DNA from: Gammaproteobacteria bacterium
GTDB taxonomy: Bacteria; Pseudomonadota; Gammaproteobacteria; Pseudomonadales; Pseudohongiellaceae
DNA: 39,770 nt
Reading direction: 5' to 3'
Assembly: GCA_030831125.1 (NCBI GenBank)
Contig: JAURLQ010000071.1
Span: 1 to 39,770, forward strand
Below the pieces are notes generated by a model. It ran no database searches. It had not been told where the DNA came from and saw nothing but the letters and a program-made list of their open reading frames with translations. Below, piece by piece: positions 1 through 39,770 of this stretch (position 1 is the stretch's first letter; every line of letters starts with the position of its first letter). The position numbers and the translations under genes were made by a program.

Positions 1-555
1 AGTGCCCGCTTCAAATTTGAAACCTTCAAATTCCCGGTTGAGCACAAAGTTGACCACTCCGCCAAGGGCATCCGCTCCATAGGCAGCGGAGGCGCCGCCG
101 GTCACCACGTCAACAGTGCTCAACAGTGCTGTTGGGAAAGTATCAATCCCTACCGAACCGCTGATATCCGCAGGCACCATGCGGGAACCGTCAAACAACA
201 CCAGGGTACGGTTGGATCCTATATTGCGGAGATTCAGGAAGCTGGTGCCTGACCCTGCATTCATTGCACCTGTAGAACTCTGGGCACTGCGATTGCCGAA
301 AAACTGCGGCAATCCATTCAATTGCTCTGCAACCGTCCCACCGGGATCAAAAGTGGCCAGTTCTGGCATGGTGACTGCCGTGACAGGTATGGGCGTCACC
401 ATCCCGCTGGTCTGACGAATTCGGGAACCGGTAACGGTGATCTCGTCTATGCTCGCATCCTGGGCATAGAGTGTGGCGGTCCCGCTTACCCCCATGATTG
501 CCGCAACGGCAGTACATAACAGTTTGCGTGTGGTTTTCAGATGACGGATTTGCAT
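1..555 (-). CDS. TonB-dependent outer-membrane receptor, N-terminal part (runs off the window)
   Basis: The first 185 residues of a TonB-dependent receptor are present; the beta-barrel lies beyond the left edge. A signal peptide covers about residues 1-32 (basic start, hydrophobic core, LYAQ before Asp-33). A TonB-box-like EITVTGSRI is at 38-46. The plug domain follows, with the family's conserved FLNLRNIGSNRTLVLFDG region (106-123) and GGASAAYGADALGGVVNF (153-170). The ATG at 553-555 has a GAGGGGG-type ribosome site about a dozen bases upstream. Such receptors import large substrates using proton-motive force relayed by TonB-ExbB-ExbD; an exbBD pair lies at 12221-13280. The substrate cannot be read from the plug. 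The plug resembles receptors often linked to glycan or other carbon uptake rather than classical siderophore receptors, but that is inference. Confidence 0.93.
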   Translation of the reverse strand, partial: MQIRHLKTTRKLLCTAVAAIMGVSGTATLYAQDASIDEITVTGSRIRQTSGMVTPIPVTAVTMPELATFDPGGTVAEQLNGLPQFFGNRSAQSSTGAMNAGSGTSFLNLRNIGSNRTLVLFDGSRMVPADISGSVGIDTFPTALLSTVDVVTGGASAAYGADALGGVVNFVLNREFEGFKFEAGT

Positions 556-1415
556 TTTCTTTATACCCCCCTCAGGAAATTGCGAAAATTGCACCTTATT
601 GAACTTGCCTGTCTGTGATCATTCTTCTGCCGGAAAACCGATCTTGCCTGTTCGTTGACGGGGCCCGTTACGCTGTTTGCTTGCACTGCCGAAAAGACTG
701 ACCCACCGCCCGCAATTCTGATTTAGGCATCCAAACCAGACTACGGGAGAACACAATGACAATTACTTCAGATGATCCACTCTTGGCAAGTACCGCCTAG
801 TTCGGATTTTTTCTTTTTTAATGATTGGAATTTCGAAGAGCTGAACCTGTGAATATCAAATTTTATGCAGAAATTACTTATGTATTTCTAATAGGTACAT
901 TTGGAATCAAAAATAAAAAATGACTATATTTCACTACTACAAATCCAACATTTTTCCTTATTTACAAAGGCGTATGAATTTGGACCGTGTGAATATTTAC
1001 CACATGTATGCGCGCTATTTTAATTCTGCTTTCTTGATATGGAACCAAATGCGGAAATGTTGTTACTCTGCCTATCTTTATTTTTGCAGGATCTCTTCTG
1101 ATAATTCATATTTAAATCCTGTAAATTCATTCACTCTGCAAAAGAAGAATGTGATCGTAAATACAGCCTCACAATACGAAAAGCGTGAATGTTCATGCCA
1201 TCATAATTCCGCTCTGTCCTCAGCCTTCAGGGGTGTAATTCAGATTGTATGTGACTGGCTTGTTGTGAGTGTAGGCATGGCTGGCTCCTTAGGGCTGTGT
1301 TGGTGGAGCATTCAGGATAGTAAAGGTTGGTGATACCGCCAGTTTTATCTCAAGGGGTTCACAGCCGCTACGGATATGGGGTAAAACAGCAAAAGACAAA
1401 CAAGGAAGAACACCA
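556..1415. other. Gene-poor region with an AT-rich patch
   Basis: About 860 bases with no convincing gene. Between roughly 800 and 1190 the sequence is strongly AT-rich: 30 of 120 bases are G or C at 841-960, far below the rest of the window. A 14-codon reading frame at 755-799 (MTITSDDPLLASTA) has a good GGGAG ribosome site seven bases upstream and stops just before a T-rich run, so it may be the stump of a truncated gene. The low GC and the nearby integrase suggest acquired DNA. I see no copy of the tRNA-Leu 3' end here that could be the second attachment site. Confidence 0.5.
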
Positions 1416-1898
1416 ATGCCAACAGCTCGATCATTTCTACTGCCACTGGCTGCTGTATCTGCTATCTGCTTATCGAGCATCGCCAATGCTCAGGAGCGTG
1501 AGGTATGGGCTTGTCAGTCAGTCAAAAGGGCAGGATTGAAAATGATGAACAACAATTGGCAGACAATGGAGTTTGATAATGAAACTCTGTTGCTGACGAT
1601 CGATGGCGCAAGTAGTAGCTGGAAAGTACCCAGTGGTGATTGGCCAGCCACGTGTACAGAAAAAGGCGTGTTCGTTTCATGCAACGATGATGTAGGTGGC
1701 GTCAACAAGGTTGTTTTGGCGCGTGATAGCGGGAGAGCAGCTTTCATTGATGTCTATGGCGGGCTTATGCCCCCTGAAAATGAGAGAGGCATGATGGTTG
1801 GGTCGTACAACTGCACCATCATTGCGAAGCAGCTCGAGCAACATGACAGGTTGGTAGATGTGACTCATGCGCATCTTGGATGCTATGAAGTCATGTAG
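1416..1898 (+). CDS. Small exported protein of unknown function
   Basis: A 160-residue protein that I do not recognise. Residues 1-25 form a clear Sec signal peptide (MPTARS, hydrophobic core, SSIANA before Gln-26), so the mature protein of about 135 residues should be periplasmic or secreted. The mature part has five cysteines (in WAC, ATC, VSC, YNC and LGC contexts), which could form disulfides in the periplasm. An AAGGAAG ribosome site lies about seven bases before the ATG, which supports this start and expression. The gene converges on the integrase, the two stop codons being 14 bases apart, and probably belongs to the same acquired segment. No enzymatic motif is visible. Confidence 0.7.
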   Translation: MPTARSFLLPLAAVSAICLSSIANAQEREVWACQSVKRAGLKMMNNNWQTMEFDNETLLLTIDGASSSWKVPSGDWPATCTEKGVFVSCNDDVGGVNKVVLARDSGRAAFIDVYGGLMPPENERGMMVGSYNCTIIAKQLEQHDRLVDVTHAHLGCYEVM

Positions 1899-1912
1899 AT
1901 CTTCGAAGTAGC

Positions 1913-3160
1913 TCATGCTTTTTCAGCAACAGGAAAAGACACTACGTTAGTAGCATCAGTATCAGCATCATGAGTTGAGTGTATTGGAGAAGCATCCCAT
2001 GGCCTGACAATGTCATCTTCGATAGCCTGCATTATTGGCAGAAGAGCCGTTGCAGTCCGCTGTATATACCTATCAGTCACGCTGCCTTTCGCATGATTCA
2101 GGAGTTTAGCAATCTGGTCATGATTGAAGCCATGCTCTGCCGCAACAGTCGCAGCAGTACGTCTCAAATCGTGAGCAGTAAACTCTAACCCTGACTGAGA
2201 CGCCACCAAGTCTACAACGCCATCCATTGAAGCGGCTTTCGTCCCGCCTCTGCCCGGGAAAACAAATTCGCTCTCGTTTGCATTATTGTCGAATACAAGC
2301 CGAACGAGTCGAGTTATCGGAAGTGTGTGGTCGGTCTTATTCTTTGTCTCCCGGACAGTGAATGTCTCCTCTCCAACATCTTCCCATCTGAGCGTTCGGG
2401 CTTCGTTAATTCGGAGGCCCGTAACCAGAAGTAGCAGCACAAAATCGGCTTGGGCAGTCTTTACAGGCCCGCTGTACTCGGGATGATGAACTTCAGATAG
2501 GAATCCGAACAGATTCTGGCGCTCCTCGTCGCCCAAGAAACGATCACGAGGCTTGAGCGTAGCTCGTGCTCTTTTTTCTTTGAGAACCAGTACAGGATTC
2601 CCTTCCGGCAATAGCGGCTCACCCATGTAGCGGTCACCTACATAGGAGTTCATAACTGCCGATAAGTACCGCATGGCTTTCTGGGCCTCTGCAAGCCCTT
2701 TGGGGTTGGCCTGTTTTGACCATTTTGAGGTCTTGGTGATTCGCTTTTGAATTAACTGGTAGCGTGACAGAACGTCTCTTCTGGTTATGACATTCAGCGG
2801 CTTATCTAGCCAATCGGCAAAAGCACGTTGTATGACTTGTCTGTATGACTTGAGGGTGGAGGGCCTGAGTTGGCGTAGCTGCAAATACTCATCCAGCGCC
2901 TCTCCAAGCGTGATTTTGAGCTGCTGCTGGGCCTCTGCTTTCCGTTTACGGGTTTCGTTGGGGTTTTGGCCTGCGCTGAGTGCAGCCAGTTGCTGCTTGG
3001 CCGCAGACCTGGCTTGAGCAGGAGTCAATACATCTGCTCGGCCAAGAGTGATGGTTACGACACGGTCTATGCCCTTCTGACGGGCTTTGACGACCCACGT
3101 TGTACCTGTTCTCCCAGTGCGTTTGTAGAGACCAGCTAGTTTCGTGTCCTTCTCTAACAT
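1913..3160 (-). CDS. int: Tyrosine-family site-specific integrase
   Basis: A 415-residue phage/island integrase. The N-terminal part (about 1-80) resembles an arm-type DNA-binding domain and residues 85-175 a core-binding SAM-like domain. The catalytic domain holds the family's residues in order: Arg-250 (TGLRINEA), His-330 and Arg-333 (HDLRRT), His-356 (LLNHA) and the nucleophile Tyr-365 (DRYIQ). All are present, so the enzyme is probably active. Its start lies 100 bases from the 3' end of tRNA-Leu, the usual arrangement for an element integrated into a tRNA gene, with the integrase at the tRNA-proximal end. A tandem repeat array fills the gap. The element must extend leftwards, and its other end is not identified in this window. 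Confidence 0.95.
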   Translation of the reverse strand: MLEKDTKLAGLYKRTGRTGTTWVVKARQKGIDRVVTITLGRADVLTPAQARSAAKQQLAALSAGQNPNETRKRKAEAQQQLKITLGEALDEYLQLRQLRPSTLKSYRQVIQRAFADWLDKPLNVITRRDVLSRYQLIQKRITKTSKWSKQANPKGLAEAQKAMRYLSAVMNSYVGDRYMGEPLLPEGNPVLVLKEKRARATLKPRDRFLGDEERQNLFGFLSEVHHPEYSGPVKTAQADFVLLLLVTGLRINEARTLRWEDVGEETFTVRETKNKTDHTLPITRLVRLVFDNNANESEFVFPGRGGTKAASMDGVVDLVASQSGLEFTAHDLRRTAATVAAEHGFNHDQIAKLLNHAKGSVTDRYIQRTATALLPIMQAIEDDIVRPWDASPIHSTHDADTDATNVVSFPVAEKA

Positions 3161-3173
3161 GGCAAAGAACCTT

Positions 3174-3206
3174 GTTGCTAAGGCGTTGCTAAGGCGTTGC
3201 TAAATG
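3174..3206. repeat. Phased 11-bp repeats upstream of the integrase
   Basis: The sequence GTTGCTAAGGC occurs twice in tandem (3174-3184, 3185-3195), and GTTGCTAA begins a third unit at 3196, each 11 bases apart, about one helical turn. Two more GCTAA motifs follow at about 3233-3245. Their position between int and the tRNA attachment site fits arm-type integrase sites or excisionase sites (inference). They overlap the region where the int promoter should lie, so they may also control int expression. Confidence 0.6.
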
Positions 3207-3259
3207 CTAGCGCGTAGAAGAGTGCTCGTAAAGCTAATATGCTAACTTATTGATTTATA

Positions 3260-3346
3260 TGGTGCCCGGGACCGGAATCGAACCGGTACGGGGTTTCCCC
3301 CGAGGGATTTTAAGTCCCTTGCGTCTACCAATTTCGCCACCCGGGC
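3260..3346 (-). tRNA. leuZ: tRNA-Leu (anticodon UAA)
   Basis: An 87-base class II tRNA read on the minus strand. The acceptor arms GCCCGGG and CCCGGGC pair perfectly. The anticodon loop CTTAAAA gives UAA, and there is a long variable arm (CTCGGGGGAAACCCCG). The T-arm GGTTCGATTCC is normal and CCA is encoded. It is the last of three tRNA genes, in the same order as Escherichia glyW-cysT-leuZ. Its 3' end faces the integrase and probably serves as the attachment site; the gene remains intact. Confidence 0.97.
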
Positions 3347-3403
3347 ATGCGCAGTGCATACCTGTGCAAAGCAGCAATTGGTCTGGGATAGGAGGCTGGG
3401 AAT

Positions 3404-3477
3404 TGGAGGCTGGAGTCGGAATCGAACCGGCGTACACGGAGTTGCAGTCCGCTGCATAACCACTCTGCCATCCAGCC
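3404..3477 (-). tRNA. cysT: tRNA-Cys (anticodon GCA)
   Basis: A 74-base cloverleaf with acceptor arms GGCTGGA and TCCAGCC, anticodon loop CTGCAAC giving GCA, a normal T-arm, the U73 discriminator expected for tRNA-Cys, and encoded CCA. It sits between the Gly and Leu tRNA genes and is probably co-transcribed with them. Just downstream, the 9-mer GGAGGCTGG (plus strand) that spans the tRNA 3' end is repeated at 3391-3399. Confidence 0.97.
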
Positions 3478-3518
3478 TTTCTGGGACCAAATCCTGGTTT
3501 GCGGAGACACAGGCAAAC

Positions 3519-3594
<76 letters not shown>

Positions 3595-3657
3595 GTTTAC
3601 CAATTTGTCCCTTTGTCCAGACTGCTATTGTTGCCTTTAGCTTCTGACCAGAGTTCC

Positions 3658-3663
3658 AATATA
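3658..3663 (-). promoter_or_regulatory. Possible extended -10 of a tRNA promoter
   Basis: Read on the minus strand, TGTTATATT gives an extended -10 hexamer TATATT about 64 bases before the mature 5' end of tRNA-Gly. No good -35 is visible, which extended -10 promoters tolerate. The placement suits the start of the three-tRNA unit. It rests on sequence similarity only. Confidence 0.3.
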
Positions 3664-3718
3664 ACAGGCTCTTTGGCCGGACCGGATATCTTTGTTGGCA
3701 GATTCAGGCTTGGTGCCC

Positions 3719-3738
3719 TGCTCTACCAGCTATTTCCG
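3719..3738 (-). pseudogene. Remnant of a second tRNA-Gly (D-arm fragment)
   Basis: The minus strand reads CGGAAATAGCTGGTAGAGCA. This matches the first part of the intact tRNA-Gly at 3594 with one substitution and loss of CAGTT in the D-loop. Nothing resembling the anticodon or T-arm follows. Tandem tRNA-Gly genes occur at this locus in relatives, so a decayed duplicate is plausible; a chance match over 20 bases cannot be excluded. Confidence 0.4.
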
Positions 3739-3840
3739 TGTCCACCCCGGTTCGGTCCAGTGGATATGATCCATTAGTGGTTTGGACCGGGGCTCAAAAG
3801 AGGGCGCCATTCTAATCTCTGCAGGGCGCAAGTCAAGTGT

Positions 3841-3862
3841 AAAGAGGCGGTTAAGCCGCTTA
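3841..3862 (-). terminator. Weak hairpin at the pgsA stop codon
   Basis: Immediately after the pgsA TAA the minus strand reads GCGGCTTAACCGC, a four-base-pair stem, followed by CTCTTT. The short stem and imperfect T-run make it a weak intrinsic terminator at best, so read-through into the tRNA genes is possible. Confidence 0.3.
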
Positions 3863-4417
3863 TTTCAAGCCTTCCTTCAGCTGTGTCCACGCACCACCCA
3901 GATAGACCAGCATGGACCACAGCGTGAGCAGTGCAGCAAGGTTGAGCAGTGTGTAACCAGTAATCCTGATCAGCTCGGGACCACTGGTATCGGTGGCCAG
4001 GAGCACGATCAATGCAATCATCTGAACAGTGGTTTTGACCTTGCCGATTTTACCCACTGCCACCGCATCACGCTGCTGTGTTTCGGCCATCCATTCGCGC
4101 AGAGCAGAGACGAACACTTCCCTGCCGACAATCAGTGCGGCTGGCACGATATACCAGGGGCTGGGATAACTAGCCGCGAGCATGACGAGGGTAATGGCTA
4201 CCAGCATCTTGTCGGCTACTGGGTCGAGAAAGGCGCCAAAACGTGAGCACTGGTTCATTTTGCGGGCAACATAGCCGTCGAGCCAGTCGGTAATACAGGC
4301 GATGATGAAGACGCCGGCCGCCATGAGGTGGTGCCCACTGAAATCCACGTAGTACAGGCCCATGAAAACGGGTATCAGCAATACGCGCAGAATGGTAAAA
4401 AAATTGGCCAGCGTCAT
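3860..4417 (-). CDS. pgsA: Phosphatidylglycerophosphate synthase
   Basis: Transfers the phosphatidyl group of CDP-diacylglycerol to glycerol-3-phosphate in the inner membrane, the first step to phosphatidylglycerol and cardiolipin. The 185 residues match the family's length. The CDP-alcohol phosphotransferase motif is complete: Asp-44, Asp-47, Gly-48, Ala-51, Arg-52, Gly-61, Asp-65 and Asp-69 in the D-x2-DG-x2-AR-x8-G-x3-D-x3-D pattern. Several hydrophobic segments are evident. The gene lies downstream of uvrC and upstream of the Gly-Cys-Leu tRNAs, the order known from Escherichia and related bacteria. Unlike the usual tight uvrC-pgsA spacing, 347 bases carrying a palindromic repeat separate them here. 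Confidence 0.96.
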   Translation of the reverse strand: MTLANFFTILRVLLIPVFMGLYYVDFSGHHLMAAGVFIIACITDWLDGYVARKMNQCSRFGAFLDPVADKMLVAITLVMLAASYPSPWYIVPAALIVGREVFVSALREWMAETQQRDAVAVGKIGKVKTTVQMIALIVLLATDTSGPELIRITGYTLLNLAALLTLWSMLVYLGGAWTQLKEGLK

Positions 4418-4449
4418 TTCTTTCTCTCTTTCGGGAATTCTACCCCATC

Positions 4450-4712
4450 AGGAGGGATTGCTGGGCAACAATGTGCACGAATACCACTGTCCCGGTTTGA
4501 TCAAATAATACTGGATATACGCACCTTTCAGTTGGTGCCTCTTCGACACGCCGTAAACCTGTCCCTGGGGGCTGGACTGCGCCCGCAAGCGGGTTCAGCC
4601 ACCTGCCGGGGCAGGTGTCGTTCCACAATGCAGCAAGCTGCGCTTGCAATACGTATTGTTCCACCCATGCCACAGACGGTCGTTCAAACTATTACAGCAA
4701 CCCAGCCTCATC
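4450..4712. repeat. Palindromic intergenic element, copy 1 (expanded)
   Basis: This element fills most of the 347-base gap between uvrC and pgsA. The ends of its core match the other copies: CGACACGCCGTAAACC from 4544 and CATGCCACAGACGGTCG to about 4682. Instead of a simple second hairpin, the middle holds about 85 extra bases with its own hairpins: CCCGC/GCGGG, CACCTGCC/GGCAGGTG, and the 12-base palindrome CAATACGTATTG. Flanks (GGATTGCTG near 4456 and ATTACAGCAACCC near 4691) resemble the terminal inverted repeat of copy 2. No gene is visible here. Confidence 0.7.
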
Positions 4713-4764
4713 AAGTATCAATGAATGTTCTTAAAGCGGCACTACCTGTCCTGGCAACTGCACC

Positions 4765-6651
4765 TCAGGCGCTGTGCAGATGTTCATAGATGCTTTCTGC
4801 CAGTTGTCGGCTTATACCCTGCACACGCTGCAAATCCTCGACGCTGGCCCTGCGTATTTCCTGTTGACCACCGAAATGCCGCAGCAGGTCGCGCCGTTTG
4901 GTGGGGCCCACACCCGGAATTTCCTCCAGTTGTGAGCGTGTGCGGGCCTTGCCCCGGCGCTGTCGATGGGAGGTGATGGCAAAACGATGCGCCTCGTCGC
5001 GTATATGTTGCAGCAGATGCAGAGCCGGCGATTCGGCGTTCAGCACCAGTTCCTTGTGGCTGCCACCAAGCAACAGGGTTTCCTGACCTGCCTTGCGGCT
5101 GATCCCCTTGGCGATGCCAAGCAACAGCACTTCTTCAACACCAAGCGTCGTCAGCACTTCCTCTGCCTGTGCCAATTGCCCCAGGCCGCCATCAATAATC
5201 AGGATATCGGGCATCTTGCCCTCACCTTTTTGCAAACGTGTAAAACGGCGTTTCAGTGCCTGATGCATAGCAGCATAGTCGTCACCTGGCGTAATGCCTT
5301 CGATATTGAATTTGCGATAGTCCGACTTGAGCGGGCCGTTGCTGTCGAATACCACACAAGAGGCCACCGTGGCCTCGCCCGAGCTATGGCTTATGTCGAA
5401 GCATTCCAGCCGCTTTGGCGCAGCATCCTGATTCAGTACTGAACCCAGACTTGAAAATCGTTTCTGCATGTTCTGCTTGCTGTTCAGTTTCCCTTCCATG
5501 CCATGCGCTGCATTGGTTACCGCAAGCTCGAGCCACCTTGCCCTGTGCCCTCTTACCTTGCTGGCTATGCTGATACGACGCTTGCCTACCCAGGCCAGGC
5601 CTTCTTCCAGAGTAGCCTTGTCTTCTGGTTCATGGCTGCAGATGACTTCCTTCGGCAAGGTAAACTGGCTCTGCTCACTCAGATAATAACGCCCGATAAA
5701 GGCCTGCAGGCAGGCTTCGGGGGTAGTTTCCAGTGCAAAGCGCGGAAAGAAATTACGCGCACCAAGCACGCGCCCATGCCGGACCATCATCAGATGCACA
5801 CACACCACACCGGCCGATTCCGCCAGTGCCAGCACATCCACATCGCCCTTTTCACCTGCCACATACTGGCGTTCCTGGATAAGTCGCAGATCCCTGACCT
5901 GATCGCGTAGCACGCCAGCCTCTTCAAAGCGCAGCTCCTTTGCCAGACTTTCCATTTTGCCGCTCAGCTCTTCCATTACCCTGTCGTTTTCTCCTTCCAG
6001 AAACAACACCGAGTGCCGCACATCTTCCGCATAATCCTCAGGCGTAGTCAGATTTACACAGGGGCCTGAACAGCGCTTTATCTGGTACTGCAAACAGGGA
6101 CGCGTCCTGCTCCTGAAATAGGAATCCTCACATTGCCGCACCCTGAAAACCTTCTGCAATATGGCCAGCGATTCGCGCACTGCACTGGCGCTCGGAAACG
6201 GACCGTAATATTCCCCCTTCTGTTTTTTCGCACCGCGATGCAGCGCCAGCCGGGGAAAGGTGTCCTGAGAACTGAGATAGATAAAAGGATAGGATTTGTC
6301 GTCGCGCAACATGATGTTGTAGGGCGGACGTTTTTCCTTGATCAGGGTTTGTTCAAGCAGCAGCGCTTCGGTCTCGCTGTTGGTCAGCGTGGTTTCAATG
6401 CTGTGTATACGACTGACCAGTGCAAGGGTCTTGCTGTCGAGCCCACTGCCCCGAAAATAGTTACCCAGGCGCTTTTTGAGATTTTTTGCCTTGCCCACAT
6501 AAAGCGTATCGCCTTCGGTATCCAGCATGCGATACACACCAGGGCGAGAACTGGCATGTTTCAGAAAAGTGGCATGATCAAAGCGTTCATGCGCCTTGAT
6601 GTCGAGGGCATTGAGCGGGACTGCAACTTTTTTTGCTTTGGGCTTGGCCAT
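4765..6651 (-). CDS. uvrC: Excinuclease ABC subunit C
   Basis: Makes both incisions around bulky DNA lesions in nucleotide-excision repair, working with UvrB. Domains in order: a GIY-YIG nuclease near residues 35-115 (GVYRMLDTEGDTLYVGKAKN), a UVR motif that binds UvrB (ELRFEEAGVLRDQV), an RNase H-like 5' nuclease (RLECFDISHSSGEA) and C-terminal helix-hairpin-helix motifs (EEIPGVGPTKRRDLL). At about 628 residues it is full length. I chose the ATG at 6651; a TTG five codons upstream is possible, and neither has a strong ribosome site. In Escherichia and Pseudomonas a uvrY/gacA response regulator precedes uvrC; here a palindromic repeat and then murB occupy that place. Confidence 0.96.
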   Translation of the reverse strand: MAKPKAKKVAVPLNALDIKAHERFDHATFLKHASSRPGVYRMLDTEGDTLYVGKAKNLKKRLGNYFRGSGLDSKTLALVSRIHSIETTLTNSETEALLLEQTLIKEKRPPYNIMLRDDKSYPFIYLSSQDTFPRLALHRGAKKQKGEYYGPFPSASAVRESLAILQKVFRVRQCEDSYFRSRTRPCLQYQIKRCSGPCVNLTTPEDYAEDVRHSVLFLEGENDRVMEELSGKMESLAKELRFEEAGVLRDQVRDLRLIQERQYVAGEKGDVDVLALAESAGVVCVHLMMVRHGRVLGARNFFPRFALETTPEACLQAFIGRYYLSEQSQFTLPKEVICSHEPEDKATLEEGLAWVGKRRISIASKVRGHRARWLELAVTNAAHGMEGKLNSKQNMQKRFSSLGSVLNQDAAPKRLECFDISHSSGEATVASCVVFDSNGPLKSDYRKFNIEGITPGDDYAAMHQALKRRFTRLQKGEGKMPDILIIDGGLGQLAQAEEVLTTLGVEEVLLLGIAKGISRKAGQETLLLGGSHKELVLNAESPALHLLQHIRDEAHRFAITSHRQRRGKARTRSQLEEIPGVGPTKRRDLLRHFGGQQEIRRASVEDLQRVQGISRQLAESIYEHLHSA

Positions 6652-6677
6652 TTCAACAATTATCAATAAGAAAAATC

Positions 6678-6863
6678 TGGTAGTGCCTCAGTTTGATAAT
6701 GACCATCAAATACGGCTGGATTGCAGTAATAATTTTCGCGACACGCCGTAAACCCATCTATGGGGGCTCGGCTGCGGCATCCATGCCGCAGACGGTCGCT
6801 CAACCTATTACTGCAATCCCGCCTCAGCTGGAACTTCCCGAAATTCAAACTGAGTCACTACCA
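6678..6863. repeat. Palindromic intergenic element, copy 2 (nested inverted repeats)
   Basis: The outer arms are 6678-6696 (TGGTAGTGCCTCAGTTTGA) and 6845-6863, a 19-base inverted repeat with one mismatch. Inside is a perfect 14-base inverted repeat, GGATTGCAGTAATA at 6718-6731 and its complement at 6806-6819. The 63-base core (6737-6799) starts CGCGACACGCCGTAAA, contains the hairpin CCCAT-CT-ATGGG and the perfect 9-base-pair hairpin CTGCGGCAT-CC-ATGCCGCAG, and ends GACGGTCGC. It lies between murB and uvrC. No protein is encoded; the form resembles a small non-autonomous mobile element. Confidence 0.85.
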
Positions 6864-6950
6864 ATAATCTGATTATTCGTGAATCTTGACAGCGAAAGAC
6901 TCTGACTGGATCTGAGACCGTCTGTAAAATTGGGGCAAAGCATAACCGTT

Positions 6951-7964
6951 TTAAACAATTCGGACTTCAGGCCACAGTTGTATCCCGAATTTTTCCGCAA
7001 CTGAAGCCTGGATACGTTCAGATAGCGCAACAAGTTCAGCCCCTGTGGCACCACCATGATTGACCAGCACCAGTGCATGCCGCTCATGAACACCAACATC
7101 CCCGTCGCGATAACCCTTCCACCCGGCCTTTTCAATCAGCCAGGCCGCCGGAATCTTCACACTGTTGCCTTCAGCATAACCCGGCAAATCAGGATAAAGC
7201 GCTTTCAGTTCTGCAAAACGGTCCTGCCCGATTCTCGGATTCCAGAAAAAAGAACCAGCGTTACCCAACATATCCGGGTCGGGTAATTTGCTGCGGCGTA
7301 TTTCGCATACCTTGTCGCTTACCAGTTGCGGCGTAATGGACTCGCGTGGCACATCAGACAGCGCCTGCTGTAATGCAGGATATTCGAGATTCAATCGGGG
7401 CTTGGAAGAGAGGCTGAAAGTCACATCGGTAATAATGTATTGCTCTCGCAGGTCTTCCTTGAACACCGAGCTGCGATAACTGAAACCACAATCGTCGTTG
7501 GTAAAGGTCTTCATGTTGCCACTGGCAATTTCCAGCGCCTGCACTTCATGCAACAGATCTTTAAGCTCCACACCGTAGGCACCGATATTCTGCACTGGAG
7601 CAGCGCCAACAGTACCCGGAATAAGACTGAGGTTCTCAAGCCCGTACCAACCCTGTTTCAGACAATGAGTGACAAAGGGGTGCCAGATTTCTCCGCCCAT
7701 CGCCTGCACCAGCACTGATGATTCGGTGCTTTGCTGCACAGTAATGCCCTTGATTGCAAGTTCTATGATGAGTCCGGGGTAGTTTTCCCGGAACAGGATA
7801 TTGCTGCCCTGACCCAGTAACATCAATGGGATGTCCTTGCCCTTGTGCCAGGCCAGTACTTCCCTTAGCGCTTCTACCGTTGCAACTTCGGCAAACCACC
7901 GGCTTCGTGCAGAAACATGGAAGGTATTGAAATGGTGAAGATCAACATTGGCCTGGATTGGCAT
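6951..7964 (-). CDS. murB: UDP-N-acetylenolpyruvoylglucosamine reductase
   Basis: An FAD enzyme that reduces UDP-GlcNAc-enolpyruvate with NADPH to UDP-MurNAc, in the cytoplasmic phase of peptidoglycan synthesis. At 337 residues it is the Escherichia-type (type I) enzyme. Visible motifs are the FAD-binding GQGSNILF (51-58), GTVGAAPVQNIGAYG, the catalytic serine in GNAGSFFWNP and the C-terminal catalytic Glu-333 (WPEVR). It follows the phosphatase gene by 11 bases and is probably the last gene of the envelope operon starting at lolC or further upstream. Pseudomonas has the same kdsB-ptpA-murB order. Confidence 0.97.
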   Translation of the reverse strand: MPIQANVDLHHFNTFHVSARSRWFAEVATVEALREVLAWHKGKDIPLMLLGQGSNILFRENYPGLIIELAIKGITVQQSTESSVLVQAMGGEIWHPFVTHCLKQGWYGLENLSLIPGTVGAAPVQNIGAYGVELKDLLHEVQALEIASGNMKTFTNDDCGFSYRSSVFKEDLREQYIITDVTFSLSSKPRLNLEYPALQQALSDVPRESITPQLVSDKVCEIRRSKLPDPDMLGNAGSFFWNPRIGQDRFAELKALYPDLPGYAEGNSVKIPAAWLIEKAGWKGYRDGDVGVHERHALVLVNHGGATGAELVALSERIQASVAEKFGIQLWPEVRIV

Positions 7965-7975
7965 GACAATACTGC

Positions 7976-8470
7976 CTACAGTGCCAGGTCTTTACGAATG
8001 CGCATCAGGAGATCATCACAGGCAGATTCCAGCAGATCCAGCACCAGTTCGAAACCATCGTGCCCACCGTCATAGGGGTCTGGCACTTCACTTTTTCCGG
8101 TATCACCATAACTGAGCATCAGGCCCAGTTTGTGCTGCATAGCCTCTGGACAGCGCATCTGGAGTTCCCGAAGATTCATGCTGTCCATGGCAAGGATATA
8201 GTCGAATTCCTCAAAGTCTCTGGTAGTGACCTGGCGAGCACGCTGCCTGCTCAGATCGTAACGTCGTTGTGCTGCGGCACGAATTGAGCGTCCATCCGGA
8301 GGCTCACCAACATGCCAATTGCTGGTGCCGGCAGAATCAACACGTATATGGGAGCTCAAACCAGCCGCCTGTACTCCAGCCCTGAACACGCCTTCTGCAG
8401 TGGGAGACCGGCAGATGTTGCCGAGGCATACCATCAGTACGCTGACAGATTCTTTGGCTGGAGGATTCAT
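7976..8470 (-). CDS. Low-molecular-weight protein-tyrosine phosphatase
   Basis: A 164-residue phosphatase of the Wzb/PtpA/Etp family. The P-loop CLGNICRS provides the nucleophile Cys-15 and Arg-21 (CX5R), and the general-acid loop DPYDGG lies in the C-terminal third. Such enzymes remove phosphate from tyrosine kinases that control polysaccharide export or from other proteins; no cognate kinase is in the window. The start codon overlaps the end of kdsB by four bases, so the two are translationally coupled. The kdsB-phosphatase-murB order is also found in Pseudomonas (PA2979-PA2977). The physiological substrate is unknown. Confidence 0.92.
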   Translation of the reverse strand: MNPPAKESVSVLMVCLGNICRSPTAEGVFRAGVQAAGLSSHIRVDSAGTSNWHVGEPPDGRSIRAAAQRRYDLSRQRARQVTTRDFEEFDYILAMDSMNLRELQMRCPEAMQHKLGLMLSYGDTGKSEVPDPYDGGHDGFELVLDLLESACDDLLMRIRKDLAL

Positions 8471-9240
8471 TGACTTGCCTTTCTTGTCAATATTATGCGC
8501 ACCGCTTCCAGATCCTCCTGTGTATCCACACCTGCTGGTATTGCCTCACAACAAAGTTCTGCATGAACAAGTACTCCATTACACATGGCTCTGAGCTGTT
8601 CGAGTTTCTCTGTCTGCTCAAGCGCTGAGGCCGGCCAGTTTGTGAACTGCTGCAGCACCGACACACGATAGGCATAAAGCCCGATATGACGTTTGGCACC
8701 GGCCAGCGTAACTGCATCAGCACCATCCCGTGGCCATGGTATCGGTGCCCTGGAAAAATACATCACCCTGCCGGTGTCATCTGTTACGAGCTTGACGGCA
8801 TTCGGATTGAAAAATTCCTTTTCACTTTCTATTGCACAATACAGGGTACATATTCCGGTATCCGGTCTTGCGGCAAGATTTCCTGCCACCTGGTTGATAA
8901 CCGCCGGCGGTATGAGAGGTTCATCACCCTGTACATTGACGACAATGCTGTCACTTGCCAGGCCAAGCACCGTTGCCACTTCGGCAATCCGGTCAGTACC
9001 CGAGGCATGTTCAGGACGAGTCATGACACATTCAACACCAGCGGTCCTGCAAACCGCAGCAATGCGTTCATCATCGGTGGCAACCAGTACCTGCTTTGCC
9101 ATGCTTTTGCAGGCCTGCTCAACCACATGCAGCACCATGGGCTTGCCGGCGATATCGGCAAGTGCCTTGGCAGGCAATCTGGTGCTATGGAAACGGGCCG
9201 GTATGACTACTGTGAAACCGGTTGGCGCGGCGATACTCAT
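8467..9240 (-). CDS. kdsB: CMP-Kdo synthetase (3-deoxy-manno-octulosonate cytidylyltransferase)
   Basis: Activates Kdo with CTP to CMP-Kdo, the donor for the inner core of lipopolysaccharide; cytoplasmic. The nucleotide-binding signature [14 protein letters not shown] is at residues 14-27. QGDEPLI and the later HIGLYAYR segments are also typical, and 257 residues is the family length. The gene overlaps its neighbours by four bases on both sides (ycaR upstream, phosphatase downstream), which indicates one tightly coupled transcript. Its placement with lpxK and msbA groups late lipid A and core synthesis steps. Confidence 0.97.
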
Positions 9241-9434
9241 CTGTCTTTTCTTTGCGCCTTTTCTTCAGCCGACAGCACGCGTGCTTCAGTATCCAGCATG
9301 ACCGGTATACCGTCACGTACGGGGTACGCAAGACTTTCGGGATAACAGATCAGTTCTCCCGCTTCCCTGTCGTAATAGAGACTGCTCTTGCACAGTGGGC
9401 ATACGAGCAGACTCAGCAGTTTCTTGTCGAGCAT
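9237..9434 (-). CDS. ycaR: Trm112/YcaR family small protein
   Basis: A 65-residue protein with CPLC (Cys-12, Cys-15), a third cysteine at 30 and the conserved [13 protein letters not shown] stretch of the UPF0434/Trm112 family. Relatives are zinc-ribbon-like; in eukaryotes and archaea Trm112 activates methyltransferases, while the role of bacterial YcaR is not settled. It lies between lpxK and kdsB, exactly as in Escherichia and Pseudomonas, and overlaps kdsB by four bases. Confidence 0.93.
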
Positions 9435-9445
9435 ATTCAGGTTTC

Positions 9446-10459
9446 TCAGGGTTCAGATCGACCGGTTGCAAGAATTTCCTCATGCACCTTGCGCAACCAT
9501 TTTTCATCAACAAGGGCATTCACCTGCAGGGCCCAATGTTGCAGACCACAGATGTCACGGCATTTCACGGCATCCTTTTCAGTCATCACTACCTGTAATC
9601 CGTCACCAAAATCCACTTCCTCCCTGATGAACTGGTGATGATCCGCAAAAGCATGGCTCATGATAACAAATCCAGCCTCTTCCAGTGTGGCAAAAAATCT
9701 TGCCGGATTGCCAATACCAGCCAGGGCATGTACTGGTTCGCTGCCATACCTCCTTTGGAATCCGGCTATATCAAGCACTTCGTTGTTGCCCAGATTGCGC
9801 AGCTGGCCTGCCTTCAGATTCATCTGTACAAGTTTGTCCGGATTCACGGGCAAACTTGCCATCAGCTTTCCGTTGACAACCACATGTTGCACCTGCAGCA
9901 GTCTTTCGGCTGTTTCCCTGAGGGGGCCAGCCGGCAGCAACAAACCGTTACCAAGGCCCCTGCTGCCATCGATTACGGCAATTTCAATATTACGGGCAAG
10001 TGCATAATGCTGCAGGCCGTCATCGCACAGTATTACATCTGCCTGCAGTTGCGAGTGGGCATATTCAGCAGCCCTTGTACGCACCGGATCCACCACCACC
10101 GGACAGATATGCTGTTGCGCCATCAACAACGCTTCATCTCCACAGGACAATACCGATGTTTCAGCGGTTACAACCAGCGGATACTGTCTGCTGTGTCCCC
10201 CGTATCCCCTGCTGATGATTACCGGATGCATACCCTGTTCAGTTAACCATGATGCAAGTGCAAGGGTCAGAGGTGTTTTACCTGTACCCCCCACAGTGAT
10301 GTTGCCTGTTACAACAACCGGTACCGGTGAGTGCCACGCAACTGCCAGTTGCCGGATCTTTTTTCTGCTCGCCACAACGCCATACAGCAGGCTCAGTGGA
10401 TACAGTAATCGTACCCACCAGGCATTGCTGTACCAGGCCTTTGGCAATAGCTGCTTCAT
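9446..10459 (-). CDS. lpxK: Tetraacyldisaccharide 4'-kinase
   Basis: Phosphorylates the 4' position of the lipid A precursor to form lipid IVA at the inner-membrane surface. The P-loop [12 protein letters not shown] is at about residues 51-62 after a short hydrophobic, amphipathic N-terminus ([16 protein letters not shown]), as in known LpxK. ISRGYGG and LCDDGLQH are further family motifs. The ATG at 10459 overlaps the msbA stop in TGATG, so translation is coupled; a TTG one codon upstream is less likely. Length 337 residues is normal. Confidence 0.96.
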
Positions 10460-12219
10460 CAATCTTCGGAAAACTGCATGCTGTGAAGCCCTGCATAGAT
10501 GCCGCCGGCAATCAGCAACGACTGATGAGAACCGCTTTCCACGATTCTGCCCCCATCCAGCACCAGAATCAGGTCGGCTTTCTCAATGGTGGAAAGGCGA
10601 TGGGCTATAACCAGCGTGGTGCGCCCTGTCATGAGATAGGCAAGCGCTCCCTGTATGGCACGTTCTGATGCGGTATCCAGTGCAGAAGTGGCTTCGTCCA
10701 GAATCAGGATGGGGGCATCCTTGAGTAGTGCACGGGCAATGGCCAGACGCTGTCGCTGACCACCTGAAAGCAACAGACCATCATCCCCGACGCGGGTTTC
10801 CAGACCTTCCGGAAGCTCATGAATGAACTCCAGAGCGTTGGCATGCTCCAGGGCTTGCAGCAGTTTTTCTTCACTGGTATCTGCCAGTTCCCCGTAAGCA
10901 ACATTTTCCCTGATAGTGCCATTGAAAAGCACCACCTGTTGACTGACGAGTGCAATCTGGTGTCTGAGATTGGCAAGTCTGAATTCGTGATGTGGGACCA
11001 GATCAATCAGGATCTCGCCTTCATCCAGTTCGTAGAATCGCGGCAGCAGATTTACCAATGTAGACTTGCCACTGCCGGACCGCCCTACTATTGCCACAGT
11101 CTGCCCGGGCTCACAAAGAAAGTTCAGGTCGCTCAGTACCGGTTCCTGACCTGCCTGGTATCTGAAACTGACATGCCTGAATTCAACCCGGCCCTGCACA
11201 CGATCTTTCTCGAAGGTGCCGGTATCATTTTCCGGGCTTTCATCCAGCAAGGCGAAAATACTGGCAGCTGCTGCCAGTCCTTTCTGGATATCGGCATTCA
11301 CTTTGGATGTTTGTCGAACCGGTTTTAGCAGACTGCCTGCAGCTGTTATGAAAGCTGCAAACTCACCGGGAGTGATGGCTGCGAGCGCCTCGGGAGCCAT
11401 GGCAAGCCAGGTAAGCATGGCAATGGCCGAGGCTACCAGAGTCTGGATAATCGGGGCACTGATTGCTGCAGTAAGCGCCAGCTTGAGATTCTGGCGCATG
11501 TTGAGCTCACTGGTTCGGGTAAATTTCCCTGCCTGCTGCTCACTGGCACCAAAAGTCCTGATTACCTTCAAACCCTTGAGTGTTTCAGACAGTATCTGGG
11601 TTACATCTCCCATGGATGTCTGGATACGCTTGCTGTGCTTGCGGAACTTGCCGGTCGCAAACAGGACCACGGCACTGATGAATGGAATTACTGCAACAAA
11701 TACCAGGGTAAGCTTCCAGTTCAGATACAAAAGGTAGATCACAATGCCGGCTATCATGGCACCTTCACGCAGCAGTACAGCCAGTGCATCGCTAACCGCA
11801 GCACTGATCTGGGTTACATTGTAGGTAACCGTAGAAATGAGGTGACCACTGCTGTTGCGATCATAATAACTGACCGGTAGTTGCAAAAAACGCTGCAGCA
11901 CTTCACTACGCAGTTTGTGGATGATCCTGAAAGCCAGGGAAGACATGCAGAAAGCCCCCAGAAATCCACCCATGCCGCGCAGGAACACGATGAACATAAG
12001 GGTCAATGGAATACGCAGGCGCACATCAGAAGAAATATTGATACCCGCTTCTATGCTGTCGATAAGTTGCCGGATGAGATCAAAGAACCAGGCACTTGCC
12101 CCGCCATAAAGGGCAAATCCCACAATGCTCACCAAAAACAGCCATACTATGGGCCTGATATAGGAAAGCAGCCTTTTGTAAAGCATGAAACTGCTGACAC
12201 TTGGCTGTTGCTGTGTCAT
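10459..12219 (-). CDS. msbA: Lipid A export ATP-binding/permease protein
   Basis: An ABC half-transporter that flips core-lipid A across the inner membrane as a homodimer. The N-terminal 310 residues hold six membrane segments. The ATPase domain has Walker A GRSGSGKST, the signature LSGGQRQRLAIA, Walker B ILILDEATSALD and the switch histidine in VIAHRLST. Length 586 matches Escherichia MsbA (582). It precedes lpxK with a one-base stop/start overlap and follows exbD by one base, so it is part of the same transcript as the lipid A genes. Confidence 0.96.
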   Translation of the reverse strand: MTQQQPSVSSFMLYKRLLSYIRPIVWLFLVSIVGFALYGGASAWFFDLIRQLIDSIEAGINISSDVRLRIPLTLMFIVFLRGMGGFLGAFCMSSLAFRIIHKLRSEVLQRFLQLPVSYYDRNSSGHLISTVTYNVTQISAAVSDALAVLLREGAMIAGIVIYLLYLNWKLTLVFVAVIPFISAVVLFATGKFRKHSKRIQTSMGDVTQILSETLKGLKVIRTFGASEQQAGKFTRTSELNMRQNLKLALTAAISAPIIQTLVASAIAMLTWLAMAPEALAAITPGEFAAFITAAGSLLKPVRQTSKVNADIQKGLAAAASIFALLDESPENDTGTFEKDRVQGRVEFRHVSFRYQAGQEPVLSDLNFLCEPGQTVAIVGRSGSGKSTLVNLLPRFYELDEGEILIDLVPHHEFRLANLRHQIALVSQQVVLFNGTIRENVAYGELADTSEEKLLQALEHANALEFIHELPEGLETRVGDDGLLLSGGQRQRLAIARALLKDAPILILDEATSALDTASERAIQGALAYLMTGRTTLVIAHRLSTIEKADLILVLDGGRIVESGSHQSLLIAGGIYAGLHSMQFSED

Positions 12220-12220
12220 G

Positions 12221-12640
12221 TCAGGGATCCATAGCCTGGCGCGTGGCTATACTGAGCCGACTGAATCCCAGTCTGGCTGCAACATCCATGGCAGTAACCA
12301 CACTCTGGTGTGTGGTTTCCGCATCGGCGGTAATGGTAAGTGGAACCGTGTTGTCACCTGCCGCAATAGCACCAATGGCATCCATCAGGGTTTGGGCATC
12401 AGTATTGATCAGGGCTTGTCCGTTTACTGTGTAGCTTCCGTTTCGGGCAATGAGTACTTCAATGCGCAGGGCCACATCTTCTGCAAGTTCTCCATTGGCT
12501 TCGGGCAAGTTCACCAGAAGGTTACTTTCGCGGGTGAACGAAGTGCTAACCATGAAGAAAATCAGCAGCAGGAAAACCACATCAATCAGCGGTGTCAGAT
12601 CAATGTTCACTTCCGCTCTGAGATTACGCTGGAACTTCAT
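12221..12640 (-). CDS. exbD: ExbD/TolR family energy-coupling protein
   Basis: A 139-residue inner-membrane protein that, with ExbB, converts proton-motive force into work on TonB. The single membrane helix (about 16-33) holds the essential aspartate Asp-20 (TPLIDVVFLLLIFFM), and a periplasmic domain follows. I chose the ATG at 12640, where MKFQRNLRAEVNIDLTP begins as in the family; a frame opening further upstream would overlap exbB. Four bases separate it from exbB. Placement beside msbA and comEC rather than tonB matches the Pseudomonas PA2982-PA2984 order, so the TonB partner is probably encoded elsewhere. Confidence 0.94.
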   Translation of the reverse strand: MKFQRNLRAEVNIDLTPLIDVVFLLLIFFMVSTSFTRESNLLVNLPEANGELAEDVALRIEVLIARNGSYTVNGQALINTDAQTLMDAIGAIAAGDNTVPLTITADAETTHQSVVTAMDVAARLGFSRLSIATRQAMDP

Positions 12641-12644
12641 TGCT

Positions 12645-13280
12645 TCAACCCTGCTTGCCGCTGCGCACTTCAACAGCTCTGGGGCTGTGCAGTGCATCTA
12701 CGAGCTTGATGGATTCCCTTTCAAGTTCCACCACCAGGGTGTCTATGCGCCGAAGAAAAGTCCTGTAGAAAAGCAATGAAGGTATACCCACGCTCAAGCC
12801 TGCAGCTGTGGTGATCATGGCCTGGGAAATTCCCCCGGCAAAAGCCTGGGCATTGCCAACTCCCTGCTCCATGATGCCACTGAACACTTCTATCATGCCG
12901 AACACAGTGCCCAGCAATCCCAGTAATGGAGAAATCACGGCTATGGTGCCCAGGGTACTGAGATAGCGCTCAAGATCATGAACCACGTGTGAGGCAGCCT
13001 GTTCAATGCTTTCCGTCATGATGGCCCTGCCCGACTTGGCATTGACCAGGCCGGCCGCAAGGATCTGTCCGAGGGGCGACGACATGCGCAGCTCACGCAA
13101 CTGGGCGGCATCAAGCTGGTTGTTGCGCAGCTTTCCCCAGACTTCTGCAAGGGCATTGCGTGGTGCAATCCTGGCGGAATTCAGGGTCCAGAATCGCTCA
13201 ATGATGATGGCTATGGCTATGACGGAACACAGCAGGATAGGCAGCATGAGCAGGCCGCCTGAACGGATCAGTTCAAACAC
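12645..13280 (-). CDS. exbB: ExbB/TolQ/MotA family proton-channel protein
   Basis: A 211-residue inner-membrane protein with three membrane segments (about 7-26, 108-135 and 150-175). The conserved GLLGTVFGMI and TTAAGLSVGIPSLLFYR segments hold the small and threonine residues that line the proton path with ExbD's aspartate. It starts with GTG at 13280, preceded by a GGAG ribosome site eleven bases upstream; no better ATG is in frame. With exbD it should energise TonB-dependent import, such as through the receptor at the left edge (inference). Confidence 0.93.
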   Translation of the reverse strand: MFELIRSGGLLMLPILLCSVIAIAIIIERFWTLNSARIAPRNALAEVWGKLRNNQLDAAQLRELRMSSPLGQILAAGLVNAKSGRAIMTESIEQAASHVVHDLERYLSTLGTIAVISPLLGLLGTVFGMIEVFSGIMEQGVGNAQAFAGGISQAMITTAAGLSVGIPSLLFYRTFLRRIDTLVVELERESIKLVDALHSPRAVEVRSGKQG

Positions 13281-13400
13281 TCAGAGTCTCCGTAACAGAA
13301 TGGCTCACTTTAACACAAAGCCCTTGCGCAACGCAGTGAGATGTTCAGCACAAATTATGCTCAAGTATTTGATTGTTATCTCTTTGTGAAGCAGCAGAAA

Positions 13401-15716
13401 TCAGCGCCAGAAGCGCTTCTCATGCTGTCTGGTTGTCCAGACGCTCCCGATGCCAACTGTCTGGTCCAGACTGTATATCAGCGCACCCTGTTGGTCTGTT
13501 CTGTCAATTTGCGCCCCGGCACTGGTGTAGCGCCGTAAAACTTCAGCCACAGGATGGCCAAAACGATTGAGGTAGCCGCTTGAAATTGCAACCTGACCTG
13601 GATTCAGTGCCTTGATCAAGGCTGATGAGGAAGAGGTTCGACTCCCATGATGCGGTGCTATCAAAAGATTTACTGTTGGCAGGATTCCTTTTCGTAGCAA
13701 GTCATATTCCACTTCTCTTTCTATATCGCCCGGGAGCAGTACACGATATTCCCCCGCAGAGACCAACAGCACACAGGAGCCATTGTTGCGCGAGTAACTG
13801 TTACCATCAGGATGCAGGATAGTGAATTGCACACCATCCCAGTTCCACTGTTCACCTGCCCTGCAAACGTCATGCTGCAGACCCGTTGGTGCTACTGCTT
13901 CAGGCAACAGATAGCGGTCAACGCCAAAATTCTCAACCACACCCTGCAATCCGCCTGCATGGTCACTGTCGGCATGACTGATGATGACAAGATCCGGACT
14001 ACTGACATTGAAGTGTCTCAGCACAGGGACGACGACATCGCTTCCGGCGTCAAAACGCTCACTGAAACGCGGACCTGCATCATAGAGCAGATGATGCTGC
14101 TCTGTACTCAACAACACTGCCAGTCCCTGCCCCACATCCATCACCACAACACGTAACTCCCCGGCTGCAGGCTGCGGTTTCTGCAGCATGAATGCACAAG
14201 CGGCCAGGATGAAGCCAACAAGTGCAGTGATCCTGTTGCGATAGAAGATCAGCAACGCAGAAGCACAAGTCAGCATTATCCTGCCGGGCAAGGTCAGCGC
14301 AGGCAGATTCCACAAGCCATCGGGCACGTACCTGAGTACCAGATCCAGCAAATACAGATACAGGTGCAGCAGAAAATCCGCGATGAGAAAACACGCAGAA
14401 CCTGCAACCGGAAACAGGGTAACCAGTGCAAGTCCGGTCAGGGCAACTGGCACAACAAGCAGTCCTATGAACGGGATGGCAAAAAGATTGATCAATGGCG
14501 CAAGCCAGGAGACTTGCTGGAACCACACCAGCATTACCGGCAACATTCCCAGCCACAAGCGGCACTGAAGCCTGCACAGCCCCAGGAGTTTCTGCATTGG
14601 CGCGGTATCTTCTGTTTCATCTGCAGGTTGCAGGCGGGAAAGAATTACTGCAACTGCACCGAATGAAAGCCAGAATCCCGCACTTTGTGGCGCCAAAGGT
14701 TCATTGGCCAGCACCAGACCCATGGCAAGCCAGTAGCTGTTCCAGCTGGATGTTTCCCGCCTCAGCAGTATGCCGCTCAGCATAACCAGGGTCATGACAA
14801 GTGCACGCTGTACCGGAAGACTGAATCCGGCGAGAACACCATAGACCAGGGCACCAGAAACCGCAGTAACTGCCCCGAATATTCTCGCCGGGAAATTCGC
14901 GACCAGTGTGGCGGAACAGCGAGCCAGTCTGGTCGCTGTCATGAACAGAAAAGTGGCAATCAGGCCTACATGTAACCCGGATATGACCATTAGGTGATTG
15001 GTACCGGTTCTGGTAAAACCTTGCCATTGTTGTTCACTGATATTACTGCGTTCACCCAGCGCCAGTGCAGCAATCAGGTCGCCATGCTGCAGTCTCTCCG
15101 TTGCCCCTATCGCTTCAAGCAAGGCAAGTCTCAAGCGGTTATGGAATTGTCCTGACTGTCCGGCAAGCTGGCGGTTCTGTGGATGGGCACGGATGTAACC
15201 TGTTGCAGTGATACCCTGTTGCAGCAGCCATAACTCATAATCAAAAGTACCCGGATTGACCATGCCATGTGGAGGATGCAGGCGCAGCAGAAACTGCCAT
15301 TGCTGGCCGGGTTTGATCACCAGGTCTTCGTAGAGGATCAACTGTACCCTGGCAGGAAAATCAGGCACCGACCAGGATGTACATGGCGTTTCAATTTCTT
15401 GATTGCACCGTGCCTCTATTTCAAAGACAAATCGCTGTCCGGTAGCGCTTGCCTGAGGCAAACTTGCAATCCTGCCTTTTGTCCAGACTTCCACCTGCCT
15501 GTCTTCTGTTGGCCACTGCAAGGCCAGCTGGTTTGCAGCGCTACTGCAGAGCCAACAGACGCCCGCAAGGCATGCCCCCGCAACAGTACTGCGGGGAAAG
15601 CAATGCAGCATTAACGCAATGAAAATGGCGCAATTGATCAGCAACGGTGATGGTAAAACCGGCAGAAACCCTGCAGCAATTACGCCGGTACTGAATGCGA
15701 TCATCCATGAACGCAT
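13401..15716 (-). CDS. comEC: ComEC/Rec2 DNA-uptake channel
   Basis: An inner-membrane channel thought to carry single-stranded DNA into the cytoplasm during natural transformation. Of 771 residues, the first 60 hold membrane segments, then comes an OB-like periplasmic domain, then the competence domain with many helices (TGTNHLMVISGLHVGL is its hallmark). A C-terminal metallo-beta-lactamase domain has VMDVGQGLAVLL, SHADSDHAGG and PHHGSRTSS, so its metal site looks intact. The gene lies 82 bases after lolE and 120 before exbB, the Pseudomonas order. Other competence genes are not in the window, so transformability cannot be concluded. Confidence 0.95.
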   Translation of the reverse strand: MRSWMIAFSTGVIAAGFLPVLPSPLLINCAIFIALMLHCFPRSTVAGACLAGVCWLCSSAANQLALQWPTEDRQVEVWTKGRIASLPQASATGQRFVFEIEARCNQEIETPCTSWSVPDFPARVQLILYEDLVIKPGQQWQFLLRLHPPHGMVNPGTFDYELWLLQQGITATGYIRAHPQNRQLAGQSGQFHNRLRLALLEAIGATERLQHGDLIAALALGERSNISEQQWQGFTRTGTNHLMVISGLHVGLIATFLFMTATRLARCSATLVANFPARIFGAVTAVSGALVYGVLAGFSLPVQRALVMTLVMLSGILLRRETSSWNSYWLAMGLVLANEPLAPQSAGFWLSFGAVAVILSRLQPADETEDTAPMQKLLGLCRLQCRLWLGMLPVMLVWFQQVSWLAPLINLFAIPFIGLLVVPVALTGLALVTLFPVAGSACFLIADFLLHLYLYLLDLVLRYVPDGLWNLPALTLPGRIMLTCASALLIFYRNRITALVGFILAACAFMLQKPQPAAGELRVVVMDVGQGLAVLLSTEQHHLLYDAGPRFSERFDAGSDVVVPVLRHFNVSSPDLVIISHADSDHAGGLQGVVENFGVDRYLLPEAVAPTGLQHDVCRAGEQWNWDGVQFTILHPDGNSYSRNNGSCVLLVSAGEYRVLLPGDIEREVEYDLLRKGILPTVNLLIAPHHGSRTSSSSALIKALNPGQVAISSGYLNRFGHPVAEVLRRYTSAGAQIDRTDQQGALIYSLDQTVGIGSVWTTRQHEKRFWR

Positions 15717-15798
15717 GCGAATTCGTCCTTGTATCGCTTTTCAATAATGCAGTGTAGACGGCCACAACAAAATGACCAGTATGGGGAACAACCAGAGA

Positions 15799-17055
15799 CT
15801 ATTCGAAACGGAGTATTTCCGCAGGTCTGACCCTGGCAGCCTTTGCTGCAGGGTAAAGGGTAGCCAAAAGACTCAGCAACAGCGCCAGTGCACAAACCAG
15901 CACCAGGTCGTCAACCCTGATCTGGGTAGGCAGATAATTGACGGGATAGACATCGGCACTCAGAAATTCGATGCCTGATACATTCTGCAGCCAGTCAACA
16001 AATGGTGCTGCAGACCATGTCATCAAAAGCCCCAGCACCAGACCGGAGACTGTTCCAAGCAAACCAATCATAAAACCCTGCACAAGAAAAATTCGCCGTA
16101 TCGTGTTCAGGGAAGCTCCCATTGTCCTCAGTATGGCTATTGCGCCCTGCTTGTCTCTCACCACCATGACCAGGCTGACGATGACATTGAACGCTGCCAC
16201 GCCAACCAGCAATGAGAGCAACAGGCCAACAAGGGTTTTTGAAACCCGGATATTTTCATACATGCCCCCGTATTCGCGGGTCCAGTCATTGACAGTAATG
16301 TCATCCGGCAGACTCTGCCGCAGGTTGTTGGTGATACCGAACACATCGAAAAGATCTGCCGACTGCAGCCTGTAACCATGAATCCTGTCGCCCAGACGGT
16401 AGAGTCGCTGGGCATCTCCCATATGTATATAGGCAAGATTGCTGTCGAGCTGGGAGCCCACTGAAAAAACGCCACCAACAGTAAAACGCCGTTGTCGGGT
16501 GAACTCCCCCAGTGGTGTGATGGGAACAACAGTAGAGACCAACGTAACACTGTCTCCCATGGACACATCCAGGGTCTGTGCCAGCGTGCTGCCGAGTACG
16601 ATGCGATACTCCCCGGCCACCAGAGAGTCCAGTCCGCCCTGCTCCATGAAATTACCGATGATTGAAGCCTGCATTTCCCTTTCAGGGTCTACACCATTGA
16701 GCAGAATGCCACTGCTCCTGCCATTGGCCAGCAGCATGCCCTGCAACTGCAGAAAAGGTGCTGCCCCGGTTACTCGCACATCCTGCAGCATGCGTGCGAG
16801 ATCATTTGTCCAGTCGGCTTCATTGCGCAAAGGTAAATTGCGGCTTGTGGTAACGGTCATATGCGGAATCAGTGCCAATATGCGCTGTTGCAGTTCCCGA
16901 TCAAAACCATTCATGACGGAAAGCACTGTTATCAGCACTCCAGTGCCAAGTGCCAAGCCCAGAACGGTAAGCAATGAAATGAAACTCACCAGCAGATTGG
17001 GCGAGCGCATTGAGGCGTATCGGCTGCCAATAAAGAATGCCGGACTCTTGCTCAT
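15799..17055 (-). CDS. lolE: Lipoprotein-releasing ABC transporter permease LolE
   Basis: A membrane subunit of LolCDE, which extracts outer-membrane lipoproteins from the inner membrane and hands them to LolA. Of 418 residues, one membrane helix lies near 20-45 (SFISLLTVLGLALGTGVLI), then a large periplasmic domain, then three helices (about 270-400). I call it LolE rather than LolC because it is third in the operon and because features such as DWTREYGGMYENIRVSK and GIEFLSADVYPVNYLPTQI match Escherichia LolE. The ATG overlaps the lolD stop by four bases. Presence of distinct LolC and LolE, not a single LolF, is typical of gammaproteobacteria. Confidence 0.9.
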   Translation of the reverse strand: MSKSPAFFIGSRYASMRSPNLLVSFISLLTVLGLALGTGVLITVLSVMNGFDRELQQRILALIPHMTVTTSRNLPLRNEADWTNDLARMLQDVRVTGAAPFLQLQGMLLANGRSSGILLNGVDPEREMQASIIGNFMEQGGLDSLVAGEYRIVLGSTLAQTLDVSMGDSVTLVSTVVPITPLGEFTRQRRFTVGGVFSVGSQLDSNLAYIHMGDAQRLYRLGDRIHGYRLQSADLFDVFGITNNLRQSLPDDITVNDWTREYGGMYENIRVSKTLVGLLLSLLVGVAAFNVIVSLVMVVRDKQGAIAILRTMGASLNTIRRIFLVQGFMIGLLGTVSGLVLGLLMTWSAAPFVDWLQNVSGIEFLSADVYPVNYLPTQIRVDDLVLVCALALLLSLLATLYPAAKAARVRPAEILRFE

Positions 17056-17747
17056 TGTGGCTGTGCCTGAAATGGTTTGAGCATGCCGTCCTGAAGCACC
17101 AGCACACGGTCCATCCTTGATGCCAGGGTGTTGTCATGGGTCACCAGAATAAAACTGGTCTTCAGCTGTTCGTTCAGCTCCTGGATAAGGTCATGGATGG
17201 ACAGTGCGCTTTGCCTGTCCAGATTACCGGTGGGTTCATCCATGAGAACGCAAAGGGGATTGTTTACCAGTGCACGGGCAATGGCCACGCGTTGGCGCTC
17301 ACCACCCGATAGCTGTGAAGGGCGATGCGCAAGCCTGGCCCCCAGCCCCACTCTGGTCAGCAGATCCCTGGCCCTTTGCTGACACTCTGACCAGGGTCTT
17401 CTGGCAATGATCAGTGGCATCGCGACATTTTCGAGGGCGGAAAACTCACCCAACAGGTGATGGAACTGGTAGACGAAACCAAGACTGTGGTTTCTCAGGA
17501 GGTCCTGTTCACGACTCCCCAGTACAGCCAGATCGCTGCCATTGACCAGCACCCGCCCACTACTGGGTGTGTCAATGCCACCGAGAAGATTCAGCAAGGT
17601 GGTCTTGCCGGAACCTGAAACACCGATGACTGCAATTTTTTCGCCTGCAGCAACTTCCAGATCAAGATCCTGCAATACCTTGATTTCATGTCCCCCCTGG
17701 ATAAAGGACTTGCCAAGCTTTTCACAAACCAGAACTGCATTATTCAT
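17052..17747 (-). CDS. lolD: Lipoprotein-releasing ABC transporter ATPase LolD
   Basis: The cytoplasmic ATPase that powers LolCE. Its 231 residues carry Walker A GVSGSGKTT (about 42-50), the signature LSGGERQRVAIARAL, Walker B CVLMDEPTGNLD and switch histidine ILVTHD. It overlaps lolC by eight bases and lolE by four, which suggests strict translational coupling and matched subunit amounts. Confidence 0.96.
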   Translation of the reverse strand: MNNAVLVCEKLGKSFIQGGHEIKVLQDLDLEVAAGEKIAVIGVSGSGKTTLLNLLGGIDTPSSGRVLVNGSDLAVLGSREQDLLRNHSLGFVYQFHHLLGEFSALENVAMPLIIARRPWSECQQRARDLLTRVGLGARLAHRPSQLSGGERQRVAIARALVNNPLCVLMDEPTGNLDRQSALSIHDLIQELNEQLKTSFILVTHDNTLASRMDRVLVLQDGMLKPFQAQPQ

Positions 17748-19011
17748 AGCGCAAAACCTGGGCAGGCAGAATCCGGGAAGCTTTCCAGGCCGGATAAAGT
17801 GTTGCCAGAAAGCAAATGAGCAAGGCCATGCTACAGGTCATGACTACATCACCACGCTGCAGCACGGCAGGCAACTGGCTGATCAGATAGAGCCCTTGCG
17901 GATCAAGCACCCGTTCCATCCAAAGTGCCAGCCACTCAAAATTGCTGGCTATAAGGATGCCGCCAATGGCTCCTGCCATGATACCCAGCAGTCCGATCAT
18001 GGAACCCTGTACCAGGAAAATCCCCAGTATGGTGCCCTGACCTGCTCCCATTGTCCGCAGTATGGCGATGTCTGCCTGCTTGTCGGCCACAACCATGACC
18101 AGTGTGGAAACTATGTTGAAGGCCCCGATGGCCACAATCATCATGAGGATCAGTGTTGTCATGACCTTTTCAAGCTTAAGGGCATTGAACAAGGCAGCCT
18201 GGGCTGTACTCCAGTCCTGCCCCCTGTAGTCGGGACCCGGAAGCTGTTGCTGCAGCAGCGCCAACGCACTGGCCAGATATTCGTCCGCCCGGTCTATATC
18301 ATCCGTTGCCAGCCTCAGATGCAGCGCCTGCCCTTCCTCTCTGCCTTGCAGCAAGTCGAGGCTGTCATCCAGATGGACATAGGCCAATTCCGAACCAATG
18401 TCATACTGCACATCAAAAATACCACTAACAGTAAAACGCTGGATATCAAGACTCACACCAGTACCTGCCTCATTTGGTCGTGGCACTATCAGGTTGACCG
18501 CATCACCGATGAACAGGCGCAGATTTGAAGCCAGGTAATAGCCCAGCACAATGTTCCGGCTGCCCGGCTGCAGCGAATCAAGGGAACCCTCGCGCATGTG
18601 TTCGGCCAGGGGTGAAACAGTAATTTCCTGCATCGGGAGTATGCCCCGCACGCGCGTCACCTGGTGGTAGCCCTGCTGGCTCAACAAGACATCGGTCAGG
18701 GTATAGGGAGCAACGCCGGTAATACCAGGTTGCCCTGATAAAAGCCCGGCTGCATTTTCCCAATTCGGCAAACCCGGTTCTGCCCAGATATCCGCATGGG
18801 GAACGGTAATGAGTACCTTGTCGCGCTGCACGCCCTGTGAACCATTGAATACTGACAAGACGACAATAAGGGCAAGCACGCCGAGCGTCAGCCCGGCCAT
18901 GGACATAAGCGAAGTAAAGGAAATGAAGCGGTTGTCCCGCCGGGACAACAGGTAACGCAAGCCGATGAATAAGGCCGGGATTCTGGAGCCCGGCCCTGAC
19001 AATCCGGCCAT
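17740..19011 (-). CDS. lolC: Lipoprotein-releasing ABC transporter permease LolC
   Basis: The other membrane subunit of LolCDE, which in Escherichia recruits the periplasmic carrier LolA. Its 423 residues have the same layout as LolE: a first helix near 28-50 (SFTSLMSMAGLTLGVLALIV), a periplasmic domain of about 220 residues and three C-terminal helices, ending in LRYE as Escherichia LolC does. It is first of the lolCDE genes. The ATG lies four bases after the stop of the recombinase-like gene with no clear ribosome site of its own (CTCTGATGTAATG), so translation probably depends on ribosomes finishing that upstream gene. Confidence 0.92.
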   Translation of the reverse strand: MAGLSGPGSRIPALFIGLRYLLSRRDNRFISFTSLMSMAGLTLGVLALIVVLSVFNGSQGVQRDKVLITVPHADIWAEPGLPNWENAAGLLSGQPGITGVAPYTLTDVLLSQQGYHQVTRVRGILPMQEITVSPLAEHMREGSLDSLQPGSRNIVLGYYLASNLRLFIGDAVNLIVPRPNEAGTGVSLDIQRFTVSGIFDVQYDIGSELAYVHLDDSLDLLQGREEGQALHLRLATDDIDRADEYLASALALLQQQLPGPDYRGQDWSTAQAALFNALKLEKVMTTLILMMIVAIGAFNIVSTLVMVVADKQADIAILRTMGAGQGTILGIFLVQGSMIGLLGIMAGAIGGILIASNFEWLALWMERVLDPQGLYLISQLPAVLQRGDVVMTCSMALLICFLATLYPAWKASRILPAQVLRYE

Positions 19012-19015
19012 TACA

Positions 19016-19729
19016 TCAGAGGCCGCTGGTGTCTGCCATCGGCTGATCCATCAGATTCTGATGTCGCTTGAGGAGACGTTGAACGGTCTTGAAGCTGATG
19101 GGCATGATGGGGGTACTGACCTTTGCAGATATTGCTCGAAGCGATTTACCTTCCTGGCTCATCCTTACGATCTGTTTGAGGACTTTCTGCTCCATGGGGT
19201 TTTCAATCAGACGGCCATTTGAATGCACCAGATAACCGAAAGGACGGCTGCCACCAAGAAAGCGCCCCTTGCTGCGCTGCTTCTGCTTGACCGTCTTGAT
19301 CCTTTCCGTGGAACGGCGTTTTTCCAGACTGTGGAATACCCGGAGCAGTTTTTCAAACGGGGGACAGAACTGGGGATTGGTCAGATCACCTTCCAGATCC
19401 ACCACATAGAGACGTACCTTGCGCCGACGCAGCATGCGCACTACGGACTGCATGTCTTCACAGCTGCTGAACATACGCTCTATGGTGCAGGTGATGACGA
19501 TATCGCCGCTTTCAAGTCTGGAGACCAGTGCCTGCCATCCCTCACGATCCGAGAGGTCGACTGACCACAACAGCCCTTTGTCATGACAGTTTTCATTCAC
19601 CCGTATTCCTACACGCAATGCATAGGTATGCAGGCGCAAACTCTCCTTTTCCAAAAGTTCTTCCAGCTGGTTGCTGCCAAGCTCGGTTTCTTCCACTTCG
19701 GAGGTGCGAACATAACTGTATACGGCCAT
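19016..19729 (-). CDS. Degenerate serine-recombinase-like protein coupled to lolC
   Basis: A 237-residue protein with a resolvase/invertase N-terminal fold (about 3-140) and a short recombinase-type region (GGSRPFGYLV at 159-168, then NPMEQKVLKQIVRMSQEGKSLRAI) ending in a helix-turn-helix-like tail (ISFKTVQRLLKRHQ). Tyr-6, Arg-8 and the nucleophile Ser-10 fall at the same positions as in gamma-delta resolvase. The usual D-R-x-x-R motif reads Glu-84, Arg-85, Met, Phe, Ser-88, so an aspartate and an arginine of the active site are changed. It probably cuts DNA poorly or not at all and may be a DNA-binding protein. It lies directly upstream of lolC with a four-base gap. No inverted repeats of a mobile element flank it. 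Confidence 0.8.
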   Translation of the reverse strand: MAVYSYVRTSEVEETELGSNQLEELLEKESLRLHTYALRVGIRVNENCHDKGLLWSVDLSDREGWQALVSRLESGDIVITCTIERMFSSCEDMQSVVRMLRRRKVRLYVVDLEGDLTNPQFCPPFEKLLRVFHSLEKRRSTERIKTVKQKQRSKGRFLGGSRPFGYLVHSNGRLIENPMEQKVLKQIVRMSQEGKSLRAISAKVSTPIMPISFKTVQRLLKRHQNLMDQPMADTSGL

Positions 19730-19930
19730 GGTGATACTCTGCTTAGTCTTTTATTAATTAATTCAGATAGTTATATTAATTATTTAAACAAATTCCTGAT
19801 ATGTGATGTTTTTTTCTGTAATCTGGCAGGAATGTGTCTCTGTCTGTGCAATAATCATCCGGGCTGGGGATTCTACTCAACCAGTTTTTAACTATGCAAG
19901 CTAAATCGTGGATAAATCTGGTTATTTTTT
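19730..19930. promoter_or_regulatory. AT-rich divergent promoter region
   Basis: This 201-base gap lies between the start of the recombinase-lolCDE unit (minus) and the acyltransferase (plus), so it must hold both promoters. An AT-rich stretch at about 19750-19795 contains ATTAATTA at 19753-19760 and 19775-19782, 22 bases or two helical turns apart, which could be a protein-binding site. On the minus strand TTGAGT, 17 bases, then TGATTA is one possible promoter; I cannot choose confidently. Confidence 0.4.
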
Positions 19931-21001
19931 ATGGGAATTGAGCTGAGTCGAGGTCTGGCGGCACTGATGGTCATGCTCACCCACTATGCCGCCTTCATTC
20001 CGGGTGCCCCGGCGGGTATGGGATTCCTGTGGAGTGGAGTAGATCTTTTTTTCGTTATCAGCGGCTATGTTTTTGCCCCGATGATCCTGCCCATGGAGGC
20101 AGAATCAACCACAGCCAATCTGAAACTGCACAACAACAGTTCGACCCTTTCGTATTTCATCCGCCGCATTTTCCGTATCTATCCCTTGTACCTGCTGGCC
20201 CTGGTGGCCTACTTCATTGTGCTGCCGGATGCTGCAGAGAAAACCGGTTATTTCATCCGTCATCTGTTCTTTCTGCATACCACGCGTTCCTTTGAAGAAG
20301 CCTATTATTTCAACCCGGCATTCTGGAGCCTGCCGGTGGAAATAGAATTCTACCTGCTGCTGCCCCTGCTGGCGCTCGGACGAGGCAGACACCGGGTATT
20401 GATTGCTGTTGGATGTCTTACACTGCTGCTGGGCATCACGGCCAACTATCTGAGAGGACCAGGTGTGGATATCTGGCGGGTGCTCAGTGTGCATCTGCCC
20501 ACCATACTGCCCGAATTTCTCGCAGGCAGCGTGCTGGCCCTGATGGTGCATCAGGGTCACAAAGGCAGATTATCCTGGTATTCGGCTGGTGGGCTGGGTG
20601 CGTTTGGAAGTGGTGCCGTGCTGTTGCTTGGCTGCTACATGGTCAAGTACGGCAATACCGGTCTTGAGAATAATCGCGTGCTCGACAGTATCTGGAATCT
20701 GTCATGCGCAATCGCCTATGCCCTGCTGCTCTATCCCCTGCTGCTGATCCGCAATGAACAGTACAGGCCCGTGGTCGCAAGAATCGCCCTGTTGGCCGGC
20801 GCTTCAAGTTACGGGGTCTATCTGCTACACAATCTGATGCCACGCATACTCGACCCCACTTGGCCAGCCAGCGGTATCGGTTTTGTCATCAAGTGTGGGT
20901 TGGCAACATTTGCAGTTGCCCTTTTGTTGTACTGGCTCTATGAAAACCCCTTGCGCAATCTGGGACGTAAACTGGGTAAGCAGATACAGGTCAACCCATA
21001 G
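19931..21001 (+). CDS. Acyltransferase 3 family membrane protein (OafA/YrhL-like)
   Basis: An inner-membrane O-acyltransferase of 356 residues with about ten membrane segments. The family's N-terminal signature SRGLAALMVMLTH includes the catalytic-type His-18, followed by GVDLFFVISGYVF (about 36-48) and FIRRIFRIYPLYLLAL. Relatives acetylate or otherwise acylate LPS O-antigen, capsule, peptidoglycan or small molecules; the acceptor cannot be read here. It is one of only two plus-strand genes and stands alone between the lol and nuo blocks, flanked downstream by a palindromic element. There is no ribosome site before the ATG (the preceding bases are GGTTATTTTTT) and an in-frame stop lies just upstream, so this start is likely but translation may be weak or leaderless. 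Confidence 0.85.
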   Translation: MGIELSRGLAALMVMLTHYAAFIPGAPAGMGFLWSGVDLFFVISGYVFAPMILPMEAESTTANLKLHNNSSTLSYFIRRIFRIYPLYLLALVAYFIVLPDAAEKTGYFIRHLFFLHTTRSFEEAYYFNPAFWSLPVEIEFYLLLPLLALGRGRHRVLIAVGCLTLLLGITANYLRGPGVDIWRVLSVHLPTILPEFLAGSVLALMVHQGHKGRLSWYSAGGLGAFGSGAVLLLGCYMVKYGNTGLENNRVLDSIWNLSCAIAYALLLYPLLLIRNEQYRPVVARIALLAGASSYGVYLLHNLMPRILDPTWPASGIGFVIKCGLATFAVALLLYWLYENPLRNLGRKLGKQIQVNP

Positions 21002-21079
21002 CCTTGCCAGTTAACAATTGCAGGATTCATGTCCACGAGCAGGTTTTACAAGGTATTCAGCCAAAAAATTCCATGAATA

Positions 21080-21189
21080 GACATGAATTCCACAGACCGT
21101 GCAGCGACTGTCGCCAGCAGGGATGCTGGCGCCAAGCCTGCACGGATGTATTTACGGCGTGTCGCAGCACGGCCTGTGGAACTCATGTC
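21080..21189. repeat. Palindromic intergenic element, copy 3 (reverse orientation)
   Basis: Arms at 21080-21108 (starting GACATGAATTCCACAG) and 21161-21189 form a 29-base inverted repeat with three mismatches. The core at 21104-21166, read on the minus strand, begins GCGACACGCCGTAAA and ends GACAGTCGC, aligning without gaps to the 63-base core of copy 2. Its inner hairpin is CGCCAGCA-TCCC-TGCTGGCG, different in sequence from copy 2 but still fully paired. It lies downstream of both the acyltransferase and nuoN. Confidence 0.82.
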
Positions 21190-21492
21190 CACGAGCCTGA
21201 GCGGGACAGCAATGAGGTCAACCTGTATGTACCTGTCTTGCCTGCTCATGCATAAATCAGTTGAGCTACTGGAATGCTTTACGCGGCACAAGGTTTGTAC
21301 AGAAATATCCAGTCCGCCGGGACTTATGGCTTTTCATTTGATGGCACCTGTGATTCCACACCACTCATGAATGAAGCCTGGATCTGGAAATTCTGATCTG
21401 TCCAGTTCGCTTTATCAGCCGATTGTTACAGGGAATAAACAGGATGGCCTTGCATTATCTGAAAGCAGAAGGTTAACGGAAATTTCCGAATC

Positions 21493-21515
21493 AGCACAGG
21501 CAGGAAACCTGTGCT
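21493..21515 (-). terminator. Hairpin downstream of nuoN
   Basis: AGCACAGG and CCTGTGCT form a perfect eight-base-pair stem with a seven-base loop, 11 bases past the nuoN stop. No T-run follows on the minus strand, so it is not a classical intrinsic terminator. It may instead protect the 3' end of the nuo transcript. Confidence 0.4.
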
Positions 21516-21526
21516 GGCAAGACAGT

Positions 21527-22993
21527 TCAGAAAGTAGCAGCGAGACTCTGCAGCGTTTCTATGATCGGCATCGGGTATACCCCCAGCCAGATGATTGCAA
21601 ACACCATGGCTGCCATCAGCAGATTGGTGCCCAGCGGCATTCTTGCAGCTGCAGGGTCATCTTTCAGGTTGGTGGAAGCCGGCTGCAGCATGGTGTAGAT
21701 CAGTCGCAGATAGTAATAAAGACCGATGGCACTGCCGATGATAAGCATGCTGAGCAGGAACCACAGCTGCCCTTCCACACCTGTTGTAAAAATGTAGAAC
21801 TTGCCTATGAATCCTGCGGTAAGGGGTATACCTGCAAGCGAGAGCAGAACAATGATCAGAACGGTACTCAGCCAGGGATTGCGCCAGTACAGTCCCTGAT
21901 AATCAGTGATTGAATCCAGTTCCTTACCGGAATTGGAAAGTGCACTGATGACAGCAAATCCACCCAGCGAAGTGAAGAAATAGGCTGCCATATAGAAACC
22001 CACACTCTCGATGCTGAGCAGATCAGGCACCGCCGCTGCAGCTATCACTACTACCATCAGGTAACCAAGATGCGCGATTGATGAATAGGCGAGCAGACGT
22101 TTGACGCTGCTTTGCATCAGCGCCAGCAGGTTGCCGAAAATCATGGACGCTGCCGCCAGCAGTGACAAGGCTATTGTAAGCTGGGTAAATGCAAAGGCAT
22201 CTGCTTCCAGCAGCAAACGCAGGGTAACGGCCACCATTGAAGATTTGGAGACTGTTGCCAGATAGGCAGTTACCGGCACCGGTGCACCTTCATAAACGTC
22301 CGGTGTCCACATGTGGAAAGGTACCAGGGACAGTTTGAATGCCACACCTGCCAGCAGCATCAAATGGCCCACCACCATGATCAGGGTCTCGCTCTGGCCA
22401 AGGCCGGAATGGGAAGTGGCCAGGGAAGCAAACTCGAAGGATCCGGTAACAGCATAGATAAGGGCCATGCCGAACAGCATCATGGCAGATGCTATACCTG
22501 ACATGATCAGATACTTGATGGATGCTTCCAGCGGATGTTTTGCGACTTTCTCACTGTGGATCGGATACGCGATCATGGCATACAGGCTCACGCCCAGCAT
22601 TTCCATGCCGATGAAAAAGGAAACAAACTGGTTGCTGCATGCCAGCACTACGGCACCCAGAGTGGCGGTAAGCACCAGCAGGTAGAACTCTTCGTTAAGT
22701 TTGTTGTGTTTTTCGAAATAGGGATAGGCGAGTGCAGTTACCGCCATACCACCAATGATTGCCAACGCCGAGAAAAACAGACTGTACTCGTCTATGATCA
22801 ACAGCGGAGTCACCTGCAGGGGGGTGATCGGTTCTACAAACACGAAAATCAGAAGTGACGCTGCAAGACCTGCCTGGGTCAGCGAATTGATCAGACCATG
22901 GTCACGCCTGAAGGCAGCCGTGATCATCACCACCACGGTTGTCACCGTCAGCAGGATAATTTGCAGTAGATCAATCAGTGCATCAGAACTCAT
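21527..22993 (-). CDS. nuoN: NADH-quinone oxidoreductase subunit N
   Basis: One of three antiporter-like proton-pumping subunits in the membrane arm of complex I. Its 488 residues have about 14 membrane helices. The family's charged residues are visible: the glutamate in FFIGMEMLGVSLYAMIAYP, and lysines in LAGVAFKLSLVPFHMWTPDVYEGAP and near MQSSVKRLLAYSSIAHLGY. It is the last gene of the nuo operon, 53 bases after nuoM. Length fits Escherichia NuoN (485). Confidence 0.97.
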   Translation of the reverse strand: MSSDALIDLLQIILLTVTTVVVMITAAFRRDHGLINSLTQAGLAASLLIFVFVEPITPLQVTPLLIIDEYSLFFSALAIIGGMAVTALAYPYFEKHNKLNEEFYLLVLTATLGAVVLACSNQFVSFFIGMEMLGVSLYAMIAYPIHSEKVAKHPLEASIKYLIMSGIASAMMLFGMALIYAVTGSFEFASLATSHSGLGQSETLIMVVGHLMLLAGVAFKLSLVPFHMWTPDVYEGAPVPVTAYLATVSKSSMVAVTLRLLLEADAFAFTQLTIALSLLAAASMIFGNLLALMQSSVKRLLAYSSIAHLGYLMVVVIAAAAVPDLLSIESVGFYMAAYFFTSLGGFAVISALSNSGKELDSITDYQGLYWRNPWLSTVLIIVLLSLAGIPLTAGFIGKFYIFTTGVEGQLWFLLSMLIIGSAIGLYYYLRLIYTMLQPASTNLKDDPAAARMPLGTNLLMAAMVFAIIWLGVYPMPIIETLQSLAATF

Positions 22994-23046
22994 TTTTCAG
23001 CCTTTGGTGTCAGCTGCCATGCAGCGTCGTAATCTCGTTTTCAAAA

Positions 23047-24546
23047 TCAGGGAAACGCTACGTCGAGGTTTCTCAATGTCGGTTCTGCCATGTCCAGCAT
23101 GCTTTGCGGGTACATGCCCATCCAGATGAGACCGATCATCATCAAACCAAAACACATCATTTCCATGGCGCTGAGATCAGCCATTTTGTAATTGTTCTTG
23201 TTCTTGCCGTGGAACACTTTCTGGATCACGATCAGTGAATACACAGCAGCCACCACCAGTCCCAATGCCGCAAAAGCCGTGATTGTGTGGCTTACCTGGA
23301 AACTGCCCAGCAGCACCAGGAACTCACCCACAAAGTTGCCCAGCCCGGGCATACCTACTGCGGCTACGGTAAAGAACATCGCCATGAAGGACAGCTTTGG
23401 CGCTACACCCCAGAAGCCACCCATCTTGTCCATGTCGCGGGTATGGATACGATGCTGCAGACCACCGGCCAGCATGAACAGCGCAGCCGCACTCAAGCCG
23501 TGGGCCAGCATGGTCATCACTGCACCCTGCATGGCCTGGGCATTCCAGGCATATACACCCAGCAGCACAAAACCCATGTGGCTTACCGAGGTATAGGCAA
23601 TCAGGCGTTTGAGATCTGTTTGTGCATAGGCCACTTTGGCGGTGTAAAGAATACTGACAACACCGAGAGTCATTGCTACTGGTGCGAAGGCTACGCTGGC
23701 ATCAGGAAAAAGAGGCACTGTAAAGCGGATCAGACCATAGGCACCGGTTTTGAGCAGCACACCAGCCAGGATGACAGAACCCGCCGTGGGAGCCTGCGAG
23801 TGCGCATCAGGCAACCAGTTATGAACCGGTACTGCCGGCAGCTTGGTGGCAAAGGCAATGAAGAAACCAAGCATGGTCAGCATGGCCAGGGCTTCAGGAA
23901 CATCGGTGCCCAGCAATTCGAAGTAGCTGAAGGTCAGCACGCCACTGTTCTGGAAATGGAAGAACACCAGCAACAGAATGCACAGCAGCATCAACAGGCC
24001 ACTGACCTGCGTGAAGATGAAGAACTTCATTGCCGCATATTCCTTGTTCTCATGCCCCCAGATCGCGATGATGAAATACATCGGGATTAGCATGACTTCC
24101 CAGAAGAAGAAGAACAGGAACAGATCCAGAGCTGTAAACACACCAATTACACCGGCCAGGGTCCACAGCAGATTGAAATAAAAGAAACCACTGCGTTCCT
24201 TGATCTCACCCCAGGCAGAACCCAGTGCAATAAGGCCAAGGAATACGGTCAGCGCAACAAGCAGCATGGACAGGCCGTCAACACCGAAGATGAAACTCAC
24301 GCCGAAACGCGGTATCCAGTCGGCTTCCATCAGCACCAGCCATTCGCCGGTCTGGCCGAGTTCGGCAACGCTGTCGCCCCCCAGCCCCATGGCATCAGGA
24401 ACCAGCAGCATCATGATGACCAGAAAGAGGTCCAGCAGGATAGCGGCCAGTGCCACCGCTCTCGGGTGGTCAGATCCCCTGCTTTCCGCCAGCCAGGCAC
24501 CAATGCCGCCGGCGAACAGAATCAGCATCAACCAGACCAGGATCAT
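23047..24546 (-). CDS. nuoM: NADH-quinone oxidoreductase subunit M
   Basis: Antiporter-like membrane subunit of complex I, 499 residues with about 14 helices. The essential glutamate lies in FFFFFWEVMLIPMYF. The channel lysine lies in FATKLPAVPVHNWLPDAHSQAP, and a second lysine in YAQTDLKRLIAYTSVSHMGF. The ATG overlaps the nuoL stop by four bases, indicating coupled translation of the two neighbouring pump subunits. Confidence 0.97.
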   Translation of the reverse strand: MILVWLMLILFAGGIGAWLAESRGSDHPRAVALAAILLDLFLVIMMLLVPDAMGLGGDSVAELGQTGEWLVLMEADWIPRFGVSFIFGVDGLSMLLVALTVFLGLIALGSAWGEIKERSGFFYFNLLWTLAGVIGVFTALDLFLFFFFWEVMLIPMYFIIAIWGHENKEYAAMKFFIFTQVSGLLMLLCILLLVFFHFQNSGVLTFSYFELLGTDVPEALAMLTMLGFFIAFATKLPAVPVHNWLPDAHSQAPTAGSVILAGVLLKTGAYGLIRFTVPLFPDASVAFAPVAMTLGVVSILYTAKVAYAQTDLKRLIAYTSVSHMGFVLLGVYAWNAQAMQGAVMTMLAHGLSAAALFMLAGGLQHRIHTRDMDKMGGFWGVAPKLSFMAMFFTVAAVGMPGLGNFVGEFLVLLGSFQVSHTITAFAALGLVVAAVYSLIVIQKVFHGKNKNNYKMADLSAMEMMCFGLMMIGLIWMGMYPQSMLDMAEPTLRNLDVAFP

Positions 24547-26372
24547 AGCAATACTCCGATACTGACCAGCAACAGCAAGCCGCTGACCAGGGTAATGGCA
24601 TACCAGCGCAGCTGGCCGGTTTGGGTATCACTTACCAGCCCATGGAAAAACAGGGCCAGTTTGGCGGTACCGTTGTAAATGGAATCGATGAAATCATTCT
24701 TGTTGAGCTTCGCCAGCCCGGTGTAGGGGAACACAAACAGACGGTCATACAGCCAATCCATACCCCACTGGGTAAACCAGAAGCGATGCAGTTTGCCGCC
24801 GAAACCGGTGGTGAGTTTTGCGGTATCCACCTTGCCCTTGATAAAAACCTGCCAGGCAGTGAAGACACCCAACAGCGGCAAGCCCATCATGATGGCCTGG
24901 TAAAACAGGGAAACATGGTGCTCTTCCACTACGGGAAATACATCTTCAACCGGTATATGGATGAATCCACCGATGATTGACAGGATGGCCAGTACCACAA
25001 GCGGGCCTTGCAGATGCAAACCGTACACTTCATGCCCATCGTGTGTTTTCTTGCCATGGAATACGAGGAAATAGAGTCGGAAGCTGTACAGGCCGGTCAT
25101 GAATGCGCCAGCAACACCCATCAACCACAATCCATAGCTGCCTTCGTGAAGCAATGCACTGGCCAGAATTTCCTCTTTGGACCAGAAGCCTGACATTGGC
25201 GGTATGGCAACAAGCGCCAGCGTGCCGATCAGGAACAGCGCGTGCGACCAGGGCAGATCCTTGCGCAGGCCACCCATCTTGAAGATGTCCTGCTCATGAT
25301 GCATGGCGAGGATGACAGAACCGGCAGTGAGGAACAGCAGTGCCTTGAAGAAAGCGTGGGTCATCAGATGGAAGATTGAGGCTTCCCAGGCACCAACACC
25401 AAGGCCGAGGAACATGTAGCCAATCTGGCTGACTGTCGAAAAGGCCAGTACTTTCTTGATGTCGTTCTGTGTCAGGGCAGTAAAGCCGGCCATCAACAGG
25501 GTAATGGCGCCAATGATGCCCACCAGATGCTGTACTTCGGGTGCCAGTTCATAGAGTACATGGGTACGGGCAATCAGATAGACGCCGGCAGTAACCATTG
25601 TGGCGGCATGGATCAGTGCTGAAATCGGGGTAGGACCTGCCATGGCATCCGGCAACCAGGTCTGGAGCGGCAGCTGGGCAGATTTACCCACCGCACCACC
25701 CAGCAGCAGCAGGGTCACAGCTGTAGCAACACCGGAACTCACTTCCCAGTTTTGCTCGGCCAGCACCATGGCTTCCTGGATATTCAGGGTGCCAAGGTTC
25801 TGGAACAGCAGGAACAGACCCAGTGCCATCGAGGCGTCGCCTACACGGGTTACCACAAAGGCCTTGCGTGCACAGTAACCATTGTAGGTGTCGGTATACC
25901 AGAAGCCGATCAACAGATAGGAACACAACCCCACGCCTTCCCAGCCCATGAACAGCAAGAGCAGGTTGTCACCCAGCACCAGTATCAGCATTGCAGCTAC
26001 AAACAGGTTCATGTAAGAGAAGAAACGCGCAAAGCTCGGGTCGTCATGCATATAACCGGTGGCATATACATGGATGAGGAATCCGATACCGGTAATGATG
26101 AACATCATGACCAGAGACACGCCATCAAGGTAGAGCGTAAAGCCAGCCTCGAAGCCCCCTACTTTCATCCAGGTCCACAGGTTCTGTGAATATGCTGTGG
26201 CTTCCGACGCCACAAAATCCATGCCGACAAGGCAGGCAACCACAAAAGCCAGGCCGATGGAGCCAGCTCCTATGATGCCCGCAGGAATTTCAGGCAGCTT
26301 GCCCTGCGTGAGAATGAGAATGAGGGAACCGATCAGCGGGATGGCCGGTACCAGCCACAGTAACTCTAGCAT
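24543..26372 (-). CDS. nuoL: NADH-quinone oxidoreductase subunit L
   Basis: The most distal antiporter-like subunit of complex I, 609 residues (Escherichia 613). Features include [20 protein letters not shown] with the conserved glutamate, [21 protein letters not shown] with the channel lysine, and [22 protein letters not shown]. The long C-terminal region should form the horizontal helix that runs along NuoM and NuoN. Three bases separate it from nuoK. Confidence 0.97.
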
Positions 26373-26375
26373 CTG

Positions 26376-26705
26376 TCAGCCTCTCATCTTGCTCAGGACA
26401 TCAAGGTCCAGAGTCTTGAACTTGTGGAACAACTGCAACATCAGGCCCAACCCTATAGCCACTTCGGCTGCAGCGAGACTGATAATCATCAGGAACATTA
26501 CCTGGCCGTCGGTTTCACCCCAGCGGGCACCGGCAACAATGAATGCAAGTGCTGTGGCATTGAGCATGATTTCAAGTGACATCAGCACAAAAACCATGTT
26601 GCGACGGGTGAGTACACCGATCAAACCCAGTATGAACAGGATTCCGGCAAGGAGCAGACCGTGCTCCATGGGGATCATCTGCATTGCTATGACAGGCATT
26701 TCCAT
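26376..26705 (-). CDS. nuoK: NADH-quinone oxidoreductase subunit K
   Basis: A small membrane subunit with three helices. Conserved glutamates needed for proton transfer lie in the second and third helices ([15 protein letters not shown] and [13 protein letters not shown]). The ATG at 26705 gives 109 residues; the Escherichia protein begins at the point corresponding to MIPMEHG, nine codons further in. The 26705 start has AAGG upstream, at a rather long distance, so the exact start is uncertain. Confidence 0.95.
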
Positions 26706-26717
26706 CTTTGCGTAACC

Positions 26718-27200
26718 TTATTTTCGGGCCAGATGATAAGCGCCAACCAGACCGGCCAGCAGCAGCATTGAAGCGAGTTCGACCGCCAGTACATAGGGGC
26801 CGAACAGGCTTATGCCGACTTCCTTGGCAGCCAGGACAACATAACCACCCTCGCCTGACACACCATTGATTGTCATCAGCAGTTCAACGAGAAGCGGTGC
26901 TGCCAGAATACTTGGCCCTATCCAGATGCCGGGTTTGAGCCAGCTACGTTCCTGGTCAACTGTTGCCTGCCCAAGGTTCAGCATCATGATGACAAACAGG
27001 AACATGACCATGATGGCACCGGCATACACGATAACTTCCAGCGCTGCAGCAAAGTGCGCACCAAGCGTGTAGAAGATCACCGCGAGTGACAGCAGTGAAA
27101 CGATGAAATAAAGCAGGGCATGAACAACATTCACCCTGGTGATCGTCATCAATGTGGCAAAAATCGAAATGATGGCCGATGAATAGAACAGCACGCTCAT
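26718..27200 (-). CDS. nuoJ: NADH-quinone oxidoreductase subunit J
   Basis: A membrane subunit of 160 residues with five helices. The third helix, [19 protein letters not shown], is the conserved segment (related to mitochondrial ND6) whose rotation links quinone chemistry to pumping. The start overlaps nuoI by four bases. Slightly shorter than the Escherichia protein (184), mainly at the C-terminus. Confidence 0.95.
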
Positions 27201-27745
27201 GGCAGCAGGCTCCTGCGGTCTACCGGGGGCAACTCGTTGCGGGCTTCGCCCTTGCCTTTGCCACCTATGGACTTTCCGGCAACCTTGTAGAAATTGTAGT
27301 CGTGATATTTGCCCGTGCCATTGATCAGCATGTGCTCTTTTTCCCAGACCATGTCCTGGCGTACGTATTCGGCCATTTCAAAATCGGGGGTCAACTGGAT
27401 GGCATGCGTAGGACAGGCTTCTTCGCAAAAACCGCACATGATGCAACGGGAAAAGTTGATACGGAAAAATTCCGGATACCAGCGGCCGTTTTCATCCTCT
27501 GTTTTCTGCAGGGCAATACAGTCAACAGGACAAGCAACCGCACAAAGGTTGCAGGCCACACAGCGTTCCTCTCCATCCGGATCACGGGTAAGAATGATAC
27601 GGCCACGCCAGCGGGGGAACATGTAGGGCATGACGTCCGGATACTCGACAGTATCCTTTTTCCTGAACATGTGGGAGAACACCAGCGCCAGTGTGACGAT
27701 CTGGGTCCAGATGACATGTACTTGTTTGCCTATGGCACTCAGCAT
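27197..27745 (-). CDS. nuoI: NADH-quinone oxidoreductase subunit I
   Basis: Ferredoxin-like peripheral-arm subunit carrying two [4Fe-4S] clusters (N6a and N6b). The cysteines are Cys-62, 65, 68 and 72 in [11 protein letters not shown] and Cys-101, 104, 107 and 111 in [11 protein letters not shown], all present. Each motif's trailing cysteine pairs with the other cluster as in bacterial ferredoxins. The 182 residues match Escherichia NuoI (180). It begins five bases after nuoH. Confidence 0.97.
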
Positions 27746-27750
27746 TTCTA

Positions 27751-28734
27751 TCAGGCTCCCTGGCTCAATACGATTGCGCCAGTAATCAGCAGGTTCAACA
27801 GGGAAAGCGGCAGCATGACCAGCCAGCCGTAGCTCATCAGCTGGTCATAGCGTGGACGTGCCAGCGCAGCCCTGACCAGAATGAAAAACACAACAAAGGC
27901 ACCTGTCTTGACGCTCATCCAGAACAGTCCGGAGAAAATCGGCGGTCCGATATCCAGACCGAAAGGTGCCATCCAGCCGCCGAAAAACAGCACTGGCAGC
28001 AGCATGGAAAGCAGCAGCATGCCAATGTATTCACCAACAAAAAACAGACCGAACTTCATGCCGGAATACTCGGTGTTGAATCCGGAAATGATTTCGGCCT
28101 CGCCTTCAGGCAGGTCGAAAGGCCAGCGTTTGGTTTCGGCAAGGCCGGCAATGAGGAACACCACGAAGCCGAAGAACTGGGGAATGATGAACCAGCCATC
28201 TTCCTGTGCCAGCACGATTTCTCGCATGTTGAAACTGTCACCCAGAATGACCACACCCAGAATCGAAATACCCATGAACACTTCATAACTGATCATCTGA
28301 CCTGCGGCACGCAAGCCACCGAGCAGTGCAAACTTGTTGTTTGATGCCAGTCCGCCCAGCATTGCCGAGTAGGCTGCCAATCCGGCCATGGCGAAGATCC
28401 ACAACAGGCCGATATTCAGGTCCATGACACCGACATCGGGGGCAAAGGGAATTACTGCAAAACTGAGCAGCATCACGATCGGAATGATCAAGGGTGCGAT
28501 TACAAATGACGCCTTGTCGGCAAAAGGTGGAATCCAGTCTTCCTTGGTAATCAGCTTGCCTACATCAGCCAAAGACTGCAGCAGACCGAAAGGACCTACC
28601 CTGTTGGGGCCAAGCCGTTCATTGAAAAATCCGAGCAGACGACGCTCCACCCAGATCAGCATGGCAGCTGCTACCAGAACAACCCCAAGCACAAAAGCTA
28701 TGCTCAAAAGAGAACCGACTTCAAAGGTGAACAT
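27751..28734 (-). CDS. nuoH: NADH-quinone oxidoreductase subunit H
   Basis: The membrane subunit that forms the quinone chamber together with NuoB and NuoD. It has 327 residues and about eight helices. Conserved loops are [36 protein letters not shown] and the acidic [20 protein letters not shown], which begins the proton path. Its ATG overlaps the nuoG stop in TGATG. Confidence 0.97.
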
Positions 28735-31454
28735 CAGTTGGCCTCCCCTTTTTTCATGGAACGATCACTGACTATGATATTGGCGGCTCGCCAGCCTTTG
28801 GGAGACTGCCAGTCCCGGGCTTTCTCGAGACTGACATTTGCTGTCATGTCCTGGAAGTTGAGTCCGTCAAGTCCAACAGGGATACCGACTGTTCCGGGCT
28901 GGATACTGTTGCGCAATAGAACAGGTACGGCACCGTTATGCTGAACCTGCACGCCATCGCTGGCTGCAAGACCAAGCTTGTCAGCATCTGCAGGATTCAG
29001 GGCCACATAGGCAGCGGTTGCCTTTTCACCTATAGCCGGGCTGCGGGAGGTGAGCTCTTCGCTGCCGAACAGGTGATAAACCGGAAATACACTGAAACCG
29101 TCGCCGGAAGCTTTCGTTACCGTCGCGTCATACCAGGTATTGGCAGCGCCACTGTTATCGAGCAGTCGAACACCATGGGATGCCTGCTTCAGCGGCCCAC
29201 CCACTTTGGTTTCGAACTTGAACAGGCTCTGGTTGGAGTTCCAGCCCGGTGCCCATGGAGAACTGAAAACAGTTGCATCCTTGAGCGGTGGTACTCCTTC
29301 CATCGAGTAGTTCATGATGCCGTCTTCATCCTGTTCCTGCTTCGGCTCATGCACGCTGATATTGGCACGCATTGCGGTGCGACCTGAATAACGGTGATGC
29401 TGGCGTGGTGCCCGCATACCGGCAAAATTGAAATCGGCGCCGGGAGTCAGTTTGTTCAGAATGGCACCACCCGGCAGGCTGGCTGCAACTTCAGCCAGGA
29501 TTTCTTCAGTCTTTTTACCTTCAGTCAGCCACTTCGCACTGGACAGGATCGGTGCTTTGGCCGGGAAAGTGGAATAGAAATACTGCGCCCTGCCCTCGTA
29601 GTTCACGAAAGTCCCTGAACTTTCCGCAAAAGTACCGGCCGGCAGAACCAGATTTGCGGCTTCGCCGGTGCGGTTCTGCAGCGTGTCGAGTACTGCGAGC
29701 TTGTCGAGCCCCCCCAGGAAACTGTCTACTGCCCTGGCAGGTGCTCGACGGTAAAGATCATTTTCGAGCACGATGGCCTGTTTACTGCCTGAGCCTAGCG
29801 CCTTGCCAAGGGTATTGCCACTGCCCTGCATCAGCATCATCAGGCCAAGGCTGTTGGCCTCGGGAACAGCAAGTGCGAGGTTGCAGCGGGATTCACCATT
29901 GGCAAGCGCCGTGGCTATGTTGGCGGCTGCATTGAGCAGTGCAGGTTCGAGCAGGCTGGTGCCACTGACTACCAAAGGCTGTCTGGCGGCCTTGAGATCG
30001 GCAACAATCTGATCGACCAGAGTCTTTTCATCTACTGACAGGTCACTGACGGCAGGGGCACTGTTGTCCAGTGCATTGGCAATGGCAAAGCCGATACGAG
30101 CGGCATCAGCTGCACTGGCAATGTGTACGGTTTTCGCTACATCGTCCAGGCGGGTACTGTGCGGAGAGACGATGTAAAGCGGGCTCTTGCGGTCCATGGC
30201 GAGCTGGCGAATGGCAGCATCCTGCCAGTTCGGGAATTTCAGTTTGGCTGCCATTTCCTTGCCAAGATTACGCACAGACTGACGCAGCGCCAGTGCCAGG
30301 CGGGCAGCAGTATTGGTGACATCCTCACCCAGAATCACAATGCAATCTGAATTCTCTATATCGCGTATGTTCGCGATATTCACCGGACGATTACTGTAGA
30401 TATCCAGCACCTGATTCAGCAGGCCGAATTCGGCATCCGAAACTCCAGCATGGAAATTGTCTGCCCCTACCAGTTCGCGCAGCGCAAAGTTGGCTTCAAG
30501 AGAAGCCCGTGGAGATCCTATACCGATTGCTGATCCGGCCATGGCCTTGAGCTGTGCCCTTGCCGTGTCTGCCTCGATCTGGACTGGTCGGCCATCATGG
30601 GTGTCGCGGCTCATGCAGACTGTAATGCGTTCGCTGCTGTTCACGTAACCCGTTCCGAAACGGCCCTTGTCACAAATGAAATAGCCGTTCACTTCATCAT
30701 TGAATCGGTTGACGACGCGTCTCAGTGTACCGTAGCGCTCGCCCGGGTTGATATTGCAACCCACACCGCAGGCTGCACAAACAGATGGTGAAGTCTGCAG
30801 GTCCCATTTACGGCTGTAATGTTTACTGAACACTTTGTCGGTGAACACGCCGGTCGGACAGACTTCCGCGAGATTACCTGAAAATTCGCTTTCCAGAGGA
30901 CCTTCCTGGAAACGCCCGAAATAGGTGTTGTCGTGGGATGCCTGCGGACCAAAGTCGGTGCCACCGGCATAGTCATTGTAGTAGCGCACACAACGGTAGC
31001 AGGTTATGCAGCGGTTCATCTCGTGTCCGATAAAGGGCCCGAGATACTGGTTGTTATGGGTTTTCTTCATGCCGTCATAACGGCGGTAGGTATGGCCGGA
31101 CATTACCGTCATATCCTGCAGATGACACTCACCACCCTCTTCGCAGACCGGACAGTCATGTGGATGGTTGATCATGATGCTCTCAATGGCCTGGGCACGG
31201 AAACCAGCCGCCTTTTCTATGGAATAGCGGGCACCTTCACGGGGAACTGTCATGCAGGCCATGACCTGACGACCACGCTGGTCTTCATCATTGGCATATT
31301 CAATGATCGCGCATTGACGGCAGGAACCCACCGAACCCATCGCGGGGTGCCAGCAGAAATACGGCAGGTCAACCTGCTGTGACAGGATTTCCTGCAGCAG
31401 GTTGTTGTTGGGGTCTACTTCAAAGACCTTGCCGTCTACATTTATCTTGGCCAT
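28734..31454 (-). CDS. nuoG: NADH-quinone oxidoreductase subunit G
   Basis: The largest peripheral-arm subunit (906 residues; Escherichia 908), carrying several iron-sulfur clusters. The N-terminal [2Fe-2S] site uses Cys-34, 45, 48 and 67. The His/Cys [4Fe-4S] site lies in HPHDCPVCEEGGEC. A ferredoxin-like pair lies in CITCYRCVR, and an additional off-path N7 site is complete (CAACGVGC followed by Cys in YFICDKG). The rest is a molybdopterin-oxidoreductase-like domain without cofactor. A nine-base-pair hairpin lies just before its ribosome site. Confidence 0.97.
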   Translation of the reverse strand: MAKINVDGKVFEVDPNNNLLQEILSQQVDLPYFCWHPAMGSVGSCRQCAIIEYANDEDQRGRQVMACMTVPREGARYSIEKAAGFRAQAIESIMINHPHDCPVCEEGGECHLQDMTVMSGHTYRRYDGMKKTHNNQYLGPFIGHEMNRCITCYRCVRYYNDYAGGTDFGPQASHDNTYFGRFQEGPLESEFSGNLAEVCPTGVFTDKVFSKHYSRKWDLQTSPSVCAACGVGCNINPGERYGTLRRVVNRFNDEVNGYFICDKGRFGTGYVNSSERITVCMSRDTHDGRPVQIEADTARAQLKAMAGSAIGIGSPRASLEANFALRELVGADNFHAGVSDAEFGLLNQVLDIYSNRPVNIANIRDIENSDCIVILGEDVTNTAARLALALRQSVRNLGKEMAAKLKFPNWQDAAIRQLAMDRKSPLYIVSPHSTRLDDVAKTVHIASAADAARIGFAIANALDNSAPAVSDLSVDEKTLVDQIVADLKAARQPLVVSGTSLLEPALLNAAANIATALANGESRCNLALAVPEANSLGLMMLMQGSGNTLGKALGSGSKQAIVLENDLYRRAPARAVDSFLGGLDKLAVLDTLQNRTGEAANLVLPAGTFAESSGTFVNYEGRAQYFYSTFPAKAPILSSAKWLTEGKKTEEILAEVAASLPGGAILNKLTPGADFNFAGMRAPRQHHRYSGRTAMRANISVHEPKQEQDEDGIMNYSMEGVPPLKDATVFSSPWAPGWNSNQSLFKFETKVGGPLKQASHGVRLLDNSGAANTWYDATVTKASGDGFSVFPVYHLFGSEELTSRSPAIGEKATAAYVALNPADADKLGLAASDGVQVQHNGAVPVLLRNSIQPGTVGIPVGLDGLNFQDMTANVSLEKARDWQSPKGWRAANIIVSDRSMKKGEAN

Positions 31455-31466
31455 CTACAGCTCCGG

Positions 31467-31491
31467 ATTGGAAAGCTAGATCCTTTCCAAT
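31467..31491 (-). promoter_or_regulatory. Hairpin in the nuoF-nuoG gap
   Basis: ATTGGAAAG and CTTTCCAAT form a perfect nine-base-pair stem around a seven-base loop, 12 bases before the nuoG ATG and next to its CCGGAG ribosome site. The rest of the 70-base gap is AT-rich. It could be an mRNA processing or stability element that sets the NuoG level relative to NuoF (inference). There is no T-run, so it is not a terminator. Confidence 0.5.
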
Positions 31492-31524
31492 ACTCCTTAT
31501 AATTCAATATTTTAAAACAAATAC

Positions 31525-32802
31525 TTAATGCTGTTTATACTTGCAACCGTGTTGTACGTGTTCGATAAACTCATCACGGAAATGTTTCAGTCCGCTCTGC
31601 AAGGGCTCGGCCGCTCCTGGCGCCAGTGCGCAGAAGGTATTGCCGGGTGCCATATAGCGGGTCATTTCTTCCAGACGCTCGATGTCTTCCATGCTGCCGG
31701 TGCCTGTTTCCAACTTGTGCATCATGTGCTCTGTCCACGGCAAACCGTCACGACAGGGTGTGCACCAGCCACAGCTTTCGTGGGCAAAGAACTTCATCAG
31801 ATTCTCAATACAGCCTATCGGGCAGGTCTTGTCATCAAGCACCATGATCAATGATGTCCCCAATCGGCTGCCGGCCTTGGCTACATCACCCGGAATCATC
31901 GGCAGATCGAGGTGTTCGGGCAGCAGGAAGTCGGTGGAACCGCCACCGGGGAGGAAAGCCTTCATTTCATAGCCATCCAGCATGCCACCGGCAAAGTCTT
32001 CAAACAGGGTCCTGAAGGTAGTGCCTACCGGCATTTCCCAGCAGCCCGGATTTTTGACACGTCCGCTTACACCGCTGATACGGGTACCGGTCTGGCCATT
32101 GATACCAAGGCTTTTGAACCATTCAACGCCGTAACTGATGATGCCCGGCACGTTGCAGATGGTCTCGACATTGTTCACTACTGTCGGACGCCCCCACAGA
32201 CCGCTGACCTGCGGGAATGGTGGCTTGAATCGGGGATTGGCTCTTTTGCCTTCCAGTGCATTGATGAGTGCAGTTTCCTCACCACAGATATAGCGACCAG
32301 CAGATGTATGCAGGCACAGATCAAGTGAAAAATTGGAACCCTGGATATTCTTGCCGAGGAAACCGGCTTCGTAGGCTTCCTTGATCGCCTGCTGCAGGGC
32401 TTTTTCTGCAGCCTTGTATTCACCGCGGAGAAAGATATAGGCCTGCGAAGCCTGTATGGCGATCGATGAGGTAATAACCCCTTCCACCAGCAGATGCGGA
32501 TCGTATTCCATCAACAGCCGGTCCTTGAAGGTACCCGGTTCCATTTCGTCGCCGTTAACCACCAGGTATCTTGGTCCACCATCAGGCTCGGGTACAAAGC
32601 TCCATTTGAGGCCGGTATTGAAACCGGCACCGCCTCTTCCACCCAGGCCACTGTCCTTGACCTGTTCACGTACGGCTTTCGGTTCCATGGCCAGCGCTTT
32701 GGTCACGCTGACATAGCCACCGGCGGCCTGATACTGCGCCAGTGTGAATGGCGCACGACCGATTTCGATATTCTTGGTCAGTGGCAGCTTTGGTCCGTTC
32801 AT
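31525..32802 (-). CDS. nuoF: NADH-quinone oxidoreductase subunit F
   Basis: The NADH-oxidising subunit with FMN and cluster N3. Of 425 residues, the FMN/NADH Rossmann-like region begins with GLGGRGGAGFNTGLKW (about 53-68). The [4Fe-4S] ligands are the three cysteines of ESCGWCTPCRDG and one in NTFCALAPGA near the C-terminus. The ATG follows an AGAAGACAGA stretch also found before nuoE. It lies 34 bases after nuoE. Confidence 0.97.
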   Translation of the reverse strand: MNGPKLPLTKNIEIGRAPFTLAQYQAAGGYVSVTKALAMEPKAVREQVKDSGLGGRGGAGFNTGLKWSFVPEPDGGPRYLVVNGDEMEPGTFKDRLLMEYDPHLLVEGVITSSIAIQASQAYIFLRGEYKAAEKALQQAIKEAYEAGFLGKNIQGSNFSLDLCLHTSAGRYICGEETALINALEGKRANPRFKPPFPQVSGLWGRPTVVNNVETICNVPGIISYGVEWFKSLGINGQTGTRISGVSGRVKNPGCWEMPVGTTFRTLFEDFAGGMLDGYEMKAFLPGGGSTDFLLPEHLDLPMIPGDVAKAGSRLGTSLIMVLDDKTCPIGCIENLMKFFAHESCGWCTPCRDGLPWTEHMMHKLETGTGSMEDIERLEEMTRYMAPGNTFCALAPGAAEPLQSGLKHFRDEFIEHVQHGCKYKQH

Positions 32803-32836
32803 TTATCTGTCTTCTCTGGAAACCTGTCTAAACCTG

Positions 32837-33349
32837 TCAGGCCTGCGCACGCAGGTCGGCTATGATCTGGTCAATTTTTTCCGGTGTCAGATTGCGGTAA
32901 ACCACATCTCCAACCTGCAACACTGGTGCCTTGTCACAATCTCCCAGACATGGAACCGGAATCAGTGTGAACATATTGTCAGCGGTTGTTTCACCATACT
33001 CGATACCAAGTGTGCTGGTGATATGCCCCTTGAGGGAGTCGCAACCAAGCATCCAGCAGGCCACACTGTCGCAAAACTGGATAACGTGCCTGCCAACCGG
33101 ACGGCGGAATATCATGTTGAAAAACGTGGCTACACCTTCCAGTTCATCCGGAGCCAGGTCCAGATATTCGGCAACCGCCAACAGGCTTTCGTCACTGACC
33201 CAGCCCTGGTATTTCTGCACAATCTTGAGCGCTTCAAGCCCTACAGCCTGGGCGTAGGGATAATGCGTCTTTTCATGCTCTATCTCATGGATCTCTTCCG
33301 GGGTCAGGGCCCGGGCTTTTGGTGCTGTACTGGCAATGATATTGCTCAT
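32837..33349 (-). CDS. nuoE: NADH-quinone oxidoreductase subunit E
   Basis: A thioredoxin-like subunit carrying the [2Fe-2S] cluster N1a next to the FMN of NuoF. Ligands are Cys-93 and Cys-98 (CDSVAC) and Cys-134 and Cys-138 (CLGDC), matching Escherichia Cys-92/97/133/137. An extra Cys-103 lies nearby. 170 residues is the normal length. The gene sits between nuoCD and nuoF. Confidence 0.97.
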   Translation of the reverse strand: MSNIIASTAPKARALTPEEIHEIEHEKTHYPYAQAVGLEALKIVQKYQGWVSDESLLAVAEYLDLAPDELEGVATFFNMIFRRPVGRHVIQFCDSVACWMLGCDSLKGHITSTLGIEYGETTADNMFTLIPVPCLGDCDKAPVLQVGDVVYRNLTPEKIDQIIADLRAQA

Positions 33350-33385
33350 CGTCTGTCTTCTGCGTTCTGTCTTTTATCGGTCTGC

Positions 33386-35167
33386 TTATCTGTCCACATC
33401 GGCCATCACGAAGTCAGTGGTTGCAACCACTGCCGTGAAGTCGGCCAGCATCAGTCCACGGCTCAGATACGGGATAGCCTGGATGTGTATAAAGGATGGC
33501 GTACGGATTCTGGTTCTGTAGGACCCAATGCCACCATCGTTGACCAGGTAATACATGTTCAGGCCCTTGGTCGCCTCGATGGTAGTGGTCACTTCAGTAG
33601 GATCCATGACCGGTCCCCAGCTCACACTCAGGAAGTGGTTGATCAGGGTTTCGATGTCGAGCTTGCTCTTTTCCTTGATCGGCGGCGTGGTCAGCGGATG
33701 ATCTGCCTTGTACGGACCGGACGGCATGTTTTCCAGACACTGCTTGATGATGCGGTTACTCTGGCGCAATTCTTCCACGCGCACGGCGGCACGGTCATAA
33801 CAGTCACCATTCACCCCGATTGGCACATCAAATTCAAAATTCTCGTAACCACTGTAGGGACGGTTCTTGCGATAGTCCCACTCAAGTCCTGTGGCACGCA
33901 GTGCCGGTCCGGTCATGGCCCAGTCAAAGGCGTTTTCAGTATCAATGCTGCCAACGCCACGGGTACGCTGCTTGATCACGGTATTTTCCATGACCATCTT
34001 GTGATATTCGTCCAGTCGTTTCGGAAAGTACTCCACAAACTCCCGGATCATTCTGTCCCAGCCCTGCGGCAGATCCTGGGCAACGCCACCTATACGGAAC
34101 CAGCCCGGATGCATACGTGCCCCGGTGATCGATTCGATAATGTTGAAGGCTTTTTCACGATCCACGAAGGCATAGAACAGTGGCGACAGCTGCCCAAGGT
34201 CAACAGCCCAGGTACCGAAGAACAGCAGGTGCGAACAGATGCGGAAGAACTCGGCCAGCATCACACGAATGACCTGGACTCTCTCGGGCACAACAATGCC
34301 CGCCATTTTTTCCACTGCCATGACATATGGCAGGTTGTTCATTACACCACCGAGGTAATCGATACGATCGGTGTAGGGAATATAGGTATGCCAGGTCTGG
34401 CGCTCGGCCATTTTCTCGGCACCACGATGGTGGTAACCCACATCAGGTACAACATCGAGTACATGCTCGCCATCAAGCTGCAGGGCAAAACGGATAACAC
34501 CGTGTGCTGCCGGATGGTTCGGACCGAAGTTCAGGAACATGAACTCGGATTCCTCACTGCGACGCTTGAGGCCCCACTCCTCCGGATTGAACTTCATCGC
34601 GCTCTGCTCACGATCCTGGATTTCATCACTCATTGAGTAAGGATCCATTTCGGTTGCACGGGCCGGATGATCCTTGCGCAATGGATGTCCTTTCCAGGTA
34701 GGTGGGCAGAGGATGCGGCTCAGATTCGGATGACCAGTAAACACTATGCCAAAAAGATCCCATATTTCGCGTTCCTGCCAGTTGGCACTGGACCACAGCG
34801 GAATTGCAGTTGGCATGTTCAGATCGTTTTCCTGCAGCGCCACCTTGATGCGGATATCGCAATTACCGGAAAAGGAAGTCGGGTGATAGACAACAGTGAA
34901 ATCACTGTCGGGCTGTCCTTCGCGGTGCAGACGGACACGCTCGTCAATGGCAGTGACATCAAGCAGCATTTCATAACGTGGACGATGCTCTTCCTTGAGA
35001 TAACGCAGAACATTCATGACCTTGTCGCGACCCACCCACAGGGTTGGCATGCCTTCGGCCGTATGCTGACGCACAAAGGAAGACTCGCCGAACTTCTGAT
35101 ACAGAGCGGCAATGACTGCCGGTAGCGTCTGGGCCTGTGCGGATGTTGAATCTGGGGTCAGAGTCAT
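33386..35167 (-). CDS. nuoCD: NADH-quinone oxidoreductase fused subunit C/D
   Basis: The 30-kDa and 49-kDa subunits fused in one 593-residue chain, as in Escherichia and Pseudomonas. The NuoC part (to about 185) has [23 protein letters not shown] and PLRKDHP. The NuoD part has [12 protein letters not shown], the quinone-site histidine and tyrosine regions, and [12 protein letters not shown] chose the ATG at 35167, giving MTLTPDSTS; a TTG 14 codons upstream is unlikely. The first five codons lie inside a REP-like inverted repeat, so the N-terminus appears to be repeat-derived. The gene is 74 bases after nuoB, a longer gap than between most neighbours. Confidence 0.97.
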
Positions 35168-35226
35168 TTTTTCTTCTGTCTGTTTTGAGTCTAAGCATCC
35201 CGGAGTCAAAAAATGACTCTGACCCC
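35154..35226. repeat. REP-like inverted repeat between nuoB and nuoCD
   Basis: The 19-base arm GGGGTCAGAGTCATTTTTT at 35154-35172 is perfectly repeated in inverse at 35208-35226, around a 35-base spacer. The right unit also contains a small hairpin, GAGTCA-AAAAA-TGACTC. The form and the GGGGTCAGAGTC motif resemble REP/RAYT-associated palindromes known from many gammaproteobacteria (from memory, not searched). Each arm encodes ATG-ACT-CTG-ACC-CC outward; the left arm supplies the actual nuoCD start. Confidence 0.85.
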
Positions 35227-35241
35227 GGTCCTTGTTTCCTG

Positions 35242-35952
35242 TTATTTCTGCTTCTTGACCAATTTGCCATCGTCAAGGCGGATAACCGATTTTTCCTGGG
35301 CTTCTGTTTCCCAGAGGATATCCGGGCTGGTGAGCTCAGTTGCAGCTATACGGCTTTCAAGTCTGGCTTCGCGCTGGATAACATTCTTTTCACGCTCATA
35401 TACACCCTGATCGCTGATTACCCAGCTTACCGGACGACGCTTCTTGCCAATGGAATCCTGCAGCAGCGTCAGCCCCTGAAGAAGGGCCTCAGGGCGGGGG
35501 GGGCAACCAGACACATACACGTCCACGGGCAGGAACTTGTCCACGCCCTGCACTACGGAATAGATGTCGTACATTCCCCCTGAATTGGCGCAGGAGCCCA
35601 TGCAGATGACGTAACGTGGCTCCATCATCTGTTCGTAAAGACGCTGGACCACCGGGGCCATTTTGCGGAATACCGTGCCGGCGATGATGATCATATCCGC
35701 CTGACGCGGTGTGGCACGGAAAACTTCCGCCCCGAAACGGGCGATGTCATGACGGCTGGATATCGCAGTTGCAGCTTCCACATAGCAGCAGGAAAGACCG
35801 AAGTTGAAAGGCCACAGGGAGTTCTTGCGGCTCCAGGCCAGCATGTCCTCAAGCGTTGTCATGATCACATTCTTGCGTATGTGATCCTCAAACTGCTCCA
35901 TACCCGGACTTGCAGAATAGGTATCTTCAGGCTTGACCAGTTCCCAGCTCAT
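35242..35952 (-). CDS. nuoB: NADH-quinone oxidoreductase subunit B
   Basis: Carries the terminal cluster N2, which hands electrons to quinone. Ligands Cys-55, Cys-56, Cys-121 and Cys-150 (GLSCC, GSCAN, SGCPP) are all present, including the adjacent cysteine pair typical of the family. 236 residues, slightly longer than Escherichia (220), mainly at the C-terminus. A strong GGAGG ribosome site lies within the end of nuoA, and the start overlaps the nuoA stop in TGATG. Confidence 0.97.
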
Positions 35953-36443
35953 CAGTGATGTCCTCCAGCGTGATGATCATCATGATGACCCTGATCTGCT
36001 GCAGCTTTGGTTTTTTTCAGAAAGGGGCCGGTGTTGACCACACCACCCTCGCCTTTGAGGGCAGCCCTGTCATGTTGCTGGCGCAGTGTGCGCCATTCCA
36101 GCGCGCCGCTGCGCCACAGATACAGGAGACCGGCCAGCAGGATGAAGATGAAGATGCAGACCTCGATATAACCCAGCCACCCGGATTCGCGGATGGAAAT
36201 GGCCCAGGCAAACAGGAAAGCTGCCTCCAGATCAAAAATGATGAACAGTATGGCTGTGAGATAGAACGGAACAGCCACCTTGATCTGGGAAGAACCGACA
36301 GGAAGGACACCTGATTCATACACATCGTGAGTGGCATGATCCTGTCGTTTCTGGCCAAGAAAGGCAGATGCCACAAGCAGGAAGACAATAAGCACTACAA
36401 CTATCACGCTGTAGAACACTATCGGCCAGAGATCTATGTTCAC
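35952..36443 (-). CDS. nuoA: NADH-quinone oxidoreductase subunit A
   Basis: Membrane subunit with three helices (about 8-28, 62-85 and 90-112) next to the quinone site; the loop after helix 1 has YESGVLPVG with the conserved glutamate. 163 residues, longer than Escherichia (147) because of a C-terminal tail ending [11 protein letters not shown], seven histidines among the last 11 residues, which could bind metal. The last codons also encode the nuoB ribosome site. It is the first gene of the nuo operon; a promoter lies about 230 bases upstream. Confidence 0.95.
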
Positions 36444-36800
36444 GCCAGTACCCTGTTGGTTACGAATGCAAATTGCAGTGCCAAGGCATCCGCAATGAAA
36501 ATACCCACTTCTACCCTGTGGAGGGTTGAACCATGGATTGTGCTGTTAGCTGGTGAAATCGTCTCGCGCCCTGACCGTTAACATCCCGGTGTCCGGCCCG
36601 TATCAGGGAATTTGAGACCCGAAAGCCTCTTGAATACCCCATTCGAATAAGCGATTTGCGACTGCTTCAAACGGGGCGCAAATTTACACTTTAGACTGAT
36701 TTTCTTCAAGTTGTTTTGCCCATGCTGCGCACAATTTCAACTGTGCACCAATCTTGCGGTCGCCGCATGCGAATGACTCTCAACTGGAACACTCTCTGCA
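36444..36800. other. Leader region between sthA and nuoA
   Basis: 357 bases without a gene. It contains the putative nuo promoter and, on the sthA side, a hairpin at 36727-36748 (GCGCACA/TGTGCAC around an eight-base loop) that could end the sthA transcript but lacks a T-run. Between promoter and nuoA about 230 bases of leader remain, in which I see no known riboswitch. Confidence 0.5.
36681..36709 (-). promoter_or_regulatory. Putative sigma-70 promoter of the nuo operon
   Basis: On the minus strand TTGAAG (36704-36709), exactly 17 bases, then TAAATT (36681-36686). Both hexamers match consensus at four of six positions, and it is the best-spaced candidate upstream of nuoA. The start point would be near 36674. 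Confidence 0.5.
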
Positions 36801-38192
36801 TCAGAATACCCTGTTGTAACCATCATGGGCAGCCACCTTGTAGGCCTCAGCCATTGTTGGGTAATTGAATGTGGTATTCAGAAAGTAGCGCAGGGTGTTG
36901 GCCCCTTTCCTCTGGTTCATGATGGCCTGGCCTATATGCAGAATTTCCGACGCCTGGTCGCCAAAGCAGTGTATGCCAAGGATTTCGAGGGTGTCGAAGT
37001 GAAAAATGATTTTCAGCATGCCCACTTCATCGCCCGTAATCTGGGCACGAGCAATACTGCGGAAAAAAGCCTTGCCTACTTCATAGGGAATTTTCTTTTC
37101 AGTCAATTCACGTTCGTTGAGACCAATAGTGCTGATTTCAGGAATGGTATAGATGCCGGTTGGAATTTCCTTCAATGAAACGAAGGCCTCAGGATTGAAT
37201 ATCGCATTGGATGCTGCCCTGCCCTGGTCATAGGCAGCGCTGGCAAGTGCAGGTGGACCGATGACATCCCCGGCAGCATAGATGTTCTTGCATGAGGTCT
37301 GGTATTTGTTGTTGACATGCAGTTGGCCACGACTATTGGCCTTGAGGCCAATTGCATCGATATTCAGCCTGTCAGTATTTCCTGTTCTGCCGTTGGCCCA
37401 CAGGATGATATCACTCTTGATCTTCTTGCCGGACTCAAGATGTGTGATTACACAGTCATCCAGGTATTCAATCCTGCTGAAGTGCTCCATGTGTCTGCAG
37501 CGAACGCTCAGGTTTCGCAGGTGATAACTCAGGGCATCGGTAATTTCTGTGTCGAGAAACGAAAGCAATGATGATGCCGGATTGATGAGCTCTACCTTGC
37601 AACCCAGTCCTCCAAAAATGGAAGCGTATTCGCATCCAATAACACCGGCACCAATGATGGTGACCTTGCGTGGGCTTTCACCCAGACCGAGGATCGAGTC
37701 GCTGTCGAATACACGCTTTTGGGTAAAATCCAGCTCTTCCGGATGATAGGGCCTGGAGCCGGTGGCAATAATGAAATGTTCGGCATGGAGTTTTGCCTTG
37801 CTGCGCCCTTTCAGTATTTCGATAGTGTGGGCATCTACAAAACTGGCGACCCCTTCGTAGACTTTTACAAAATTACGCTGGTAGAAATTGCTTCGCAGGC
37901 TGACCTGCTCATCAACCACCCTGTTGGCATGTTTCATCAACTGGGGAAAAGTGACACTGCTTGAATCCCCGAAGTCCCTGAACATGGGATTGGTCCGGAA
38001 CTGTATGACCTGCTTGACCCCATGGCGCAGTGCCTTGGAAGGAATGGTCCCAAGATAGGTGCAATTGCCGCCGGGCTTCAGTTTGTCGCAGACCATGGCA
38101 ACTTTTTTGCCCAGTTTCACTGCATTCATTGTGGCCGCTTCTCCGGCCGGGCCACTGCCTATCACTATAAGATCGTAACTGTGTTTTGCCAT
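36801..38192 (-). CDS. sthA: Soluble pyridine nucleotide transhydrogenase
   Basis: A cytoplasmic FAD enzyme that moves hydride between NADPH and NAD+, usually to dispose of excess NADPH. Its 463 residues match Escherichia SthA (466). The FAD motif GSGPAG is at 12-17. The disulfide motif of related reductases reads Cys-44-x4-Thr-49 (CTYLGT), the hallmark that separates SthA from lipoamide dehydrogenase and glutathione reductase. A second GxGxxG lies in [13 protein letters not shown] chose the ATG at 38192, which starts [12 protein letters not shown]; an earlier start would overlap apbE. It lies 13 bases after apbE and is likely co-transcribed. Confidence 0.95.
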
Positions 38193-38205
38193 ACCAGGGG
38201 AACCT

Positions 38206-39246
38206 CTACAGATCGGGATACCGTGCTTGCATGCCGGTACTTGCCCTTGTCCTGAAACCATCACCCTCATGCATTATAAAGTACGCTGCAACAGAGTTCT
38301 TTTCTGCAAGCAGCAATCCTTTCTCGGGGCCCAGCACCATCAGGGCTGTTGCCCATGCATCTGCAATAGCCGCCTGTGATGCCAGCACAGTGACTGCCGC
38401 CAGATTATGAGTGACCGGCCGACCAGTAACCGGATCAATTTCATGGGAATAGCGCTGCCCATCCATTATTCTGAAATTGCGATAATCACCCGAAGCGGCC
38501 AGTGCGAAGGACTGCCCTTCACTGCTGATGGCAGCCATGGCACTTCGCTCGCCCTGTCCGGGTTTTTCCATGGCAAGAGTCCAGCCATCCCCGTCAGGCC
38601 CTGCGCCACTCACACGCAGTTCGCCACCCACTTCAAAAATATAATTGTCATAGCCATAGCCCTCCAGCAAGCGGGCCAGGTCATCAACAGCATAGCCTTT
38701 TGCTATGCCTGAGAGGTCCAACTCAATGTTCCGTCCTGGGGTTGCTGTGCCACTGTTTCCATCCAGCACAAGGGCATCCATGCCGGTTTGCTCCTGAGCC
38801 AGGGCTATATCTGTATCAGATGGCATATTGTCGCCAGTCTGATCAACACCAAAACCCCATAACCTGACCAATGGACCTACAGTCGGATCAAATGCTCCTT
38901 CAGACAGTGCATGTATACTACTTGCAAGCGCCAGCACCTGGCCAAGTTCGACTGAAACAGCCCTGGCTACTCCGGGAATCGCAACGTTCAATTGCATGAG
39001 CTCCGAATCGGGTGTCCAGGTGCTGAATATGGCTCGGTCCAGATGCTCAAGACGTGCTGCGATTGCTCCAGCGAGCACAGGATCCGGGCTCTCACTTGCC
39101 GGCAGCGCAAGCTGCAGACTCCACGTAGTGCCCATGGTATGCCCCTGCAGTGCATGTACAGGCAGTGAGGTAGTGGCATGAAACAGTAAAAGCAAAAAAA
39201 GAAAAGCGCCTGCCACCAATGCAGCAAGCGCTTTGGGATTTGGCAT
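38206..39246 (-). CDS. apbE: FAD:protein FMN transferase
   Basis: Attaches FMN covalently to threonines of target flavoproteins such as NqrB, NqrC and RnfG, on the outer face of the inner membrane. From the ATG at 39246 it has 346 residues. A hydrophobic N-terminus ([17 protein letters not shown]) is a signal peptide or anchor; no lipobox cysteine is seen. Family motifs are [54 protein letters not shown] and the metal-binding ADAWATAL. Codons further upstream would overlap gap. It follows the gap stop by 10 bases. In Pseudomonas the apbE gene stands between nqrF and sthA; no nqr or rnf target gene is present here. Confidence 0.94.
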
Positions 39247-39256
39247 GGCAGGCAAA

Positions 39257-39770
39257 TCAGCTGTCCATGCTTTCATTTTCCGGGTAGGACAGATAGTTGA
39301 CGCCAGCAAGTTTGCTGACCATACGGACTACCTGGTTGCAATAACCGTATTCGTTGTCATACCACAGATAAAGCACCAGATTGTGTCCATTGCTGATAGT
39401 GGCTGTGGCATCCAGGATGGAGGCTTCCCTTGAGCCGATGAAGTCACTGGAAACCGCATCCGGTGACTCCGTATATCCCAGCTGGTTCTGCAAGGGCGAA
39501 TGCAGGGCGATCTTACGCAGATATTCGTTGATTTCTTCCTTGGTACATTTGGTCTGCAGGGTAAGATTGAGTATGGCCATGGAAACGTCAGCTACGGGCA
39601 CCCTGACAGCATTACCACTGAGCTTGCCAGCCAGTTCAGGTACTGCCTTTGAAACAGCCTTGGCTGCGCCCGTTTCTGTCAACACCATGTTCAGTGCAGC
39701 ACTTCGGCCACGACGATCTGCCTTGTGATAATTGTCTATGAGATTCTGGTCATTGGTATAGGCATGCACG
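39257..39770 (-). CDS. gap: Glyceraldehyde-3-phosphate dehydrogenase, C-terminal part (runs off the window)
   Basis: The last 170 or so residues of GAPDH, which oxidises glyceraldehyde-3-phosphate with NAD(P)+; the catalytic cysteine lies outside the window. VHAYTNDQNLIDNYHKADRR, LTETGAAKAVSKAVPELAGKL, RVPVADVSMAILNL and WYDNEYGYCNQVVRMV are family segments. The form VHAYTNDQNLIDNYHK and the GSREASI region recall the longer GAPDH of Pseudomonas (PA3001) that precedes the nqr operon. It probably heads a gap-apbE-sthA transcript. Confidence 0.95.
   Translation of the reverse strand, partial: VHAYTNDQNLIDNYHKADRRGRSAALNMVLTETGAAKAVSKAVPELAGKLSGNAVRVPVADVSMAILNLTLQTKCTKEEINEYLRKIALHSPLQNQLGYTESPDAVSSDFIGSREASILDATATISNGHNLVLYLWYDNEYGYCNQVVRMVSKLAGVNYLSYPENESMDS

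Follow-up and report, generated by a model that had tools for sequence, protein, structure and literature searches.

What are the palindromes that stand between genes in this stretch of bacterial DNA, and how did they get there? The window, by which we mean the whole analysed stretch of 39,770 nucleotides, holds three related copies. A sequence-only reading aligned the cores of copy 2 (6737-6799, plus strand) and copy 3 (21104-21166, minus strand) and left two explanations side by side: a structured RNA element or a mobile palindrome family. We propose that the palindromes are insertions of a non-autonomous miniature inverted-repeat element (MITE) of the YPAL/RU-2 kind, built in three layers around a folded and conserved core. 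We give this reading a probability of about 0.85.

Table 1. Features of the palindrome copies in the window. R1 is the covariance model; copies 2 and 3 are both among the 35 sequences used to build it.
Feature	Position	Strand	Evidence
Copy 1, degenerate, with nested hairpin module	4519..4700 (about)	+	R1 28.6 bits over 4519-4620, E 1.3e-5
Conserved motif, copy 1	4545..4557	+	pattern match
Putative whole copy-2 element	6678..6863	+	terminal inverted repeats TGGTAGTGCCTCAGTTTGA / TCAAACTGAGTCACTACCA outside the core
Copy 2, core and outer stem (model R1 extent)	6714..6823	+	R1 111.9 bits, E 6.1e-29
Conserved motif, copy 2	6740..6752	+	pattern match
Copy 3, core and outer stem	21080..21189	-	R1 110.1 bits, E 1.9e-28
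Conserved motif, copy 3	21151..21163	-	pattern match

Reading the window again bears out copies 2 and 3 at the places first given for them. Copy 2, which lies in the as-written orientation (GACACGCC), has an outer stem in which GGATTGCAGTAATA pairs with TATTACTGCAATCC. Folded as single-stranded DNA it reaches -36.6 kcal/mol (z -7.3), and none of 200 shuffles is as stable. Copy 3 belongs to a subfamily marked by ATACATCC and GCCAGCATCC hairpins, and its outer stem measures about 23 bp; its single-strand DNA fold has a z of -9.2, again with 0/200 shuffles as stable. The arms of the second hairpin do differ in sequence between these two copies, and they do keep their pairing. Outside the core, copy 2 carries terminal inverted repeats that pair at 18/19 positions. 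We infer the ends of the whole copy-2 element, so that the limits in Table 1 are the likely ones; no target duplication is seen at the site.

The expanded middle ascribed to copy 1 is there: a nested module, CCCGCAAGCGGGTTCAGCCA...TGTCGTTCCAC...TTCCACCC, adds extra hairpins inside the loop of hairpin 2. The copy is degenerate, and as a whole it has no unusual folding stability (z -0.49; 63/200 shuffles as stable). Its left and right outer arms resemble different subfamilies and form Watson-Crick pairs at 6/13 positions. Copies 1 and 2 lie on either side of uvrC. Two other features of the window are three clustered tRNA genes near copy 1 (3263-3594, minus strand) and, some 1.4 kb away from copy 3, a gene at 19016-19729 that encodes the N-terminal domain of a serine resolvase (PF00239).

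The modelled unit is 110 nt long. An outer stem of about 17 bp leads over an internal loop and a short GAC/GTC stem into a three-way junction, which bears two hairpins with CATCC-N-TG loops or close variants. The conserved 13-mer, GACACGCCGTAAA, occurs exactly 55 times in the 3.16-Mb genome that holds the window, hereafter the own genome (29 forward, 26 reverse); its reversed control occurs 0 times in the same genome. R1, built from 35 copies, yields 96 own-genome matches at E <= 0.01, the weakest close to this limit, with 150 of 1414 first-look candidates scored.

Do these copies vary as a folded molecule would? The alignment behind R1 (A1) holds 35 of 46 usable copies and omits nested-module and lowest-pairing ones, which favours the structure, as does the fact that the structure was derived from the same sequences. 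In these chosen copies the covariation score is 0.498 against 0.155 in shuffles, and 0/500 shuffles reach it. Two-sided changes in the 41-pair structure number 284 versus 91.7 in shuffles. Standard pairs make up 90.6% of this structure; with partners slid by 1-3 positions the share falls to 30-40%. Strong covariation includes the 17-bp outer stem, which the first description did not contain. Within this stem (positions 8-24) 76-98% of pairs per position are Watson-Crick (mean 88%), with up to four pair types, in a table of 41 copies: 8/54 were skipped because they had no usable right end or flank, and 5 low-pairing ones of the remaining 46 were omitted, so these copies too were partly picked for pairing. 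The covariance-model search proposed by the sequence-only reading has thus returned many copies with covarying stems.

All 42 own-genome copies tested are intergenic according to a purpose-made simple gene finder. The upstream gene is co-directional in 17/42, that is, the copies have no preferred orientation to genes. We considered a sense element at the 3' end of mRNAs. The window copies would suit it, as 3/3 run in the direction of the upstream gene, but the genome as a whole does not (17/42). Without a preferred orientation a simple role at mRNA 3' ends is not supported, and we rejected it.

At least two end types surround one core in the own genome, as judged by eye, and the own subfamilies differ in their ends. 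No target duplications were found around own-genome copies; several have palindromic flanks instead. Of the features of a MITE, the own-genome copies display terminal inverted repeats only. At one locus (L040, 650-1060) the right linker is the exact reverse complement of the left and forms a 29-bp perfect arm, and at another (L011) it is partly so, which suggests arm-to-arm copying. Another repeat, GAAGCAGG...GAGCGAGCGAGCTGAGCTCACCCTGG, is present a short way downstream of a copy in L017 (~1640-1730) and within a copy in L040 (~770-900).

If the element is mobile, relatives should have empty sites, as the sequence-only reading pointed out. The gap between pgsA and uvrC measures about 347 nt in the own genome versus 54-80 nt in 9/9 congeners that show both genes. 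The gap between murB and uvrC measures about 368 nt in the own genome (to uvrC residue 29) versus 8-46 nt in 8/8 congeners, computed from coordinates up to the first aligned uvrC residue (9 to 29). R1 finds no copy in 10 congener uvrC loci, some of which are short. Both flanks of uvrC are empty in the sampled congeners. Since copies 1 and 2 are missing at the same gene junctions there, they were probably inserted after the split from these congeners, which does not by itself prove recent movement; UvrC identity to the congeners is 70-78%. Across the genus, copy number ranges from 0 to 96 per genome, with matches in 10/11 genomes, the own included. The mobile palindrome family, one of the two explanations offered at the outset, gains support from the many covarying copies together with the empty sites.

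This family already has a name. R1, which contains own copies only, matches four loci that are positive for the Rfam family Ysr224 (L127 and L150, both Yersinia similis, L192 and L206) at 59.5-73.8 bits (E 6.8e-14 to 6.7e-18). Ysr224 itself scores 112-134 bits there, at overlapping places and on the same strand. The Y. pestis RU-2 sequence, given in Table 1b of PMC2759123, has the same core on the reverse strand. Compared by sequence, the palindromes have the core of YPAL/RU-2, a palindromic mini-element of Yersinia. Published accounts describe YPAL as palindromic and intergenic, with duplications of 3-26 bp, targets that span or adjoin dyad symmetry, and empty sites (PMC2229807). The Yersinia genomes studied in PMC2847712 contain it in abundance, with the exception of Y. 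ruckeri, and its conserved fold has an RNAz score of 1.00 (PMC2267715).

According to these sources, YPAL/RU-2 resembles our element in the core ACGCCGTAAATACATCCATGTAGGCTCG with a second CATCC hairpin, a length of 130-168 bp, an intergenic position and tens of copies; empty and filled sites and target duplications are reported for YPAL, and its conserved fold had been noted earlier. In our element we find the conserved core with two CATCC hairpins, intergenic copies in large number (42/42; 96 matches) and empty sites at uvrC. It differs from YPAL/RU-2 in its outer arms and ends, in extra hairpins nested in the loops, and in hosts well outside the enterobacteria. The kinship with YPAL, the outer arms, the terminal inverted repeats and the several sets of ends per core had all gone unseen in the sequence-only reading.

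Rfam models recognise only part of this family. Own copies reach at best 24.2 bits against Ysr224 (RF02770, Yersinia sRNA 224; 10 loci), with a gathering score of 70. Among 18 core loci, 4 reach the gathering score of Ysr224 and 0 that of TwoAYGGAY (RF01731); the other 14 reach neither. TwoAYGGAY, whose gathering score is 43, yields sub-threshold matches only (29.8 and 35.3 bits). In further sources, Ysr224 matches 6/19 below threshold (best L226, 38 bits, E 2.9e-5) and TwoAYGGAY 1/19 (E 0.057). Because the unrelated hairpin families osmY, DUF3800-IV and MIR1432 also match the elements as weakly, sub-threshold Rfam matches mean little. TwoAYGGAY resembles the opposite strand of the element in that two hairpins with AYGGAY loops sit within a long outer stem, and it has gamma-Proteobacteria among its hosts; it differs in that its matches stay below threshold. 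PMC2864571 rates TwoAYGGAY as 'probably' an RNA and probably without a cis-regulatory role; its sources are human gut, gamma-Proteobacteria and Clostridiales.

How far does the core extend? About a fifth of the sampled genomes of the class (52/274, own included) match at E <= 1e-4. In a sample of the phylum 17/299 match, all of them the own genome or from the same order or class. Among the matches listed for the exact pattern are Rheinheimera, Microbulbifer, Marinobacter, Methylotuvimicrobium, Yersinia, Pantoea, Lysobacter and Luteimonas; a single short MAG contig (L153) that bears the label Rhodobacteraceae is also among the matches listed. A query of one own-genome copy gives no match in phage records, plasmids or E. 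coli genomes. A table in PMC2847712 lists 3 YPAL matches in E. coli, so the own-copy query is too distant for an E. coli search. A Ysr224-type query (L192) matches 17 plasmid records, and we dropped the statement that the element never occurs on plasmids. These records are enterobacterial plasmids, 14 of them predicted conjugative, that bear a relative of the Ysr224-type element; such carriage is a possible route of its spread. In one genome six successive R1 matches, spaced by about 228 bases (G464:C1:94416-95646), look like a tandem array of the element.

The clearest view of the ends comes from a Methylotuvimicrobium-like genome (G259), which contains two kinds of elements, F1 and F2. F1 ends, CAGCAATTCCCA(G/A)TTTG, occur 156+141 times at <=3 mismatches, their control 1+0 times. 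We delimited 30 F1 elements from 31 fetched places, picked by a high R1 score or listed ends. Perfect target duplications of 8-10 bp flank 22/30, 16 of these with 9 bp; 2/30 have 5-bp matches and 6/30 none. Duplications of 8-10 bp indicate a DDE transposase. REP sequences with RAYT transposases and integron attC sites are likewise repeated palindromes in which the folding of one strand matters; the duplications set the present element apart from them, and neither a GTAG tag nor arrays like those of attC came to notice in it.

The same genome harbours an insertion sequence of about 1.6 kb (L301:644-2272), in which a DDE_Tnp_1 gene (30.1 bits, cut-off 23) is enclosed by perfect 22-bp ends, CAGCAATTCCCAATTTAAAACC. 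It has 12-16 terminal bases in common with the F1 MITE and no longer stretch, and no target duplication of its own is seen. Because the ends match those of this resident insertion sequence, F1 is most likely moved by a DDE-type enzyme like that of L301. The search for this partner covered PF01609: of 32 matches, 30 loci were inspected for the F1 end and one has both ends. We do not assign the insertion sequence to the IS4 family, as its larger open frame reaches only 19.3 bits against a cut-off of 152 (NCBIfam). F1 of G259 combines terminal inverted repeats with target duplications, and it is the type for which we see ends in common with an autonomous insertion sequence. The insertion sequence itself contains an F2 element (R1 37.2 bits), which apparently interrupts the transposase gene, so that an element of one end type lies within the probable helper of the other type.

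F2 ends, TATACC...TCAAAATTCGGC and GCCGAA...GGTATA, occur 182+192 times in G259, their control 6+1 times. The right end was located in 22/30 fetched loci, and in 19/22 both borders carry TA but no more than that. YPAL duplications of 3-26 bp, as given in the source cited above, compare with 8-10 bp for F1, TA for F2 and none seen in the own genome. The core pattern is present in 20/30 fetched F2 loci, and R1 matches the core in all four tested (L272, L305, L309, L313). From the end counts we estimate roughly 150 F1 and 190 F2 copies. Because one genome places two unrelated sets of ends around the same core, this core reads as a module distinct from its ends, with slow divergence of the ends as the rival. 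One case, L314, is a chimera: F2 on the left, F1 on the right, with the junction inside the core. Another single example, an 82-bp F2 element without a core (L311), could be a deletion. A third kind of surroundings (GGTTTGGTGACTCGCTTGACAGG...) encloses a core in L313 of G259 (~1718-1828; R1 77 bits). The ends probably move the DNA, and the core is probably a conserved folded module; one such module seems to be common to different transposons among Gammaproteobacteria. In the literature on Yersinia palindromes, YPAL and gammaproteobacterial MITEs we found no mention of a core common to several MITE families, nor is there any in the available part of a 2024 review (PMC10969869); likewise we found no literature on a MITE in Methylomicrobium buryatense. 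In neither case is absence from print established.

The core also gains hairpins. F1 elements are 164-165, 214-216, 228, 261-263, 277, 299, 306, 311, 353 or 391 bp long, and in the elements read out the extra length sits in the hairpin 2 loop, in L268 also in the hairpin 1 loop. Additional hairpins, many of which have an AAGGAT or CATCC loop, make up most of it. In the own genome these two loops hold a different module, and one related to the latter occurs in L211, on another contig. With a weak pattern, TGTCGYTCCAC, the own-genome module was encountered nowhere outside core loops. As an independent mobile element it was tried and rejected: the pattern gave 17 hits, 14 in core loops and 3 seemingly unrelated. 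The reversed control gave 4+6 hits, which makes the pattern itself weak. A palindromic mini-element, AAGCGCCAACTTAAGG..., lies inside F1 elements of G259, in the hairpin 1 loop of L268 and in the right arm of L245.

Which strand folds can be read from the errors in the stem. We counted outer-stem mismatches that have a pair on either side, on the strand as written. Among 119 matches listed, 99 have >=11/16 outer pairs, and these contain 72 A.C versus 19 G.T mismatches (p 2e-8, from same-genome copies that are not independent and a set in which several genomes occur more than once). The other counts are C.T/T.C 39, G.A/A.G 6, C.C 13, G.G 2, T.T 3 and A.A 2. Under stricter pairing (>=13/16, 84 copies) there are 37 A.C and 7 G.T; both filters treat A.C and G.T alike. 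The tilt is 21 against 9 in F2 copies (19 copies counted, 30 loci), 20 against 11 in own copies and 9 against 2 in hairpin 2. On the opposite strand the common mismatches read G.U/G.T, G.A and G.G. These are the better tolerated mismatches. The bias suggests that one strand folds, as RNA or as single-stranded DNA. Recent F1 changes lean the same way (20 A.C-making versus 10 G.T-making), so mutation may account for some of the bias.

Could the folded strand be the whole story? The palindromes might be mainly a structured RNA, either a cis-regulatory element or a small RNA, whose spread is incidental. Strong covariation and the strand-biased mismatches (A.C 72 versus G.T 19) speak for this, as do the Rfam labels of TwoAYGGAY (Cis-reg) and Ysr224 (sRNA) and the RNAz score of YPAL in PMC2267715. 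A transposon fits 96 matches, 42/42 intergenic and unoriented copies, and perfect duplications in G259 better than a gene-specific regulator does. Ysr224 and TwoAYGGAY read opposite strands, and the latter stands as probably not cis-regulatory in the table of PMC2864571; all in all we regard an RNA as unlikely to be the main identity of the element. More plausible, if still doubtful, is that the arms copy each other during replication by template switching or quasi-palindrome correction, with no selection for folding. Such copying would leave few intermediates, which is what the outer stem displays (76-98% Watson-Crick, mean 88%, up to four pair types, in copies chosen for pairing), and the 29-bp perfect arm of L040, with L011 in part, looks like its product. 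Arm-to-arm copying alone does not predict a strand-specific mismatch bias, however, and the arms drift while the core motif and the loops stay conserved.

The separation of core and ends has its own competitor. F1 and F2 may be one old element with diverged ends rather than separate MITE families, given that the layers (ends, arms, core) are arranged alike in both and that the own subfamilies also differ in ends. We think this improbable: a duplication of about 9 bp with CAGCAATTCCC and a TA with TATACC are wholly different within one genome, and the core-less L311 exists, although this single case could have arisen by deletion. That the window palindromes are a simple duplicate that diverged by chance, the outcome on which the sequence-only reading would have abandoned its proposal, has practically no probability left. 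It is refuted by the 96 matches, by the 0/500 shuffles and by pairing that drops from 90.6% to 30-40% when partners are slid.

We return to the layered MITE of the YPAL/RU-2 kind. Such an element would be about 165-190 bp long. Its outermost layer, the terminal inverted repeats, would be cut and joined in trans by transposases of ordinary insertion sequences. Target duplications, an insertion sequence with the same ends and one core with different ends were each observed in G259; in the own genome, movement would follow the same route with another transposase. The second layer would be the outer arms, which vary in sequence and keep their pairing. The third would be a three-way-junction core of about 58 nt with two hairpins and CATCC-N-TG loops, conserved in many Gammaproteobacteria. 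Copy number, covariation, the empty uvrC sites and the homology to Ysr224/YPAL are direct observations. The core may be kept because the strand with the AYGGAY loops, either as RNA or as single-stranded DNA, folds and serves the element; exchange inside the core may also carry it from one MITE family to another.

A bolder proposal goes further. The core may be a selfish structured module that resides in several unrelated MITE families with different transposases, moves among them through exchange within the core, accretes hairpins in its own loops and is kept for the function of one folded strand (RNA or single-stranded DNA). We put this forward tentatively, at somewhat less than an even chance. 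If it is true, Ysr224 and perhaps TwoAYGGAY would be views of one module.

The YPAL/RU-2 core is already known; what we add are further hosts, several sets of ends and nested hairpins. A repeat known mainly from Yersinia is now linked to a family in 52/274 genomes of the class. Our results suggest that Ysr224, and perhaps TwoAYGGAY, are cores of MITEs and not regulators of particular genes. These elements turn the usual MITE anatomy round, with a conserved middle and exchangeable ends. G259, in which the two end types number roughly 150 and 190 copies, offers a direct way to ask what a transposon gains from a structured core.
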